Source: a bacterium (GTDB lineage: Bacteria > SZUA-79 > Acidulodesulfobacterales > Acidulodesulfobacteraceae). From it: a stretch of 64,000 nt of DNA. Where the stretch lies: contig JAJYPL010000001.1 in assembly GCA_021795355.1 (NCBI GenBank), forward strand, positions 62,001 through 126,000, read 5' to 3'. The stretch's first letter is position 1. Each line of letters begins with the position of its first letter. Positions 1 through 64,000 of the stretch are shown here, one piece after another. The notes below the pieces were generated by a model. It saw only the letters and a list, made by a program, of their open reading frames with translations, was not told where the DNA came from and did no database searches. The position numbers and the translations under genes were made by a program.

Positions 1-27
1 ATATAAAATAAAAGGAAAACATAATTC

Positions 28-1254
28 ATGGCACTTATAGTTCAAAAATTCGGCGGAACTTCGATGGGAAGCATTGAAAGAATAAAGCAGGTCGCCGGAC
101 GTGTAATAAAGGAAAAAAATGAAGGCAGCGACGTAGTCGTAGTCGTCAGCGCTATGAGCGGCGAAACTAACAGGCTTTTAGACCTTGCCGTTAAAATGGG
201 CGGAAAGCAGGACGATATGGAAACCGACCTTATAATATCAAGCGGCGAACAGATAAGTTCCGGACTTTTATCCCTTGCTTTGAAAAACGAAGGTTACGAC
301 GCAGTTCCGATGCTCGGGCATCAGGTAAGAATAACTACCGATGAATCTTACGGAAAAGCAAGAATATCTTCAATAGATTCCGAAAATATACGAAGGATGC
401 TAAAAAGCGGAAAGATAGTGGTAATAGCCGGTTTTCAAGGAATAGATTCCAACGGATTTATAACGACGCTGGGAAGGGGAGGGTCGGATACTACCGCCGT
501 TGCGGTAGCCGCCGCAGTTAAAGCCGACAGATGCGATATATATACCGACGTGGACGGAGTTTATACCGCCGATCCTAATATAGTTCCCGATGCAAGGCGG
601 CTGGACGTCGTTTATTTCGACGAAATGATTGAAATGTCGAGCCTCGGCGCGAAAGTTCTCCAGATAAGGTCGGTGGAATTTGCCATGAAATACGGAGTTA
701 ATCTTTTTGTCAAATCCACTTTCGTCGATGGAAAAGGCACTCAAATAAAATTTATAGGAGAAGAAGAAAGTATGGAAGAATTGCAGGTTTCAAGCGTCGC
801 ATGCGATAAAGACGAAGCTAAAATTTCTATAAGGGGAATTCCTGACAAGCCGGGCATAGCCGCAAGGATATTTTCTAAAATTTCGGCAGCCAATATAGTG
901 GTAGATATGATTATTCAGAATATATCTATCGAAGGACACACCGATTTAACATTTACGGTATCAAAAAAAGATTTAAAAAAAGCTCTCGAAATTACCGAAG
1001 AACTTGCTAAAGAACTTGATGCAAAAGAAGTTTTAAGCGACGATAAGATTGCAAAAGTTTCGGTAATAGGCGTCGGCATGAGAAATCATTACGGAACGGC
1101 TTCCACCATGTTCGACGTTCTTGCCAAGGAAAATATAAACATTATGATGATTTCAACGTCCGAAATTAAAATATCATGCGTCATAGACGCAAAATATGCA
1201 GAACTTGCAGCGAGAATACTTCACGACGCATTTAATCTGGGCAGACAGAATTAA
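28..1254 (+). CDS. lysC: Aspartate kinase
   Basis: Phosphorylates L-aspartate with ATP, the first committed step to lysine, threonine, methionine and diaminopimelate, in the cytoplasm. The 408-residue protein opens with the amino-acid kinase signature VQKFGGTSMGS and carries the nucleotide-site GRGGSDTTAVA stretch near residue 150. Two C-terminal ACT domains (about residues 260-400) should bind the feedback effector. Length matches the usual 400-410 residue monofunctional enzyme. It is followed 21 nt later by citramalate synthase, so the two amino-acid genes are probably co-transcribed. Its promoter lies outside the window. Confidence 0.97.
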   Translation: MALIVQKFGGTSMGSIERIKQVAGRVIKEKNEGSDVVVVVSAMSGETNRLLDLAVKMGGKQDDMETDLIISSGEQISSGLLSLALKNEGYDAVPMLGHQVRITTDESYGKARISSIDSENIRRMLKSGKIVVIAGFQGIDSNGFITTLGRGGSDTTAVAVAAAVKADRCDIYTDVDGVYTADPNIVPDARRLDVVYFDEMIEMSSLGAKVLQIRSVEFAMKYGVNLFVKSTFVDGKGTQIKFIGEEESMEELQVSSVACDKDEAKISIRGIPDKPGIAARIFSKISAANIVVDMIIQNISIEGHTDLTFTVSKKDLKKALEITEELAKELDAKEVLSDDKIAKVSVIGVGMRNHYGTASTMFDVLAKENINIMMISTSEIKISCVIDAKYAELAARILHDAFNLGRQN

Positions 1255-1275
1255 CGATATAATAATTTTATAAAT

Positions 1276-2892
1276 ATGGATAATGTTTTAGAACAAAAAA
1301 AAATAGAGATTTACGACACTACTTTGAGGGACGGCACTCAGGGAGAAGGTTTTTCTTTATCTATAGACGATAAATTAATGATAGCCGACATTCTCGACGA
1401 ACTTGGTATAGATTTTATCGAAGGAGGGTTTCCGGCTTCAAATCCTAAAGATAAAAAATTTTTTGAATCGGCTTCTAAAAAGAAATTAAAGCACTCTAAA
1501 TTAACCGCTTTCGGAAGTACAAGAAAAAAAAACGTCAGGGCAAAGGATGACGCCGGATTAATAGTTCTGGGCGAAACCGGCGTTAATTATGCCGCTATCT
1601 TCGGCAAATCTTGGGATCTGCACGTGGACAGCATTTTAAAAATATCTTTAGAAGAAAATTTAGATATAATATCAGATTCGGTAGAATTTTTAAAATCATG
1701 CGGAAAAAAAGTTTTTTTCGATGCGGAACATTTTTTCGACGGATTCAAAAATAATGAAGATTATGCGGTTAAAACCCTGAACGCCGCAATTTCTGCAGGG
1801 GCCGACAAAGCGGTTTTATGCGACACTAACGGCGGCTGTCTGCCGGACGATATAAGCAAAATCATAAATAAGCTTAAGGTTAAATATAAAATAGATATCG
1901 GCAGACTCGGCATACATACCCATAACGATACGGATTGCGCCGTAGCAAATTCTATAGCCGCAGTTTTGGAAGGAATAAAACACGTTCAGGGAACTATAAA
2001 CGGCTACGGAGAAAGGACCGGAAACGCCAATTTATCTTCCATTATTCCTAACCTTGAATTGAAAGCGGGATTTAATGCCATAGGCAAAGAGAAACTTAAA
2101 AATCTTCTTAAGGTAAGCAGATTAATAGATGAAATTTCAAACAATACCTCGGCTAAAAATATGCCTTACGTAGGGGAAAGCGCATTTGCCCATAAAGCCG
2201 GACTTCATGCAAACGCCGTTCTTAAAAATCCTTCTTCATACGAACATACAGATCCGGCGTTCGTCGGAAACGCCAGAAGATTTTTAATTTCCGATTTATC
2301 GGGCAAAAGCAATATAACCGCAAAAGCGAAAGAACTCGGCATAGATATCGGCAATTTATCGGAATCGCAGGAATCGGAGCTTTTAAACAAAATTAAAGAA
2401 TTAGAAAATTTAGGCTTTAATTTTGAAAGCGCGGACGGTTCGTTTAAAATCCTTTTGAATAAATATTCTTCCAAAGATTACGGCAATAAAGAATACTTTA
2501 AACTTTTGTCTTTCAGAGTCAACATAGAAAAAACTTCCGATAAAAATATTTTCAGCGAAGCGGTAGTAATGATAGAAGTAAAGGGTAAGACCGAACATAC
2601 CGTAGCGGTAGGGGACGGTCCCGTAAACGCATTGGATAACGCATTAAGAAAAGCTCTTGCTAAGTTTTACCCCGTTCTCGACGAAATGAAACTTACGGAT
2701 TTTAAAGTCAGGGTTATAAGCGGCAAAGCAAAAACCGGAACGGCTTCTCTTGTAAGGGTTCTTATAGAATCTTCCGACAAAGAGGAAAAATGGACGACGA
2801 TCGGAGTATCGGAGAACATTATAGAGGCTTCTTATATCGCTCTTGCAGACGGCATAATTTATAAACTCGATAAAGATAAAGGCGGAAAATAA
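1276..2892 (+). CDS. cimA: (R)-citramalate synthase
   Basis: Condenses acetyl-CoA and pyruvate to (R)-citramalate, starting the threonine-independent route to isoleucine. The N-terminal HMGL-like TIM barrel starts with IYDTTLRDGTQGEG, with metal-ligand histidines in GIHTHND (about residue 213) and a NGYGERTGNA loop. The C-terminal roughly 150 residues are a LeuA-type allosteric dimer domain, expected to bind isoleucine. At 538 residues it fits the long Geobacter-type CimA class rather than homocitrate or isopropylmalate synthase; the second is the main alternative. Its stop codon shares one base with the next start (TAATG), indicating translational coupling. Confidence 0.93.
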   Translation: MDNVLEQKKIEIYDTTLRDGTQGEGFSLSIDDKLMIADILDELGIDFIEGGFPASNPKDKKFFESASKKKLKHSKLTAFGSTRKKNVRAKDDAGLIVLGETGVNYAAIFGKSWDLHVDSILKISLEENLDIISDSVEFLKSCGKKVFFDAEHFFDGFKNNEDYAVKTLNAAISAGADKAVLCDTNGGCLPDDISKIINKLKVKYKIDIGRLGIHTHNDTDCAVANSIAAVLEGIKHVQGTINGYGERTGNANLSSIIPNLELKAGFNAIGKEKLKNLLKVSRLIDEISNNTSAKNMPYVGESAFAHKAGLHANAVLKNPSSYEHTDPAFVGNARRFLISDLSGKSNITAKAKELGIDIGNLSESQESELLNKIKELENLGFNFESADGSFKILLNKYSSKDYGNKEYFKLLSFRVNIEKTSDKNIFSEAVVMIEVKGKTEHTVAVGDGPVNALDNALRKALAKFYPVLDEMKLTDFKVRVISGKAKTGTASLVRVLIESSDKEEKWTTIGVSENIIEASYIALADGIIYKLDKDKGGK

Positions 2893-3536
2893 TGACGGAT
2901 TTTGATAAAGTAAAAGAAACCGGTTTTTTTAAGGCTTTATATTTAACATGGAAAAAATCTCTTTTCAGTCCGGAAATATTTTACGAAGAGTTGAATAATA
3001 CCGGCGGACAAGAAGAAAAAAGCCTGTCCAAGCCCTATTTTTATGCCCTTCTTTTTACGTATATAAACTTAGTATTCTCTTTCTTCTGGGAAGTTATTTT
3101 TTTTAAGATAGGATTTTACAGAAATTATGCCGTTTTGCCTAAAATACCGCTTTTTTTCGAGAACAAAAGCTTCATAGATATTTATATAATTTTAGGCGTT
3201 ATATTTCTTCTGCTTATTCTCGGAATTTTATATACAGTTTTTCTAATAATCCTGACTATCGTCGTCCATGGATTCGTTATGCTTATGGGCGGTAAACAGG
3301 GAATAAGGAATACGTTCAGGATAATAGGCTATGCTTCGGGCGTCGGAGTTTTTTCCATATTTCCGATATTCGGATACAATATATCCGCCGCATGGTTTGC
3401 AGCGCTTTTAATCATAGGCGTCAAAAAAACCAACGGTTTATCGACGTCAAGGTCGATAATGACGCTTTTACTGCCGTTTATTTTCCTCTCTTTAATTTTA
3501 GTCGTTTTTTTAATAAAGATATTGACGGTAAGATAA
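2892..3536 (+). CDS. Yip1-family integral membrane protein
   Basis: A 214-residue protein with a soluble N-terminus (about 50 residues containing LTWKKSLFSPEIFYEEL) followed by about five hydrophobic segments. The Met-rich amphipathic piece VMLMGGKQGIRNTFRIIGYA and the terminal TM pair resemble the bacterial Yip1 domain. The molecular role of this family in bacteria is unknown. It is the third gene of the lysC-cimA operon, overlapping cimA by one base, but nothing ties it to amino-acid synthesis beyond co-transcription. Confidence 0.75.
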   Translation: MTDFDKVKETGFFKALYLTWKKSLFSPEIFYEELNNTGGQEEKSLSKPYFYALLFTYINLVFSFFWEVIFFKIGFYRNYAVLPKIPLFFENKSFIDIYIILGVIFLLLILGILYTVFLIILTIVVHGFVMLMGGKQGIRNTFRIIGYASGVGVFSIFPIFGYNISAAWFAALLIIGVKKTNGLSTSRSIMTLLLPFIFLSLILVVFLIKILTVR

Positions 3537-3553
3537 GGTAAATAATATTTGCG

Positions 3554-3582
3554 GCGGAGACAGAATTGAATTCTGTCTCCGC
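3554..3582. terminator. Palindrome between convergent genes, likely bidirectional terminator
   Basis: A perfect inverted repeat, GCGGAGACAGAATT and its complement, separated by one base, lies between the convergent ends of the Yip1 gene and the aldolase gene. It belongs to the same GACAGAATT palindrome family seen near 48906, 59119 and 61628, so it is probably a dispersed repeat serving as terminator. It has no clear U-tract. Confidence 0.6.
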
Positions 3583-3588
3583 AGTTTG

Positions 3589-4515
3589 TTAGGCTCTGCC
3601 GGAAGATCCGAGGACTTTCATTCTTTCGGTAATTACTTCAACTACGTAATCTCTTGCCGGACCGAAAATCTTTCTGGGGTCTATCTGGGATTTATCGTTT
3701 ACCATGCTTTCCCTGACTTTTGCAAGAAATGCAATGCGCAGGTCGGTGTCGGTATTAACTTTATTTATGCCGAATTTTACGGCTTCTTTAAGGACGTCGA
3801 ACGGAACGCCTTTTGCGCCTTTTAAGTCTCCGCCGAATTCTTCGAATTTTTTCGATGCGGTTTCGGGAACCGACGATGCGCCGTGAAGTACAAGAGGGAT
3901 ACCGGTTAATTCTTTGACTTTTTTCAGCCTTTCAAAATCGAGTTTTGCTTCTCCTTTAAACTTGAATGCTCCGTGTGAAGTGCCTATAGCGGGCGCAAGA
4001 AAATCAATGCCCGACGCCTTTACGAAATCGCGCGCTTCATCCGGATTTACAAGCACGGCATCTCTTTCCGCAACGGAAACATTGTCTTCTACGCCTTGAA
4101 GCCTTCCAAGCTCGGCTTCTACGGAAATTCCCACAGGATTGCATATGCCTACTATCTGTTTCGTCAATTTAAGATTTTCTTCATACGGAAAATGCGAAGC
4201 GTCTATCATAACCGAGGTAAAACCTGCTTTCACCGCCGTCATTACGGCTTTTATATTAGAGCCGTGATCTAGATGCAGAGCGACCGGTATATTAGGGTAT
4301 TCGTCGGAAAGAGTCTTGACCATAGAATAAATCATTTTTGCGCCGGCATATTTCATGGCTCCTTCGCTCGCCGCGATTATAATAGGCGATTTTTCGGAAT
4401 TTGCGGCGGCGAATATTGCCTGTAAAAATTCCATATTGTTGGCGTTAAAAGCTCCGACGGCATAACCGTTCCTGTTTGCGTCGTCAAGAATTATTTTTGC
4501 TGATATTAACGGCAT
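3589..4515 (-). CDS. fba: Class II fructose-bisphosphate aldolase
   Basis: Zn-dependent reversible cleavage of fructose 1,6-bisphosphate to DHAP and glyceraldehyde 3-phosphate in glycolysis and gluconeogenesis. The 308-residue protein shows the class II zinc site: HLDHGS (catalytic Asp and Zn His, about residue 82), AIGTSHGAF (about 178) and LVLHGASS (about 209), plus the E-L-G-R-L-Q-G-V-E-D segment. The ATG is preceded by a strong AAGGAGG, which fixes the start. It stands alone, convergent with the upstream operon. Tagatose-bisphosphate aldolase is a possible alternative specificity, but the isolated context favours the glycolytic enzyme. Confidence 0.93.
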   Translation of the reverse strand: MPLISAKIILDDANRNGYAVGAFNANNMEFLQAIFAAANSEKSPIIIAASEGAMKYAGAKMIYSMVKTLSDEYPNIPVALHLDHGSNIKAVMTAVKAGFTSVMIDASHFPYEENLKLTKQIVGICNPVGISVEAELGRLQGVEDNVSVAERDAVLVNPDEARDFVKASGIDFLAPAIGTSHGAFKFKGEAKLDFERLKKVKELTGIPLVLHGASSVPETASKKFEEFGGDLKGAKGVPFDVLKEAVKFGINKVNTDTDLRIAFLAKVRESMVNDKSQIDPRKIFGPARDYVVEVITERMKVLGSSGRA

Positions 4516-4598
4516 TTTAGGCCCTCCTTATTGCTGTAAACAATTGGTTAATTAACAGTTTCTTCCGCAGTAATATGTGCAATGATTTTCTTTTACGC

Positions 4599-4850
4599 TT
4601 ACTCGTTTGCGGCTTTATCCCGATATTCTTTATCTCTGAATCCCATACGGACAAGTATATCGTATATCCTGTCCATCCTGTCGGATAACTTGTCCATCCT
4701 GTCCGACAGCCTTTCTATTTTGGCAGATAATTTATTATCGACTTCCGTAATTTTGTCGGATAATTTTTCGATTTTTCTGTCCGTATGAACATAGACCCCG
4801 ATGACGAGACCGACTATAATTAAAAGCAAGCCCAAATTTATGTAATGCAT
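4599..4850 (-). CDS. Small membrane-anchored coiled-coil protein
   Basis: Eighty-three residues: an N-terminal hydrophobic helix (about residues 5-22) followed by heptad-patterned repeats LSDK, LSAK, LSDR, LSDR ending in RIYDILVRMGF. This predicts a single-pass protein with a cytoplasmic or periplasmic coiled coil. The coil-coding DNA is itself repetitive (CTGTC-rich units). I do not recognise a named family. The start codon has only a weak G-rich ribosome site. Short, but the TM plus coil pattern and the lack of competing frames support a real gene. Confidence 0.6.
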   Translation of the reverse strand: MHYINLGLLLIIVGLVIGVYVHTDRKIEKLSDKITEVDNKLSAKIERLSDRMDKLSDRMDRIYDILVRMGFRDKEYRDKAANE

Positions 4851-4944
4851 AATGCCCCCGTCGAATTAGTTTATTAATGTTATTATATCAAAGTTTTTTA
4901 AAAAGAAAAATGCAAAAATTTTAATGCAAAAATTTTGATTTTTA

Positions 4945-4974
4945 TTGAATTTTTAGGGGGGGGGGGGGTATAAT
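4945..4974 (+). promoter_or_regulatory. Promoter with G13 tract in the spacer (candidate phase-variable)
   Basis: A run of 13 G (4956-4968) ends directly at a perfect TATAAT (4969-4974). Upstream, TTGAAT (4945-4950) is a 4/6 match to the -35 box at 18-nt spacing, so nearly the whole spacer is homopolymer. Gain or loss of one G would move spacing through 17-19 nt. It points toward the GGDEF-EAL gene starting at 5224, with a roughly 240-nt leader that contains a decayed GGDEF fragment. Phase variation is inference from architecture. Confidence 0.6.
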
Positions 4975-5114
4975 TAATAATATTAATATATTCTAAAAAT
5001 TCTAAAAATAATTTTATGTTATACTTATATTATTAATAATATCGTAAAAAATTAAATATAAGGTAGGATATCCCTTATTTTAGGTTCTCTTATTTATATT
5101 GTTCTCTTATTATA

Positions 5115-5171
5115 GTTGACGACGCCATGTATAAGACTAAACAGGACGGAAGGAACAGGGTCTGTATATAT
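5115..5171 (+). pseudogene. C-terminal fragment of a GGDEF-domain gene
   Basis: Reading from 5115 gives VDDAMYKTKQDGRNRVCIY, the standard last helix of a diguanylate cyclase domain. It is nearly identical at DNA level to the end of the intact gene finishing at 9345 (GGAAGGAACAGGGTCT is shared). No upstream part of the domain is present. It is a remnant left by deletion or recombination between tandem paralogues, sitting between the poly-G promoter and the intact GGDEF-EAL gene. Confidence 0.85.
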
Positions 5172-5223
5172 AGCAGTATAGAGAGTCATGTCAAGAAATA
5201 ATAAAGCAATAAAAGGAGACTTT

Positions 5224-7608
5224 ATGATATTAAAAAACAATAGAACGATATATATCATCGAGGGCTTATTTTTAATTGTTATTTTGCTGGTTGCCGGCAT
5301 TTTATTATATGCAGGACCTGTTTCCGTTAAAAAAAATTTTGTTTTTCATTCGGAACTTTTATTAAAAATAACGAAAATAAATAAAGATATAGACCTTGTT
5401 AAAAGCTGGGTAGCCAAATCCATATATTACGGCGCTTTAAAGCCTTCGCCGCACCAAAAAACACTTTTTAAGAAAGCTTTAAATAATTTAAAACTAAACT
5501 TAGCAAAAACAGATAAACAGTATAAAGAACTTGACGGATTTATCAAAAAAAACGGCGCATTTTTTAAACATAACCGCAAAATTATATTATATTTTAATAA
5601 ATCATATTTTCTGTGGAAAAATATCAGCAGTCCTATACTTAAAATAATTATAAAACATCCCAAATATATATCGTCCAGAATTTCATATAAGCTTTTTTTA
5701 AAAGATACTCTTTATCTTTCCCACCTATCCGCCTCAAACATCATTAAAAATACAAAATCAGACTTCGAACGGGTTATTAATACTGTGATTTATTTATTTG
5801 TAGCGGCTACGCTTATAATAATATCTATTTTAATTTTATTTTTTTATTATTTTAATAGATTTCAAAAAGCTTTATTAAAAGAGGAACAAAAATTCGAATC
5901 TATGTTTAAAGAACAGCAAAGCATAGGGCTTGTCATAGATGTCGAAAACGGCGATATTATAAATGCGAACGATGCAGCGGTAAGTTTTTACGGTTATTCT
6001 AGAGACGAATTATTAAAAATGAATATAAGCCGGATAAATGTTTTTACTCCCGTCGAAGAACAAAAAAAATTCAGGCGGATTGCGGCGGAAAAAAGGGGCA
6101 ATTACGCTATTTTTAAGCACAGGCTCAAAAACGGAGATATAAAGACGGTGGATGCCCGCATATCTAAATTTATATCGCGCGATAAACCGTATTTGCTGGG
6201 AATTATTAACGATATTACGCAGGAAAAGGCGCTGGAAGAAGAATTAAATATATCTCATTTTTACGACCCTTTAACCAAGCTTCCCAATAAGAATCTCTTT
6301 ATCATAAGCAGCAACCAGCATCTTAACAGCAGGATGTATAAAGAAGAAGGATTAATTGCTTCGTTAGTAATAATAGATTTTTACAAATTGTCCTACTTTA
6401 ACAATACTTACGGATACGATACCGGAGACAAACTTTTGCGGAGTTTTTCAAAAAGATTAAGCGAAGCCATGCGGGAAGGAGATATAATTGCAAGGACGGG
6501 AGAAGACGAGTTTGGAATATTATTCGTCGAACTGCAAAATAAAGAAGATATTCTGCAGATAATTAACAGAATAAAAGAAGAATTTAAAAATCCTCTGCAT
6601 GTAGAAGAACGGCCGGCATCCGAATCTGCAATAGAAAACCTCGGCGGCGGGGCGGCAGACGCAAAGAAAGCCGTGCCCGAGCCGTTCAACGTTTCTTTTA
6701 CCATGGGGATATCCATCTTTCCCGACGACGGGAAAAATGCGGAAGATTTATTGAAATCGGCGAGTATTGCGCTTTTGAGCGCAAAAGAGCAGGGAGAAGG
6801 AGAATACGAATTTTTTAAAGAGCCTATGAATGTTCAGGCGTCGGAATTTTTAGTTATGAAAAATAGTATGATAAACGCATTTAAAAATAAAGAGTTTTTA
6901 ATCTATTACCAGCCCTACTTCGACATAAAAACAGGCAAAATAAAAGGCATGGAGGCTCTGGCAAGATGGAACAATAAAGATGCCGGCATTATACCTCCCG
7001 TTAAGTTTATCCCCCTCATCGAAAAGATGGGGTTTATAAGGCAGTTCGAAGAGTTTTTAATAGACAATATATGCGGGAGATTAAAAGAGTGGAAAGAACG
7101 CGGATTTAACATCGTGCCCGTTTCCATGAATATATCGCCCGCCAGTTTTAAAAAGGAAGGGTTAATCGAAATGATTGTTTCGGCATTGGACAGATACGGA
7201 ATTGCGCCGTCATTGCTTACCATTGAAATAACGGAAGGACTGTTTATAAAAAATTTAGATTATGCCGTTAAAATATTAAATATTTTTAAAGAAAAGGGGA
7301 TTAAGATTTCATTGGACGATTTCGGCACTGGTTATTCTTCTTTGTCTTATATAAAGAATATACCCGCGGATTTTATCAAGATAGATATTTCTTTTGTAAG
7401 AGGAATGATGGAAAATTTCAAAGATTCCGCAATAGTGAATACCGTCGTGGTTCTGGCTTCAAATCTGGGAATGAAGACTATCAGCGAAGGGGTGGAAACA
7501 GAAGGACAGTTAAAGATATTGAAATCTTTCGGATGCGATATCGTTCAGGGGTATTTATTTTCAAAACCCGTTCCCGAAAATGAAATTTTAGAGTTTTTAA
7601 AAGCATAG
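5224..7608 (+). CDS. Membrane sensor with PAS, degenerate GGDEF and EAL domains
   Basis: Predicted c-di-GMP phosphodiesterase. From ATG 5224 (AGGAG 5 nt upstream; an in-frame ATG at 5188 has no such site) it is 794 residues. It has a TM helix near the N-terminus, a roughly 150-residue extracytoplasmic helical sensor with YFNKSYFLWKNI, a second TM (about 190-215), PAS (about 225-335), GGDEF (about 340-520) and EAL (about 540-790). The cyclase signature is GEDEF (second Gly replaced by Glu, about residue 426), probably catalytically dead, while the upstream RxxD inhibitory site (REGD) remains. The EAL domain keeps EALARW (about 577), DDFGTGYSSL and the IKID metal site, so it should hydrolyse c-di-GMP. 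Its sensor is homologous to that of the next gene. Confidence 0.88.
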   Translation: MILKNNRTIYIIEGLFLIVILLVAGILLYAGPVSVKKNFVFHSELLLKITKINKDIDLVKSWVAKSIYYGALKPSPHQKTLFKKALNNLKLNLAKTDKQYKELDGFIKKNGAFFKHNRKIILYFNKSYFLWKNISSPILKIIIKHPKYISSRISYKLFLKDTLYLSHLSASNIIKNTKSDFERVINTVIYLFVAATLIIISILILFFYYFNRFQKALLKEEQKFESMFKEQQSIGLVIDVENGDIINANDAAVSFYGYSRDELLKMNISRINVFTPVEEQKKFRRIAAEKRGNYAIFKHRLKNGDIKTVDARISKFISRDKPYLLGIINDITQEKALEEELNISHFYDPLTKLPNKNLFIISSNQHLNSRMYKEEGLIASLVIIDFYKLSYFNNTYGYDTGDKLLRSFSKRLSEAMREGDIIARTGEDEFGILFVELQNKEDILQIINRIKEEFKNPLHVEERPASESAIENLGGGAADAKKAVPEPFNVSFTMGISIFPDDGKNAEDLLKSASIALLSAKEQGEGEYEFFKEPMNVQASEFLVMKNSMINAFKNKEFLIYYQPYFDIKTGKIKGMEALARWNNKDAGIIPPVKFIPLIEKMGFIRQFEEFLIDNICGRLKEWKERGFNIVPVSMNISPASFKKEGLIEMIVSALDRYGIAPSLLTIEITEGLFIKNLDYAVKILNIFKEKGIKISLDDFGTGYSSLSYIKNIPADFIKIDISFVRGMMENFKDSAIVNTVVVLASNLGMKTISEGVETEGQLKILKSFGCDIVQGYLFSKPVPENEILEFLKA

Positions 7609-7691
7609 AGAATTAATAAAAATATTAAACGAATATTTTGTAAATTAAAAATAGTTTTCTAATTACCTTACCCAAGTTTGGATATTTTCGA

Positions 7692-7711
7692 GGGGGGGGG
7701 GGGGGTATAAT
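7692..7711 (+). promoter_or_regulatory. Promoter with G14 tract abutting TATAAT (candidate phase-variable)
   Basis: Fourteen G residues (7692-7705) are followed immediately by TATAAT (7706-7711) and then TTAA, the same arrangement as at 4956-4974. The best -35 candidate, TTGGAT (7678-7683), lies 22 nt from the -10; at 17 nt only a poor TATTTT is found. The current tract may therefore represent a weak or off configuration. The intact PAS-GGDEF gene begins at 7765, giving a leader of roughly 45 nt. Confidence 0.55.
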
Positions 7712-7764
7712 TAACATATAATATCAGTTCTATTTATTAAGAATTATAAACCGAGAGCGCAATA

Positions 7765-9345
7765 ATGCAAATAAAAAATAATAAAGATAACAAGGGCAGC
7801 TTAATAGCCCACAGGCTTATGAATCGGATAAAAAATAAAATCATTTACGTCCTCGGAACTGTATTTTTTGTTATAGCTTTAATATTTGCCGTTTCGATAT
7901 GGCGTTTCGGACTTATTCCCTTAAAAGATTATACCGTTGCAAATATAAAACTCCATTCAAAATTTATGGATATAGACGAAAATTTAGATTTGATTAGCAG
8001 AAAGATGTTTTTAATTGTATATTATGAAAAAGCTAAACCGTTAAATTACCGGAATAAATTAAGGCAGACTCTAAACAAAACAGAAATACTCGTAAAAAAA
8101 ATAGATTCAGGATATAAAAATACCGGCACATTTATTAAAAAAACAGCGCCGTATGCTAATTACGACCCCAAAATCGTAAAAATATTTGAAAAATCTTATT
8201 TCCAATGGAAAACTATAGACAGGCCTATATTTGAAATATTTATAAAAAATTCAGGATACATTTCTACAAGAACTATTTACGGATCTTTTTCATCGTACAA
8301 TCGGTCATTAAATTATTTGATTCTGCCGTTAAAAACGCTTGTCAAAAATTTGCCGTATTTTGAACATATTTTTAATATTTACTTTTTAACGTTTACTATT
8401 GGAACCGTTGTTATCGTTATCCTTGGGATTTTACTCGCGTATTATCTTGATAAATTCTTTAAAGCCGTAAGAGAGTCGGAGGAATTGTTCAGGACATTAG
8501 TGGATAATATGCCGGAGGGGCTTGATATGCATACTGAAAAATTTATATACGCTAATCCCGCATTGCAGGAAAAATTAGGCTATTCCGAAGAAGAATTAAA
8601 AAATATGTTTTTCTGGGATATATTAGCCGAAGAACATAAAGAAACCGCAAAAGATGCTATTAAAAAAGGTCTTGCCGATATTGATTACAAGCATTACGTC
8701 ACGTTTAAAGCATTTAAAAAAACCGGCGAAGAACTATGGATGTATATTTATGCCGGTTCGGCAATATATAAGGGGAAAAGAGTGCGTATCGCAACTTTTA
8801 CCGATATTACCGAATTAATAGGCTTAAGGAAAGAGCTTGAACAAGAAAAAGAATTATATAAAAATATTTCCGAGAAAGACGACCTTACCGGCATCTTTAA
8901 CAGAAGGAAGTTCGAAAGTTCGCTTAAAGATTTGATAAAATTGGCTTCCAGATATAAAAGGCCGCTTTCTTTAGTAATGTTCGACATAGACAGGTTTAAA
9001 GAGGTAAACGATAATTTCGGCCATCAGGCCGGCGATTCCGTTCTCCGCGAATTAACCGGACTCGTCGGAACAGCTCTGAGGGATACCGACATCTTTGCAA
9101 GATACGGAGGGGAGGAGTTTATGGTCATAATGCCGGAAACGGATATCAACGATGCGGAAAATATTGCCGAAAGAATAAGAAAGACGGTTGGAAACCATAT
9201 ATTTAAATATGCAGCTGTGGTAAATATAAGTATCGGAGTCAGCCGGTATGCGGACGGCGAAGATGCCGGCAAGTTTATAAAAAGGGTTGACGGCGCTCTG
9301 TATAAGGCTAAACAGGCCGGAAGGAACAGGGTCTATGTATCGTAG
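7765..9345 (+). CDS. Membrane-bound PAS-GGDEF diguanylate cyclase
   Basis: Makes c-di-GMP from two GTP at the inner membrane. The 526-residue protein has a TM helix (about 28-50), an extracytoplasmic helical domain (about 55-205) with FEKSYFQWKTI resembling the sensor of the preceding GGDEF-EAL gene, a second TM (about 208-230), PAS (about 235-355) and GGDEF (about 365-525). The catalytic signature RYGGEEF (about 448) and the inhibitory RxxD (RDTD, exactly five residues before it) are both intact, so the enzyme should be active and product-inhibited. It is driven by a poly-G promoter. Together the two genes look like an opposing synthase/hydrolase pair sensing a similar signal. Confidence 0.9.
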   Translation: MQIKNNKDNKGSLIAHRLMNRIKNKIIYVLGTVFFVIALIFAVSIWRFGLIPLKDYTVANIKLHSKFMDIDENLDLISRKMFLIVYYEKAKPLNYRNKLRQTLNKTEILVKKIDSGYKNTGTFIKKTAPYANYDPKIVKIFEKSYFQWKTIDRPIFEIFIKNSGYISTRTIYGSFSSYNRSLNYLILPLKTLVKNLPYFEHIFNIYFLTFTIGTVVIVILGILLAYYLDKFFKAVRESEELFRTLVDNMPEGLDMHTEKFIYANPALQEKLGYSEEELKNMFFWDILAEEHKETAKDAIKKGLADIDYKHYVTFKAFKKTGEELWMYIYAGSAIYKGKRVRIATFTDITELIGLRKELEQEKELYKNISEKDDLTGIFNRRKFESSLKDLIKLASRYKRPLSLVMFDIDRFKEVNDNFGHQAGDSVLRELTGLVGTALRDTDIFARYGGEEFMVIMPETDINDAENIAERIRKTVGNHIFKYAAVVNISIGVSRYADGEDAGKFIKRVDGALYKAKQAGRNRVYVS

Positions 9346-9348
9346 TTC

Positions 9349-9447
9349 TGCCGGTAATATTAAATATTTTTAAAGAAAAGGTGATTAGGATTCCATTAAA
9401 CTATTTCGGCGCGGGTTATTCTTCTTTATAAAATTTTAGAGTTTTTA
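9349..9447 (+). pseudogene. Decayed EAL-domain fragment
   Basis: Bases 9349-9427 closely match 7263-7340 inside the EAL domain of the upstream gene (shared TATTTTTAAAGAAAAGG and GGTTATTCTTCTTT). The match then jumps to the very end of that gene (AAATTTTAGAGTTTTTA, about 7583-7600). The copy has stop codons and an internal deletion of about 240 bp, so it is non-coding. It lies between the diguanylate cyclase gene and selC. Confidence 0.85.
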
Positions 9448-9452
9448 GTCGG

Positions 9453-9544
9453 CGGAAGCGTACGGGAATCGAACCCGCCTTGCCCTTTAGGGAGCAACTG
9501 TTGATTTGAAGTCAAAGGGGAGCACCAGCCCTCCAATCGCTTCC
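9453..9544 (-). tRNA. selC: tRNA-Sec (anticodon UCA)
   Basis: Read on the minus strand, the 92-nt sequence starts GGAAGCG and ends CGCTTCC plus discriminator G. It has a D arm with GGAG/CTCC pairing, an anticodon loop CTTCAAA (anticodon TCA), a long variable arm (TTGCTCCC/GGGCAA) and a T loop GGGTTCGATTCCCG. CCA is not encoded (CCG follows). This is a selenocysteine tRNA and implies SelA, SelB and SelD plus at least one selenoprotein elsewhere in the genome; none is in this window. Confidence 0.93.
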
Positions 9545-9643
9545 ATAATAATTATATCAATAAAATTATACATTATGCAAATACTTATTACGGACTTATT
9601 GCGGAGCATAAAATTAATGCTTGAAAATTATAAAAAATAACCT

Positions 9644-9672
9644 TTGAATATATTTTAAAATAATGATAAATT
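9644..9672 (+). promoter_or_regulatory. Promoter of tRNA-Ser
   Basis: TTGAAT (9644-9649), a 17-nt spacer and TAAATT (9667-9672) lie 13 nt upstream of the mature tRNA-Ser start. Each hexamer matches the sigma70 consensus at about four positions. Confidence 0.45.
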
Positions 9673-9685
9673 ATATATATGTAAC

Positions 9686-9775
9686 GGAGAGATGTCCGAG
9701 AGGCCGAAGGAGCATGACTGGAAATCATGTATAGATGCAAGTCTATCGAGGGTTCGAATCCCTCTCTCTCCGCCA
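9686..9775 (+). tRNA. tRNA-Ser (anticodon GGA)
   Basis: A 90-nt class II tRNA with encoded CCA. The acceptor pairs GGAGAGA with TCTCTCC, the anticodon stem ATGA/TCAT holds the loop CTGGAAA (anticodon GGA, reading UCC/UCU), a long variable arm follows (TATAGATGCAAGTCTATC), and the T arm is GAGGGTTCGAATCCCTC. Confidence 0.96.
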
Positions 9776-9827
9776 TATGTTCTTAATGTTTTGCAGTATA
9801 TAATTTATTCTAATATTGATTAAGGCA

Positions 9828-9856
9828 CATAGAGAGGGGTTCGAACCCTCGATAGC
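9828..9856 (-). repeat. Inverted partial copy of the tRNA-Ser T arm
   Basis: On the minus strand this reads CTATCGAGGGTTCGAACCC followed by CTCTCTATG, matching the 3' part of the neighbouring tRNA-Ser (9745-9770) except for one T-to-C change and loss of the acceptor end. No remaining tRNA body is recognisable. It could be an inverted att-like remnant, or pair with the tRNA precursor tail. Confidence 0.6.
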
Positions 9857-9907
9857 GCGGAGCGATATTTAATTAAACCTTTCGAAGAAAATAAGGAGGT
9901 GAATAAC

Positions 9908-10204
9908 ATGTTTGGTTTAGGCATCCCCGAGCTTTTAATTATTTTAGTAGTCGTTTTTTTAATTTTCGGAGTCGGCAAACTTCCTCAGATCGGAAGCGGT
10001 TTAGGAAAAGCTTTGAGAAATTTTAAAAACAGCGTTTCGGGAAAGGACGAAATAGACGTTACGCCGCAAAATTCCCAAAGCGAAGATGAAATAGCCGCGA
10101 AACCGAAAAGACGGCAGATAGCGGCTAAAACGACAGGAAAAACAAGTTCTAATTACGATGAATCCGCCGTTTCTAAGAGAAAAAAGACGGTTAAAAAAGC
10201 TTAA
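9908..10204 (+). CDS. tatA: Twin-arginine translocase subunit TatA/E
   Basis: Pore-forming subunit of the Tat system that exports folded proteins across the inner membrane. The product (98 residues) starts with a short TM helix ([22 protein letters not shown]) whose PELLI and FGxGKLP hinge are diagnostic, then an amphipathic helix ([15 protein letters not shown]) and a charged lysine-rich tail. Start ATG 9908 is chosen because AAGGAGGTGA lies 7 nt upstream; a GTG at 9899 sits inside that site. No tatB or tatC is adjacent. Confidence 0.93.
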
Positions 10205-10215
10205 TTACGGTTTGA

Positions 10216-10923
10216 TTATTTTGTTATTCTGTAAAAGTGGCTTATTGTAATAGAGTAATTTTTTGAATTCGGATTAATGTCGAAAAATACCGCCATAAAT
10301 TTTACCGGATGGTTAGGCAGAATTTCTACGTCGGACATGTCGGCGCCGTCTTTGTTTTGCAGCGCCATATTTATAGACACGTTGGACATCTTTTTAAGTT
10401 TGTTTAAAGTTATGAAATTTCCGGCATATACGTGTTTTGTCAGCAGAACAATATTTTTTGTGCTGTAAAGTTTGCACGCCAGCTTAACATAGCTTACCGG
10501 AAACTTATTTTTATTTATCAGATAGCCCGTAATCAATAAATTATTTTCGGGAAGCGCTTCCGATTTGTAAACTAATGTTTTTAAACCGTATAATTTTATA
10601 TCGGTGTTGTTTCCGGGAAATATAATTTTAAATAAGTAATATGCCGATATTAATGCGGCGATAAAAACTATTATATAAATTATTTTTTTAAAACCGTCCT
10701 TGGCATCGTTTCTTTCGTATTCGCTATAATTTTCTGCGGAATTTGTTTTGCTTTCTTTCTTCGGCGCGGCTTTTTTTTTCGTGCTGCCGGGCTGGTTTTC
10801 TTCAAAAATAAAGTCGGATAAATCTTCTTTGTCTATTTTTCCAAGCGAAAACGGCTTATTAGATTCGTTATCTTTATGAAAAAGTTCGTCATCGCCGTCT
10901 TCGCCCAATTTCCATTTATCCAT
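10216..10923 (-). CDS. Membrane-anchored DUF3426-like protein
   Basis: 235 residues: an acidic, low-complexity N-terminus (about 1-75), one TM helix (about 80-100) and a C-terminal beta-rich domain of about 130 residues. The pattern LLITGYLINKNKFPVSYVKLACKLYS and FFDINPNSKNYSITI resembles the DUF3426 (FxLD-type) extracytoplasmic fold. The N-terminal zinc ribbon often fused to this domain is absent. Function unknown; convergent with tatA and separated from it by 11 nt. Confidence 0.6.
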   Translation of the reverse strand: MDKWKLGEDGDDELFHKDNESNKPFSLGKIDKEDLSDFIFEENQPGSTKKKAAPKKESKTNSAENYSEYERNDAKDGFKKIIYIIVFIAALISAYYLFKIIFPGNNTDIKLYGLKTLVYKSEALPENNLLITGYLINKNKFPVSYVKLACKLYSTKNIVLLTKHVYAGNFITLNKLKKMSNVSINMALQNKDGADMSDVEILPNHPVKFMAVFFDINPNSKNYSITISHFYRITK

Positions 10924-11033
10924 ATTATTTTAAATTCGACCTCTAATTTATGTTCGCCATATTAAACTTATTTTATATTTTATCATATAAACATTATATT
11001 TAAAATACAAAATACTCCGTATAATTTTTTCTA

Positions 11034-11063
11034 TTGACATAATAATATAAATTTTGTTAAAAT
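11034..11063 (+). promoter_or_regulatory. Strong sigma70-type promoter
   Basis: A perfect TTGACA (11034-11039) with 18-nt spacing to TAAAAT (11058-11063). The same TTGACA/TAAAAT pair occurs at 12544 (spacing 17) and on the minus strand at 39342 (spacing 18). Transcription would start near 11070 and meet the hairpin at 11092 almost immediately. Confidence 0.7.
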
Positions 11064-11091
11064 AAAAACAGTAATTCTTTTCTCCATTTTT

Positions 11092-11125
11092 CCCCCTGAT
11101 GTATGCCGAATATGTCAGGGGGTTT
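11092..11125 (+). terminator. Rho-independent-like hairpin just after a promoter
   Basis: CCCCCTGA (11092-11099) pairs with TCAGGGGG (11115-11122) around a 15-nt loop and is followed by TTTCTTG. It lies 22 nt downstream of the predicted start of transcription and 92 nt before the rfaE2 start, so it could end a very short RNA or attenuate rfaE2-dnaJ expression. Confidence 0.65.
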
Positions 11126-11216
11126 CTTGTTTGCATTAAGAGATAATCTGTTTAACAAATTTAACCTTGCAATTCTTTATTATATTATATAATTTAATAT
11201 TTTATATTAGAATTAT

Positions 11217-11690
11217 ATGGAATCTGTCAATATAATTATGCCTAAGGATATAAAAACAGAACTGTCGCGACTTAAAGCCGAATCCAAAAAAATTATATTT
11301 ACAAACGGATGTTTCGACATTATACATGCCGGACATATCAGCTATTTAAACGAGGCAAAAGCCTTGGGCGACGTACTGATTGTAGGATTAAACAGCGACG
11401 AATCGGTAAGGCGCTTAAAAGGCAAGAATAGACCTATAGTAAACGAACGGGACAGGGCATACGTCCTTGCAAATTTAAAACCCGTAGATTACGTCGTTTT
11501 GTTCGACGAAGATACGCCTTACGAACTTATAAAAGAGATAAAGCCGGACGTGCTGGTAAAAGGCGCCGACTATGAAGGAAAAAGCATCGCCGGAAGCGAT
11601 ATAGTCGAAGCCGGCGGAGGAAAAACGGTTTTGATAAATTTCGTCAAGGGCAAATCGACAAGCGAAATAATAAAGAAAATAAAAAAATAA
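11217..11690 (+). CDS. rfaE2: D-glycero-beta-D-manno-heptose 1-phosphate adenylyltransferase (HldE C-terminal type)
   Basis: Transfers a nucleotide to heptose 1-phosphate to build activated heptose for LPS inner core. The 157-residue cytidylyltransferase fold shows the nucleotide-binding [17 protein letters not shown] (HxGH motif), [47 protein letters not shown] and VKGADYEGK, all typical of the RfaE2/HldC class. The kinase half (RfaE1) is not fused and not in the window. No clear ribosome site precedes ATG 11217. A DnaJ-like gene follows after 33 nt. Confidence 0.9.
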
Positions 11691-11723
11691 ATAAAATAAA
11701 AACTGCAATCGTCGAAAAGAACT

Positions 11724-12530
11724 ATGAAAGATTATTATGATATTCTCGGTTTGGACGAAAACGCAGGAGAATCTTTAATTAAAAACAGTTACAGAAAACT
11801 TGCATCCATATATCATCCGGATAAAAATCCTGAAAATCACGATAAATTTATAGATATAAACGAAGCATATAAAACCCTTTCCGACGACGTTTTAAGAAGT
11901 GCATACGACAAAGAGCTGAAAGATTATAAAGCTTTTAAGGCATCGCAATCTGAAAACAAAGCAAAACCCTACAGAACGAGGCTCAGAGACGGAGCCAACG
12001 TTAATTTGATTTTTGATTTTACTTACGATATAGAACAAAAATTTCAAGAAAACAAAAATATAAAAGAAGATTTAGGAAAGCGGGAATATTTTATAGATAA
12101 AATTATAGACGCAGAACGCTATATAAAATGTCCCTCCTGCAACGGCGAAGGTAAAGAGAGCGGAACTCTAAGCATGCCTTGTCCTGAATGCCGCGGAACA
12201 GGAAATATCAAAAATAAAAGTTCGGGAGTTATGGAATTATGCAGAAACTGCGACGGATACGGCGATATATTCTTGTATAAATGCAAAACATGCAAAGGCA
12301 TGGCCAGGATAAAAACTTCCGAAAAAATAAAATTGGACTTTTCCTTAAACAAACTTTTGAACGGCGGCGATAAAAACATAATAATCTTTGAAAATATGGG
12401 AGACGCCGGCGTTTTCGGCGGAAAAAACGGCAGCCTCAATATTACGGTTAAAATAGACGAAAAGGTCTTAAATAAAATTAATAAAACAGGTAGCGGTTTT
12501 TTAAACAAATTTTCGTTTTTTAAAAAATAA
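11724..12530 (+). CDS. Short DnaJ-like co-chaperone
   Basis: J domain (about residues 1-65) with the DnaK-contacting HPD in YHPDKNP, then four zinc-finger repeats of CxxCxGxG type (CPSCNGEG, CPECRGTG, CRNCDGYG, CKTCKGMA, about 133-195) and a short C-terminal substrate domain. It differs from canonical DnaJ (about 375 residues) in length (268), in lacking a Gly/Phe-rich linker and in having roughly half of the C-terminal beta domains. It is probably a specialised Hsp40 rather than the housekeeping DnaJ, though it could be the product of a C-terminal truncation. Likely in one unit with rfaE2. Confidence 0.82.
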   Translation: MKDYYDILGLDENAGESLIKNSYRKLASIYHPDKNPENHDKFIDINEAYKTLSDDVLRSAYDKELKDYKAFKASQSENKAKPYRTRLRDGANVNLIFDFTYDIEQKFQENKNIKEDLGKREYFIDKIIDAERYIKCPSCNGEGKESGTLSMPCPECRGTGNIKNKSSGVMELCRNCDGYGDIFLYKCKTCKGMARIKTSEKIKLDFSLNKLLNGGDKNIIIFENMGDAGVFGGKNGSLNITVKIDEKVLNKINKTGSGFLNKFSFFKK

Positions 12531-12543
12531 AATAAAATATTTA

Positions 12544-12572
12544 TTGACAATTAATTAATTTTTTCATAAAAT
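12544..12572 (+). promoter_or_regulatory. Sigma70-type promoter for the PAS-GGDEF gene
   Basis: TTGACA (12544-12549), 17-nt spacer, TAAAAT (12567-12572), in the AT-rich gap after the DnaJ-like gene. The predicted leader to ATG 12661 is about 80 nt. Confidence 0.65.
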
Positions 12573-12660
12573 TCAAATAACTTATTTATTATTATAATTA
12601 ATTAATTTTTTAATTTAATTTAATAATGTATTGATTTCAATACTGGATTGGAGAGGTTTT

Positions 12661-13659
12661 ATGGTCGGAGCAGAATTTCAAGACAAAAATTTAGATAAAA
12701 ATTTAGAACAGGATATACTTAAAAACGTCGAGATTAAAAATCTTCTTAATTCTTTAGAAGAAGGAGCGTTTGTGGTAGATAAAGAAGAAAATCTGGTTTT
12801 TTATAACGATGCCGCTCCGATTCTACTAAAAATAAATTTAAATGAATTTTTATATAAAAATATAAAACATATTTATTATTTTGAAAATCTGTTTAAAAAC
12901 CAGTCGATTCCGGAATACATCAGAAACCTTGCTTCAGGGTGTAAAATATGCAATATATGTTATTTGGAAGGCAAAGACCATTATTTTGAAAACGAAAAAA
13001 TAGACTTGTTTAACGACTTAGGAGAAATAAAAGGCGCTTTATATTTAGTCAGGGATATAACTAAAGAAATACAGCTGGAAATGTCTTTATCGAACGAAGT
13101 TAAAACGGATAATCTTTCAGGATTATATAATTCAAGATTTTTTCGTGAAGAATTAGATAAAGAAATATCGAGATGCTCAAGATACGGACATGATTTATCT
13201 ATCTTATTTTTAGATATAAATAATTTTAAATACTTAAACGATACGCTTGGACATCAGGCGGGAGACGAAATTATAAGATTTACAGGAGAATCCTTAAAAA
13301 ATGCTATTAGAAAAAACGTAGATACCGCTTTTAGATACGGAGGCGACGAATTTACGGTTATATTGCCGAATACGCCGCCAAAAAGATCTACTATAGTGGC
13401 TAATAGAATTTTATTCAATTTTAACAACGGTTTTAAAGAAAAATTAAAAATGCTTATGTCGGATGAAAATTTTAACGAAAAATTATATAATTTTAATTTA
13501 AATAACGACGGAAAATCAAAAAAGATAGGGCTGTCTGTAGGAATATCCGGATTTAAAAAAGGAAAAAGGGCGGATGAAATAATAGAAGAAGCCGATATTG
13601 CAATGTATCGGGCAAAACGCGGAAACGGAAATCAAGTTTTCATTTACGGAGAACAATAA
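12661..13659 (+). CDS. Cytoplasmic PAS-GGDEF diguanylate cyclase
   Basis: A soluble 332-residue protein. Start ATG 12661 has GGAGAGG just upstream; an in-frame TTG at 12631 has none. The N-terminal PAS-like domain (about 15-130) contains CKICNICYLEG, whose three cysteines could bind metal or sense redox. The GGDEF domain has RYGGDEF (about residue 227) intact, so synthase activity is expected, but the RxxD inhibitory site is not preserved (RKNVD). An insertion of about 35 residues (KLKMLMSDENFNEKL region) separates the signature from the final LSVGISGF strand. Unlike the two at 5-9 kb, it has no TM segment. Confidence 0.87.
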   Translation: MVGAEFQDKNLDKNLEQDILKNVEIKNLLNSLEEGAFVVDKEENLVFYNDAAPILLKINLNEFLYKNIKHIYYFENLFKNQSIPEYIRNLASGCKICNICYLEGKDHYFENEKIDLFNDLGEIKGALYLVRDITKEIQLEMSLSNEVKTDNLSGLYNSRFFREELDKEISRCSRYGHDLSILFLDINNFKYLNDTLGHQAGDEIIRFTGESLKNAIRKNVDTAFRYGGDEFTVILPNTPPKRSTIVANRILFNFNNGFKEKLKMLMSDENFNEKLYNFNLNNDGKSKKIGLSVGISGFKKGKRADEIIEEADIAMYRAKRGNGNQVFIYGEQ

Positions 13660-13693
13660 AAACAAAACAGATATGCAATACCGATATAAAATA

Positions 13694-14761
13694 TTATAGA
13701 CGAAATACGATTATTAGTAGTACCGCCGTATAAACAAGCGCAATAATTATAGACGATACTTCCATTATCCTTATAGTTTCAATTATACTTTCAGCGTCCG
13801 GCTGATTGTAGTTTTCAAATCCTATAACCGGTCTTCTGCTTTCAACGCCGCCGTAATAATTTACGCCGCCTAATTTAATATTCAGGGCGCCTGCGGTAAC
13901 GGACTCAAGCTGTCCGCCGTTGGGACTGGGGTGATTTTTCCTGAATTTTATAAAGGATAATATGGCGGATTTATTTTTAAAATTATTTAAAGTAATACTT
14001 AAAATAAATATAGATAACATCATGAATAAAGCTGTTATTCTGAATGGTATAAAATTTAAAGCGTCGTCTAAGCGCGCAGAAAATTTACCGAATTTCTCAT
14101 ATTTTTTATTTTTGTATCCGACTATAGAGTCTAAAAGATTTGCAGTTTTGTAAATTACGGCAGATAAAACGCCGAAAAATATAATGAAATAAATCTGCAA
14201 AGATTTTACATCCGAATATTTTTTTGATGCCAGTAATCCTATTATTCCTCCTAAGGTAAAATAAAAAGCGACGGAGCCTATTCCGTCGCCCGTATTTTCC
14301 GAAACAGACTCGACGACGGCTCTTGAAATTTCCGACGGATTAAGGTTTTTGTTATCCCTGCCGGCAAGAGACGGGAGATTTTCTCTTGCTCCGTCTATAT
14401 CGCCGGTTTTAAGCATTTTATATATTTTTAAAGCTTCATGCCTTAATCCTCCGGCGGAAAGAAAAGAAGCAAGAATGTATAAGGAAAAGATAGAGAAGAG
14501 CGGGGGCGAAATATAAAATGTTATAAAGCCTGCCGCAGAAAATACCGCCGATATAACGAGAATAGTTATTACGTTAAAAAAAATACCTGATATAATTTTA
14601 TCGGAAAATGTATATAGCCGCATTTCTATATATAAGGCAATTCGTCCCATTATGTTCAGCGGATGCAGTTTATATTTTAAGAAGCCTGAATAAAATTCGA
14701 TTATAAATGCTAAAGGAAAAAAAAGACCAAGAATAATAAAGTTAAAAAACGAAGGCGGCAT
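13694..14761 (-). CDS. cbiB: Adenosylcobinamide-phosphate synthase CbiB
   Basis: Membrane enzyme joining adenosylcobyric acid to (R)-1-aminopropan-2-ol phosphate in cobalamin synthesis. The 355-residue sequence has several TM helices and the family motifs HPLNIMGR, AVVESVSENTGDGIGSVAFY, LLDSIVGYKNKKYEKFGKFSARLDD, HPSPNGGQLESVTAGAL and VNYYGG. It stands alone here with no B12 riboswitch nearby. Two radical SAM proteins in the window, one of the B12-binding class, give B12 a plausible use. Confidence 0.92.
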   Translation of the reverse strand: MPPSFFNFIILGLFFPLAFIIEFYSGFLKYKLHPLNIMGRIALYIEMRLYTFSDKIISGIFFNVITILVISAVFSAAGFITFYISPPLFSIFSLYILASFLSAGGLRHEALKIYKMLKTGDIDGARENLPSLAGRDNKNLNPSEISRAVVESVSENTGDGIGSVAFYFTLGGIIGLLASKKYSDVKSLQIYFIIFFGVLSAVIYKTANLLDSIVGYKNKKYEKFGKFSARLDDALNFIPFRITALFMMLSIFILSITLNNFKNKSAILSFIKFRKNHPSPNGGQLESVTAGALNIKLGGVNYYGGVESRRPVIGFENYNQPDAESIIETIRIMEVSSIIIALVYTAVLLIIVFRL

Positions 14762-14803
14762 TTGATTTTATTTTACAGTTTACATAATGTATCTTATGGG
14801 ACA

Positions 14804-17224
14804 TCATACAATCCAGTTTACTATTTCAAAGTCTGAATCAGGAACCGTCGTTTCGAAATAACCGCTGACCGGAAAACGCTCTATTTCGACAAGAGGATTA
14901 TCTTTATAAGTAAGGATTGCATAAAAGTCTATGGAATTGTTTGGTGTTACGCCTAAGGCAAAAGTCTTGACGGATAATTCAAGAATTTTATTATATGCGG
15001 CTTTCAAAATATTGCTTGTATTATGTTTAGCCGCGGATCTTCCATTTTTAATATAAGGCGAATTCAATAGTAAATTTAACGCGTTATTTTGATTAAATTC
15101 AACTTTTACTTCATTTTCAGAAGTATTTATAAATTTTATTATAAGCACTTTCCCTATTAATTCGGAATAGTCTTTTTCAAAGAAATCAAACCTCATAAAA
15201 AAATTATCTTCATTAAATCCGTATTGCATTTTTCTTATAAACCTATTAGTATGAGCCATTGCTTTACCGGATAAAATACTTGGAAAAAAAACCGCGCTTC
15301 CGAGCCATTCAAAATAATTATCCGCTATACCGTCTATTTCCGGATAAATATACGAAACTATATCCAGATTAGGTTTAACGGCTTTTTTTCCTTCAAGCAA
15401 AGGTATAAAGTATTCGTCTGGCGGGGTTTCGTTTAAAAATTTGTACACGTTTATAAGGTGGGTTCTATAGAGGAAATCATATTCTTCGTCTATGCCCGAC
15501 GTTCTGTCTTCGCCGTACCACCAGTTATAATCGCTTCCTTCCGCTATAAATATCTGTTCCCATGCCGCTTTAAAATCGGCGACTCTGCCGTTTTCTTTCA
15601 TAGCAGGCGCCGTTATGCCGTTTTTATCGGCATATGCTTTTTTTTCTTTCTGAAGAAGATGATCTCTTGTTTTAGAAAGAATATCCCATGCTCTGTTGTC
15701 TTCTTTATCTCCTATCCATATTCTGAAATTGTGGTTAATCCACGAACCCGGATATATCATGGGTATGTTGTATATTTTAGAATAATCGAATTCGTTTGAT
15801 TTATCCGGATCGGCATTCCATTTAATATCGAAAAACTGTTTTATTTTAATTCCCGTTTTGCCGTTTTCGAATGCGCCGGATTCCGATTCCGCATCGGTTA
15901 TTTTTAACGTTTCTTCCGTCTTTTTTATATAGTCGCTGACTGTCAGTGTTTTTATTATTTTTGAGTTTTTAGTCAGGCTTTCGTAAAGATAATTAAAAAA
16001 ATCGTAGGCGTTATTTTTATAATATTCCCATGCGTTTTCGCCGTCTAATATTATCGGTACTACGAATAATCCGTTTTTATCGTAATTTTGAAGACTTAAT
16101 GCTATATTTTTCAAGTTATTTATTAAATCTTCCGCCGCGGCTTTAGGTTGGTAATTGGAATATTTAAAACCTATTAAATCGGAAATCGTTTTATCTCTAA
16201 AAAAAATATATAAAAATTTGCCGTTTCTTTTTATTATATAAGGCCTGTATAATAATTTTCGCAGTCTTAAATCCTTAAGATTTGTTCCTATTGAATTTTC
16301 TAAGATTTCTTCATCCGTAGCTACCCAGTTTATATCGTTGTCAATAAAAAGTTTTAATGCTTTTTCGCTTACGCTTCCTTCCGACGGCCACATTCCGTTA
16401 ACCTTATATTTTAATTTGCCGCCGAAATAATCCAAGGCGCTTTTAATATGATAATCTGCATCTTCCGGATGCCTGAAAGGAGCCGGCAGTTTTATGCCGT
16501 CGTGAAAATCGGCTATATCGGTGTCGCAAAGGAGAGGCAGTATAGGATGATAATAAGGACTGGCGGAAAGCTCTATCTGTCCCTTTTTTGCAAGTTCGGT
16601 TATTAAAGGAAGTATTTTATTTAAAACCTGAGGAATTTTTTCTTTAATTAATCTGTCTTTTTCTTCTTCGGTAAATCTTTTGTCTTTATTTTTTAAAGCG
16701 GTTAAAAATTCGTCTTCGGCTATGGAAACAGGGTCAAACCACATAAGATTAAAAAGGACAATAATATCTAAATAGTCCTGGGCGTCGAACAGACCGGCTT
16801 TTTCCTCAAGCCCTCCGCCTTCCGCGGTTTTTAATCTGGTATAAAGCTGTTTAAACCTGGCGCTTTTTTCTATGAAATTGTTGCTTGAAGAACATGCAGG
16901 AAAAAATTTTTCTATAATAAAAAGTTTGTCTTCAAGCGAAAGTTCGGATATTTTTCCGTCGGATATACTTAAAAATTCTTCGTTTTTAAGCAGTGTATCG
17001 TAATTGCCGGTATAATCTTCGAGTTGTCTGAGCAATGACGGCGAATAGTTAAAAGTAGCGCGTATTTCGGGATAATTTTTTAAAAGTGCTCCCATGTAGT
17101 AATAATCTTTGGTTGCATGGAGCCTTGTCCACGGCATTAACATTTCGCCGGTAAAATTATCTTTGTAATACGGCTGATGAAAATGCCATAGAAATATTAC
17201 GTTAATAGGATTTACCGAATCCAC
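14804..17224 (-). CDS. Glycoside hydrolase family 57 enzyme (alpha-amylase/glucanotransferase type)
   Basis: Acts on alpha-glucans such as glycogen. The 806-residue protein begins with the GH57 motif FLWHFHQPYY; the catalytic nucleophile is expected as Glu in MWPSEGSVS (about residue 291) and the acid/base as Asp in ILDGENAWEYY (about 395). A DUF3536-like C-terminal half follows, with no signal peptide, so it is probably cytoplasmic. Start is a GTG sharing one base with the TAG of the chemoreceptor gene upstream, implying translational coupling. Confidence 0.85.
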   Translation of the reverse strand: MDSVNPINVIFLWHFHQPYYKDNFTGEMLMPWTRLHATKDYYYMGALLKNYPEIRATFNYSPSLLRQLEDYTGNYDTLLKNEEFLSISDGKISELSLEDKLFIIEKFFPACSSSNNFIEKSARFKQLYTRLKTAEGGGLEEKAGLFDAQDYLDIIVLFNLMWFDPVSIAEDEFLTALKNKDKRFTEEEKDRLIKEKIPQVLNKILPLITELAKKGQIELSASPYYHPILPLLCDTDIADFHDGIKLPAPFRHPEDADYHIKSALDYFGGKLKYKVNGMWPSEGSVSEKALKLFIDNDINWVATDEEILENSIGTNLKDLRLRKLLYRPYIIKRNGKFLYIFFRDKTISDLIGFKYSNYQPKAAAEDLINNLKNIALSLQNYDKNGLFVVPIILDGENAWEYYKNNAYDFFNYLYESLTKNSKIIKTLTVSDYIKKTEETLKITDAESESGAFENGKTGIKIKQFFDIKWNADPDKSNEFDYSKIYNIPMIYPGSWINHNFRIWIGDKEDNRAWDILSKTRDHLLQKEKKAYADKNGITAPAMKENGRVADFKAAWEQIFIAEGSDYNWWYGEDRTSGIDEEYDFLYRTHLINVYKFLNETPPDEYFIPLLEGKKAVKPNLDIVSYIYPEIDGIADNYFEWLGSAVFFPSILSGKAMAHTNRFIRKMQYGFNEDNFFMRFDFFEKDYSELIGKVLIIKFINTSENEVKVEFNQNNALNLLLNSPYIKNGRSAAKHNTSNILKAAYNKILELSVKTFALGVTPNNSIDFYAILTYKDNPLVEIERFPVSGYFETTVPDSDFEIVNWIV

Positions 17225-18603
17225 TATTTTTTCTGCCTGTTGTAAATATTGCCTGCTTTGACTTTATCGTTAAGGTCGCTGAGAACTTTAATTACTTGAT
17301 TTTTATAGTCTATTAATTTATCCGCGAGTTCGCCTGCTTTATCCCTGTCGTTTGCGTTTAAAGCATCTATCAGAGCTTTTCCAGTTTCGTGGACTTTCGG
17401 ATGAATCTGTCCTAATTCCATAAATTCTTTATAATCGCCGTATTTCTGCCTGCCTGCGCCGTCGTACCATTTGCCGAGCCTGCATTGATGATGGTCGGTA
17501 AGTTCGGAACTGCTTAAAGACAATTGTTTGTTGGAGAGTGCGTCAAGCACTTTTGTAATCCATAATAAGTGATCAACTTTAACGATATTTAAAAGCATGC
17601 AGTCGAATTTCCAGTCGGAAAAAGTTTTTAAAGAATTAGACTGTTCTTTTATTATCTTATCGAAAGACGAGCCGATTTCAGAGAATGTTTGCTGTATATC
17701 TTCCATATTGGAAGACAGCGTAGAAAGATTATCAGCCATTTCCGAGGCGACCTGCGATTGTTCTTCCGCCGCGGTAGCTATATATGTTACCTGTTCGCTG
17801 GTTTTTGTAGCGGCTTTATCGGCTATAGACATAACGTTGGTTACGACGTCTAAAGATTCTTGAGAATTTTTAAGGTGGGAAAGACCTTCGTTAACTTTAA
17901 TTTCGACTTCTTTAGACTGGCCTCCTATGTCCTGGGTAACCTGTTCTATCTCTTTTGCCGCCTGTGCCGATTTTTCCGCGAGGGTTCTTACTTCGTCGGC
18001 GACTACCGCAAATCCTCTTCCGTGTTCTCCTGCTCTTGCGGCTTCTATGGCGGCGTTTAACGAAAGAAGATTGGTCTGCGCCGCTATCTCTTTTACTTTA
18101 TCCGTAAGTTCGACTATTTTCTGCGTTCTCGTCACAAACTGGTTTATCGATTCTCCCATGGTTTTAACCGCTAATTCAACCTGTTCCATTCTTGAAACAA
18201 GTTCTTCTAATGCAAGCGAACCTTCTTTTGTTTTTTTAACGGTATCTGCGGCTTCTCCTGCCGCCGCCTGGGCGTTTTTAGCAATCTCTTTTGCCGTAGA
18301 AGACATTTCTTCGGTAGCAGTAGCGACGCTGGTTATTCTTTGAACCGAACTTTCTACTTCACTCCTGAAAACCGCCGCAGTTTTTTTAGTATCTATGGTG
18401 ATTTCCATAATGTCCACCTGGTCGCCGGAGAGAGCCAATATTCTGTTTCTCCACTCGTTTACTAAAGACAATGCCGGAAAAGAAGCGTCGAACAGTCTCG
18501 GGTCCGACTTTTTAACTTTTTCTAATTCGTCATCGTTGTCGGTTAAGGCGGAGTTCATTACTGTATAACAGCTTTTGTTGTTTAACTTGTTGAGTAATCC
18601 CAT
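17224..18603 (-). CDS. Soluble chemoreceptor with C-terminal CZB zinc-binding domain
   Basis: A 459-residue methyl-accepting protein without TM segments. The signalling hairpin tip is clear ([20 protein letters not shown] then [18 protein letters not shown], about 170-215) and a CZB domain occupies about 345-435, with its His/Cys zinc ligands in [19 protein letters not shown] and HPKVH. CZB receptors are known to respond to zinc or oxidants such as hypochlorous acid through the zinc-bound Cys. An AAATAATATGG start follows GAGGAAAT. It forms an overlapping unit with the GH57 gene, an unusual pairing that may link taxis or signalling to glycogen use. Confidence 0.92.
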
Positions 18604-18681
18604 ATTATTTCCTCTGTTCTTTTTTATTATTTTCGTTAATTTAAATATATAATTTAAAAGTATAGCAACAGCTTATAATTG

Positions 18682-19317
18682 CTAAGAATTAAGCTGAATT
18701 AAGTTTTCTATATATCCCCTGTCCTTTGTCATGGCATCGTTTGTAAGCATAGTCTTATAAAGCGCGACCGCTTTTTTGGGTTCTTTTATTTTAGTATAAA
18801 CGGCGGCTTCTTCAAGCATAGCATATTCCTGAAGTTTTACGTCGTCTATTTTGGACATAGCGGCAAAATCCGAGATTGCGCTTTTGTAATTTTTTTCCAG
18901 CATAGAAACCGTTGCAAGATTGCTGTAAGCAAGATAAGTTAAATTGTTAGAAGCAGGTTTAGAATAATATTTGACGTATTTATTAAAATAAGACGACGAA
19001 TTTTTAAATTTCCCCATTCTCATATAATCTAAACCTGTATAAAAACAGGATATTTTAGCCGCCTTAGTTCCGCCGTATTCGCTGCGGAGTTTTTTTAGGT
19101 ATGAAACAGATTTCGTAACGGCGGACGGATTTTTTCCGTCGTACGACATATAAAGTCTTACTCCTTTCCATAAAAGTTTGGAAGCTTTTTTGTTTTGCAC
19201 ACTGTTATAATATCTTATGCCGAAAACGGCGGCTGCTATAAGAATAAGCAGTATAAGAATACCTATTAACGCAATTTTATTTTTAATAAAAAAACCTTCC
19301 AAATCGATTTTATCCAT
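18682..19317 (-). CDS. Membrane-anchored TPR-like protein (YfgM type)
   Basis: 211 residues: a short cytoplasmic N-terminus (DKIDLEGFFIKNK), one TM helix (about 15-35) and TPR-like helical hairpins across the rest (AKISCFYTGLDYMRMGKFKNSSSYFNKYV, LAYSNLATVSMLEKNYKSAISDF, MLEEAAVYTKIKEPKKAVALYKTML). The layout is that of YfgM-like ancillary proteins, which in E. coli associate with the Sec translocon and BamB. The basis is topology and repeats only, so the role is tentative. Confidence 0.7.
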   Translation of the reverse strand: MDKIDLEGFFIKNKIALIGILILLILIAAAVFGIRYYNSVQNKKASKLLWKGVRLYMSYDGKNPSAVTKSVSYLKKLRSEYGGTKAAKISCFYTGLDYMRMGKFKNSSSYFNKYVKYYSKPASNNLTYLAYSNLATVSMLEKNYKSAISDFAAMSKIDDVKLQEYAMLEEAAVYTKIKEPKKAVALYKTMLTNDAMTKDRGYIENLIQLNS

Positions 19318-19377
19318 TACTATTTCCCTTTTTTAATCATTAAAGATAACTAATATTATAAGATAACAAAATAAAAA

Positions 19378-20049
19378 TCAAGCGTTTTTTTTCAACAGAT
19401 TCACGGCATTTTCTTTAATTTTTTTAAGTTCTTTAGCGGTCAGTCCCGCCCCTAACCCGACGGCATCGTATTCTTTTTCGCCCATTATATCCGAAGGCGA
19501 ATGAGTATCGCTTGAAATTATCAGCTCCGCCCCTGTTTTTTTTGCGGCAGCGGCGACATGCCCGTTTGCGAGACAGTGTCCCTTTCTGTACGACAGTTCT
19601 AAATATATTCCGTTTTTCTTTGCCGCAAGGGCTTCTGTTTCGGTTATTAAACCGGGATGCGACAGTATGTCTATATCTGCTTTGAGCGCCGCGGCGTTAG
19701 TGCCTTTCTCGACGGGTTCGCTTAAAGTTTCCCCGTGGACTATGATAATTTTTGCTCCGGATTTTCTTGCAAGAACAGCGGCGTCTTTTATGAGAGCCGG
19801 CGGTACGTGCGTAATTTCGACGCCGGGCAGAACTTGAAATTTATTGCCGCTTTTTTTATTTCCGTAAAGAGAGTTTATCTTTCCGCATATTTTTTTCAAG
19901 CCGGATAAATTATGTTCTATATTTGAAAAATCTGCATGATCGGTTATAGCGATACCGCTAAGACCCGCATAAATCGAACGCCTTATTAATTCGGCCGGAA
20001 CAAGCTCTCCGTCCGAAAATACCGTGTGCATATGGAAATCTATAAGCAT
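19378..20049 (-). CDS. PHP-domain metal-dependent phosphoesterase
   Basis: 223 residues with PHP motifs: DFHMHTVFSDGE (I), ITDHADFSN (II), VLPGVEITHVPP (III), HGETLSEPV and DILSHPG (IV), and ELIISSDTHSP. These provide the His/Asp/Glu set for a two- or three-metal site. The fold is that of histidinol phosphatase and PolIIIAc-type PHP proteins; the substrate cannot be read. Nine bases separate it from miaB upstream, so they are likely co-transcribed. Confidence 0.8.
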   Translation of the reverse strand: MLIDFHMHTVFSDGELVPAELIRRSIYAGLSGIAITDHADFSNIEHNLSGLKKICGKINSLYGNKKSGNKFQVLPGVEITHVPPALIKDAAVLARKSGAKIIIVHGETLSEPVEKGTNAAALKADIDILSHPGLITETEALAAKKNGIYLELSYRKGHCLANGHVAAAAKKTGAELIISSDTHSPSDIMGEKEYDAVGLGAGLTAKELKKIKENAVNLLKKNA

Positions 20050-20058
20050 AGTAATATA

Positions 20059-21240
20059 TTACCTCTGTTTTTGGATTTCTTTATATTTTTGAAATACCCT
20101 TTCGAGCCTTTCTTTTTTTACTTCTAATGAAACATCGTCGTTAAATTTAAAAGCTTTAGTAAACGGTCTCGGCGAATATTTAAATGCGAAAATAGAACTG
20201 AACTCCGCTTCTTCTATTAATTTTAAAGTATCTTCAAAGTCTTCGTCCGATTCCCCGGGAAAACCCACTATTATATCGGTTGAAACAGAAATATCGGGGT
20301 TTCCGTTCTTTAATTTGCGGACAAGTCGTAAATATTCTGCTTTTGTATAACCCCTGTTCATCATTGCAAGTATTTTATCGGAGCCGGATTGAACCGGAAG
20401 ATGAATTTCTTTTGCAATTTTGCCGCTGCCGCATACAGTATCTATTAATTTATCGTTAAAATCTTTCGGATGGGAGGTTAAAAATCTGATTTTAAACGAC
20501 CCTCCTATACCCGACAGTTCATTTAATAAATAATGAAAGTCTTTTTTACCGTCGTCCGGCGATATGTAGGAATTGACGTTTTGACCTAAAAGCGTTATCT
20601 CGGCCGCGCCTTTATCTATAAGATTTTTAACGGTATTGTATATAATATTAATAGGAATAGACCTTTCTCTTCCCCTTACGTACGGTACAATGCAGTAAGA
20701 ACAAAAATTATTGCACCCTTCCGTTATTTTTACGGATGCCGTTCCGTTTTCAGGCTTTTTATCGTAAAAATATTCTTCGGTTTTACCGTCGTTTTTAAAA
20801 TATTCCGACGGCCGTTCCGTTAAGGAACGACTTTGCTCCGTTTCGTTTGAACCGGTTGCATCGTTGATTCCGGTATTGTTTTTAAGTATATCGGGAATGG
20901 AAAAAATTTCTTCCGGAGCGAAACAGTAGTCGAAATATATACTGCTGTTTTGTTCTTTCGTCAGTTTAATTTGTTTCGCGAAACATCCGGCAAGAACTAT
21001 TTTTTTATCGGCATAGTTTTTTTTAAGCCTTCCAAGTTCGGAAATTACTTTATGGTCTGCGTTATCCCTTACGCTGCATGTATTGAAAACCACTATATCG
21101 GCATCTTCGACCGAACCGGCTTTTTTAAATCCTTTTTTAACGAGTCCGTTTTCTATTAAATCCGAGTCGTGTACGTTCATTTGGCAGCCGTATGTTTTGA
21201 TGAAAAATTTATTATCTGATTTAATCTTCGACAAGGTCAT
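20059..21240 (-). CDS. miaB: tRNA-2-methylthio-N6-dimethylallyladenosine synthase (TRAM-less)
   Basis: Radical SAM methylthiotransferase that modifies A37 of tRNAs reading UNN codons. The N-terminal UPF0004 domain holds three cluster cysteines (YGCQMN, FNTCSVRD, LAGCFAKQ) and the radical SAM domain has CNNFCSYCIVPYVRGRERS. At 393 residues it ends after ERVFQKYKEIQKQR, so the usual C-terminal TRAM RNA-binding domain (about 60 residues) is missing. It starts inside the 3' end of the HU/IHF gene (20-nt overlap), pointing to coupled translation. Confidence 0.9.
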   Translation of the reverse strand: MTLSKIKSDNKFFIKTYGCQMNVHDSDLIENGLVKKGFKKAGSVEDADIVVFNTCSVRDNADHKVISELGRLKKNYADKKIVLAGCFAKQIKLTKEQNSSIYFDYCFAPEEIFSIPDILKNNTGINDATGSNETEQSRSLTERPSEYFKNDGKTEEYFYDKKPENGTASVKITEGCNNFCSYCIVPYVRGRERSIPINIIYNTVKNLIDKGAAEITLLGQNVNSYISPDDGKKDFHYLLNELSGIGGSFKIRFLTSHPKDFNDKLIDTVCGSGKIAKEIHLPVQSGSDKILAMMNRGYTKAEYLRLVRKLKNGNPDISVSTDIIVGFPGESDEDFEDTLKLIEEAEFSSIFAFKYSPRPFTKAFKFNDDVSLEVKKERLERVFQKYKEIQKQR

Positions 21241-21499
21241 TTTTATAAATTTTACTTACTTTAAACTGCGGAACTACTTTTTTGCCGACCTCTATTTTTT
21301 CTCCCGTTTTGGGATTTCTGCCGGTATAAGTGTCGTATTCTTTAACGAAAAAACTTCCAAATCCCCTGATTTCTATTCTTTTACCCTGAATTAAAGTTTC
21401 TTTAATTTCGTTAATTATAGTATCGATTATTCTGTCAGCCAATTTAATTGGTATATTGTTTTTAGAAGCAAATTTTTCCGTAAATTGAGCTTTATTCAT
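21221..21499 (-). CDS. HU/IHF-family DNA-bending protein
   Basis: 92 residues with the family layout: N-terminal dimerisation helices (NKAQFTEKFASKNNI, IIDTIINEIKETLIQGKRIEIRGFGSF) and the DNA-clasping beta arm with GRNPKTGEKIEVG, whose Asn-Pro intercalates in the minor groove. RGFGSFFVKEY is closer to IHF subunits than to HU, but HU cannot be excluded. Overlaps miaB. Confidence 0.9.
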   Translation of the reverse strand: MNKAQFTEKFASKNNIPIKLADRIIDTIINEIKETLIQGKRIEIRGFGSFFVKEYDTYTGRNPKTGEKIEVGKKVVPQFKVSKIYKNDLVED

Positions 21500-21653
21500 T
21501 TAATCTTAACCTCAAGAGATAATTTAGTTTATATTATTATTTATATTATTATATAATTTTAAATAATTTATTTTATATTTCCATTATTTCCATTATAGAT
21601 ATCTTAATTTAAATTTTACAACATTTATATATGCGGAATAGTTTTTTAGTTTA

Positions 21654-23912
21654 TCACATAAGAACGTCGGGGTCAACATCTACGACAATTTTTCTTGAAG
21701 AAAAACTTTTAAAGAGATTTGCGTCCATTTTTAAAGCCGATACCAGTTTATGCAGATTTGCCGCAGGCGGAGGCGATTTTAAAATAAGCTGATACCTGAA
21801 GTCGTTGTCTATTTTTTCTATTGGACAAGGCGAAGGCCCCAAAATGCTAATACCGCCGTTATCGCCGCCGGCGAAAAAATCTCCCGATTTTATTTTTAAA
21901 TTTATAATGTTTTCAATGCTTTTTTTTAAGTTTAAAGCGGTTTCTCTCAGAGTTTCGATATTTTTGCCGGTTAATTTCAAGGCAATTATCCTGGAATAAG
22001 GCGGATATCCGTATTCTTTGCGTATTTCAAGCTCTTTTTCGTAAAATCCTTTAATATCGTGAGCCGCAGTATGCCTTAAAAGGTAGTTATCCGGTATAAA
22101 AGTCTGAACGGCAATTTTGCCTTTGTCTGCCCCTCTGCCTGCCCTTCCTGCTACCTGCGTTAAAATTTGAAAAGCTTTTTCGGCGCTTCTAAAGTCCGGC
22201 AGATTAAGCAGGCTGTCGGCAAAAATTACTACTACGAGACCTACGTCGGGGAAATCATGTCCTTTAGCTATAATTTGCGTACCTATTAGTATGTCTATTT
22301 TTTTTTCGCGCATTTTTTTAAAAATTTCAGCGCCTGTTTTGCCTTTTTTTGCGATATCGGAATCTATTCTTTCTATTACTATTCCGTTTTTTTCGCCGTT
22401 TGAAAATAAAGATTTTACGTGTTCTTCTAATTTTTGTACGCCTATGCCGTAGGGTTCTATAGTGTCCATGCCGCATTCAGGACATAGTTTCGGAACTTTT
22501 TCTTTATGGCCGCAATAGTGGCATTCTAACATTTCCTGCGATATATCCGGATTTATTTCTGTTTTCTTTTCGTTTTTATGTTTATGGTAAACTAAAGATA
22601 TGGCGCAATTTTTACATAAAAATTGATGTCCGCAGGAAGTGCATATTAAAAACGTAGAAAATCCCCTCCTGTTTAAAAAAAGCAGAACCTGTTTTTCGGC
22701 GGCAATGTTTTCCGTTATTAATTTTACGGTTTCTTCCGATAAAATTTTATCCTTAAATTCTTTTTTAGTAAGAGTTTTAAATTCGGATTTGAGATTTATC
22801 AGCTCTATATCGGGGAGCGTTTTGCCTTTAACCCTGTTTTTTATATAAATATATTCATATTTTTTTAATACGGAGGCATTATAGTAAGACTCCAAAGATG
22901 GCGTAGCCGAACCAAGTATACATACCGAGGAAGTTTTCTTGGCTATCATAACCGCAGCGTCTCTTGCGTTATAAAGAAGACCCGACTGCTGTTTATAAGA
23001 ACCGTCGTGTTCTTCGTCTATTATTATAAGTCCCGGATTTTTCAGAGGAGAAAAAACTGCGGATCTGGCTCCCAGAATAAGTTTAATGTCACCGTTCATT
23101 ATCCTGATATGGTTTATCAGTTTTTCTTTTTTCGATATTTTGCTGTGAAATACGGCGAAGGCGTTTTGTTTTAAAAGTTTTTCAAAACGTTTTTTTATGA
23201 GGTAAATAAACTGGTTGGTTATAAAAATTTCAGGGACGGTAATTATAACCTGCTTATTTAAAGACAGCACGTAATCTATAAGATTAAAATATACTTCAGT
23301 TTTGCCGCTTGCCGTGACCCCGTGAAGCAGGAAAGTTTTATAAAAGCCGTCCGAGATAGATTCTTTTATGAGATTTACGGCGTTTTCCTGGTCTTTAGTC
23401 AGTTCGTATCCGGCTTTTGAAAGGAAACCGTTTGCGTATTGTCCTTGCAACTTTAAGTTGCCGCGATTATTTTTTTTCAGGAAATCTTCGGCCTGTTCGG
23501 AAACGCTGGCGGAACTTTGATCGAAACTTTCGGCTTCTTCAAAGTATTTATCGAGCAGGTCGAATCGTTTTACGTCTAAAGAGGGCAAAACAGTATCAAA
23601 AACCCTGGATATATTTTCGTGATAATACGAGGCTAAAAAATTAAAAATATCTTTACGCGAATCCGTAAAAAAACTTGCCCTTGAAATACGCAATACATTT
23701 TTTAATTTTATCGGTTTATTTTGCTTTAAATTTTCTTTTTCTTCGTCATCGTCTTTTTTTACGTCGTAAATAAACCCGTAAACGGTTCTGTTTTTTAATG
23801 AAACAAGCACCGCCCTGCCTGTTTCCGCTTCGCTTTCAAAATCTTCGGGTATTATATAGGTGAACTTTATATCCGTTCCGCTTTTAGGAATTACTATATC
23901 CGCCGTCGTCAT
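21654..23912 (-). CDS. priA: Primosomal protein N' (replication restart helicase PriA)
   Basis: Loads DnaB at stalled forks. The 752-residue protein has an N-terminal 3' DNA-binding domain (about 1-110), Walker A GVTASGKTE (about 199), DEEH Walker B (IIDEEHDGSYKQQ), and the two zinc-binding cysteine clusters CTSCGHQFLCKNC and CHYCGH...CPECG (about 425-490). The helicase C motifs IGTQIIAKGHDFPDVGLV and QVAGRAGRG follow. Length and domain order are normal. Confidence 0.96.
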   Translation of the reverse strand: MTTADIVIPKSGTDIKFTYIIPEDFESEAETGRAVLVSLKNRTVYGFIYDVKKDDDEEKENLKQNKPIKLKNVLRISRASFFTDSRKDIFNFLASYYHENISRVFDTVLPSLDVKRFDLLDKYFEEAESFDQSSASVSEQAEDFLKKNNRGNLKLQGQYANGFLSKAGYELTKDQENAVNLIKESISDGFYKTFLLHGVTASGKTEVYFNLIDYVLSLNKQVIITVPEIFITNQFIYLIKKRFEKLLKQNAFAVFHSKISKKEKLINHIRIMNGDIKLILGARSAVFSPLKNPGLIIIDEEHDGSYKQQSGLLYNARDAAVMIAKKTSSVCILGSATPSLESYYNASVLKKYEYIYIKNRVKGKTLPDIELINLKSEFKTLTKKEFKDKILSEETVKLITENIAAEKQVLLFLNRRGFSTFLICTSCGHQFLCKNCAISLVYHKHKNEKKTEINPDISQEMLECHYCGHKEKVPKLCPECGMDTIEPYGIGVQKLEEHVKSLFSNGEKNGIVIERIDSDIAKKGKTGAEIFKKMREKKIDILIGTQIIAKGHDFPDVGLVVVIFADSLLNLPDFRSAEKAFQILTQVAGRAGRGADKGKIAVQTFIPDNYLLRHTAAHDIKGFYEKELEIRKEYGYPPYSRIIALKLTGKNIETLRETALNLKKSIENIINLKIKSGDFFAGGDNGGISILGPSPCPIEKIDNDFRYQLILKSPPPAANLHKLVSALKMDANLFKSFSSRKIVVDVDPDVLM

Positions 23913-23940
23913 ATACGACTATTATAATATAATTTTTTTT

Positions 23941-24035
23941 AAAGGTGTCAGATTTATTTATTCTATTACTCCCGGCTGCGTTTACAGTTTATAGTCAAAA
24001 AAAGGTGTCGGATTGATAAAATCCGACACCTTTTT
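23941..24035. repeat. Copies of the GGTGTC(A/G)GATT repeat, one forming a hairpin
   Basis: An AAAGGTGTCAGATT arm at 23941 is followed at 24001-24035 by AAAGGTGTCGGATT, a 4-nt loop region and its complement ending in T6. The second unit is a strong hairpin with a T-run and probably terminates the radical SAM gene transcribed leftward through it or whatever is transcribed rightward. It belongs to the dispersed family described at 53290. Confidence 0.7.
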
Positions 24036-24132
24036 TGTTTTTCCGTCTAAAGCGCGTACGGTTTAAAACCGTCGGCGCTTAGAAGACCTATTAATTTTTA
24101 AGACTTCTATCGGCAAATTTCGTTAGAAAAAG

Positions 24133-25563
24133 TTAATTGTTTTTACCTCCGTTTAGCGGGTATAGCTGTTTTCTGTAGTAATCCTCTTCGTTTAATTCCA
24201 ATTTTCTGCCGTCATAGGCAGTGAAATACTTGCCGCCGCCAAATTCGGTTTCCCATACCTTGTCGGCAATTTTGCCGTAATTTTCTGAGTATTCGTCCAT
24301 CTTGTCCTTAAGTTCCGTGATTATAGACTCTCCACCTTCCTGAGCTGCTTTTGCTCCGCCTTCCGAAACTACTTTTCTTAATATTTTCGGATGGTCTATT
24401 ATCATGCATGGACGAAGTCTGTTCTTAACCCCCATCTGTTCTTTTCTGATGGATTTAAAATACATGGAGTTTAAAATTTCTTCCATAGATTTATCGAAAA
24501 TATTGTCTGCTGCAAACTGGGCAAATACGCAAGGTTCTACTCCGCCGTTTGCGTTTACGTGAAGATAGACGCGTCCCCCCGAAAGGCATCCGTGAGAAAG
24601 TACGCCGTCGTTCCAGAAATCGGCAACCACTATCGGCTTTGTTTCCCTGATTTCAACTACCCTTTTTCTTCTGAAATTGCGCTGTTCAGGCGTCGGCATA
24701 AGATTTACGTCAGGCTCCCGCCCTATCGGTATATAATTAAAATACCAGCCGAGAAAAGCGCCCTGCTTAATGTAAAAATCTATAAATTTGTCGCTTACGA
24801 TTAGTTCGTTGTTGTATCGGGTAGCGGTCGCCGAAAACCCGAACAGGACTCCGTTGTCTTTAAGATTATTCATAGCCGATACTACCTTTTTAAAATGTCC
24901 CTTGCCTCTTCTTTCATCGGTTTCATCCTCAAATCCCTCTACGCTTATGCATGGAAAAACATTCCCTATATTAGACAATCTTTCGGCAGTTTTGCCGTCT
25001 ATAAGCGAACCGTTCGTGTATATCTGGAAATAGCAGTCGCTGTTTCTTTCTAAAATATCGAACAGGTCTTTTCTTACGAAAGGTTCTCCTCCAGATATAG
25101 TGTAAAAGAAGATGCCGAATTTTTTTCCCTCGTCTATAATCTCGTTAATTTTTTCGAAAGAAAGTTTATCGTTACGGGTATAATTTGCGGAATAGCACCC
25201 GTAGCATTTTAAATTGCAGTGCATTGTAGGGCTTATAACGTAAAAAAGAGGCGGATAAAATCCGTTTTTTTCTATAAACGCTTTCCTTCTGTCTCCGCTT
25301 AGCAAAAGAAAGTTTGAGATAAAGTTATCTAATATTCCCTGTTTTACGTTTTTAGATAAATGCGGAAATTTTCTTTTTAATCCGATAAAAATATGATCGA
25401 AAAAAATCTTTCCGGCAGGAGCCTCAAAATTATTGATTTTATCGGAAAGTTTAATTATAGTTTCATCGCTTAATTTAGGCAACACATAGTTTCCTGCAAA
25501 GTGAAATACGTTTTTTACTACGGAACTTTTAACAGACCGTTTCAACGAAGATAATCCCTCCAT
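24133..25563 (-). CDS. Radical SAM enzyme of unknown substrate
   Basis: 476 residues. A helical N-terminal region of about 110 residues precedes a radical SAM core with CNLKCYGC (CxxxCxxC, about residues 127-134), SGGEP, and a SPASM-like tail carrying single cysteines in HGCLSGG, VEPCVF and LRPCMI. Twitch/SPASM-type enzymes modify peptides or proteins, or act in cofactor synthesis, but no partner peptide is visible beside it. The C-terminal roughly 80 residues are charged and helical. It stands alone with a long AT-rich leader. I do not recognise the specific subfamily. Confidence 0.8.
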   Translation of the reverse strand: MEGLSSLKRSVKSSVVKNVFHFAGNYVLPKLSDETIIKLSDKINNFEAPAGKIFFDHIFIGLKRKFPHLSKNVKQGILDNFISNFLLLSGDRRKAFIEKNGFYPPLFYVISPTMHCNLKCYGCYSANYTRNDKLSFEKINEIIDEGKKFGIFFYTISGGEPFVRKDLFDILERNSDCYFQIYTNGSLIDGKTAERLSNIGNVFPCISVEGFEDETDERRGKGHFKKVVSAMNNLKDNGVLFGFSATATRYNNELIVSDKFIDFYIKQGAFLGWYFNYIPIGREPDVNLMPTPEQRNFRRKRVVEIRETKPIVVADFWNDGVLSHGCLSGGRVYLHVNANGGVEPCVFAQFAADNIFDKSMEEILNSMYFKSIRKEQMGVKNRLRPCMIIDHPKILRKVVSEGGAKAAQEGGESIITELKDKMDEYSENYGKIADKVWETEFGGGKYFTAYDGRKLELNEEDYYRKQLYPLNGGKNN

Positions 25564-25753
25564 TTTTTCCCTCCCGATTAAAATAAAATTAATATTTTAA
25601 TTATTTATAGTTCATAATTAAACGTTATATATCAATTAATTATATTAATTAAAAGAAGTTATTCGAGGTTTAAAAAAGGTAAAATATTTACCGTTTCTTA
25701 TTAATATTTTATCGCAGGTATTCAAAAAGTCAAGAGCGTGTTTGCAATTTCGG

Positions 25754-25782
25754 TTGCAATTTTAATTTTTTTTTGGGATAAT
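25754..25782 (+). promoter_or_regulatory. Promoter of tRNA-Ala
   Basis: TTGCAA (25754-25759), 17-nt spacer, GATAAT (25777-25782), ending 10 nt before the mature tRNA-Ala. Confidence 0.6.
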
Positions 25783-25792
25783 GATTAAACGT

Positions 25793-25868
25793 GGGGGGTT
25801 AGCTCAGTTGGTAGAGCGATGCCTTCGCATGGCATAGGCCAGGGGTTCGAATCCCCTATCCTCCACCA
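25793..25868 (+). tRNA. tRNA-Ala (anticodon CGC)
   Basis: A 76-nt cloverleaf with encoded CCA: acceptor GGGGGGT pairs with ATCCTCC (two G-U pairs), D arm AGCTCAGTTGGTAGAGC, anticodon stem ATGCC/GGCAT with loop TTCGCAT (anticodon CGC), T arm AGGGGTTCGAATCCCCT. Confidence 0.95.
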
Positions 25869-26030
25869 CTTAAAACCACAGTATTTAGACTCATTTTAAG
25901 CCGTTTATATAAAAATCCACGCTCGACATATTTTCTTAATTTTACTAAAATTTAGGTAAATTTAACGAATTTTAGATACAAAACACTATCACGACTATTC
26001 GGTAATACGGGATTAATTTTAGGAGTTGCT

Positions 26031-26702
26031 TTAATACGAAAGCATTATATTTGCAGATATCGTTTTACAGAAGTTTTTTACGTTATTCCAATCATGCCAT
26101 TTTTTATCTAGATTTTTATATTTAGCTAAATCGCTTTCTTTTAAGTCGTAAGGCAAAGGATTTGAGAGTTGAATGAGCAGTTGCATCAATGCAGATGCAT
26201 TATTTTCCTGAGGATATATTTTATCGAAATCTTTTAAAGCATCTTTGGTTTTTTCGAATCCTATGTGGTCTGATAAAGCAGCAAAATCTATATAATCGCG
26301 AGCAGCATTTCTGCTGATAATTAAAAATGCTTTAATCCTTAAAATTTCCGGTTCCGTAGGAATAGTTAGCTTCTGCCCTTTATATTCCATAGTTTTAGTT
26401 TCAAGCGGTGCAGTTCTTTTTAGTTGTCTAATACCTGTTTCTATACCTTTAAAATTGCCGAGTATTAAAACAGGGGGTTTTATCCTATTAGTCTTCCAGC
26501 CGGAAACCGATTCTAACGTCTTTAATATTTCGTCGAACTTGTCTTTTAAATTATTAACTACAAAATCGGTATCGTTGGAGGTTCTGTGTTCGGCATATAT
26601 TGCAGAAGCTGTTCCGCCTACCACTATGGCATCGGGCAAAATCGCATTAATCCTTGCTATATTAGAAACTACCCCTTCCCAATCATCTTTATCCTTAGGC
26701 AT
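26031..26702 (-). CDS. Nucleotidyltransferase-fold protein, putative toxin of a TA pair
   Basis: 223 residues. AIVVGGTASAIYAEHRTSNDTDFVV shows the pol-beta nucleotidyltransferase G-G-S/T and DxD metal motif, followed by a helical region with AARDYIDFAAL typical of AbiEii/MNT-like proteins. Such enzymes in toxin-antitoxin systems add nucleotides to tRNA or proteins. The adjacent upstream 90-residue gene overlaps it by 8 nt, the usual antitoxin-toxin layout, and the pair sits next to tRNA-Ala. Antibiotic or other nucleotidyltransferase roles are possible. Confidence 0.68.
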   Translation of the reverse strand: MPKDKDDWEGVVSNIARINAILPDAIVVGGTASAIYAEHRTSNDTDFVVNNLKDKFDEILKTLESVSGWKTNRIKPPVLILGNFKGIETGIRQLKRTAPLETKTMEYKGQKLTIPTEPEILRIKAFLIISRNAARDYIDFAALSDHIGFEKTKDALKDFDKIYPQENNASALMQLLIQLSNPLPYDLKESDLAKYKNLDKKWHDWNNVKNFCKTISANIMLSY

Positions 26703-26967
26703 TTAGCGAGCCTTCTTTTAAAAATAACGCTAAATTATGCCATAAATGATATTTCTGCTCCGTCGGGTCGGAAATATAGCGTCCGGTTATTTTTAAAACA
26801 TCGTCCAAAATTTCAGGGTGATTCAGACAATAATCCCTTAATTTAATCCATGAAGTTATGTCGCCCCTGGATATTATATCATCTATAGCCTCTAGAGGAA
26901 GCCCTTTTGCGATATCTACGTTTATATGACGATGGTTCATAATATCGTATGTTTTTATGTTTTCCAT
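26695..26967 (-). CDS. Small protein upstream of the nucleotidyltransferase, putative antitoxin
   Basis: 90 residues, mostly helical by composition (NVDIAKGLPLEAIDDIISRGDITSWIKLRDYCLNHPEILDDVLKITGRYI), no TM or signal. It precedes and overlaps the nucleotidyltransferase gene by 8 nt, so both are co-translated. No recognisable DNA-binding motif. The antitoxin role rests on position alone. Confidence 0.55.
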   Translation of the reverse strand: MENIKTYDIMNHRHINVDIAKGLPLEAIDDIISRGDITSWIKLRDYCLNHPEILDDVLKITGRYISDPTEQKYHLWHNLALFLKEGSLNA

Positions 26968-27017
26968 ATTTTTATTATATCATATCTTTTGCAATAAACA
27001 CTCTGCATTGAAATGCC

Positions 27018-28304
27018 TTAAAATAATTTCTTTATCGCTTCCGTAATAATTTCAACGGTTTTGTCCAAGCCGGCTTTAGTATGTTTGGAGCTTACGAACA
27101 TTGCTTCATATTGTGAAGGCGCAATAAATAACCCTTCGTTTAACACCGAAGCGAAAAAATCTTTAAACCTGTTTGTATCGGATTTCATAACGTCGTTAAA
27201 ATTGACGACGCCTCCGCCTTTTAAAAATACGGTAAGTATCGAAGAAATAGAATTTATTGTTATTTTATCGCTAAAATTTTTAAGTTCGTTTTTTAAACCG
27301 TCTATTAAATAATTTGCCGAGGAATTTGCCTTAGATACGGCGTCGTCGCTTTCTATAGCTTTTATAGTTGCAATACCGGCGGCTACGCATACCGGATTGC
27401 CCGATAAAGTGCCTGCCTGATAAACGGGTCCGAGCGGAGAAAGAAATTCCATTATGTCTTTTCTGCCGCCGAAAGCTCCTATGGGAAGTCCGCCGCCTAT
27501 TATTTTGCCGAGGCACGTAATATCCGGTTTTAAGCCGAATAAACCCTGCGCTCCGCTTTTAGAAAGCCTGAATCCTGTAATAACTTCGTCGAAAATTACG
27601 AGCGAACCGTTGTCGTGAGCTAAATTTATCAAGTCGTTTAAAAAACCTTCTTTCGGCAAAACGACGCCCATGTTTGCCGCAACGGGTTCTATTATAACTG
27701 CGGCTATCCCTTTTTTGTTTGCTGAAAAAAGCTCTTTGACGGACGATATGTCGTTATAAACTGCGACCAAGGTATCTTTAGAAAGACTTTCCGTTATGCC
27801 TGCGCTTGAGGGAACGGACGTAGTCAGCGCTCCGGAGCCTGCTTTAACCAGCATAGAATCGGAATGTCCGTGATAGCATCCTTCAAATTTTATAATTTTG
27901 CTTCTTCCGGTAAAACCTCTCGCAAGCCTCAGGGCGCTCATCACGGCTTCGGTTCCGGAATTTACGAGTCTGACTGATTCTATAGACGGAAAATATTTAT
28001 TTATTAAACCGGCAAGTTCTATTTCCGCTTCCGTCGTGGCGCCGAAACTGAAGCCTTCCGAAGCGGCGGACCAGACGGCTTTAACTACTCTTTCGTCGGC
28101 GTGCCCAAGGAGCATCGGGCCGTAAGACATTACGTAATCGATATATTCGTTTCCGTCTATATCGTAAATTTTATCGTCTTTAGCCCTTTTTACGACTATA
28201 GGCGATAATCCGACGGATTTAAATGCCCTTACGGGACTGTTAACGCCTCCGGGCATAAGCGATTCGGCATGTTTTACGGCATTTAAACTTTTATCTCGTT
28301 TCAT
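27018..28304 (-). CDS. hemL: Glutamate-1-semialdehyde 2,1-aminomutase
   Basis: PLP enzyme making 5-aminolevulinate in the C5 route to tetrapyrroles. The 428-residue protein has MPGGVNSPVRAF at its start, the substrate-binding GATTEAE, the cofactor Asp in VIFDEVITGFR (about 245) and the PLP lysine in DITCLGKIIGGGLPIGAFGG (about 265). Length is normal. Supplies haem and B12 needs implied by the cytochrome and cbiB. It overlaps the stop of the upstream hydrolase gene by one base. Confidence 0.96.
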   Translation of the reverse strand: MKRDKSLNAVKHAESLMPGGVNSPVRAFKSVGLSPIVVKRAKDDKIYDIDGNEYIDYVMSYGPMLLGHADERVVKAVWSAASEGFSFGATTEAEIELAGLINKYFPSIESVRLVNSGTEAVMSALRLARGFTGRSKIIKFEGCYHGHSDSMLVKAGSGALTTSVPSSAGITESLSKDTLVAVYNDISSVKELFSANKKGIAAVIIEPVAANMGVVLPKEGFLNDLINLAHDNGSLVIFDEVITGFRLSKSGAQGLFGLKPDITCLGKIIGGGLPIGAFGGRKDIMEFLSPLGPVYQAGTLSGNPVCVAAGIATIKAIESDDAVSKANSSANYLIDGLKNELKNFSDKITINSISSILTVFLKGGGVVNFNDVMKSDTNRFKDFFASVLNEGLFIAPSQYEAMFVSSKHTKAGLDKTVEIITEAIKKLF

Positions 28305-29407
28305 TATAAAAATTTCCTTCCGTTTTTATTATTTTTTACGGTTTTTTTAGCGGCGTTTTTATCGTATTTCGGCAGATAAGGGGCAAAAAATTTAAAAACC
28401 TCCATATTCCAGCCGGGAAGTACGACGTGGCCGCTGTTTTTGGCGACGAAAAGCTTTTTCTTCGATTTAATAAGTTTATACACTACCAATGTGCCTTTAG
28501 GCGGACAGTCTTCGTCTTTAAGTCCTATGCCTATCATAACGGGAACTTTTATCCATTTTGCAAAATGTTTGGTATCTACGTAATATAAAGACCGCATAAC
28601 TTTAGCTTTGTCTTCCGGATGCTTCTTTAGAAAAGCTTTAACTTCCATATAGGGACCCATTTTTGCAAGCGGCATCTGCACCGGAATATCGCTTAAAAAC
28701 GGAACGTCTCCCGCCGCCGCCGTAACGTGAGGATCGATAGCGGCGTCGATTAGAGACAGTCCTCCTCCCATACTTCCGCCTGTAACAAAAATATATTTAT
28801 TGTTTATATCTTTATAGTGTTCAAGAAATCTTAAGGATGCAAGGGAATCCATTACTATTTTTACCATAGAAAAACTTTTTACGTGAAGAATTCCGTTAGT
28901 CATAAGACCCGGGAAACCTGGATGGTAAACCGTCGCGCTTCTGCCGTGACCTCTTAGATCGATCGAAAGAGCCGCATATCCCCTTCTTGCAAAAAAATGC
29001 GCCCAGCCGGGCGTTCCGTAAGAACCGTAACCGTGGAGCAGAAGAACGCCTGGATATTTTTTTCCTTTGACGCCGTACGGAATTGCAAAATAGCCTTTCA
29101 GCTGAAGTCCGTCGTAAGAAGTAAGAGTTAAACTGTATGTTTCTATTTTATTTGTTTTATCGTTATAAAGCGGTCTTAAAGAATAAACGACTTTCTCGGT
29201 GCGGAGATGGGCGTACATTTTATGCCAAAATTTTTTAAACTTTTGATATCTTGTAAGTTTAATTTTAGAAACTTTTGATTTTGCAGAAGATAGCGACCTT
29301 TTGGACTGCGTTTTAAAATTTTTATATAATAGTGTTCCTGCGGCTAAAACGACAACGACTATTAATAATGTTATTAAAACGGTTTTATTTTTATTATTTG
29401 TTTTCAT
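28304..29407 (-). CDS. Membrane-anchored alpha/beta hydrolase
   Basis: 367 residues. An N-terminal signal anchor (about 8-28) and a basic linker precede an alpha/beta hydrolase fold with YPGVLLLHGYGSYG (oxyanion region), nucleophile Ser in VTGGSMGGGLS (about 220), Asp in GIGLKDEDCPP and His in NSGHVVLPG. The cap-less layout with SLDLRGHGRS resembles acetyl-xylan-esterase or dienelactone-hydrolase-like esterases. Substrate unknown; the active site should be periplasmic. It shares one base with hemL. Confidence 0.8.
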   Translation of the reverse strand: MKTNNKNKTVLITLLIVVVVLAAGTLLYKNFKTQSKRSLSSAKSKVSKIKLTRYQKFKKFWHKMYAHLRTEKVVYSLRPLYNDKTNKIETYSLTLTSYDGLQLKGYFAIPYGVKGKKYPGVLLLHGYGSYGTPGWAHFFARRGYAALSIDLRGHGRSATVYHPGFPGLMTNGILHVKSFSMVKIVMDSLASLRFLEHYKDINNKYIFVTGGSMGGGLSLIDAAIDPHVTAAAGDVPFLSDIPVQMPLAKMGPYMEVKAFLKKHPEDKAKVMRSLYYVDTKHFAKWIKVPVMIGIGLKDEDCPPKGTLVVYKLIKSKKKLFVAKNSGHVVLPGWNMEVFKFFAPYLPKYDKNAAKKTVKNNKNGRKFL

Positions 29408-29471
29408 AATTAATTTTTTATTTTTTATATAGCAGTATATATTTATTAATATTAGTATAAAGAATCATATA

Positions 29472-29523
29472 AAAAGGCATCTATGAATTTAAATTTATTC
29501 AATTTATTCATAGATGCCTTTTA
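29472..29523 (-). terminator. Hairpin terminator after the cytochrome c gene
   Basis: AAAAGGCATCTATGAAT (29472-29488) and its exact complement (29507-29523) flank an 18-nt AT loop. The stem ends in A/T runs on both sides, so it can end transcription in both directions. It lies 45 nt after the cytochrome stop. Confidence 0.8.
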
Positions 29524-29568
29524 TTTTTAATTATGTTAATTAATTTTGCTTGATGCTGCTATAAACGC

Positions 29569-30036
29569 TTATTTTAAAGATTCAAGGTATTCCGCAACTG
29601 TTTTTAACTGTGTCGGATTAAGGTTATGATTCGGCATCATAGTGGTCTTATTGTGAACCTTAGGGGTATTAATCTGAACTTCCAACCAGTGTATAGAGTG
29701 TCCCCTTGTTCCTTCTTTGTCGAGATTAGGACCTATCGATCCGCCTTTTCCGTTGATTATGTGGCATCCTTCGCAACCCTGAGCGTTAATAATTTTCATT
29801 GCCGCGGCTTTTAAATTTCCTGCGGCCGGTTTAGAAGCAGACGCTGTTTTTGTTTTTGCTTTTGTTTTTATTTTAGAAGTTTTTGCTGCTTTCTTTGCTG
29901 CTTTCTTAGCTTTTTTAACCGGCTTAGTAGTTGCAGCGGGCTTTTTTGCGCATCCGTAAAGACTGAAGCTTACCAATACTAAAAATAATGCAGTAAATAA
30001 AACGGTTAACCCTTTTTTTCCTTTCAATGCTTTCAA
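29569..30036 (-). CDS. Lipoprotein c-type cytochrome (mono-haem)
   Basis: 155 residues: a signal sequence ending in a lipobox (FSLYGC, Cys about 29), a Lys/Ala/Thr-rich flexible linker of about 45 residues, then a class I cytochrome c domain with haem motif CEGCH (about residues 88-92), GPNLDKEGTRGHS and a probable axial Met in TTMMPNHNLNPTQL. It should be anchored to a membrane facing the periplasm, as an electron carrier on a tether. No oxidase or reductase subunit is next to it. Confidence 0.9.
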   Translation of the reverse strand: MKALKGKKGLTVLFTALFLVLVSFSLYGCAKKPAATTKPVKKAKKAAKKAAKTSKIKTKAKTKTASASKPAAGNLKAAAMKIINAQGCEGCHIINGKGGSIGPNLDKEGTRGHSIHWLEVQINTPKVHNKTTMMPNHNLNPTQLKTVAEYLESLK

Positions 30037-30250
30037 TTTCTTACCCTCCCTAAATAAATTAAATTAAATTTATAATTGTTTTGCCGTATTTTGCCGTCGC
30101 ATGTATGTATGGTTAATTTAACGAAGACGAAAGATAAATAAATCTTAGTTCATATTAAATATTTAATATTTGCCTTTGACTTAATCTTTCACCCGCCGCT
30201 ATCGTGTATCTTATATATAATATAACTATTTTTAAATTTGTCAATAAAAA

Positions 30251-30292
30251 TTTTAATATATAAATTTTAATATATAAATTTTAATATATTTT
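30251..30292. repeat. Three tandem 14-bp AT repeats
   Basis: TTTTAATATATAAA occurs three times in a row (last copy ending TTTT) in the 336-bp gap between the cytochrome c and radical SAM/DUF2344 genes. The rest of this gap holds the cytochrome leader and the inverted repeat that follows. Confidence 0.8.
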
Positions 30293-30363
30293 GGAATTAT
30301 GCACTTTAAAAAGCAAAGGTTTGTATTTGTTATGCAATCTCGCTTTGTCAAGTGCATAATTCC
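30293..30363. repeat. 71-bp element with 14-bp perfect terminal inverted repeats
   Basis: GGAATTATGCACTT (30293-30306) is repeated inverted at 30350-30363, with inner AAAGC/GCTTT pairing. It sits 10 nt after the stop of the radical SAM/DUF2344 gene and may act as its terminator. The inside carries ATGCAATCTCGCTTT, related to the ATTGCGAG repeat family. Confidence 0.7.
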
Positions 30364-30372
30364 GTATATTTT

Positions 30373-32877
30373 TTATACATATGTCATATTTATATCTATA
30401 ATTTTTAAACCTTCCGGCAATAACGTATTTATTTTATCTTTTAAATCTGCTAAGTTCGCCGAGTTCATAGATGCGGCATGAATTTTTGCAATTCTTCCTT
30501 TAATATACAGCCCGTCGCTTTCCGACATGAAAGGTATCGGGTTGGAATAGCTAAGTTTCGGTCTCAAAACATATTCGGATTCTTTATATAAAAGCGGAAT
30601 TTTTACTACCCTGAAAGTTTTAAGGAGTATTTTAACCGTTTCTAAATGTCCGAGATATTTTGCTATTCCTCTTTTGGAATATATGAAGGTTATTTCGGAA
30701 AATGGAACCGTTTTAACTTTAATATTATTATTGCCGTTAAAATTATCTAATTCTGCTCTGTTTCCGCCGGCTTCATTAATAAAAAAGGCGCCTTTATTTA
30801 TACTTTTACCGTAATCATAATTTACGCCGCTATTTTCATCTGTTTCATTTTCATTGTTTTTAATATTTTTTTTATGCATTTTTATGTTTGCGGCTTTAGA
30901 CGAGTAAACGGGGCTTACGGCTTTAAAATCGCATACGCCGCATAAATAGCATATTTTTCTGCAGTTTTGAGTAGAAAGGTCTTCTATATCTGTTTCGAAA
31001 TTAAAATAATAAATAGACCTTGCGTTCTGCATGCAAGATTTTTTATATTCTTCTTTCAAAAATTTTTTATCGACCATAATATATATGAAATCCCACGGGA
31101 GCGGATCGTTTATTTTTTTTTCCTCGTATAAATATTTAAAATAACCTTGATAATCGATTTCGCCGCCGTCCACGTTTTCGTTTTGATTCCAGTTTTCGTT
31201 TTCAAGCGCTTTTATCCACGCATTATAATTGAAAAGCCTCGACTCGCTGTCGTAAACCGCTCCCGATTTATACGCCTTATATATAATTTTAGAAGTAAAT
31301 TCATCCCCTCTCGATATCAGCGCTTCTATAAAACTGACCTTGGGGTCCTGATATTTAAAATTTACGTTAAGAGGTTTCAATATCTTTTTTAAATAATTTA
31401 TTTTAAAGTTAAGATTTTCTTCCCGTTCCATAGGAAACCACTGAAAAGGGGTATGCGGTTTAGGTACGAAATTATTTACGTTTACTGTAACGTTAAGCCC
31501 TTTTGCGACGCTTTTTATTTTTACTATTAAAGCGGCTATCCCGTCCAAGTCGGCGATTCTTTCAAAAGGAAGACCTATCATAAAATAAAGTTTTAAAGAC
31601 TTATAGCCTTTTTGCGAAAGCCCTGCGGCTTCATTAAGAAGATCCGTTTCGGATATATTTTTGTTTATTATATTTCTCAGCCTTTGGGTTCCTGCTTCCG
31701 GAGCCAGAGTAAAATTTGTTTTTTTGACTGCGGCGGTTTTTTTAAGTATATCTTCGCTTAAAGAGCCTATTCTCATAGACGGAAACGACATCGATATTTT
31801 CTCTTCGGAGGTTAATTCGGCTAACTCGGAAAGCAGCGGTTCTATTTCGGAATAATCTCCCGTAGAAAGCGAAGAGAGCGATATTTCTTCTAAACCTGTC
31901 GTATGAAGTCCGTGTTTTACGGCATTTAATACGGTATCTTTTTTTCTTTCCCTTACCGGTCTGTAAATGTAGCCGGCCTGACAGAACCTGCATCCGGAAG
32001 AACAGCCCCGCGCTATCTCGACGGCAAGCCTGTTGTGAACTGTTTCTATAAGCGGTACTATATGCTTATTTATATAATAAGTATGTTCGCTTTTATTTTC
32101 GATTTGCCCGCCGTTTTCAAAATTAAAAGTATTAAATTCATTAAGGTTATCGCAATTATTAATGTTATAGTTTAAATCTATATCGTTAAGTAACGATTTT
32201 TTTACTGTTTTTGAAATTCCTGGCACATAAACGCCGCGTATTTCGGCAAGTTTTCTTTTAACGTAATCTCTGTAGTCCGATATATAGACAGAACCGGATT
32301 TAAGTTCGTTTTTTGCCTTCAATACGGTATCGCATACCTCAACCGTGGTAATTTCGCCGTCCCCTATTATAAAAAAATCCATAAAATCGTTTAACGGCAG
32401 AGGGTTAAAAGCGCAGGGCCCGCCCGCCCCTATAAAAGGAAAGTCCGCTCCGGTTCTGTCTTTGGAAAATAACGCAATGCCGGAAAGCTCAAGCATTAAC
32501 AATATATTAGTATAGGATAGTTCATACTGCAGGGAAAAACCGGCTATATCGAAATTTTTAATTTCTTCGAAAGATTCTAAAGAAAATAAAGGAATATTAT
32601 TCTCTTTAAGTTTTGCGTTCATATCGGGATAAGGCAGGTAAACCCTTTCGCATGCAATGTAGTCGAGGGAGTTTAAAATATCGTATATTATTCCCATTCC
32701 TATATGGCTCATGCCGAGTTCATAAAAATCCGGAAAAGCCAAAGCAAATTTTAAAGGGATATTTTCGATATCTTTTACGGTAGTTCCGGTTTCCAAACCC
32801 AGATATCTTACCGGTTTTTGGACGAAAGGCAGGACGCCGTCGTTTAGTTTGCCGTATAGTTTATGGTTTGTTTTCAT
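30373..32877 (-). CDS. B12-binding-type radical SAM protein fused to DUF2344
   Basis: Start is placed at ATG 32877 (834 residues). The frame stays open to 33066, but that part overlaps the divergent M50 gene, and KPVRYLGLETG is where family members begin. A TATAAT lies about 30 nt before it. It has an N-terminal region of the TIGR03960 kind, radical SAM motif CSSGCRFCQAGYIYRPVRER, a cysteine set CRKICYLCGVCDF, and a C-terminal DUF2344 domain (ITFIYSKRGIAKYLGHLETV onwards). Such fused proteins are widespread and unassigned, often proposed to act in RNA or cofactor modification. Confidence 0.85.
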   Translation of the reverse strand: MKTNHKLYGKLNDGVLPFVQKPVRYLGLETGTTVKDIENIPLKFALAFPDFYELGMSHIGMGIIYDILNSLDYIACERVYLPYPDMNAKLKENNIPLFSLESFEEIKNFDIAGFSLQYELSYTNILLMLELSGIALFSKDRTGADFPFIGAGGPCAFNPLPLNDFMDFFIIGDGEITTVEVCDTVLKAKNELKSGSVYISDYRDYVKRKLAEIRGVYVPGISKTVKKSLLNDIDLNYNINNCDNLNEFNTFNFENGGQIENKSEHTYYINKHIVPLIETVHNRLAVEIARGCSSGCRFCQAGYIYRPVRERKKDTVLNAVKHGLHTTGLEEISLSSLSTGDYSEIEPLLSELAELTSEEKISMSFPSMRIGSLSEDILKKTAAVKKTNFTLAPEAGTQRLRNIINKNISETDLLNEAAGLSQKGYKSLKLYFMIGLPFERIADLDGIAALIVKIKSVAKGLNVTVNVNNFVPKPHTPFQWFPMEREENLNFKINYLKKILKPLNVNFKYQDPKVSFIEALISRGDEFTSKIIYKAYKSGAVYDSESRLFNYNAWIKALENENWNQNENVDGGEIDYQGYFKYLYEEKKINDPLPWDFIYIMVDKKFLKEEYKKSCMQNARSIYYFNFETDIEDLSTQNCRKICYLCGVCDFKAVSPVYSSKAANIKMHKKNIKNNENETDENSGVNYDYGKSINKGAFFINEAGGNRAELDNFNGNNNIKVKTVPFSEITFIYSKRGIAKYLGHLETVKILLKTFRVVKIPLLYKESEYVLRPKLSYSNPIPFMSESDGLYIKGRIAKIHAASMNSANLADLKDKINTLLPEGLKIIDINMTYV

Positions 32878-33001
32878 GTTTAGATTGTAATTTATTATCA
32901 TTATACAATATTGCGGATAAAAAATTAACGGAAAAATTAAAATAAAATAATAAAAATTATGAATAAAATTATATTGATTTATAAGGAAAAATAATCGTAT
33001 A

Positions 33002-33727
33002 ATGGTGCATATGAATAATACGATCCAGCTTATAGTAATTGCAATAATTCCGGTTTTATTCGCCATTATACTTCACGAGGTCTCACACGGCTACGTAGCG
33101 CATATTTTCGGCGACGATACCGCTAAAAACGCCGGCAGGCTTACGCTTAATCCTATTAAGCATATCGACCCGTTCGGGACGATACTTCTTCCTTTATTAT
33201 TAATTTTGGTGGGTTCACCGTTTTTATTCGGCTATGCAAAACCTGTTCCGGTAAATTTTAACGGCTTAAAAAATCCGAAAAGAGATACGGGATTCGTTGC
33301 GGCTGCAGGACCGGCGACTAATTTTATCCTTGCTTTTATATGTTTTGTTTTTTTAAAGGTTATACTTTTTGAATTTCCGGTTATGAATTTATATCTTGCG
33401 TACTTTATAAGCCATCTCCACTTTCAGGCAGTCCACGGCGCCCCGGTTTTTAAATTTTTCGTTTATCCGGTAACTTTTATGCTTTTTATCGGTATCATGA
33501 TAAATATAATACTCGGAACTTTTAATTTGATACCTATTCCGCCTTTGGACGGCGGCAGGATAGCCGTCAGTCTTTTACCTGAGCCTTTTTCAGGCTATTT
33601 AAGCAAGTTAGAACCTTTCGGCATATTTTTAATTTTAATACTGCTTTTGATAGATCCGGGCAATTTTTTAGTGGTTTCTTTTAACTTTATAGTAAACGAT
33701 ATAGTTTTAAAAAATCTTTATTTTTAA
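33002..33727 (+). CDS. Site-2 protease family membrane metalloprotease (M50)
   Basis: 241 residues with about five TM helices. The zinc site is HEVSH (HExxH, about residue 25) in the first helix and NLIPIPPLDGGRI (about 180) in a later one. The FGYAKPVPVNFNGLKNPKRD stretch and lack of a PDZ domain place it in the short YwhC/Rv2869c-like group rather than RseP. It may cleave TM anchors of regulators. Divergent from the radical SAM/DUF2344 gene. A second ATG at 33011 is an equal start candidate. Confidence 0.88.
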   Translation: MVHMNNTIQLIVIAIIPVLFAIILHEVSHGYVAHIFGDDTAKNAGRLTLNPIKHIDPFGTILLPLLLILVGSPFLFGYAKPVPVNFNGLKNPKRDTGFVAAAGPATNFILAFICFVFLKVILFEFPVMNLYLAYFISHLHFQAVHGAPVFKFFVYPVTFMLFIGIMINIILGTFNLIPIPPLDGGRIAVSLLPEPFSGYLSKLEPFGIFLILILLLIDPGNFLVVSFNFIVNDIVLKNLYF

Positions 33728-33758
33728 CTAACCGTCTTTCTAAGCAAATAAAATGTAA

Positions 33759-33843
33759 GGAAAAGGTGTCTGATTTTATTTTCAAATACGTAACGGTTGA
33801 TTAACATAGAATTTATTTCGGAAAATTAATCCGACACTTTTTT
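33759..33843. repeat. About 85-bp inverted-repeat element (GGAAAAGGTGTC family)
   Basis: Starts GGAAAAGGTGTCTGATTT and ends AAATTAATCCGACAC with a T-run. The interior CGTAACGGTTGATTAACATA matches the interior of the copies at 48951 and 53290. It lies downstream of the M50 gene. Confidence 0.75.
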
Positions 33844-33847
33844 AAGT

Positions 33848-33885
33848 GTCATTGCGAGTCGCGAAGCGACGAAGCAATCTCGCTT
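33848..33885. repeat. ATTGCGAG-type palindromic repeat
   Basis: CATTGCGAGTCGCGAAGCGA followed by CGAAGCAATCTCGC contains the nested palindrome TCGCGAAGCGA. The same family is at 45516 and 58047. It directly follows the preceding element and ends 22 nt before scpA. Confidence 0.75.
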
Positions 33886-33906
33886 CTCTATATAGTATTT
33901 ATAATT

Positions 33907-34878
33907 ATGCAGTCGATTAAACGGCAAAATCCCGTAACAACTTCTTTAAATTCCTTTTATCCCAAAGTAAATATAGAAGCCTACAACGGACCATTAGACC
34001 TGCTTTTAACTTTAATTAAAAAAAATAAAATCAATATATACGATATTCCTATAGTTGAAATTACGAATCAGTATTTGGAAGCAATAGGCATAGACGAAAA
34101 AAGCGGACTTTTGACTCAGGAAGGAGATGCGGCGGACGAGATGAACGGCGGCGGCACCCTAAATTTAGATTCCGGCGGGGATTTCATAGTGATGGCGGCG
34201 CAGCTTATATATATTAAATCTGTAATGCTTCTGCCGAAACGCAATGCCGAAATAGGCGAAGACGATGACGGAGACATGGAAGATCCGCGAGCCGAACTGG
34301 CAGATATGCTTTTAGAGTACAAGAAAGTTAAAGAAGTTGCCGAATTTTTAAATAACCGCCCTATACTTGGGCGCGACGTTTTCGGAGTTAAAATTATTCA
34401 AAACGGTAATGATGAATATGAAGACGAAAACGGCGTTCTTATTACGCAAAATCTGAATAAAAACAACGGGGTCGTTTTTGAAGCAAATATATTCATACTT
34501 TCTAAATATTTTTACGATAAAATAAAGGAAGCCCAAAACAGGATAAGCGTATATGAAGTAGATAGAGAAAACTTTTCCGTAAAAGAAAAAATAATAGAAA
34601 TAATGGAGAAATTTAGCGATAATATTTATTATTTCGATAATTTTAACGCCGCAGGCAATACCGATGCTATTGCGCATACGGGAAATATAACTTTCGGAGT
34701 AATAGTAAAAAACAGCCGCACCAAAGATGAATTTTTTACGTATTTTCTTGCGGTATTAGAAATGGCAAGACTCCTACTTATAACCATAGACCAGTTTCAG
34801 TTATTCGGCGATATATACATTGCTCCCGTTTCCGGCAGTCTCGATACGTACCGTTCAAAAATAGCCAGCATGAACTAA
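33907..34878 (+). CDS. scpA: Segregation and condensation protein A
   Basis: Kleisin subunit of the SMC-ScpAB condensin. The N-terminal YNGPLDLLLTLIKKNKINIYDIPI is the family signature, MAAQLIYIKSVMLLPK the SMC-neck-binding helix, and the C-terminal winged helix includes FFTYFLAVLEMARLLLITIDQFQLFGDI. At 323 residues it is longer than typical (about 250) because of acidic, Gly-rich inserts at about 75-95 and 120-150. No scpB follows. Confidence 0.92.
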   Translation: MQSIKRQNPVTTSLNSFYPKVNIEAYNGPLDLLLTLIKKNKINIYDIPIVEITNQYLEAIGIDEKSGLLTQEGDAADEMNGGGTLNLDSGGDFIVMAAQLIYIKSVMLLPKRNAEIGEDDDGDMEDPRAELADMLLEYKKVKEVAEFLNNRPILGRDVFGVKIIQNGNDEYEDENGVLITQNLNKNNGVVFEANIFILSKYFYDKIKEAQNRISVYEVDRENFSVKEKIIEIMEKFSDNIYYFDNFNAAGNTDAIAHTGNITFGVIVKNSRTKDEFFTYFLAVLEMARLLLITIDQFQLFGDIYIAPVSGSLDTYRSKIASMN

Positions 34879-34887
34879 TTTAATAGA

Positions 34888-35778
34888 TTAATCGTCGTTG
34901 GAAATAGCCAATTCTGCGGTTTTTCTGTTTAATATGCGGTATTCGCCGGAAGGAAGGTCTCCAATATAAAGTCCGCCTATTCTTACTCTTTTCAGCATTA
35001 AAATCTTAAGATTAAAAAACTCCATAAGGCGTCTTATTTCACGATTTTTTCCGTGGGTTAAATCAACCGACAGTATAAATTTATTAGGATTTTTTCTTAC
35101 TATTCTTACGTAGTCCGGTTTTAAAAGACCGGTTTCTTCAAGTCTGACGCCTTTTTTTATCCTGTTGAAAAGGTCGGCGGTCAGCTCGCCTTTAACTTCT
35201 ACTATATAGGTTTTTAATACGTCGAACTTAGGATGGGTTAATTTATATGAAAAATCGCCGTCGTTGGTAAGTATCAGCATGCCCTCGCTCATAAAGTCAA
35301 GCCTTCCCGCCGGAAATATATGCTTGTATTTCAAGGTTTCTTTCTTAACTAATTCCATGACGGTTTTAAAGCCTTCTTCCGATTTTACGGCGGTAATATA
35401 ACCTTGAGGCTTGTTAAGCATTATATAAATTTTAGGTTCTTCTTTAAATTTAATTTTTTTGCCGTCAACGGAAACTTCGTCGCCCGGTTTTACCGAGACG
35501 GCGAGTTTATTTATTTTTTTTCCGTTTATGACGACTCTGCCCTCTTCGATAATTTCGTCGGCATTTCTCCTTGAAACGCCGGTATGCATAGCTATAAATT
35601 TATTCAGCCTTGTTTCTGCTGTTCCTGCGTCGGACTTAGGTGAGACTGACCTTGCTTTTAGGATTTTACTATTACTATTACTATTAGTCGATTTAGAAGC
35701 ATCGGTAGATTTGCGAGTATGATTAGAGGGCTTAATTGACTTAGAAATATTAGAATTTATTTTTTTTTCTTTTGTCAA
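34888..35778 (-). CDS. RsuA-family pseudouridine synthase (RluB-like)
   Basis: Converts uridine to pseudouridine in rRNA. 296 residues: a Ser/Lys-rich N-terminal tail (about 50 residues), S4 RNA-binding domain ([32 protein letters not shown]), then the catalytic domain with Asp in [19 protein letters not shown] (about residue 165) and [26 protein letters not shown]. Closest in pattern to RluB; RluE/RluF/RsuA are not excluded. Its start overlaps the thiG stop by 4 nt, making it the last gene of the thiamine operon. Confidence 0.9.
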
Positions 35779-36557
35779 AATACTATTCCCTCCATTTGGG
35801 TCGAAGCCTGAGCATAAAGCTTCATAGGAATCCGCCCCGATAGATACGCAAGCCTTCCGGCTTCGACTGCTTTTTTCATGGCATCGGCCATATTAACAGG
35901 ATTAGCGGCTCCCGCTATCGCCGTATTAATAAGAATGCCGTCTACGCCGAGTTCCATGGTTTTACACGCATCGGAAGCCGTTCCTACGCCCGCGTCCACT
36001 ATTATGGGAACGGAAACGGTTTCTTTAATTATTTTTATATTGTAAGGATTTCTTATGCCTAAACCGGAACCTATAGGCGAAGCAAGAGGCATAACTACCG
36101 GACATCCTATATCTTCAAGTTTTTTTGCAAGTACCGGGTCGTCCATCATATAAGGCATAACGGTAAATCCTTCTTTTACTAAAATTTTTGCCGCTTTTAA
36201 CAGTTCTTCGTTGTCGGGATACAGTGTCTTTTGGTCGCCTATTACTTCCAATTTCACGAGGTCAGTTCTGAAAACGTCTAATTCTCTTGCAAGCCTCAAA
36301 GTGTTTACCGCATCTTCCGCCGTGTAACAGCCTGCGGTATTCGGCAGAAGAATATATTTATCCAAGTCTATATAAGACAGTAAATTTTCTTTGGCGTTAA
36401 AATCAATTCTCCTAACCGCAACGGTTATTATTTCTGCGCCTGAAACATCAGCCGCCTCTTTCATCGTTTGAAAATCGGGATATTTTCCCGTTCCTATAAG
36501 CAGCCTCGATTTAAACTCGTATTTTCCTATCTTTAAAATATCTTTGTCTTTTTCCAT
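35775..36557 (-). CDS. thiG: Thiazole synthase
   Basis: Forms the thiazole phosphate of thiamine from 1-deoxy-D-xylulose 5-phosphate, ThiS thiocarboxylate and 2-iminoacetate. The 260-residue TIM barrel has [14 protein letters not shown] at the start, the active-site Lys in [31 protein letters not shown] and [11 protein letters not shown]. Lies between thiS and the pseudouridine synthase gene. Its iminoacetate donor is normally ThiH or ThiO; neither is seen in the window, while a CofH-like enzyme starts the same operon. Confidence 0.95.
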
Positions 36558-36589
36558 ATTTTTTAAATCATCCTCCTATTTTAAATTTA

Positions 36590-36615
36590 TAATAAATAAA
36601 TCTGACACCTTTAAA
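36590..36615. repeat. Half copy of the GGTGTC repeat between thiS and thiG
   Basis: AATAAATAAATCTGACACCTTT matches the right arm of the inverted-repeat family. Confidence 0.55.
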
Positions 36616-36625
36616 AATACAACAT

Positions 36626-36829
36626 TTATCCGCCGGGGGCGATAGTTACCATGTCTATTTTGTCGTTCTCGTTTAACTTGAATTCTGCGTAAGAACTTTT
36701 TGAAACTATTGTTTTATTAACCGCTACCGCCGTGCTTTTTATATCAAGTTTTAGTTCGTCGATTAATTTTTGAATAGTAATTCCGTTTTGTTCTATGTTG
36801 TATTCGTTTCCGTTTAATTCGATTTTCAT
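36626..36829 (-). CDS. thiS: Sulfur carrier protein ThiS
   Basis: 67-residue ubiquitin-like carrier; the C-terminal Gly-Gly (VTIAPGG) is adenylated and thiocarboxylated to donate sulfur to thiazole. MKIELNGNEYNI and TAVAVNKTIV fit the family. Second gene of the TPP-controlled operon, about 40 nt after the CofH-like gene and 68 nt before thiG. Confidence 0.93.
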   Translation of the reverse strand: MKIELNGNEYNIEQNGITIQKLIDELKLDIKSTAVAVNKTIVSKSSYAEFKLNENDKIDMVTIAPGG

Positions 36830-36861
36830 AAAATTTTATTCTATATTTTTTAAATTTCTAT

Positions 36862-36938
36862 CGGAAAAGTCAGATTAATTTTCCGTGAACCACCCCGTCG
36901 GCCTTTGGCCGACACCCCTCCTTAAAAAGGAGCGGAGC
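36862..36938. repeat. Composite repeat inside the 3' end of the CofH-like gene
   Basis: Left part GGAAAAGTCAGATTAATTTT is a degenerate arm of the GGTGTC element. The right part (36889-36938, CCACCCCGTCGGCCTTTGGC then CGACACCCCTCCTTAAAAAGG) is a second repeat also present at 50252-50300, again next to a GGTGTC half copy. Confidence 0.75.
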
Positions 36939-38150
36939 TAATACTGCGCTGCCCATTGCATTATTTTTATAGATATAATTATATACGGTATCTCGTCTGA
37001 TAGGAATTTTGCCGGCTTGTTTTATTAAATTTATAATTTCGTTTTCCTCTAAAAATTCTCCGAATTTACCGCCGGCGCTTTTAGTTATATTTTCTTCCAT
37101 TAAAGTTCCGCCGAAATCGTTAATGCCGCATTCCAGAGATTTTAAAGCCGCAGGCACCCCTATTTTAGGCCAGCTGGTCTGAACATTTTTAAAGTTGTCC
37201 AAAAATATCCTTAAAATTGCATAAAATTTAAACACTTTTTTTTCGTGCACTATTTCTTTTCTATATATATCATCATTATCTGCATTATCTATCATCCTAT
37301 CTTTTCTATCTATCTTGTCCATCGACTTTCCTAAAGACGTTTTAGGCGAAATAAACGGCAGAGCGATAAATTCGGTAAATCCTCCGGTTTCATCCTGTAT
37401 CCGTCTTATAATGCTTAAATGATAAGCAAGGTCATTGCTTGATTCTATATGTCCGAAAAGTACCGTAGCCGATGTTTTAACTCCAAGCTTATGCGCCGTT
37501 TTTATTATTTCGACCCACTCCGCCGTATTTATCTTTTGCGGACATATCTTTTTTCTGGTTTCTTCGGCTAAAATTTCGGCAGCGGTTCCAGGCATTGAAT
37601 TAACGCCGCACTCAACCAATTTTTCGATAACCTGCGCATAAGCCGTTCCCGTCATGATAGACAGTTCGTAAATTTCCTGCGGCGAAAAAGCATGTATATG
37701 AAGTTTAGGAAAATTATTTCTTACAGTTTTAATTAAATTAAAGTAATAATCGGGATTATTTTTCAATTCCGGATTTATCCCGCCGGTTACGCATATTTCG
37801 TCAATGCCGATGCTTTCTACGCCCTCAGAAATTTTCTCGATTATCTTATCGTAATCTAATAAAAAAGCGTCTTTTGAATTTTTTGTTCTTTTATATCCGC
37901 AAAATCTGCAATTTAAACTGCAAATATTCGTGAAATTAATATTTCTGTTAACGACGTAAGAAACTTTATCCGAATTAATTCTTTTATTCAGCGTATCGGC
38001 GGTAAAAATAATTTCCCCGGCTGCTTTCTCGTCTTTATTTTCGAGTAAAATAAGCAATTCCTCGTTATCGAGCCTTTCTCCCGATAAAGCTTTTTGCAAA
38101 ATATCGCCGGTTAATATTTTATCTGTTTTATTATTCGATTGATAATGCAT
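36870..38150 (-). CDS. CofH-like radical SAM enzyme, candidate iminoacetate source for thiamine
   Basis: 426 residues. The radical SAM triad CSLNCRFC (about 77-84) is followed by GGINPE, HIHAFSPQEI, MPGTAAEIL, ICPQKINTAEW, SATVLFGHIES, GGFTEFIALPF, VQTSWPKIG and GINDFGGTLMEENITKSAGG. This series is that of CofH (FO synthase subunit 2), not MqnE or MqnC (which have GGGAEI). CofH cleaves tyrosine, adding a hydroxybenzyl group to a pyrimidine and releasing 2-iminoacetate, the ThiG substrate. It heads the TPP-riboswitch operon with thiS and thiG, where thiH or thiO normally stands; no cofG/C/D/E is in the window. The last roughly 22 residues come from an inserted repeat. Confidence 0.85.
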   Translation of the reverse strand: MHYQSNNKTDKILTGDILQKALSGERLDNEELLILLENKDEKAAGEIIFTADTLNKRINSDKVSYVVNRNINFTNICSLNCRFCGYKRTKNSKDAFLLDYDKIIEKISEGVESIGIDEICVTGGINPELKNNPDYYFNLIKTVRNNFPKLHIHAFSPQEIYELSIMTGTAYAQVIEKLVECGVNSMPGTAAEILAEETRKKICPQKINTAEWVEIIKTAHKLGVKTSATVLFGHIESSNDLAYHLSIIRRIQDETGGFTEFIALPFISPKTSLGKSMDKIDRKDRMIDNADNDDIYRKEIVHEKKVFKFYAILRIFLDNFKNVQTSWPKIGVPAALKSLECGINDFGGTLMEENITKSAGGKFGEFLEENEIINLIKQAGKIPIRRDTVYNYIYKNNAMGSAVLAPLLFKEGCRPKADGVVHGKLI

Positions 38151-38251
38151 TTAGTATATCTGTATATATTCCAATATATCTTGATGTTTTGCAATAAATT
38201 AATCGCTGCCGCAATAATTCATCGATTAAAATAAATACGCCGAACCTGAAG

Positions 38252-38275
38252 AAAAGCTATAAATATATAGCTTTT
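38252..38275 (-). promoter_or_regulatory. AT hairpin downstream of the TPP aptamer
   Basis: AAAAGCTATA pairs exactly with TATAGCTTTT and the hairpin ends in a T-run on the minus strand, 45 nt after the aptamer and about 100 nt before the start codon. It could be part of the expression platform or a weak terminator. Confidence 0.4.
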
Positions 38276-38318
38276 AGGAAGAAAAACGCCGGAAAGAAAT
38301 AATAAATGCGAAAAATAG

Positions 38319-38415
38319 TTTCTTCCCTACGACGGCATTATCCGTATCAGGTTCAAAGGGTTGCGTGCTTTAACGGCTACGCTCTCAGCCATAGTTCAAT
38401 ATACGGCACCCCTGT
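38319..38415 (-). ncRNA. TPP riboswitch (THI element)
   Basis: Read on the minus strand the conserved blocks appear in order: AGGGGTGCC, GGCTGAGAG, ACCCTTTGAACCTGAT, GGATAATGCCG and CGTAGGGAAG. These form the P2-P5 core that binds thiamine pyrophosphate. It lies 170 nt upstream of the CofH-like gene and should repress that gene, thiS and thiG when TPP is plentiful. The rest of the 313-nt gap holds the platform hairpin and the promoter. Confidence 0.95.
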
Positions 38416-38451
38416 TTTTATTTCGATATAGATAAAATAAAAACTTAATAA

Positions 38452-38480
38452 ATTATACCATTATTACTTTATAATTCCAA
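38452..38480 (-). promoter_or_regulatory. Promoter of the riboswitch operon
   Basis: Minus strand TTGGAA (38480-38475), 17-nt spacer and a perfect TATAAT (38457-38452). It overlaps the 3' end of the neighbouring gene and would start transcription about 30 nt before the aptamer. Confidence 0.6.
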
Positions 38481-39234
38481 CTAAAAAACTTCTTTTTTTA
38501 TTGTTATAAACTTTTACGCATGAAACTTCAACCGTTAAAACGCCGCGTTTTGCTTTTAAAGGAATAAAATCGTAAGACAGAAAAACGGATTTTTTAATAT
38601 GCCCGAATGTTCCCGTTCTTTTATTTATAAACTTTTCCGCTTTTTTTGCAGGAACTTTTAAAAAATTAAATTTTCCTGCGTTTTTATAAACTATCGTTAA
38701 ATTTTTGGAAAAATAATATATATTTCCGTGCTCTATTTTTACGAAATTTATATTCCTGTCTATTCTCATGCCGTTCATTATAACTTTATTTTGATTGCGG
38801 TACGTTAAATAGAAACCGCCTTTATTTATTATATAGCCTCCGAGCGATGCTCTTACGTAATTTTTAAAATATTTTACGGAATCGACGTATTCCATAAGTT
38901 TATTTAACCTTGCTTTATCTTTCGAATATAATTTATTCCATAAAAAAACGTTATTCCTGTCATGCTTATACTTTGCCGGATTTACTATTTTTATATAGGT
39001 TATTATATCGTTTTTATTTATAGCCTGTCCTTGCGCTTTTAAATAAAGCGCATAAATTATAGGATTTGAAGCGTAAACTCCGCTGCATGCCGTGCTGCCG
39101 TTTCCGTCGGCAAAAGACTTAATTGCTGACACAGGATTAAAATTAAGAAATAAAATTGCCGATAGCGCTAAAATTAATAATAACGAGGCGTTAAAAATAG
39201 ACGTGCCTTGTTCAAACGTTTTATCCGCAGTCAT
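38464..39234 (-). CDS. Hypothetical membrane-anchored or secreted protein
   Basis: 256 residues with one N-terminal hydrophobic segment (about 13-33), a short Ser/Gly-rich piece with a cysteine (STACSG), and a basic beta-rich body (GGYIINKGGFYLTYRNQNKVIMNG, NKRTGTFGHIKKSVFLSYDF). Probably periplasmic. I do not recognise the family. It follows the T4SS cluster on the same strand but has its own promoter, so membership is uncertain. Confidence 0.7.
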   Translation of the reverse strand: MTADKTFEQGTSIFNASLLLILALSAILFLNFNPVSAIKSFADGNGSTACSGVYASNPIIYALYLKAQGQAINKNDIITYIKIVNPAKYKHDRNNVFLWNKLYSKDKARLNKLMEYVDSVKYFKNYVRASLGGYIINKGGFYLTYRNQNKVIMNGMRIDRNINFVKIEHGNIYYFSKNLTIVYKNAGKFNFLKVPAKKAEKFINKRTGTFGHIKKSVFLSYDFIPLKAKRGVLTVEVSCVKVYNNKKRSFLVGIIK

Positions 39235-39312
39235 TTTATGCTCCTTTGCTTTATATAATTAGTATTAGTATTAATTTTTAATTATTTTTTAAATGTTCAA
39301 TGAATTTACTTA

Positions 39313-39342
39313 ATTTTAATAAACTTTATTATAATTTGTCAA
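39313..39342 (-). promoter_or_regulatory. Promoter of the hypothetical gene at 38464-39234
   Basis: Minus strand TTGACA (39342-39337), 18-nt spacer, TAAAAT (39318-39313), about 80 nt before the start. It separates this gene from the T4SS transcript. Confidence 0.65.
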
Positions 39343-39380
39343 ATCAAATAATAACAACGTATATTTTTACCGTTTCTTAG

Positions 39381-39938
39381 TTATTTTAATAGCCTTCTGT
39401 AATAATTATAATACTTATAAACACGCATAATATAAATCTCCGTCTGCCGGTACGGCGGTATGATAAATTTCCGGCGATTTTTAACATATACCGTGCGGAC
39501 GGAATCGGGACCTGCGTTATAACAGGCTAAAGCGGGAACTGGTCTGAAACCGAAGCGTTTAAGGCAGTAGTGCAAATACTTTGCTCCGGCTATAATGTTC
39601 GATTCGGGATTTTCTACGTCTATGCCCATTTCTTCGCCGGTTTTAGGCATTACCTGCATAAGTCCTACTGCGCCTTTCGGACTTAACGCCCTTATATTAA
39701 AACCGCTTTCGGCTTTCATAACCGCTATAAAAAAAGAAAGAGGTATGCCGTATTTTTTTGAAGCGTAAACTACGGTTTCGGCTAATTTTTCTTGATTTAA
39801 ACCGTCGGCATAAGCCGGACTTGAAGAGTTTATAAAATTTATCAAAAAAATCCCGAATAAAGCTGAAAAAACAAAAAAAGAAGCTGAAAATCTTTTGATA
39901 AACTTTTCAATAAAATTTTTGCATGATATTAATAACAT
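39381..39938 (-). CDS. VirB1-like lytic transglycosylase
   Basis: 185 residues with a signal peptide (about 1-45, ending near SPAYA) and an SLT domain: catalytic Glu in VMKAESGFN (about 73), [20 protein letters not shown] and ALACYNAGP. Cleaves peptidoglycan locally so the secretion apparatus can cross it. Last recognisable T4SS gene in the cluster. Confidence 0.9.
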   Translation of the reverse strand: MLLISCKNFIEKFIKRFSASFFVFSALFGIFLINFINSSSPAYADGLNQEKLAETVVYASKKYGIPLSFFIAVMKAESGFNIRALSPKGAVGLMQVMPKTGEEMGIDVENPESNIIAGAKYLHYCLKRFGFRPVPALACYNAGPDSVRTVYVKNRRKFIIPPYRQTEIYIMRVYKYYNYYRRLLK

Positions 39939-39970
39939 TTTCTGTACCTAAAATTTCACAAAACTGCCGA

Positions 39971-40061
39971 CGGAAAAGGTGTCGGATTAATTTTTAGCAA
40001 ACAACTTTCTATTTCTGATTGACTATTCAGTATTCTGAAAATAAAATCCGACACCATTTCC
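39971..40061. repeat. 91-bp inverted-repeat element (GGAAAAGGTGTC family)
   Basis: Begins CGGAAAAGGTGTCGGATTAA and ends AAAATCCGACACCATTTCC, between the transglycosylase and lipoprotein genes of the T4SS cluster. Confidence 0.75.
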
Positions 40062-40112
40062 TCATGGCACCTCTTCCTCATTAAGCACTTTCGGCAATAT
40101 TAACCTGAATGT

Positions 40113-41105
40113 TCATAATCTGACGGGCAGTTTTATAAATTTTATTCCACCGTAACCGTTTTTATACAACGCTTCTATAAACAAAACCGTTTTACGCAAA
40201 TCCGGTTTGTTTCCACGATTTTTATTTTTTGAAATACAGATAAGTTTTCCGTTAATTTTGCTTAATCCGGATAAAACAAAGTAATTTTTATTTCCGCTTT
40301 TTTTAATATTTAATCTAAAAGGTATTTCGATATATTTATTTTTGACTGATTTTTTTAAAAGCAAAGGCTTATATCTTAGGGACGATTTATTAAAATTAGA
40401 CAGCGAAAACGCAATAATTTCCAAAATACCTTCGTATCTAACTCCGGTTATCTTTAAAACTATTTTGCCGCCGTCGGACTTGACGGTTTTGTCTAATTTA
40501 ATAAATAGCGGCGTTACTTCTTTTTCTTTTTGGTTTAATGGAAAGGCAGCAGCAGTTTTAGTTTTACTTTTTTTATTAGTGTTTTTAAATATCCCAGATT
40601 GGGCTTTCATTGTCTTTATGTTTGTATTATTAATATTGTTTATATTTTTCCCGGTTTTATTTTTAATACAGTATTCTCCTATCATAAAAGAAGGTTTGAT
40701 ATAGTAATTATTTGAGCCGGTTTGCTTATTTACAGCCTTATGCTTATCATTATTTCTATCCTTATGCCTGTACGTTTCTAAATAATCTAAATTCTTAATT
40801 TTTTTTCCGGATACTTTATTTAATTTTAAAGAATAGTATAATGCGTTGTTTTCCAGCGTCTCTTTAAGCTTTGCGTCTTTTTCATTATAGCCGGTTTCTT
40901 CATTTTTTTCTAAAAAAACACCATTTGCGGCATTACCGCTTCTGCCGTTATTATATGAATAGGCAGAATTATTGCTAAATAAAAAATTTGAAGCGCATCC
41001 GGAAAGAAAAAATTGTAAGGACAAAATTAAAGCAAAACATAAAATATATATCTTTAATTTAATAAATTTTTTGCTAATTATTATGTCTATATATTTGTTT
41101 TTCAT
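40113..41105 (-). CDS. Lipoprotein of the T4SS cluster
   Basis: 330 residues. An N-terminal hydrophobic helix ends in lipobox FLSGC (Cys about 37), so it should be anchored in a membrane on the periplasmic side. A low-complexity Asn/Lys-rich middle (about 40-190) precedes a beta-rich C-terminal domain (VTPLFIKLDKTVKSDGGKIVLKITGVRYEGILEI). VirB7-like proteins are tiny, so this would be a much larger functional counterpart at best. Placed after the VirB9-like gene. Confidence 0.65.
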   Translation of the reverse strand: MKNKYIDIIISKKFIKLKIYILCFALILSLQFFLSGCASNFLFSNNSAYSYNNGRSGNAANGVFLEKNEETGYNEKDAKLKETLENNALYYSLKLNKVSGKKIKNLDYLETYRHKDRNNDKHKAVNKQTGSNNYYIKPSFMIGEYCIKNKTGKNINNINNTNIKTMKAQSGIFKNTNKKSKTKTAAAFPLNQKEKEVTPLFIKLDKTVKSDGGKIVLKITGVRYEGILEIIAFSLSNFNKSSLRYKPLLLKKSVKNKYIEIPFRLNIKKSGNKNYFVLSGLSKINGKLICISKNKNRGNKPDLRKTVLFIEALYKNGYGGIKFIKLPVRL

Positions 41106-41143
41106 GATTTCATTTATTTTTGATTAAGATTTTTATATATCAA

Positions 41144-42208
41144 TTACGGGTTAATGCCGTTAATTTTTAATTTAATTAATCTTTTCCTGTATATAATATG
41201 AAATGAAAGCCTCATATTTGTGCATCCTGACGATTGAGCCGAATACCGGCCGCCTTTTGACCCGCTATCATCTCCTTTTTTAAAAACTATTACGTTTTTT
41301 ATTATTTTATAAGGCATATAGTATTTATTATGCGGCGTTTTATTTATAGCCGGAATTTCTTCCAGTTTATCGGGAGTATATCCGTTGAAAAAATTCCCGC
41401 CGTATTCTTTGTAAAGATAAACGTTTCTGACGAAAAATTTTCTGTTTGAATTATTGGTCAGCTGGTACTGCAGATAATAAAAATCCTTAATTCTGCTTAA
41501 GGAAATCGCGGTCAGCGTTATCCCGTCTTTTGTAACGGACTTATTAATTTTTTTTCTGTTTATCATAAGTATAAGATCCATAACATTGTGTTTTTCTTTC
41601 TCTAATTCTTCGGCTTTTTTGTTCAAAAGCGATTCCCGTGTTTTATATTTTTTTAACAAAACAATTTTTAATCCGTCTAATTTATTTTTTACGTAGTTCT
41701 TGACGAAAACGTTTTTTATAGTGTTTGCGATGTTTAAATTATACGTGACGGATTTAGCGTTCCTTATCCTCAAAAGCACGTTTATAAGTCCGTATTTAGT
41801 GTATATTTCAAGATTGCTCGTTGCTTGATAGTCGTACGTAATAGGTTTTATGAAAATCTGCCTGCCTACTATCTGTTCCGAAAAAGCTCCGGTATTACCG
41901 AGCGCCATATCCATGGGTATAACCGGCAATGTTATAACGGAGACGTATCCGGGAGCAGTATTTAATTTATAAATTATGCCGGATTTTATCCTTAATTTAT
42001 GCACCCAGAGTTTTTTCTTCAGCGTATATTTTTTTAACGCCGAATAATTTACTGCAAACGAAGGTTTGGCGGCAAAACTTATATAATATGCCGGAAATAA
42101 AAATAAGAAAAAAAGCATTATGCTATAAAAGTTTATGAAATAAATATATATACTTACATTATTATATTTCAATTTAAACTTTAATTTATAATTATAATTT
42201 TTTTTCAA
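41144..42208 (-). CDS. VirB9/TrbG/TraK-like outer-complex protein
   Basis: 354 residues from a TTG start (AAGGAGG 8 nt upstream fixes it; no ATG is nearby). A signal or TM segment at about 20-50 is followed by APGYVSVITLPVIPMDMALG...IFIKPITYDYQATSNLEIYTKYGLINVLLRI, the beta-sandwich pattern of VirB9/TrbG N-terminal domains, then a coiled stretch (about 195-225) and a C-terminal beta domain. It is expected in the periplasmic or outer-membrane core with the VirB10-like protein. Confidence 0.68.
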   Translation of the reverse strand: MKKNYNYKLKFKLKYNNVSIYIYFINFYSIMLFFLFLFPAYYISFAAKPSFAVNYSALKKYTLKKKLWVHKLRIKSGIIYKLNTAPGYVSVITLPVIPMDMALGNTGAFSEQIVGRQIFIKPITYDYQATSNLEIYTKYGLINVLLRIRNAKSVTYNLNIANTIKNVFVKNYVKNKLDGLKIVLLKKYKTRESLLNKKAEELEKEKHNVMDLILMINRKKINKSVTKDGITLTAISLSRIKDFYYLQYQLTNNSNRKFFVRNVYLYKEYGGNFFNGYTPDKLEEIPAINKTPHNKYYMPYKIIKNVIVFKKGDDSGSKGGRYSAQSSGCTNMRLSFHIIYRKRLIKLKINGINP

Positions 42209-42242
42209 AATATTTCCTCCTTTTTATCTGCTTATATTTTTG

Positions 42243-42587
42243 TTACGGTTTCATGCCGTTTTCTTCGTTATTGCCGTTATATTTTTCTAATTTATTAAAC
42301 ATTTTGAGTTTCGAGCCGCTGACCCTTATTTCGAAAATTCTTACGTATAAACCGTGAAGTCCTGCTAAAAACAAAAACAGATTTAAACCGTATAATATTA
42401 CGACCGCAGGATAAAGTTTAAAAGAATATGCTATAAAAAAATAAAATGAATTTATCCAATACTTAAAGTTCGGATTAGTAAAATAAAAAAGGCCGAATAA
42501 TCCGCTGAATACCAGAAAAGCTATTTCAATAATATCTAAATCGTCCCCATGCCCTCTTCCGTTTCCGCCGTAACCGTAATTACCCAT
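42243..42587 (-). CDS. Small two-TM membrane protein of the T4SS cluster
   Basis: 114 residues from ATG 42587 (GAGGAA 6 nt upstream; an in-frame TTG at 42602 has no site). A Gly-rich N-terminus (GNYGYGGNGRGHGDD) precedes two hydrophobic segments (about 20-40 and 60-85). It overlaps the end of the coupling-protein gene by 8 nt. No family recognised. Confidence 0.65.
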   Translation of the reverse strand: MGNYGYGGNGRGHGDDLDIIEIAFLVFSGLFGLFYFTNPNFKYWINSFYFFIAYSFKLYPAVVILYGLNLFLFLAGLHGLYVRIFEIRVSGSKLKMFNKLEKYNGNNEENGMKP

Positions 42588-44397
42588 ACAATTCTTCCTC
42601 AAACCAGCTCTTAGTTTTAGGCCGGTATATAGGATGCAGATATACTATGCCGGGCCCTTTTACTTCGCCGCCCGAATAAACCCTGTAAACGGACTGATTT
42701 AATTTTAAATTCGCAAAACCGTCCGTATCGAACGAGGGCATTTTTTCATAAGTTTTAGTCGTTCCCTGCGAAATCGTATTGTCATCGGAAAGCAGTTTTC
42801 CGATATAAGGGTTAAAAACCGCCCTGTCGTCCTGCTCTGTTATATTTTCGGTAATTTTAAGCTTATACTCCTTATCGCAAATTTTAGAAGCTTTTTCCCT
42901 TGAATAATCGTCGCTTAGCGCAAGCCAAATAGTCGATCTTATGTTTCCTATCAAAGAATTTAATTTTTCTTCGGAGCCGAGTTTCAGTTTTAAAGAGCTG
43001 TAGCTTTGGGTTAAAACTATATTCACCGCTTTAGACTGTCTGCATCTTGCGAAAAATTCCGCGTCAGATTCGATATCGCCGGAAGTCACGTAATTCTGAT
43101 ATTCGTCGCATATAAACAAGACGGGCCTTTTTGTATTTACTTTGTCGTCTATTACGGACTTGTAAACCCTGTTTAAAACCGTCCTGAAGTAATCTAATTT
43201 CATCATTATGCCTATAATCTTTCCGGTTAAACCGTATTTCGATTCGGGCATGTTCAATATAACTATTTTTCCGGAATTAACGGCTTCATGAAAGCCGGGA
43301 AAATTAAGTTTTTCCTGAGGCGCGCAGAATGTATCTTTAAAAACGGGCTTTATAAAATCGCTGCATACTCTTAAAGATTCGCTTTTTATAATACCTTTAG
43401 TCCTTTCGTCGAGGCCGGCGTAATCCGCTCCTGCAAAATAAGATACCGTTAATTTGAGTTCGTTTAGGTAAGTTGCGGTTTTGTTAGATTTTATTCTTAT
43501 TAAATTTTTGGCGTAATCTATAATGTTGTTCAGTTTATTATCGTCAGACAATATTTCGTAAATATCGCTTAAGGTGGCGTAATCCATGCAAAGCCTTATT
43601 ATATTTAGCGAATTTGCCAGAAGATTAATGGATTTGTCTTTCCAGAAACTGTCCTGCCTGCCGTCGTTAGAATTCATATTTTCTAAAACGGAGTATAATC
43701 TTTCAGCTATAATCTTTGCGTCAAGCTGCGGATAATGTATTGGATTAAAGTAATATCCCGAACCGGGTTTGATGATAACAATATCTTCGCCTCTGCCGTT
43801 GCGCTTCAATATTGAAACGGCTTCTTTCCAAAAATCGCCTTTAACGTCCAATATCAGCCCGCCTATTTTTTCATCCTGAGAACCGCTTTTGTATTTAGCC
43901 ATCTGATCTAAAAAAGGATATGCGCAGGCGGTAGTTTTTCCGGTACCGGTTGAACCGAGTATAAGTATTCCCGTATAAAGCCCTTTTGCATCCATAGTAA
44001 GCCAGTCCGGTTTTTCTTTTCTGCTTCCGTCTTTTTCGTGCAATTCTCCTATAACGAGCTGAAGTTCATTGCTTTCCGGCCAAATCATAGCGCCGGTATT
44101 TTTTGATTTTTTACCGTTATATAGTTTATTTTTATTTTTTTTGTCTTCGTCCGGTTTAAAATATAAATATTTATTAAAAACTATATTGGACAAAGTGTAT
44201 GACGACGCAAACCACGTAGTTAAAGGAATAAAAATAAACACAAGTTTGACTTCTTTAAAATAAGCAAAATAACAGGATATTTTTCCGTCTAAAAAAAATC
44301 CGGACATCAGAAACAGATAAATCATTTCCGCGGCAAAAATCACGCCGGAAACCGACAGCTTGACGATAAAAGCTCCGTTTTTTTTGCCGTTTTTCAT
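42580..44397 (-). CDS. VirD4/TraD-type coupling protein
   Basis: ATPase that presents substrates to the T4SS channel. Start ATG 44397 overlaps the upstream stop in ATGA (605 residues; the frame is open to 44457). It has two N-terminal TM helices (about 10-60), Walker A LGSTGTGKTTACAYPF (about 150), Walker B VLFICDEYQNYV, and ARCRQSKAVNIVLTQSYSSLK, as in the TraG/VirD4 family. Its presence without a visible relaxase leaves open whether the substrate is DNA or protein. Confidence 0.88.
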   Translation of the reverse strand: MKNGKKNGAFIVKLSVSGVIFAAEMIYLFLMSGFFLDGKISCYFAYFKEVKLVFIFIPLTTWFASSYTLSNIVFNKYLYFKPDEDKKNKNKLYNGKKSKNTGAMIWPESNELQLVIGELHEKDGSRKEKPDWLTMDAKGLYTGILILGSTGTGKTTACAYPFLDQMAKYKSGSQDEKIGGLILDVKGDFWKEAVSILKRNGRGEDIVIIKPGSGYYFNPIHYPQLDAKIIAERLYSVLENMNSNDGRQDSFWKDKSINLLANSLNIIRLCMDYATLSDIYEILSDDNKLNNIIDYAKNLIRIKSNKTATYLNELKLTVSYFAGADYAGLDERTKGIIKSESLRVCSDFIKPVFKDTFCAPQEKLNFPGFHEAVNSGKIVILNMPESKYGLTGKIIGIMMKLDYFRTVLNRVYKSVIDDKVNTKRPVLFICDEYQNYVTSGDIESDAEFFARCRQSKAVNIVLTQSYSSLKLKLGSEEKLNSLIGNIRSTIWLALSDDYSREKASKICDKEYKLKITENITEQDDRAVFNPYIGKLLSDDNTISQGTTKTYEKMPSFDTDGFANLKLNQSVYRVYSGGEVKGPGIVYLHPIYRPKTKSWFEEELYG

Positions 44398-45479
44398 GAT
44401 TTCAATAACCTCCCGACTATGTTTCTTACGGCTCTTATATCGGAATAATATGTCCATAAAGAAGGCTCTATCATTTTTAAATCTTCAATCGCAACGTAAT
44501 GTCTTTTATTTAAAACAGCCGCCGTTTTTAAAATTTTAACGGTTTCGCGCCATCTTCTGTCGGAAACTATAACCTGTTTATTTTTTAATTCTTCTCTGAT
44601 TAAATACATTTTGTTTAAAATATCCGCGCTTATTTCTGCGTTTTCGGCAGCTTTACTCAGAATAGCTATGTCTTCCCTGCGCAAAAAACCTCCGCCTCCG
44701 TCTTCCGTTTTTCTCTTCCCCGCCGATTCTCCTCCTTCTTCACCGTCTATTGCCCCTTTATCTTCTGCGGCTATCCCTGTCGTTTTTTCTCTTTTATAAG
44801 TTTCGGTTTTTTCAATATCTCCGTATATATCCCAGTCTTTAAGCCCAAGCAATTTCTTGAAATTTTCTTCGCTCCTTACGGACAGAATTTCCATCCTGAA
44901 TAAAAATCTGTCGTAAAGAGGCAAAAGATTTGAATCGGAAGACTTATCCGGCCTTTCGTTAGACGACGCGAAAAGGCTTATTAAGGGAATTTTAACAGGC
45001 TCGGAGTTTCCGTAATACATTACTCTTTCGTTCATTATAGAAAGCAATGAATTTAACGTAGAATGCGGACCTTTAAAAAATTCGTCTATCAAAGCTATAT
45101 CGCAGTTGTCGATGCCGATTTTATTTCGGCTGCGCCCGTTGCGCCTTTCACCGGTACTTTCGCCTGCACACGTACTTGCCCCTAGAATTGCCTCCGATAC
45201 TGTGTCTGCACCTGCATATTCGTAAGAAAGAAGTTCGTCTATTCGCGTAGCCGGCGTCATCTGAAAGTCGAAAAATTTTAAACCCTTTACCCTGCCTGCA
45301 AGCGCTTTTAAAACAGCGGTCTTTGCAAGCCCCGGTCCGCCTATCAATATTGAATGTTTTCTCGAAATAACGGATAAAACTATCATATCTACGGCGTTTT
45401 TTCTTTCCAGAAAGCTTGCATTTAAACCGTCCTTTATAGCGTCTATTTTATCTACTATTCTATATAGCTGTTCGTTCAT
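44394..45479 (-). CDS. MoxR/RavA-type AAA+ ATPase within the T4SS cluster
   Basis: 361 residues: Walker A LIGGPGLAKTAVLKAL (about 40), Walker B ALIDEFFKGPHSTLNSLLSIMNERVMYYG, sensor LFASSNERPDKS and arginine-finger region PLYDRFLFRMEI, then a lid domain with VSDRRWRETVKIL typical of RavA. A Gly/Lys-rich insert occupies about 225-255. MoxR ATPases are chaperone-like and normally found beside VWA-domain genes. Here it is embedded between virB10- and virD4-like genes, with ATGA overlap to the latter. Confidence 0.88.
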   Translation of the reverse strand: MNEQLYRIVDKIDAIKDGLNASFLERKNAVDMIVLSVISRKHSILIGGPGLAKTAVLKALAGRVKGLKFFDFQMTPATRIDELLSYEYAGADTVSEAILGASTCAGESTGERRNGRSRNKIGIDNCDIALIDEFFKGPHSTLNSLLSIMNERVMYYGNSEPVKIPLISLFASSNERPDKSSDSNLLPLYDRFLFRMEILSVRSEENFKKLLGLKDWDIYGDIEKTETYKREKTTGIAAEDKGAIDGEEGGESAGKRKTEDGGGGFLRREDIAILSKAAENAEISADILNKMYLIREELKNKQVIVSDRRWRETVKILKTAAVLNKRHYVAIEDLKMIEPSLWTYYSDIRAVRNIVGRLLKS

Positions 45480-45515
45480 AATTTTAAATTGCAGTCAATA
45501 TATTATACTATTTGC

Positions 45516-45600
45516 AGTCATTGCGAGCCGCGAAGCGGCGAAGCAGTCTTATTGTTTTAGACAAAAAGCTAAGATTGCTTCGCTAACGCCCGCAATGAAA
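45516..45600. repeat. Inverted ATTGCGAG-type repeat pair
   Basis: CATTGCGAGCCGCGAAGCGG at 45519 and its inverted partner ending CGCCCGCAATG at 45596 flank a TTGTTTTAGACAAAA hairpin. It fills the gap between the virB10-like and MoxR genes. Confidence 0.75.
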
Positions 45601-45605
45601 AATTA

Positions 45606-46928
45606 TTAATTGTTGTTCACATAGAGCGGTCTTAAAAATATTATCTTAATCGGCGTACCCGCCGGCAAAGTTATGCTTATGTTTTGTTGATTGGACTGCG
45701 CATAACCGTTAAGTCCGTTTTCCGCGGCGTTAAGTTCGTTCTGTGCGACGTTTTGCCGAACCTGATCCTGAAAAGTATAAGGAATGGAAGAGTTTACGCC
45801 AGATCCGCCTCCGACGAAAATAGAAGCCGCGCCGACTATGCCCTGCGCTATCGAAGTTAAGATATTTCCGGCATAATGATTATGAACATCGCCTTTTACG
45901 CCTCCGGAACCGTCCGGCATCATAGCTATAGCGTCTATAGACAGAGATTTTCCCGATTGTTCTATGATTTTATCGAAATTAATATTAAGCCTGCTTAAAG
46001 AATGCTTTACGCTTACCGTTCCAAAAAATTCCGCTCCTTTTTTAAAAACCGCTTTGCCGTCCGAATAATAACCCGAAACGGCTGCCGCTATAACCGGAAC
46101 GGACGTATTATAGGAAAAAATTTTATATTTCGTATATGCGTTTATTACGGTGCCTTGCGGAACGGCTGTTTCGGAAGAAACGGATTTAAGTTGAGAGCCG
46201 TTGCTTTCCGGTCTGCCGTCTAAAGCATCTAAAGATTTCAAATTTGAAGAACTTCTTTTTTTAACTCCTCTTTCTTCGTCTAATATATATTTTCCGTAGC
46301 TTGCTTTTATAAAAACTACGGTTTTTTTGGTTATCTGAGCCGCCGAAGCAGTTTGGCGGCTTGCAGCGTATGTTCTATTTCCGCCGTATCCTTTCGAATT
46401 AAATTTTATATGCCTGTTCAAATTGTCCGCCTCCTTTTTAAATTTTGTGTTAAACTTTTTTAAGCCGTTTTTCCCTCTACTCTTAACGCCTGTATTATCG
46501 GCTTCCGGCGGTTGTCTGCTTTTGCCGTTTTCGCTGAAAACCGAAGGCGAAAACATTTTTTTATCGTTTATAACCGTATTGTCTTTTACAATTTTTTTAA
46601 ATTTTTTTTCAGGTTTTCCGCTAAATATATATTTTAAAAACAGCAAAGAGGCAATTAATATAACGAAAATTATCAGCGGTAATTTAAAATAGCGTAAAAA
46701 ATCTTTGCCGGATAATTTTTTGGGAGCTGCAGGACTTGAGTTGTAGATATCTTTGCCGCCGTCCGCATTTTCATTGCTATTTTCTGCGCCGCTTTCAGCC
46801 CCGATTTTATTTCCGCCCCCATCAACGTCTCCGATTTCGGTTTCCTCTTTGTTTTCGTTTATATTTTTGCCGTCATTTTCCAAGTCTTCTTCTCTTATCA
46901 CATTAGAATCGTTAAAATTTTTAAACAC
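45606..46928 (-). CDS. VirB10/TrbI-like channel protein
   Basis: 440 residues from GTG 46928 (GGAGGAGC upstream). Acidic cytoplasmic N-terminus (about 1-75), one TM (about 76-98), a long basic linker (about 100-240), then the TrbI-type beta barrel: AVPQGTVINAYTKYKIFSYNTSVPVIAAAVSGYY, GAEFFGTVSVKHSLSRLNINFDKII, GGVKGDVHNHYAGNI. The end ITLPAGTPIKIIFLRPLYV is typical. It would link inner and outer complexes. Three nt separate it from the virB8-like gene. Confidence 0.88.
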   Translation of the reverse strand: MFKNFNDSNVIREEDLENDGKNINENKEETEIGDVDGGGNKIGAESGAENSNENADGGKDIYNSSPAAPKKLSGKDFLRYFKLPLIIFVILIASLLFLKYIFSGKPEKKFKKIVKDNTVINDKKMFSPSVFSENGKSRQPPEADNTGVKSRGKNGLKKFNTKFKKEADNLNRHIKFNSKGYGGNRTYAASRQTASAAQITKKTVVFIKASYGKYILDEERGVKKRSSSNLKSLDALDGRPESNGSQLKSVSSETAVPQGTVINAYTKYKIFSYNTSVPVIAAAVSGYYSDGKAVFKKGAEFFGTVSVKHSLSRLNINFDKIIEQSGKSLSIDAIAMMPDGSGGVKGDVHNHYAGNILTSIAQGIVGAASIFVGGGSGVNSSIPYTFQDQVRQNVAQNELNAAENGLNGYAQSNQQNISITLPAGTPIKIIFLRPLYVNNN

Positions 46929-46931
46929 GGG

Positions 46932-47594
46932 CTACGCTCCTCCAAGTTTTAAACTGCTGAAATAAACTACTTCCAAACCGAAAGGATACTGAATGCTTCT
47001 TTTTACTCTTTTGAGAATCAATTTATCTTCGTAAGCGGCCGCATTTTTAACGGAAGTATCGGAATTGGATATTACGGTTCGTATAACGTAAAGTTTTAAT
47101 TCGTCGTGATTTACGGTCTGCTTAATTAACTTTATTTTTTTAAATTTTATCTTTGAAGTAATATCCGCTTTTTCCATTTTTTGAACGAATCTGCTTCTTA
47201 TAATAGCGCGAAGCGTTTTTTTGCCGTATGTTTCCGACATTTTATTTAATGCGCGCGAAAGCTCCGTTTTTATCATTATCGAATTAAATGCCGTAAATTC
47301 CCTGACGAAGCTTTTTGAAAAATATGTAATTTCACCCATTCCGGTTTTATTATTAAACGGCAGGTTCCTCAAAATTTTTGCGTTTCCGACGGAATTAACC
47401 CTTATGACCACAGGAATCCTGTTTGCTTTATAAGTATAAAAAGCCGTCGATAAGGACGCCAAAGTAATTAAAGACATTAAGACTATTACTATTTTTAGAG
47501 TCGCATTCTGGGCTTCCAAATCGCCCCATATCTCGTAAAACAGCCTTCCGTTTCTTTTTTTATAACCGTCTTTATAATTAAACAGATTAGACAT
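46932..47594 (-). CDS. VirB8/TraE-like inner-membrane protein
   Basis: 220 residues: cytoplasmic N-terminus with FYEIWGDLEAQN, one TM (about 33-53), and a periplasmic NTF2-like domain with VVIRVNSVGNA, SKSFVREFTAFN, FVQKMEKADITSKIKFKKIKLI and LYVIRTVISNS. It is an assembly factor for the channel in known systems. Position directly before the virB10-like gene supports it. Confidence 0.82.
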   Translation of the reverse strand: MSNLFNYKDGYKKRNGRLFYEIWGDLEAQNATLKIVIVLMSLITLASLSTAFYTYKANRIPVVIRVNSVGNAKILRNLPFNNKTGMGEITYFSKSFVREFTAFNSIMIKTELSRALNKMSETYGKKTLRAIIRSRFVQKMEKADITSKIKFKKIKLIKQTVNHDELKLYVIRTVISNSDTSVKNAAAYEDKLILKRVKRSIQYPFGLEVVYFSSLKLGGA

Positions 47595-47637
47595 CTTGCG
47601 CCCTTTAATTTATTTTTTATTTAATTAATTCTCTATC

Positions 47638-48855
47638 TTACGATACCGAAGCAATTCCTACCGATACTATTTTAGATTTTACGCTTTTAATTTTTTCGTG
47701 GGCTTCTCCGCTTATTCCGTCGAATAATTTTGCGACTAAAAACGGAACCGAAACGTTTATAAATATCATTACGATAAAAACGGTTATAATCTCCGCAAAA
47801 GTAAACAACCCGAGAATATTGCCTATTCCGCTTCCGGTAGAAGGCATATCTGCGGATTCCATTTTGCTCAATATAGTAAAAAAAATAAGCTGTTCGAGGG
47901 CTGCCATAACGCCCCAGAACGAAATCTCGACGAACATCTTAAACCATTTGCCGAATATACCCCTCATATAAGGTATAGCTTCAAATCCGAGTATTATCGG
48001 ACACAACGAAAACAAAAGCCCAAGGAAGACAAGCTGTATCAACGCCATAAAAAGCTGTATAGCAAGATAGATTATATTAAACAAAAACCATACTATACCC
48101 ATAAGAACAGCTCCGGTTATCGCATGCATAGCGCCGGCAAGCCATGAAACGGGATTAATATTCCAGCCGCTTTTTACGGAAGCGGTGCCGTTCGAAGAAA
48201 CGGTCGGAATCGAAACCGAATGAAGGCTGCCTGAAATGGAAGACACTATCTGCGAAACCGACTGCCCTATTCCCAATATGTTTTGTTTTATAAGATAAAG
48301 CTGAATTTTATCGGCTAAAGTCAATATAAGCTGGGCAAAATTAGACTGCCCCGTCTGCTTCCAAGAAAGAAAGCCTATCGCTATCAGCGCCGTTCTCAAA
48401 AATAATCCGTAATAATTAAAAGCGGCTCCGGTTAATTCCGCGCGGTACCCTTCGAAAAAAGAAAGTACTATTCCAAGAGCAAATAAAAAATAGAACATAT
48501 AAGTAACAAAAGTACTAAGTTCGGAATCGTTATTTAATGCAGGCGGAATAGAGTCGATTGATAGCATGCTTAAATCTTCGCCGTTTTTAAGTTTCGATAT
48601 AGAAAGGGCGGATTCGTTTAATTCAGTATTATTCGACTGCTTTCCTCCCTTTTTTGAAGAAGCGGCCGAAGCCGGCGGATTAGCCGCATAACAGCTTTTT
48701 GCGTTAAAAACACCCGAAAAATATGTAAAAATTGTAAAAATTGATAAATTTACCGTAAAAAATATAGACAAAAATGTCATATATTTTATCAAAATATTAT
48801 AATGTAAATTTTTGCGGTTAAAATTGTTATATTGTTTTATTTTCATATTTTTCAT
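47638..48855 (-). CDS. VirB6/TrbL-like polytopic membrane protein
   Basis: 405 residues. An N-terminal signal-like helix and Ser-rich loop are followed by about six TM helices, including MGIVWFLFNIIYLAIQLFMA and SLCPIILGFEAIPYMRGIFGKW, the pattern of TrbL/VirB6 or the TraG N-terminus. Expected to form part of the inner-membrane pore. Located between virB5-like and virB8-like genes, as in many systems. Confidence 0.8.
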   Translation of the reverse strand: MKNMKIKQYNNFNRKNLHYNILIKYMTFLSIFFTVNLSIFTIFTYFSGVFNAKSCYAANPPASAASSKKGGKQSNNTELNESALSISKLKNGEDLSMLSIDSIPPALNNDSELSTFVTYMFYFLFALGIVLSFFEGYRAELTGAAFNYYGLFLRTALIAIGFLSWKQTGQSNFAQLILTLADKIQLYLIKQNILGIGQSVSQIVSSISGSLHSVSIPTVSSNGTASVKSGWNINPVSWLAGAMHAITGAVLMGIVWFLFNIIYLAIQLFMALIQLVFLGLLFSLCPIILGFEAIPYMRGIFGKWFKMFVEISFWGVMAALEQLIFFTILSKMESADMPSTGSGIGNILGLFTFAEIITVFIVMIFINVSVPFLVAKLFDGISGEAHEKIKSVKSKIVSVGIASVS

Positions 48856-48905
48856 TTATTAATTTTGTAATCGAAAATATTTATATGTTTCTTTTTATCA
48901 ATTTG

Positions 48906-49030
48906 TGACAGTGACAGAATTGAATTATGTCAACATATTTAAAAGAAAAGGTGTCTGATTTTATTTTCCGCATGCGTAACTGTAAATTCACATAAAATTT
49001 ATTTTGCGGAAAAATAATCTGACAACTTAT
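48906..49030. repeat. Degenerate GACAGAATT palindrome plus a GGTGTC inverted-repeat element
   Basis: GTGACAGAATTGAATTATGT (48911-48930) is a decayed member of the GACAGAATT family. An 80-bp GGTGTC element (48951-49030) begins AAAAGGTGTCTGATTTTATT and ends AATAATCTGACAACTT, with inner TTTTCCGCA/TGCGGAAAA pairing. Confidence 0.7.
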
Positions 49031-49058
49031 CCGCTGTTGCAGGATTAAGGTCATATCC

Positions 49059-50192
49059 TTACATAGTCGTTTTCGTGTAATAATTTAAACCCGGCGTAGG
49101 ATTAGCCTGGGGAAGAATTACCGAACCGTCATGCTCTTTTTTGATTTCTTCGGCGGATTTATCGAGTTCTATCTGCTTAAGCTGGCTTTCCATATAGCCT
49201 AAATTTTTTAAGCTTGCGGCGTTTTCTTCTGCAATAGTAGTTAAAATAGAACTTTGATAAGCATAATAGTTGCTGCTGTTTTTTAAAGCATTTTGCGAAA
49301 TTTCATCTATAAATTCGGAACCTTCAAGTTCGGCTTTATGTGCTCTTGCCGCAGACAAACCGGCATTATAAAGCCCCGCCGATGCAGTATCGTCCAAAAA
49401 TCCTCCGGCTAAATCAGTGCAGCCGCCCACGGGATTTCCGCTTGAATCAAAAGTATAGCCGGCATTAAGCGACGAACAGTTTATAGTCTCGGAAGGATAT
49501 CCTGAATTTCCGGCGGAATTAAACATTGCCCCCTGAGAAAATGAAATAGAGCCGTTTTCAAGATTAGTTTTATTTAACGAACCCGGCTGTCCGTAAACAG
49601 AACCTCCAGAAACAAAAACTGCTGGATTATAGGTATTTTCTTCTGGAGTTGCGGAAACAATATTCCCATATTCAGACGATTCATAATTAATGTCGGAATT
49701 AACATCAGATACTACATTCTGCAAAGAACCTGCCTGAACGTCGCTTGAGGTCAAATCCTGCGGAATTTGGTTAAAAGCCGAATTAATCTGATTGTTTAAA
49801 TTATTTATACTGCTCTCGGCATCTTCTACCGAATTAACTAAATGGCTTATTTTGTCAAAGTTTATTACTATATTCTGATACTCTTCCTGCATACTCGAAA
49901 CATCTGCCGTTAATTTATCAACGGTAGCCATTGCTTCCGAAAGTCCGGGTCCGGGATTAAAAAGCGGTCCTCCGCTTGCCCCCGGAGCATAGCCGAGAGT
50001 CCCCGCCAATCCCTGCAGCGCCGAAAACGCTCCGCTTGCGGCAGTCTCTACCGACTGGATCTGTCCGGATATAGCGGTTATATCGGGAATAGGCAGCGGC
50101 AGTCCGTACGAAACGCCGGTTAAATATGCCGAAACCGTAAAAATCAAGATAATCGAAGCTATGACAGTTTTGTTTTTAACTATTTTCTTCAT
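49059..50192 (-). CDS. VirB5/TrbJ-like secreted protein
   Basis: 377 residues with a signal peptide (about 1-30, GVSYG) and long helical stretches: AISGQIQSVETAASGAFSAL, AMATVDKLTADVSSMQEEYQNIVINF, AAENAASL-type repeats near the end, and LKQIELDKSAEEIKKEH. TrbJ/VirB5 proteins share this helical periplasmic layout and sit near virB4 and virB6. The middle third is Ser/Gly/Asn-rich. GGAGG precedes the ATG. Identity rests on topology and position. Confidence 0.68.
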   Translation of the reverse strand: MKKIVKNKTVIASIILIFTVSAYLTGVSYGLPLPIPDITAISGQIQSVETAASGAFSALQGLAGTLGYAPGASGGPLFNPGPGLSEAMATVDKLTADVSSMQEEYQNIVINFDKISHLVNSVEDAESSINNLNNQINSAFNQIPQDLTSSDVQAGSLQNVVSDVNSDINYESSEYGNIVSATPEENTYNPAVFVSGGSVYGQPGSLNKTNLENGSISFSQGAMFNSAGNSGYPSETINCSSLNAGYTFDSSGNPVGGCTDLAGGFLDDTASAGLYNAGLSAARAHKAELEGSEFIDEISQNALKNSSNYYAYQSSILTTIAEENAASLKNLGYMESQLKQIELDKSAEEIKKEHDGSVILPQANPTPGLNYYTKTTM

Positions 50193-50223
50193 TTTTTAAA
50201 TCCTCCCGATATATCCTTAGCCA

Positions 50224-50300
50224 AAAAAATAAATATGACACCTTTTCCCTATAAACCACCCCGGCAGCCAAAGGCTGCCTCCCCTGCTTGTTGGGGAGTT
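50224..50300. repeat. GGTGTC half copy plus CCACCCC-type repeat
   Basis: AAATAAATATGACACCTTTTCC (50228-50249) is a right arm of the GGTGTC family. CCACCCCGGCAGCCAAAGGC and TCCCCTGCTTGTTGGGGA follow. The same combination occurs at 36862-36938. Confidence 0.7.
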
Positions 50301-50359
50301 ATGAGTTATCACCATCACAATCTGGAAAGACGTAATTCAATTCTGCCCCGTAACAAAAT

Positions 50360-52939
50360 TCAATTTATCCCGTAAGGTCCGTTAGGATATCTTTCCGCAA
50401 GTATATAAAGTCTTTCTTTTAAAGTCTTATCCGGATACAGACCCTCTATCAGCCTTTCTATCTCTTCGTCTTCCGACGACTTACAGCAAAGCCAATATTC
50501 AAAAGGGCCGGGTGAATTTCTTATAACCGACGAGTCTTTTCCGAATTTTAAAAGATATTCGGAATAATGCCCTTTGACTACTTTAAGATTTTTTACGACA
50601 TTTATCTCTTTTTCGTTTAGTCCGCACGTTTTTAGGTCGTTTTCCGAAACCCCTCCGTCAAGCTGGCAGAATATTTTTACCGACGAATTTTCGATTATGC
50701 TTTTACCTACGGCGCCGGCTTTTAAAAGATCGCCCGGCTCCTGAGTAATGCTCCATACCATAGAACCCCATTTTGCCGACGTTTTATACAGGTGCATTAT
50801 GAGTTCGGCAAGTTTCGGGTCGTTCATAAATTCCCAGCATTCGTCGTAAAAGAAAAAAACTTTTGCAGATTTATCGTACATTTTCTTAAAAGATATATTT
50901 TTAATAATTGCGAACACGACCTTTTGCAAATCTTCATGCCCTTTTAGTTTCTGCAGGTCGAATATAACTATTTTATTATCTATGTTTATCCCGTTTTTTC
51001 TGTTTATAAGCATTCCGTAAGGCGAAGAAATATCCGTCCACTGAAACAGATTTTTACCCATTTCCATAGCTCTTTGTTTATCTAAAATATCTCTTGCTTC
51101 GCCGTAATCGAATAAAATGTTGTTTATATCGGATATTATGGGCATATCTTCATAGTCCTCGATAGCGTCGTAAGCCGCCTGTACCGCCCTCGCTATTATG
51201 GTTCTGTCGTTTGGAGATAATTTTTTTTCCGGTTCGGCCATTAAACCTATTATGCCGGTCAAAAAAACCATAATATCAGGATCGAAAGCCTCTTCCCCGT
51301 TTATTTCTCTGACGAAATATTTTTTGGGCGGGAATGGATTTATGCAGTATGAACCGTCGAGATCTATTTCGATATAATCGCCGTTAAATATTTTGCAGAA
51401 TTTTTTGTAAGTCCCTCCTATGTCCACCCCTACTATATGGTAATCGTTTCCCGATATATAAAAATTGCTTAAAAATCCGTTCAGCATAAACCCTTTTCCG
51501 CTCCTGGTCTTGCCGAAAACTATTCCGTGTTTCGACGGCAGACGGTTTTCGTAAAGGTCGAGTCTTACCGCCTCCCCTCTGTCGTTTATTAAAGGAACAG
51601 CACACTTTTCGGTCCCCCTAAACCCTTCGTTAAGGGGTATGAAAGGTGCCGCCGCAGTCGAGATAGACGTTTTAAATCTCCTGTTAAAACGGGATTGTCC
51701 CGGTAAAAAAGAAAGATAAAGATTATGATGCTCCATATCGTCTATTATGCCTTCCATTCCGTTAAAATTTTTAAACGATTCAAGCAGTTTTACCGCCCTT
51801 ATATTAAGGTCTTCCAAGTTTCTTGACTTTATCCGCGCGCATAAAGAAAACTCTACTACTTTCTTTTGAAGTTTTGAGACCGATTCTAAAAATTCATCCA
51901 GCTGCTCCGTAATATTAACCCCTTTATAATCGGTATATCCGCCGTTTACGGCTTCCGTCAGGCTTGCTTTTATATTTCTGTCTGTCTGTATTTTTTCCAT
52001 AGTTTTTTCCTGTTCCGGAATGTTAAAAGCTACGGATATATCGTAAGGAAAAAGTTCGTCTATTCCGGAAGAACCGCTTGTTATGTTCAATAAGGGAGTT
52101 ATACCGAAAGAATCTATCCGCGGCGGCAGCCTGTGCATATTTATAAATTTGTAATAATATCCGTCTATATAAAAAAAATCTTTTTTTATTTCCGCATACG
52201 AATATATAAGCTGACTCCTGAACGTAGAGCCGTCCAGCATATCTTCCCAGTTCGGCGCTTCGATTCCCGAGGCAAATCTTAAAGGGTTTAATTCTTCGTA
52301 AAAATAGTCCGTAAGTTCCTGGTTATTCATTCTTTTTAAATTTAAATCGAGTTTTGAAGATATAAAACATAGATTATTCTCGACGTTTTTTAACTTTCTT
52401 TCTATTATTTTTTTATCGCAGACTGCGTTTAGTTTTGCAATAGAGTTAACGGAAGTCTTTAAATCTATTTTAATAAGCCCGCCCGCAAAATCGGCAAGTC
52501 TGGAAATTAAACCCGTTCCGCCGTTCTTTGAACGAAGATTTAAAGCGTTAATAGTGCAAAAAAGATATATATTAACGTTTTTAATATTTTTAGATTCCAG
52601 ATACTTTATTTTATTCTCTTTAATATATTTAAAATTGTCGGGCGGCACCGAAGATTTTTCGTAATCATAAATAAATTTTTTATTTTTGTCGTCTATTTTA
52701 TAAATCCATTGCAGTCCGATGTTTTCATCCATAAGATTAAGCAGGAGGTCGTTTACGTAAGCAGTTTCGTTGGCTATTTTATTTTCAGCAAGATAGAAAT
52801 CGAAACCTTTTACGGAAAAGCCTATAGTGAAAGACCCGTCGGCCCCTATGGCGATACCGTCGTTTACGGACAAAAGGTTAATGTAATTATTTAATGAATC
52901 CGACGGTTCTATTTTTTTTAAAACGGCATTTAGCAGCAT
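50360..52939 (-). CDS. VirB4/TraC-type T4SS ATPase
   Basis: 859 residues, energising assembly and transfer at the inner membrane. The N-terminal half binds the channel. The ATPase half shows Walker A GIVFGKTRSGKGFMLN (about 475), IVGVDIGGTYKKFCKIFNGDYIEIDLDGSYCINPF, Walker B VFFFYDECWEFM (about 690) and SMVWSITQEPGDLL. Length and motif spacing fit VirB4/TraC. It is 10 nt from the small virB3-like gene upstream. Confidence 0.92.
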   Translation of the reverse strand: MLLNAVLKKIEPSDSLNNYINLLSVNDGIAIGADGSFTIGFSVKGFDFYLAENKIANETAYVNDLLLNLMDENIGLQWIYKIDDKNKKFIYDYEKSSVPPDNFKYIKENKIKYLESKNIKNVNIYLFCTINALNLRSKNGGTGLISRLADFAGGLIKIDLKTSVNSIAKLNAVCDKKIIERKLKNVENNLCFISSKLDLNLKRMNNQELTDYFYEELNPLRFASGIEAPNWEDMLDGSTFRSQLIYSYAEIKKDFFYIDGYYYKFINMHRLPPRIDSFGITPLLNITSGSSGIDELFPYDISVAFNIPEQEKTMEKIQTDRNIKASLTEAVNGGYTDYKGVNITEQLDEFLESVSKLQKKVVEFSLCARIKSRNLEDLNIRAVKLLESFKNFNGMEGIIDDMEHHNLYLSFLPGQSRFNRRFKTSISTAAAPFIPLNEGFRGTEKCAVPLINDRGEAVRLDLYENRLPSKHGIVFGKTRSGKGFMLNGFLSNFYISGNDYHIVGVDIGGTYKKFCKIFNGDYIEIDLDGSYCINPFPPKKYFVREINGEEAFDPDIMVFLTGIIGLMAEPEKKLSPNDRTIIARAVQAAYDAIEDYEDMPIISDINNILFDYGEARDILDKQRAMEMGKNLFQWTDISSPYGMLINRKNGINIDNKIVIFDLQKLKGHEDLQKVVFAIIKNISFKKMYDKSAKVFFFYDECWEFMNDPKLAELIMHLYKTSAKWGSMVWSITQEPGDLLKAGAVGKSIIENSSVKIFCQLDGGVSENDLKTCGLNEKEINVVKNLKVVKGHYSEYLLKFGKDSSVIRNSPGPFEYWLCCKSSEDEEIERLIEGLYPDKTLKERLYILAERYPNGPYGIN

Positions 52940-52949
52940 ATTTTTATTT

Positions 52950-53258
52950 TTATTTTTCGGAGTCTAAAACGTAAAGTTCTTTTTTTGCGAATATAAAAGA
53001 CAAAAGCGAACTTGTATAAAAATCGGGTTTATTTTTCTTATATTTTTTTAAAAATATTAATACCGCGGTATCTGTCAATATTGCTATAATAATTGTTTTT
53101 TTAAGTATCAGTATAGATGCCGCAGTTAAAAAAATAAAAAATGCCCAGTCGTAAATTTCAAGTCCGAATCTCGTTATTTTTCCGTGTATTTCGCTGTATA
53201 TTTTAAATTCGGTATATCCTTCCGTATTTATTGTTTTATTTTGCTTTTTTTGAGCCAT
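52950..53258 (-). CDS. VirB3/TraL-like small membrane protein
   Basis: 102 residues with a basic N-terminus and a TM pair (about 38-55 and 57-72), then a soluble tail (KPDFYTSSLLSFIFAKKELYVL). Size, topology and location directly before the VirB4-type ATPase fit VirB3/TraL, which cooperates with VirB4. Sequence signatures in this family are weak. Confidence 0.68.
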   Translation of the reverse strand: MAQKKQNKTINTEGYTEFKIYSEIHGKITRFGLEIYDWAFFIFLTAASILILKKTIIIAILTDTAVLIFLKKYKKNKPDFYTSSLLSFIFAKKELYVLDSEK

Positions 53259-53289
53259 TTTTTATTTTAACCATATCAAAATTGCTGAC

Positions 53290-53378
53290 GGAAAAGGTGT
53301 CAGATTTTATTTTCGGCATATGGAGCAGTCAATTAACATATAAAATTGATTGCGGAAAATTAATCTGACACCTTTTCC
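53290..53378. repeat. 89-bp GGAAAAGGTGTC inverted-repeat element (best copy)
   Basis: Starts GGAAAAGGTGTCAGATTTTA and ends TTAATCTGACACCTTTTCC: 16-bp terminal arms pair almost perfectly, and inner parts (ATTTTCGGC/GCGGAAAAT) extend the stem. The centre GTCAATTAACATATAAAATT matches the copies at 33759 and 48951. It sits between pilin and virB3-like genes, so the T4SS transcript would carry the hairpin. Confidence 0.8.
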
Positions 53379-53391
53379 TAATCAATTTAAA

Positions 53392-53907
53392 TTAAGGCTG
53401 TCCTATAGTCGTTGCGCCGTTGCCGGTCCCGATGTTCATTCCGGCTGCAGCGCCTCCGGCATTTTGGACAATTCCGAGTATGGCTCCGGTTATAGTCGGC
53501 GCAAGCATAACTCCTGTTCCTGCAGCCGCAGTTATAAACGCTTTTCTTGCGGCATCGGGTTTGTGCTGTTTTATATCGTAAAATCCTTTAACGAGTCCTA
53601 TAGTAAGCGTAGCGGGAGCAAGCCTGTAGCATATCCAAGTGGTTGCTTCGTTTAAAATACCGGAAGCGCCAATGCCGAGCGAACCCTGGTTTAAATTTAT
53701 CATCGCGGAAGCGTTTGAAGCGGCCGAAATAATACTGCCGAAAATAAAGACGGACATTAAAACCTTGCCGTAATACTTATTTGAAGTATTTCCTTTAATC
53801 TCGGAATGAATTTTTGCGGCTATCTTTATTGAAGAGTTTAAATAAAAATTTTTAAATGTTTTAAACGGATTAAAATAAACGGCGTTTTTTAATTTTTTTG
53901 CGAACAT
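53392..53907 (-). CDS. VirB2/TrbC-like major pilin
   Basis: 171 residues: a long basic leader (about 1-50), hydrophobic signal with SNASA cleavage site (about 70), and a mature region of about 100 residues with two hydrophobic helices (ATTWICYRLAPATLTIGLVKGFY, FITAAAGTGVMLAPTITGAILGIV) separated by a short basic turn, the VirB2 pilin layout. AAGGAGGTG lies 8 nt before the ATG. First gene of the cluster, downstream of the 11-bp repeat operator. Confidence 0.75.
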   Translation of the reverse strand: MFAKKLKNAVYFNPFKTFKNFYLNSSIKIAAKIHSEIKGNTSNKYYGKVLMSVFIFGSIISAASNASAMINLNQGSLGIGASGILNEATTWICYRLAPATLTIGLVKGFYDIKQHKPDAARKAFITAAAGTGVMLAPTITGAILGIVQNAGGAAAGMNIGTGNGATTIGQP

Positions 53908-54002
53908 TGCTGCGCACCTCCTTAAACTTAAAGATTAAATTAATTTAATATCGATACCAAAATAACTGAGATAATATTATTTAATCATTTTAATGTTTCA
54001 GG

Positions 54003-54056
54003 ATTATGACGAAAATGTTAAAAATATGTTAATTTTTTGTTACATTTGCGTTACAA
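54003..54056 (-). promoter_or_regulatory. Four 11-bp-spaced direct repeats plus -10 box (PhoB/OmpR-type operator)
   Basis: On the plus strand GTTA starts at 54017, 54028, 54039 and 54050, exactly 11 bp apart. On the minus strand the units read TGTAAC, TGTAAC, TTAACA-like and TTAACA-like. CATAAT (54008-54003, minus) follows about one helical turn later, with no -35 box. Tandem 11-bp repeats in place of -35 are the mark of PhoB/PhoP-class activators. The T4SS pilin gene starts about 95 nt downstream. Confidence 0.65.
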
Positions 54057-54098
54057 AATCCTGCAAATGCAGAAGGAGACGGTTACAGCTGGAATTTA

Positions 54099-54605
54099 CT
54101 AATCGTATTTTTCGAAATCATTAATCGCTTTTCTTAGGTATTCCGGAATCCGTCTAGGTTTAAAATCTGCGTTGTCCACGCAGACAAGGACGGTATTGCC
54201 TGAGGCGATATCGGCATGGGTTATATCGGAGGTTTGTTTAATACGGGAAGATTTATCGTATTTGTCGTCTTGCGGCAAGTTCTTGGAGTTGTTATTTTCT
54301 CTTACTATTTTATAAATAAAGTTAAAGCTTGAATTTTTAATATATTCTATTTTTGTATATATTTTTAAATCGTCGTCGTATTTAGCGGGATTAAAATATT
54401 TGCAGTTGGATTCGGCTACGACGAAGTAAAAACCTTCTTTTTCTATGTCGGTATATTTGTAGCCTATGTTTTTAAGATATTCCGTTCTTGCAACTTCGAA
54501 AAATACAAAATATTTGCCGTAGTAAACGACGGACATTGCATCTGTTTCTTCGTATCTGACCTTTAGTTCGGTGTAAAATTTAAATCCGTCCGTTTTATCC
54601 TTCAA
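54099..54605 (-). CDS. Acyl-CoA thioesterase (4HBT hot-dog fold, YbgC-like)
   Basis: 168 residues. VRYEETDAMSVVYYGKYFVFFEVARTEYL carries the 4HBT catalytic Asp (Y-x-E-T-D-A-M) and the following helix. FKPRRIPEYLRKAI is the typical end. Compared with YbgC (about 135 residues) it has a roughly 30-residue insert (NNSKNLPQDDKYDKSSRIKQTSD). It starts 11 nt inside the end of the receiver gene. Confidence 0.85.
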   Translation of the reverse strand: MKDKTDGFKFYTELKVRYEETDAMSVVYYGKYFVFFEVARTEYLKNIGYKYTDIEKEGFYFVVAESNCKYFNPAKYDDDLKIYTKIEYIKNSSFNFIYKIVRENNNSKNLPQDDKYDKSSRIKQTSDITHADIASGNTVLVCVDNADFKPRRIPEYLRKAINDFEKYD

Positions 54606-54972
54606 TTTTTAAATATTCTCTTATTTTTTCGTAAAGTATATTTTTGTCTATCGGTTTTGCTATAAAATCGTTAAACCCCAGAGATATCAGATGTTCTTTA
54701 TTGCCCGACATGGCATGCGCCGTAACCGCAATGACGGGTATATCTTTGTATGATTCGATACATTTCAGTCTTTTAAAGACTTCTATTCCGTCTATTCCGG
54801 GAAGCCCTATATCGAGAAGTATTAAAGAAATATCGGGATTTTCGTCAGTTTTTTTAAGAGCCTCGTAACCGTCTTCGGCGGTGATTATCTCTAAGTCGAA
54901 GGGTTCAAGCATTGCCGTAATTAAATCAAGATTAATCGCATTATCTTCTACAATAAGAATTTTATGGCGCAT
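54595..54972 (-). CDS. Single-domain response regulator (CheY-like)
   Basis: 125 residues, one receiver domain: acidic pocket VEDNAINLD, phospho-acceptor Asp in LLDIGLPGIDG (about 53), Thr/Ser in VTAHAMSG and Lys in FIAKPIDK. No output domain. Forty-four nt downstream of the large hybrid kinase on the same strand, so it is the probable partner or terminal phosphate sink. Confidence 0.93.
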   Translation of the reverse strand: MRHKILIVEDNAINLDLITAMLEPFDLEIITAEDGYEALKKTDENPDISLILLDIGLPGIDGIEVFKRLKCIESYKDIPVIAVTAHAMSGNKEHLISLGFNDFIAKPIDKNILYEKIREYLKIEG

Positions 54973-55016
54973 ATTGATTAATTTAATTATTTTTTAATTT
55001 ATTTTTTTATTTTTAA

Positions 55017-57983
55017 TTACACGGTTACTTCAGCTACGGCATTTCCTCCCGAATTCTTAAGGCCGCACAGCCTGTTGTAAATTTTGGAAATCAGCTCTTC
55101 GGGAGTCTCTCCGTCCTTCGGAAACGAAGCGACTATAAAAGAAGCTGTTAATTTTTTCGATTTCAGTTCTTCTTCTTTGTAAAAAGGATAATCTCTGATG
55201 ACCGAACAGAACCTGTTTGCAACGAACGCCGCCGCATCTTTTAAAGTATTATTAAGTATAACGGCAAACTCGTCATAGCCGAATCTTACTATTACGTCTG
55301 AGCCTCTAAGCATCTTCTTCAACATTTCCGATATTTTTTTGAGCGCTATATCCGAATGAAAATTTCCGACTAAATCGCAGTATTCTTTGAAGTTGTCTAT
55401 ATCTAAAAATACGACGCTGAAAACTATGTTATATCTTTTAGCCCTGTTGATTTCCTGCGCCAATCTTATATTAAAATAATTATGGTCTAAAAGACCGGTA
55501 ATTTCGTCGAATAAACCGGCTTTCTGCGGATAAATAAGTTCCAATTCCCTTATAGAACGGCTCAATTCTTCGGCGGAAAAAGATTTTTTACCTATTATTC
55601 TTTCTATATTGCCGGAAAGTTTAAGCCTTTCTTCTACCGTCAAATCCTTGGACGTTATAATGAATATCGGTATTTGAGCGGATATAGGATGTTTTTTTAT
55701 GTTTTCGGCTACTTCGAATCCGTCTATATCGGGCATTATCAAATCAAGGAGTATCAAATCGGGCTTAAGTTCTATAGCCATTTTTAGCCCTTCTTCGCCG
55801 TTATATGCATGAACGAGATTAAAACCTTCATCCGTCAAAATTTTTTCTATCATTTTATGAACTATAGGGTCGTCGTCGATAAGAAGAATATTAACCTGCC
55901 TCTTTTTTCTTTTAGAAGTAAGGGTAAACTGGGAAAGAGTATGAATAAGCGATTCTTTTTCTATAGGTTTTATAAGATAATCCGTAGCGCCGAGAGCAAA
56001 TCCCAAATCTTTATTATCTATTATGCTGGTTATAATTACGGGTATGTTTTTAGTGTCTTTATCGGTTTTTAATTCGTTTAAAACATCCCATCCGTCCTTT
56101 TTAGGCAGCATAATGTCTAAAAGAATCGCAAAAGGTTTTAAACTTTTCGCCTTTTCTACGGCTTCAATTCCGTCGTATGCATGGGCAACGGAATATCCCG
56201 AATTTACCAAGTTTATAGTTAAAATTTCAGAGGTTGGGCGGTCGTCTTCCGCAACCAGCACTAAAGGTTTATTTCTTTTAGCGTTATTGTCTCTGAAAAA
56301 AGTTTTGGCATCTACCGTTATTAAAGTTTTTTCGGTTTCTTCGACGCTCATTGCGGATGCTTTTTCGGCTTCAAGAGGGTTAGGCAGGACAAAAGTGAAA
56401 TCCGTTAAGTCGTTTTTAGCGGATTCAAAACTTATATGTCCACCGTGCAGCTCTATAATTTTTTTCGTCAAAGCAAGTCCGAGACCGGTTCCTTCATACT
56501 GCCTGGAGTAATTGTTGTCCGCCTGAGTAAATTCATCGAATATTTTATTTTTAAAATTATCGTCTATGCCTATTCCGCTGTTTATAACGTCTATCTGTAT
56601 GTATTCAAATAATTTTTCGTGCGGGGCTTCGTATTTTTTTGCGTTAAAATTAGATGCCTGTTTAATATTTAAAGCAGGAGAAACATTTTTGCAAACGACT
56701 TTAATTTCGGAATTTTCAAAAGAAAATTTTATGGCGTTGCTTAAAAGATTATATATTACCTGTTTAAATTTAATTCTGTCGGAATACAGCTTATAATCTT
56801 CGGAACATTCATAATCGACGGTTATCGCAAGGTTCTTTTTTCCGGCAAGCGATTTTAAAACGACCGCAGCCTCGTCTATAGCTTCCTTAATAGAGAAAAC
56901 GGAGTATTCAAGAGTAAACATGCCGGCTTCTATTTTAGATATGTCAAGAATATTGTTTATAAGCTGAAGCAGATGTTTTCCCGAAACTAATATATTATTG
57001 GTATATTTTTTATGTTTTTCGCTCAGGTCGGAAGAATCTTTCAGCAGGTCTGAATAGCCTATAATAGCGTTAAGCGGTGTCCTGAGTTCATGGGACATAT
57101 TTGCGATAAATTTAGATTTTAATTCGTTTGCCCTTCTGAGTTCCTTATTGCTTTCTTCCAGCTGTTTCGTTCTTTCGATAACCTTATTTTCAAGATTTTC
57201 GTTAAGCTCTTTCAGCCTTTTTTCCTGCAATTTTATGTCCGTAATATCTTTAGAAATGCCGATAGTTCCGATTATATCGCCCTTCTTGTCCATAATGCGG
57301 GATATCGTGAGTGATATATCAACCGTACTTCCGTCCTTTTTTCTAAGCCGCGTTTCGTAATTTGCTACGAATTTATCTTTTTTAAGCTTTTCTAAAATAT
57401 CGTCCCTTTCTTCGGGATTTATATAAAATTCGGATGCCCGCTTTCCTATGACTTCTTTCTGCGGATAGCCGAGCATATTTTCGCCGCCTTTATTAAATTC
57501 GGTAATTATGCCGCGGCGGTCGGTAACCATAATCATATCGAAAGAATCGTCTAATATATTTTGAAAATAAGCCTTCTGCTCCCTTAACTGTTTAATAATG
57601 CTTTCTTTATCGATATGATTTTTGTGTCTGTCGTAAAGCAGGTCGTAAATAAACTTGGAGCTGACGGAATTAATAATCTCTGTTCCATGGTCGTGAAGCA
57701 CGGCGAGTTCGGCAAGTTCTAATTCCGGTTCTCCGGTCAGATTAAATATTATATTAAAATTTATATTAGCGTTGTTAACTTCTTTAATCGTTTTAAAGCA
57801 TTTTATTCCGGATTCTTTTGCGTAAACGGCGCCTTCCTTGTCTAAATTTCTGGCAGTTAATGCGGCTATCTCGACGTTTTTATCGTCTCGAAGCATTTCA
57901 ATCATAGTTTTAGCGGCATTTCCGCCGCCGTATATCAGAATTTTTGCCATGACACCGTTCATAAAATTATTCAGTTTCTTCAA
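55017..57983 (-). CDS. Hybrid kinase: Rossmann-like domain, PAS, HisKA/HATPase, two receivers, GGDEF-like
   Basis: 988 residues, soluble. The N-terminal AKILIYGGGNAAKTMIEML (about 13-110) looks like a nucleotide-binding Rossmann fold. PAS (about 140-255), a coiled linker, H-box SHELRTPLNAIIGY, N-box NLLSNAIKF and G-box GTGLGLALTKK follow. Receiver 1 has LLDIMLPKKDG, receiver 2 LLDLIMPDIDG, both with acidic pocket and Lys. The final GGDEF domain has GYDEF, probably inactive. The start is TTG 57983 (AAGGAG 13 nt upstream); ATGs at 57962 and 57950 are alternatives that still include the Rossmann domain. Confidence 0.88.
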   Translation of the reverse strand: MKKLNNFMNGVMAKILIYGGGNAAKTMIEMLRDDKNVEIAALTARNLDKEGAVYAKESGIKCFKTIKEVNNANINFNIIFNLTGEPELELAELAVLHDHGTEIINSVSSKFIYDLLYDRHKNHIDKESIIKQLREQKAYFQNILDDSFDMIMVTDRRGIITEFNKGGENMLGYPQKEVIGKRASEFYINPEERDDILEKLKKDKFVANYETRLRKKDGSTVDISLTISRIMDKKGDIIGTIGISKDITDIKLQEKRLKELNENLENKVIERTKQLEESNKELRRANELKSKFIANMSHELRTPLNAIIGYSDLLKDSSDLSEKHKKYTNNILVSGKHLLQLINNILDISKIEAGMFTLEYSVFSIKEAIDEAAVVLKSLAGKKNLAITVDYECSEDYKLYSDRIKFKQVIYNLLSNAIKFSFENSEIKVVCKNVSPALNIKQASNFNAKKYEAPHEKLFEYIQIDVINSGIGIDDNFKNKIFDEFTQADNNYSRQYEGTGLGLALTKKIIELHGGHISFESAKNDLTDFTFVLPNPLEAEKASAMSVEETEKTLITVDAKTFFRDNNAKRNKPLVLVAEDDRPTSEILTINLVNSGYSVAHAYDGIEAVEKAKSLKPFAILLDIMLPKKDGWDVLNELKTDKDTKNIPVIITSIIDNKDLGFALGATDYLIKPIEKESLIHTLSQFTLTSKRKKRQVNILLIDDDPIVHKMIEKILTDEGFNLVHAYNGEEGLKMAIELKPDLILLDLIMPDIDGFEVAENIKKHPISAQIPIFIITSKDLTVEERLKLSGNIERIIGKKSFSAEELSRSIRELELIYPQKAGLFDEITGLLDHNYFNIRLAQEINRAKRYNIVFSVVFLDIDNFKEYCDLVGNFHSDIALKKISEMLKKMLRGSDVIVRFGYDEFAVILNNTLKDAAAFVANRFCSVIRDYPFYKEEELKSKKLTASFIVASFPKDGETPEELISKIYNRLCGLKNSGGNAVAEVTV

Positions 57984-58046
57984 GCTAAACTTATTTCTCC
58001 TTAACCGTTAAGTAATAAATATTTTATTTATATACAATTTAATAGA

Positions 58047-58080
58047 AAGCGGGATTGCTTCGCTTTGCTCGCAATGACGC
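58047..58080. repeat. ATTGCGAG-type repeat
   Basis: AAGCGGGATTGCTTCGCTTT then GCTCGCAATGACGC is the inverse orientation of the element at 33848. It lies between the two signalling genes. Confidence 0.65.
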
Positions 58081-58102
58081 ATTTATAACGGCAAATTAAA
58101 GA

Positions 58103-58507
58103 TTACAAAGAAGCGCCGTTAAGCAGATTGTTTATTTTATCTCTTAACAGTTCGTTTCTTATAGGTTTATCGACGTAATCGGTAGCTCCGTCTTCAAAAC
58201 TTTTTTTCACCGTTTCTTTGTCGTTCAGAGCGCTTATCATTAAAATAGGAACTTTGTCGTAAACTTTTCTGATGGTCCTGAGAACGTCGAGTCCGTTTAT
58301 CTTCGGAAGCATTATATCGATAATAATAAGGTCGAAAATGTTTCCTTCGGTAATTTTATCCAATGCGTCTCTTCCGTTTTCTACTATCGTTATATCGGCG
58401 TCAAAAGACGATTGTATAATAATTCTTACCAGTTCGGAATGCATCCTGTTGTCTTCTACCAAAAGAATTTTTTTTCTTGGAATAATTCTGCCCGCTAAAT
58501 TTATCAT
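58103..58507 (-). CDS. Single-domain response regulator
   Basis: 134 residues, one receiver domain: LLVEDNRMHSELV, phospho-acceptor Asp in LIIIDIMLPKINGLDVL (about 63), Ser in MISALND and Lys in YVDKPIRNE. No output domain. It lies 120 nt upstream of the hybrid kinase on the same strand, with a repeat between. Confidence 0.92.
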   Translation of the reverse strand: MINLAGRIIPRKKILLVEDNRMHSELVRIIIQSSFDADITIVENGRDALDKITEGNIFDLIIIDIMLPKINGLDVLRTIRKVYDKVPILMISALNDKETVKKSFEDGATDYVDKPIRNELLRDKINNLLNGASL

Positions 58508-58579
58508 GCATTATCCTCAATAAATAACAGCCGTTAGATTAATTTTTATATATTATACCATACCGTTATTTTAATATTA

Positions 58580-58942
58580 TTACTTATTCGTTCTTTTTTC
58601 AAGTTCTTCCTGTTTAGTTTTACAGGCGATGCATAAAGTAGCTTCCGGCCTGTATTCCAATCTTTTTTCGGAAATTTCTCCGCCGCATTCGTCGCATATG
58701 CCGTAAGTCCCGTTTTCTATTCTTAACAGCGCTTCCTGTATTTTGGGGATCAGTTTTCTTTCCCTGTCGCGTATCCTGAGTTCGAAATTTCTGTCGGATT
58801 CTAAAGTCGCTCTGTCGTTAGGGTCGGGAAAATTATCGTCTTCTTTCGTCATAGCGTCAACCGTTTTCATAGCATCGTCGAGCAGAGACTCTAATTTTTT
58901 ATTTAAAATATTTTTAAAATGTAAAAGCTTTTTTTCCGTCAC
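58580..58942 (-). CDS. DksA/TraR-family zinc-finger protein
   Basis: 120 residues: coiled-coil N-terminus (KKLLHFKNILNKKLESLLDDAMKTVDAM), conserved DPNDRATLESDRNFELRIRDRERKLI, and zinc site CDECGGEISEKRLEYRPEATLCIAC. DksA binds the RNA polymerase secondary channel and, with ppGpp, changes promoter choice. Length and motifs are close to short DksA-like proteins; the coiled-coil tip DPxDxA is present as DPNDRA. Confidence 0.88.
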   Translation of the reverse strand: MTEKKLLHFKNILNKKLESLLDDAMKTVDAMTKEDDNFPDPNDRATLESDRNFELRIRDRERKLIPKIQEALLRIENGTYGICDECGGEISEKRLEYRPEATLCIACKTKQEELEKRTNK

Positions 58943-59007
58943 GTAAATTATGTCCTCGCCTTTTTATAATTTGTCGTTTATTTATAAAAATTATAACATA
59001 ATTTTAA

Positions 59008-59097
59008 GGAAAAGGTGTCATATTAATTTTTCGCAATAAACTTAATATATTAATAAAACTTTGCTATATGCGAAAAATAAAATCTTACACCTTTTCC
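59008..59097. repeat. 90-bp GGAAAAGGTGTC inverted-repeat element
   Basis: Starts GGAAAAGGTGTCATATTAAT, ends AAAATCTTACACCTTTTCC, with inner TTTTTCGCA/TGCGAAAAA pairing. Between dksA-like and mqnC. Confidence 0.8.
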
Positions 59098-59118
59098 ATC
59101 GATAATTTCCGAGTTGTG

Positions 59119-59147
59119 ACGGGGACAGAATTGAATTCTGTCCCCGT
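59119..59147. repeat. GACAGAATT palindrome downstream of mqnC
   Basis: ACGGGGACAGAATT and its complement around one central base, 8 nt after the mqnC stop. A probable terminator as at 3554. Confidence 0.75.
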
Positions 59148-59154
59148 ATTTAAA

Positions 59155-60198
59155 TCAATATTTTTTTATTAGCGTATAATTATTCGCTCTCTGCGCAGGA
59201 ACAAACCCTGCGTCTTTAATCAAGCGGACCATTAATTTTTCGTCGACGGTTCTGTTTTCCGTTCCGGCCGCTTTTACGACGTTTTCTTCGAGCATGGTAG
59301 AACCCATATCGTTAGCCCCGAAACTTAACGCAGCCTGTCCCATTTTCGCCCCCTGCGTCACCCATGATGCCTGAATATTATCGAAATTATCTAAAACTAT
59401 TCTTGAGACCGCAAGCACTTTAAGATAATAATGGCCGTAAACGCCTCTTGGATTAAGCGCTGTATTTTTGCTTTGAAAACTCCAAGGAATAAAAGCCTTA
59501 AAACCGCCGGTTTTATCCTGAAGGTCTCTAAGTTTTAAAAGATGCTCTACTATATCTTCGTCGGTTTCTATAGTCCCGAACATCATAGTTGCGGATGAGT
59601 TTAAACCCGCATTGTGAACTTCTTCCATGACTTTTAGCCATTGTCCGCTGTCTATTTTATTAGGACTTATTTTTTTTCTTACCCTGTCCGTTAATATTTC
59701 CGCTCCGCCGCCGGGCACGGAATCTAAGCCCGCTTCTTTCAAAACATTTACCGTTTCTTTAACCGTCATATCGTTGAATTGGGCGATAAAAGTAATCTCC
59801 GGAGGAGAAAACGCATGGATATGTATATCGAAATTTTCTTTAATACCGTTTAACAGATTAATATAGTAGTCTATAGTTATATCTGGATTTAATCCTCCCT
59901 GAAGAAGAATCTGCGTACCGGAAAGATCTTTCGTTTCCCTGATTTTATCGAATATTTGTTCTTTCGTCAGAACGTAGGCGTCTTTATCCGGAACTCCGTA
60001 TTTTTTGTAAAAAGCGCAAAATTTGCATTCCGACGTACAGACGTTGGTGTAGTTTATATTTCTGTCGATAATAAACGTGACGATATCGTCCTGATGCTTT
60101 TCCTTTCTTATGCCGTCGGCTATTTTTCCAAGTTCTATAATATTATCGTTTTTAAACAGCGCCAATGCATCTTTTTTGTTTATTCTGTTTTTATTCAT
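59155..60198 (-). CDS. mqnC: Cyclic dehypoxanthinyl futalosine synthase
   Basis: Radical SAM enzyme of the futalosine route to menaquinone. 347 residues: CTSECKFC (CxxxCxxC, about 57-64), QGGLNPD, HIHAFSPPEI, VPGGGAEILTDRVRKKISPNKI, ATMMFGTIET, FIPWSFQSKNTAL and ANDMGSTMLEENVV. The GGGAEI and PWSFQ motifs separate it from MqnE and CofH. It indicates a menaquinone-based respiratory chain. Other mqn genes are not in the window. Confidence 0.95.
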   Translation of the reverse strand: MNKNRINKKDALALFKNDNIIELGKIADGIRKEKHQDDIVTFIIDRNINYTNVCTSECKFCAFYKKYGVPDKDAYVLTKEQIFDKIRETKDLSGTQILLQGGLNPDITIDYYINLLNGIKENFDIHIHAFSPPEITFIAQFNDMTVKETVNVLKEAGLDSVPGGGAEILTDRVRKKISPNKIDSGQWLKVMEEVHNAGLNSSATMMFGTIETDEDIVEHLLKLRDLQDKTGGFKAFIPWSFQSKNTALNPRGVYGHYYLKVLAVSRIVLDNFDNIQASWVTQGAKMGQAALSFGANDMGSTMLEENVVKAAGTENRTVDEKLMVRLIKDAGFVPAQRANNYTLIKKY

Positions 60199-60253
60199 AT
60201 TTTATACCTTAATCCTGCATTTGTTTCCTTTTTATCTTTTCCGCTTATTTTAT

Positions 60254-61576
60254 TTAATTCAACAGTCCGCTCATTTCTTTTAAGCTTTCCTCGAAAGAAT
60301 ATTTTTCGTCGGGGGTCTGTTTTATAAAGTTTTCTATCTTAGATATATGGTCTATCGCAAAATCTATAGCTTCGCTGGACCCTTTAGAATAAGCGCCGAT
60401 ATTTATAAGGTCTTCGTTTACCCTGTATTCCGAAACTACTTTTAAAACCTCCCGGGCGGCCAGCAGATGTTCTTTTAAAACTATGTCGGGCATAACGCGG
60501 GACAGGCTGTTTAAAACGTCTATCGCCGGAAATATTCCTTTTTCAGCCGTTTTTCTCGAAAGAACGATATGCCCGTCGAGTATAGACCTTACCGTATCGG
60601 AAATAGGTTCGTTCATATCGTCGCCTTCTACTAAAACCGTGTAAATTCCGGTGATGCTTCCTTTGTCGGAGTTAGCCGCCCTTTCAAGAAGTTTCGGTAA
60701 AATGCTGAAAACGGACGGCGTATAGCCTCTCACTGTAGGAGGTTCTCCCGCCGATAGTCCTATTTCCCTCGACGCCATCGCAAACCGAGTAATGGAATCC
60801 ATAAGAAAAAGCACGTCAAGCCCTTTGTCCCTAAAATATTCCGCAAGGGCGGTCGCCGCAAAAGCCCCTCTCATTCTGACCAACGGGGATTTATCCGACG
60901 TAGCGACGATAACGACGGATTTTTTTAAACCTTCTTCCCCTAAGCTTTTTTCTATAAATTCTTTAACTTCACGCCCTCTTTCGCCGATAAGCGCAATAAT
61001 ATTTACGTCGGATTTAGAATATTTAGTAAACATGCCGAGAAGAGTGCTTTTACCTACTCCGGAACCGGCAAATATACCTATTCTCTGTCCTTTGCCTATC
61101 GTCAAAAAAGAATTTACCGCCCTTACTCCGACATCCATAACCTCGTTAATTCTTTTTCTTGATAAAGGAGACGGCGGCTCGTTGACTATCTTTGCATAAC
61201 CGCCGCATTGAATTTTTCCTTTATCGTCCAACGGATTGCCGAACGGATCCACGACTCTTCCAAGCAGTTCTTCGCCTGCGGGAAATTTTTCCTCTTCTTC
61301 TAAAAGAATAACTTCGCTTTCTAAACTTATTCCTCCTATATCGCCGTAAGGCATAAGAACCGCCCTGTCGTCTTTAAAACCGATAACTTCCGCCGTAATA
61401 CCTTCAGACGATACGCCGTTTTTACCTTTAATGCGGCAAATTTTTCCTATGGAAAGATCCGGATGTTTAGCTTCGAGGACGAGCCCTACCGCTTTAACTA
61501 TTTTTCCCTTTATAAGCATAGGATTGGAATCTTGAAGGAGGTCGGCGTATTCTTTTAAATTTATAAGTCTTCCCAT
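60254..61576 (-). CDS. fliI: Flagellar export ATPase FliI
   Basis: Hexameric ATPase of flagellar type III export. 440 residues: Walker A GIFAGSGVGKSTLLGM (about 158), DVLFLMDSITRFAMASREIGLSAGEPP, GYTPSVFSILPKLLERAAN and EHLLAAREVLKVVSEYR. It differs from F1 beta subunits by these export-specific stretches. It follows the FlgJ-like gene on the same strand. Confidence 0.96.
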   Translation of the reverse strand: MGRLINLKEYADLLQDSNPMLIKGKIVKAVGLVLEAKHPDLSIGKICRIKGKNGVSSEGITAEVIGFKDDRAVLMPYGDIGGISLESEVILLEEEEKFPAGEELLGRVVDPFGNPLDDKGKIQCGGYAKIVNEPPSPLSRKRINEVMDVGVRAVNSFLTIGKGQRIGIFAGSGVGKSTLLGMFTKYSKSDVNIIALIGERGREVKEFIEKSLGEEGLKKSVVIVATSDKSPLVRMRGAFAATALAEYFRDKGLDVLFLMDSITRFAMASREIGLSAGEPPTVRGYTPSVFSILPKLLERAANSDKGSITGIYTVLVEGDDMNEPISDTVRSILDGHIVLSRKTAEKGIFPAIDVLNSLSRVMPDIVLKEHLLAAREVLKVVSEYRVNEDLINIGAYSKGSSEAIDFAIDHISKIENFIKQTPDEKYSFEESLKEMSGLLN

Positions 61577-61627
61577 TCATTCATTCCTTATTTTTCTTTG
61601 ACACCTTTTCTACTCCGTTCTTTCCAA

Positions 61628-61668
61628 GTTGTGACGGGGACAGAATTCAATTCTGTCCCCGTCACAAC
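61628..61668. terminator. 41-bp perfect palindrome (GACAGAATT family)
   Basis: GTTGTGACGGGGACAGAATT, one base, and its exact complement: 20-bp perfect arms. It lies 2 nt after the FlgJ-like stop and upstream of fliI. The longest copy of this family in the window; likely a dispersed repeat that also terminates or attenuates transcription. Confidence 0.75.
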
Positions 61669-61669
61669 C

Positions 61670-62581
61670 CTAAGAGTATTCTTTATAATAAGCAAGAACT
61701 TTTTTTACGTAATTTTCCGTTTCTTCAAAAGGCGGTATTCCGTTATATTTTTCGACGCTGCCTATACCGGCGTTATAAGCGGCAAGAGCAAGTTCGGCAT
61801 TGCCTCCGTAACGGTCCAAAAGCCGTTTAAGGTAAAGCGTTCCGCCTAAAACGTTGCCTTCGGGATCGTAAGGATCTACGCCAAGTTCTTCGGCTGTTTC
61901 AGGCATTAACTGCATAAGTCCGACGGCGCCTTTGTTGGAAACGGCATACGGATTAAAATCCGATTCCGTTTTCATTACGGCTTTTATTAAACCGTACGGA
62001 ACTCCGTAAATTTCGGAAGCTTTTTTTGCAAGACCGTCGGCGGTAACATAGTCTCCGGTAAACCCTTGGGTGTCCGAATCGGAACCGTCAGCGGAAGCGC
62101 CGCTTGATTCTAAAGCGTTAAGTTTAAGTCCTTCGGCGCCTGCGCCTCCATATTTTGAAGCCAATCCGTATGCCTGAAATAAATTGCCGGTAGCGGACAT
62201 CGAAGCGACCGAAGAACTTAATTCTTTCATTCCGTCCTTTGCTACCAAAGACGGATGCTCTTTGAAATAATCGACTATCATTTTCGCTATTCCTATGCCT
62301 TTTCCGTAGCCGCTGTCGTTTGCTACAGCTTCGTAAAAAAGCGAATTGAAAATTTTATAACCGGTACCTTTATCTATAAAAGAACCTTTTTCCACTTCCT
62401 TGGACATAGAATCGAAAATCATATTTAAAAAAAGGCTTTCGAATTTAACGGCGACGGTTTTTATTTCGCTAAGCTCTTCAGGAGTGATTTTATCTTTAAC
62501 GTTATTTTTAACGGATATTTCCGGTGAAATTTTAGGTTCGGAAGAAACGGGAATATTGAGATTGTTATTTAATTTTTCCAT
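61670..62581 (-). CDS. FlgJ-type rod-binding domain fused to SLT transglycosylase
   Basis: 303 residues. The N-terminal part (about 30-105) has the FlgJ rod-binding pattern [23 protein letters not shown]...[16 protein letters not shown] Ser/Gly-rich linker leads to an SLT domain with [28 protein letters not shown] (Glu about 210) and [15 protein letters not shown]. Enterobacterial FlgJ instead carries a glucosaminidase domain. It should open peptidoglycan for the flagellar rod. No signal peptide is seen; export probably through the flagellar apparatus. Confidence 0.88.
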
Positions 62582-62822
62582 TATCGTTTAAAATAAGCGG
62601 CATTAACGTAATTTAAATTTAATAAAAATTTTAATTTTTTAACATTATATCATAACGGAAATATTAATAAAAGTTTAACCGCGGATATAAAATTATTTTT
62701 TATTATTTAATTTGATTTATTAAGATATTTAAAAAAAATATTTTTTGTATTATAATATAGAAAATTTTTTATTTCAGATTTATTTTAATACAAATTAATT
62801 TTTTATAAATATAAAAACAACG

Positions 62823-63605
62823 ATGGATATAGCGTCTATTATCGGCTTTATACTGGGTCTCGGCGGAATAATATTCGGAAATTTCCTCCAGGGTTCAAAC
62901 CTCATGCAGCTGCTTGACCCTATCGGCTTCGTAATAGTTATAGTAGGAACTACGGGAGCCACTGTTGCCGGAAACAGGATAGAAAATCTTAAAAAAGCGA
63001 TGATATCGGCAAAAGGAGTTATTTTATCAAAAAAAGTCGATTATGAAACCACCATATCGGACCTCTTGAATTATGCAACTAAAGCCAGAAAAAACGGCGT
63101 TCTTGCATTGGAATCGGAAATCGAAGCTTCGTCGGACCCTTTTATAAAAAAAGCCCTCCAGTTAGTCGTTGACGGTATAGACCCTCAGGTAGTTATGGAT
63201 ATTATGGAAACGGAGTTATCCAACATCGAAGAATTCGGCGACGAAAGCGTTAAAATATTCGAACAGGCCGGCGGCTATTCTCCGACGCTCGGTATTATAG
63301 GAGCAGTTTTAGGACTTATACACGTTATGCAGCACCTTAATGAGCCCAACAGGCTCGGCGCCGGTATAGCCGTCGCGTTCACGGCTACTCTTTACGGGCT
63401 TGCTTTTGCGAACACTATACTTTTCCCTATATCCAGCAAACTAAAAATGAACCTTAAAGTCGAAGTTTTAAGATACGAACTTATCCTTATGGGCATAAGA
63501 AGCATTCAGAACGGCGAAAATCCAAGGCTTATAGAAGAAAAGCTAAAGTCTTTTTTAAACGCCGAGCAGAAAAAAGCTTACGATTTGAAAAACGGAGAAA
63601 AATAA
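62823..63605 (+). CDS. motA: Flagellar stator protein MotA
   Basis: Proton- or sodium-channel subunit of the flagellar stator. 260 residues with four TM helices: DIASIIGFILGLGGIIFGNF, DPIGFVIVIVGTTGATVAG, the conserved GGYSPTLGIIGAVLGLIHVMQ and AVAFTATLYGLAFANTILFP. The torque-generating cytoplasmic loop lies between about 60 and 150. Two nt separate it from motB. The 241-nt region upstream is AT-rich, with TATAAT at 62751 but no good -35. Confidence 0.95.
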   Translation: MDIASIIGFILGLGGIIFGNFLQGSNLMQLLDPIGFVIVIVGTTGATVAGNRIENLKKAMISAKGVILSKKVDYETTISDLLNYATKARKNGVLALESEIEASSDPFIKKALQLVVDGIDPQVVMDIMETELSNIEEFGDESVKIFEQAGGYSPTLGIIGAVLGLIHVMQHLNEPNRLGAGIAVAFTATLYGLAFANTILFPISSKLKMNLKVEVLRYELILMGIRSIQNGENPRLIEEKLKSFLNAEQKKAYDLKNGEK

Positions 63606-63607
63606 AA

Positions 63608-64000
63608 ATGGCAAGAAAAAAGAAAAAATGTCCGGAACATTCCAATTCGGAAAGATGGATGATAAGTTACGGGGATTTCCTTACCACTCTCCTTTCTTTT
63701 TTTATAGTAATGTTTGCAATTTCTAAAGTAAACAACGTAAGGCTGAAAGAACTTGCAGTTTCGATACAGCAGGCATTCGGAGCCAATAAGTTTATTACCG
63801 TTTCGCGTTCAAGGCCGAATATAGCTTCTACCCCGAAAGTGGTAGTGCCTAAGGTGTCGCCTTCCCAATTTAAGGTATCGAAATCAAATAAAAAACTCAT
63901 TAAAGAAGAACGGCAGGAATCGGCGGTATTTACGGGCATAGAATCAAATATAAAATCTTTTGCCGCCGGAAAATCATCGTATAAATCTTCGCTAAGTGTT
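63608..64000 (+). CDS. motB: Flagellar stator protein MotB (partial, cut by window end)
   Basis: First 131 residues of the stator subunit that binds peptidoglycan. MARKKKKCPEHSNSERWMIS precedes the TM helix YGDFLTTLLSFFIVMFAIS, whose Asp (about 23) is the ion-carrying residue. The linker is Ser/Lys-rich. The OmpA-like peptidoglycan domain lies beyond the window. The ion specificity cannot be decided. Confidence 0.93.
   Translation, partial: MARKKKKCPEHSNSERWMISYGDFLTTLLSFFIVMFAISKVNNVRLKELAVSIQQAFGANKFITVSRSRPNIASTPKVVVPKVSPSQFKVSKSNKKLIKEERQESAVFTGIESNIKSFAAGKSSYKSSLSV

Follow-up and report, generated by a model that had tools for sequence, protein, structure and literature searches.

Poly-G tracts at the promoters of two putative c-di-GMP enzyme genes as candidates for phase variation in a Candidatus Acidulodesulfobacterales genome

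Most known cases of phase variation by repeat slippage come from host-adapted bacteria, and most of them concern surface structures. In Neisseria meningitidis, 9G and 10G phase variants of a strain carrying 11G at porA show altered expression levels, the poly-G being located between the -35 and -10 boxes, as in the first of the two promoters reported here (PMC3639595). In that case, however, the target is a surface antigen and the host-adapted species possesses mismatch repair, whereas the tracts described in this work are associated mainly with c-di-GMP enzymes of an uncultured lineage from acid environments without detectable MutS or MutL. In Helicobacter canadensis, poly-G tracts occur in promoters, at 5' coding ends and at 3' ends where they switch the C-terminus, and all three placements were found in the present family; the targets in H. 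canadensis include a glycosyltransferase, a methyltransferase and putative surface or secreted proteins (PMC2823697), whereas the prominent targets here are signalling enzymes and an RpoS-like sigma factor. A likeness in function exists with pdcB and pdcC of Clostridioides difficile, phase-variable enzymes of c-di-GMP turnover that alter motility and surface behaviour (PMC9286219, PMC11868660), but these are phosphodiesterases controlled by site-specific promoter inversion and not by repeat slippage.

Phase variation of c-di-GMP enzymes has been described by DNA inversion in C. difficile and by epigenetic switching in E. coli (PMC11868660, PMC9286219), and these two mechanisms also underlie the links between phase variation and c-di-GMP covered by a 2025 review (PMC11868660). 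In the open-access literature searched, no diguanylate cyclase promoter was found to be reported as slippage-controlled, most subscription journals being outside that scope. The slippage mechanism is known; the targets and the lineage are unusual, the tracts recurring at genes for c-di-GMP enzymes and the bacteria being free-living inhabitants of acid mine drainage. The reading that best fits our findings, and that we consider likely, is that slippage-controlled promoters diversify c-di-GMP levels; the switching itself is inferred, as no reads, transcription starts or expression data were at hand.

The two G tracts of the window and their genes

The window, by which we mean the whole 64-kb stretch of DNA that was analysed, belongs to a genome (G000) of the Ca. 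Acidulodesulfobacterales lineage (NCBI phylum Ca. Acidulodesulfobacteriota), which is reported from the open water, sediment and biofilm of acid mine drainage (PMC6776010). A run scan revealed exactly two long G runs, a G13 and a G14, all remaining G or C runs being no longer than 6 nt (the next longest G run is a G6). The base composition is 36% GC and the chance of a G after a G, taken from run counts, is about 20%; from the run-length counts, about 5e-5 G runs of at least 13 nt are expected in the 64 kb, against the two seen. An earlier note, made by a model from the sequence alone, had claimed that both runs end at a TATAAT upstream of GGDEF-containing genes, that a TTGAAT lies 18 nt from the first -10 box and that no other long G runs were noticed in the window. 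The first two claims held; the third held for the window but does not extend to the genome, in which (1.31 Mb available, 66% complete) four more tracts of G≥9, namely G13, G12, G12 and G9, are located outside the window.

All features of the window given below lie on the forward strand. Promoter 1 is composed of the -35-like box TTGAAT (4945-4950), the G13 tract filling the spacer (4956-4968) and the -10 box TATAAT (4969-4974), 18 nt from TTGAAT. This architecture, TTGAAT-N5-G13-TATAAT, is shown directly and fulfils one porA-type criterion, a long homopolymer between the two boxes. A second criterion, a change in length with the boxes retained among related copies, is fulfilled by promoter 1 in four species and by the G003/G023 pair described below. 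The promoter 1 region could be aligned in G000, G002, G006 and G004, and its conservation is equally shown: the surroundings, the TTGAAT and the TATAATTA at the -10 box are kept in all four, while the tract reads G13, G7AG4, G11AG3AG4 and G9, respectively, i.e. lengths of 13, 12, 20 and 9, those of 12 and 20 being interrupted. Slippage should be slower in the interrupted tracts of G002 and G006, which counts against the switch reading. The same plan, with TTGAAT, is found in more distant family members as TTGAATTCGGC-G13-TATAAT (G019) and TTGAATTTC-G12-TATAAT (G024).

Gene 1 (5188-7608, with a likelier start at 5224 favoured by the ribosome-binding site and by ortholog starts) encodes a sensor protein with PAS, GGDEF and EAL domains (Pfam). 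Since its GGDEF motif is degenerate (GEDEF) while the EAL, DDFGTG, KID, NIS and EIT site motifs are intact, gene 1 most probably encodes a c-di-GMP phosphodiesterase. Gene 2 (7765-9345) encodes a sensor protein with PAS and GGDEF domains (Pfam) and is most probably a diguanylate cyclase, because it carries GGEEF with an RxxD inhibitory site (RDTD). Both activities are inferred from motifs, and on motifs the proposal of one cyclase and one phosphodiesterase in the earlier note held. No terminator-like site was found between genes 1 and 2; therefore, transcripts begun at promoter 1 may extend into gene 2, a possibility that rests on inference from sequence alone.

Promoter 1 probably did not originate with gene 1. 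In G004, G006, G019 and G024, the gene following its counterpart encodes a PAS-GGDEF protein of approximately 630-660 aa, and in G014 an intact GGDEF gene is located immediately 5' of the gene 1 ortholog. In G000 and G002, the tail of a PAS-GGDEF gene remains between promoter 1 and gene 1; in G000 this remnant of a deleted GGDEF gene 3' end (VDDAMYKTKQDGRNRVCIY, 5115-5171) matches the C-terminus of gene 2. The idea of a conserved tract belonging to gene 1 was discarded, as five of its orthologs (G014, G019, G021, G023 and G024) have no tract directly upstream, and inheritance of the promoter from the deleted gene is preferred. We infer that promoter 1 is likely to have served the GGDEF gene whose tail still precedes gene 1, a correction to the earlier note, and that in the simplest history, deletion of a cyclase gene handed its switchable promoter to a phosphodiesterase gene.

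Promoter 2 is less clear. The G14 tract (7692-7705) directly adjoins the -10 box TATAAT (7706-7711), and no -35 box was found at 15-19 nt from this TATAAT at G14, a further correction to the earlier reading; the closest -35-like hexamer, TTGGAT (7678-7683), is weak and lies 22 nt away, outside the usual range, a distance that would become 17 nt if the tract were G9. The ortholog of gene 2 in G002 keeps the TATAAT but has no tract, carrying instead TGGTATAAT, a good extended -10, and the G019 ortholog of gene 1, also without a tract, is similar. Poly-G may therefore derive from the GG of an extended -10, and such growth may have put spacing-dependent expression in place of TG-dependent expression; both steps are inferred. 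When a simple score for the -35 box plus the spacer was computed over tract lengths, promoter 1 reached its maximum at G12, a spacing of 17 nt, and scored slightly less at G13. Promoter 2 gave nothing useful at G13-G14 and was best, though weak, at G9-G10. If this scoring is valid, the assembled genotype would therefore correspond to phosphodiesterase up and cyclase down, a state predicted from the score alone.

Poly-G tracts and mismatch repair across the family

Relatives obtained by a whole-genome search form one family with the window genome (n=30, G000-G029), and a contig scan placed Candidatus Acididesulfobacter diazotrophicus AP1 and MAGs among the relatives of gene 1. Tracts of G≥9 occur in all 30 genomes, with 216 distinct tracts in the survey set and a longest run of G30. 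The sequence TTGAC was found 5-13 nt upstream of tracts 19 times against 2.5 expected, the expectation being taken from 14-60 nt upstream, with a positional P of about 3e-11 before allowing for homologous loci, and TATNAT was found 0-8 nt downstream 49 times against 16 expected. Homologous loci are counted more than once in both motif counts, and these statistics are consequently inflated. When each blind single-linkage cluster was reduced to one representative, the positional P rose to about 0.05 for TTGAC and to 0.16 for TTGAC/TTGAA. This clustering over-merged the set, placing 41 tracts, GGDEF paralogues included, in one cluster, as all GGDEF genes are related; for this reason we do not lean on the clustered values.

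A recurrent -35/poly-G/-10 promoter was shown, with both boxes at 22 pure tracts and also at interrupted ones, the spacing to the -10-like hexamer being mostly 14-20 nt. In an automatic test, 11 of these 22 pure tracts were followed by GGDEF genes, to which the interrupted loci of G002 and G006 are added, and the genes are of at least four types (sensor-PAS-GGDEF, PAS-GAF-GGDEF, triple-PAS-GGDEF and GGDEF-EAL). GGDEF domains number only about 453 in roughly 54 Mb, which corresponds to some 1% of genes if one gene per kb is assumed. The remaining promoter-type tracts mainly precede serine/glycine-rich lipoproteins and a conserved 175-aa protein with a signal peptide, whose promoter reads TTGACATTTCT-G10-TGCTTTAAT in each of the three species that yielded it (L143:3102-3626, L106:990-1310 and L205:3200-3724), a constancy that counts against the switch reading; this secreted protein matches no Pfam or NCBIfam family. 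A 315-aa membrane protein of G023, first suspected to be PelD, likewise has no Pfam or NCBIfam family.

Differences in length between near-identical loci were also shown. For seven pairs of tracts, taken from different contigs or genomes, the flanks are at least 99.5% identical, with 5 substitutions in a total of 3.6 kb and no indels outside the tract. The tract length is unequal in four pairs (10/14, 12/11, 10/11 and 10/11) and equal in three, the latter counting against the switch reading. One of the differing pairs is a GGDEF promoter, G10 in G003 and G11 in G023, with a single substitution in 572 bp. In G005, one GGDEF promoter occurs on two overlapping contig ends, once with G13 and once with G11, which may point to coexisting lengths in that population, an assembly error not being excluded. 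Evidence of this kind within a population is limited to duplicate contig ends in G005 and G001, with nothing alike for the window genome, and long G runs may be miscounted in short-read assemblies.

The mismatch-repair genes appear to be missing in this lineage. The MutS_I, MutS_V and MutL domains were found in none of the 20 family genomes searched, G000 included, 16 of which are at least 90% complete; RecA was detected in every one of them, and of 14 control genomes 11 gave matches to the MutS and MutL models. In N. meningitidis, mononucleotide switching becomes 100- to 1,000-fold more frequent once mismatch repair is lost (PMC3639595).

Proposed slippage switching and its rival explanations

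We propose that the G run, which takes up most of the promoter spacer, would gain or lose one or a few G by replication slippage, and that this change would shift the -35 and -10 boxes in or out of the 16-18 nt spacing preferred by RNA polymerase, so that transcription of the downstream c-di-GMP enzyme gene would vary between cells, heritably and reversibly. With neither MutS nor MutL detectable in the family, mononucleotide slippage would remain uncorrected and frequent. The phosphodiesterase promoter (G13, spacing 18) would be near its optimum of G12, and the cyclase promoter (G14) would be weak until shortened to about G8-G11. Spacing control is well supported for the promoter of gene 1; for that of gene 2, which has no -35 box in range at G14, it is weakly supported and plausible by analogy only, and the G002 ortholog has no tract. 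The phase variation by spacer slippage suggested in the earlier note is supported as the best explanation, since the boxes are conserved around a changing tract and the arrangement recurs at GGDEF genes in other genera, and since near-identical loci differ in length and MutS and MutL are absent from all 20 genomes tested. What remains inferred is that the tracts switch within a population, that transcription responds and that c-di-GMP and lifestyle change as a consequence. If true, a single mutable tract would shift a whole lifestyle programme, with the family-wide loss of mismatch repair as the enabling condition.

A referee may object that the tracts are mutational by-products, which drift and expand wherever they are tolerated, as in promoter spacers, and are variable without being selected switches. 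The absence of MutS and MutL is in line with this view, as are the several orthologs without a tract and the observation that, among 108 tracts of ≥10 G without a c-di-GMP gene, 50 lie more than 250 nt from any suitable gene. We nevertheless consider this explanation unlikely: GGDEF genes are strongly over-represented, being about 1% of genes but following half of the promoter-type tracts, the tracts are placed precisely between two promoter boxes, and they recur at the same place in several species, as seen for promoter 1 and for the 3' end of an HD-GYP gene.

Still less probable is that the G tract acts as a fixed regulatory element, such as a binding site or a promoter G-quadruplex, without any slippage switch. 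In its favour, the promoter of the 175-aa protein has G10 in three species, and the interrupted tracts of G002 and G006 retain a spacer that is G-rich but differs in composition. Against it, the length varies elsewhere, from 9 to 20 at promoter 1 and from 10 to 20 at the HD-GYP gene, near-identical copies differ in length, and some tracts lie within coding sequence, which rules out a promoter function common to all. A comparably low likelihood is given to the tracts, or their lengths, being artefacts of sequencing or assembly, for instance from two-colour poly-G read ends. Several tracts do lie at contig ends, where such artefacts accumulate (e.g. G000 C40, G005 C121 and G013 C106), but both tracts of the window are internal, with unique sequence on each side, and the -35/tract/-10 layout recurs in independent assemblies, a recurrence on which the artefact reading was dismissed.

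Tracts in coding regions and further loci

Long G or C tracts of the family are not restricted to promoters. The 5' coding part of some GGDEF genes contains or adjoins poly-C or poly-G (e.g. G014, G021 and G023), and the very 3' end of an HD-GYP gene carries poly-G of 10, 12, 13, 13, 15, 16 and 20 in seven genomes. The latter loci are L086 (G000 C6:10716-10728) and its orthologs L098, L152, L184, L095, L179 and L140; slippage there would exchange a short C-terminal tail of the phosphodiesterase. In genes encoding an RpoS-like sigma factor, a poly-C run of 9-20 lies close behind the start codon, some of these genes being in frame and others not (L207, L210, L049, L101, L209, L223 and L225, in G016, G027, G025, G012, G016, G028 and G023, respectively); with C12, the gene of G027 is open in frame for 310 aa, and that of G028, also with C12, hits a stop after 35 aa. 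This general sigma factor could be phase-variable, a suggestion that we make tentatively. Tracts were also found in a gene for a HindVP-type restriction enzyme, a YadA-like adhesin gene and a TonB-receptor-like gene, a set with the usual breadth of phase-variable genes in which signalling genes are unusually prominent.

A bolder reading, towards which we lean by a narrow margin, is that this lineage, having lost MutS and MutL, hedges its bets system-wide through poly-G slippage directed at its signalling core, with the promoters of several cyclases and phosphodiesterases, the 5' coding regions of cyclases, the C-terminus of the HD-GYP protein and the RpoS-like sigma factor gene as targets. If true, every cell lineage would carry its own mix of c-di-GMP settings.

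Some further loci are recorded here. Approximately 600 bp are identical or nearly so across genera at L158/L211 (G005 and G027) and at L142/L239 (G003 and G023), possibly reflecting a recent transfer or the mis-binning of contigs. In the window genome, a G12 (C20:48472-48483; L085:3473-3484), located between an OsmC-like gene and a short ORF preceding a tilS-like gene, is directly 5' of a promoter-like site, TTGAAA-N17-TAAAAT, and precedes the promoter spacer rather than filling it. In G001, an A9-G10/G11 run (L078 on C110 and L094 on C22) lies a few bases 5' of the ATG of a small gene, which is upstream of a CheA-like gene and the ortholog of gene 1; this one sequence is found on two contig ends, with G10 in one and G11 in the other.
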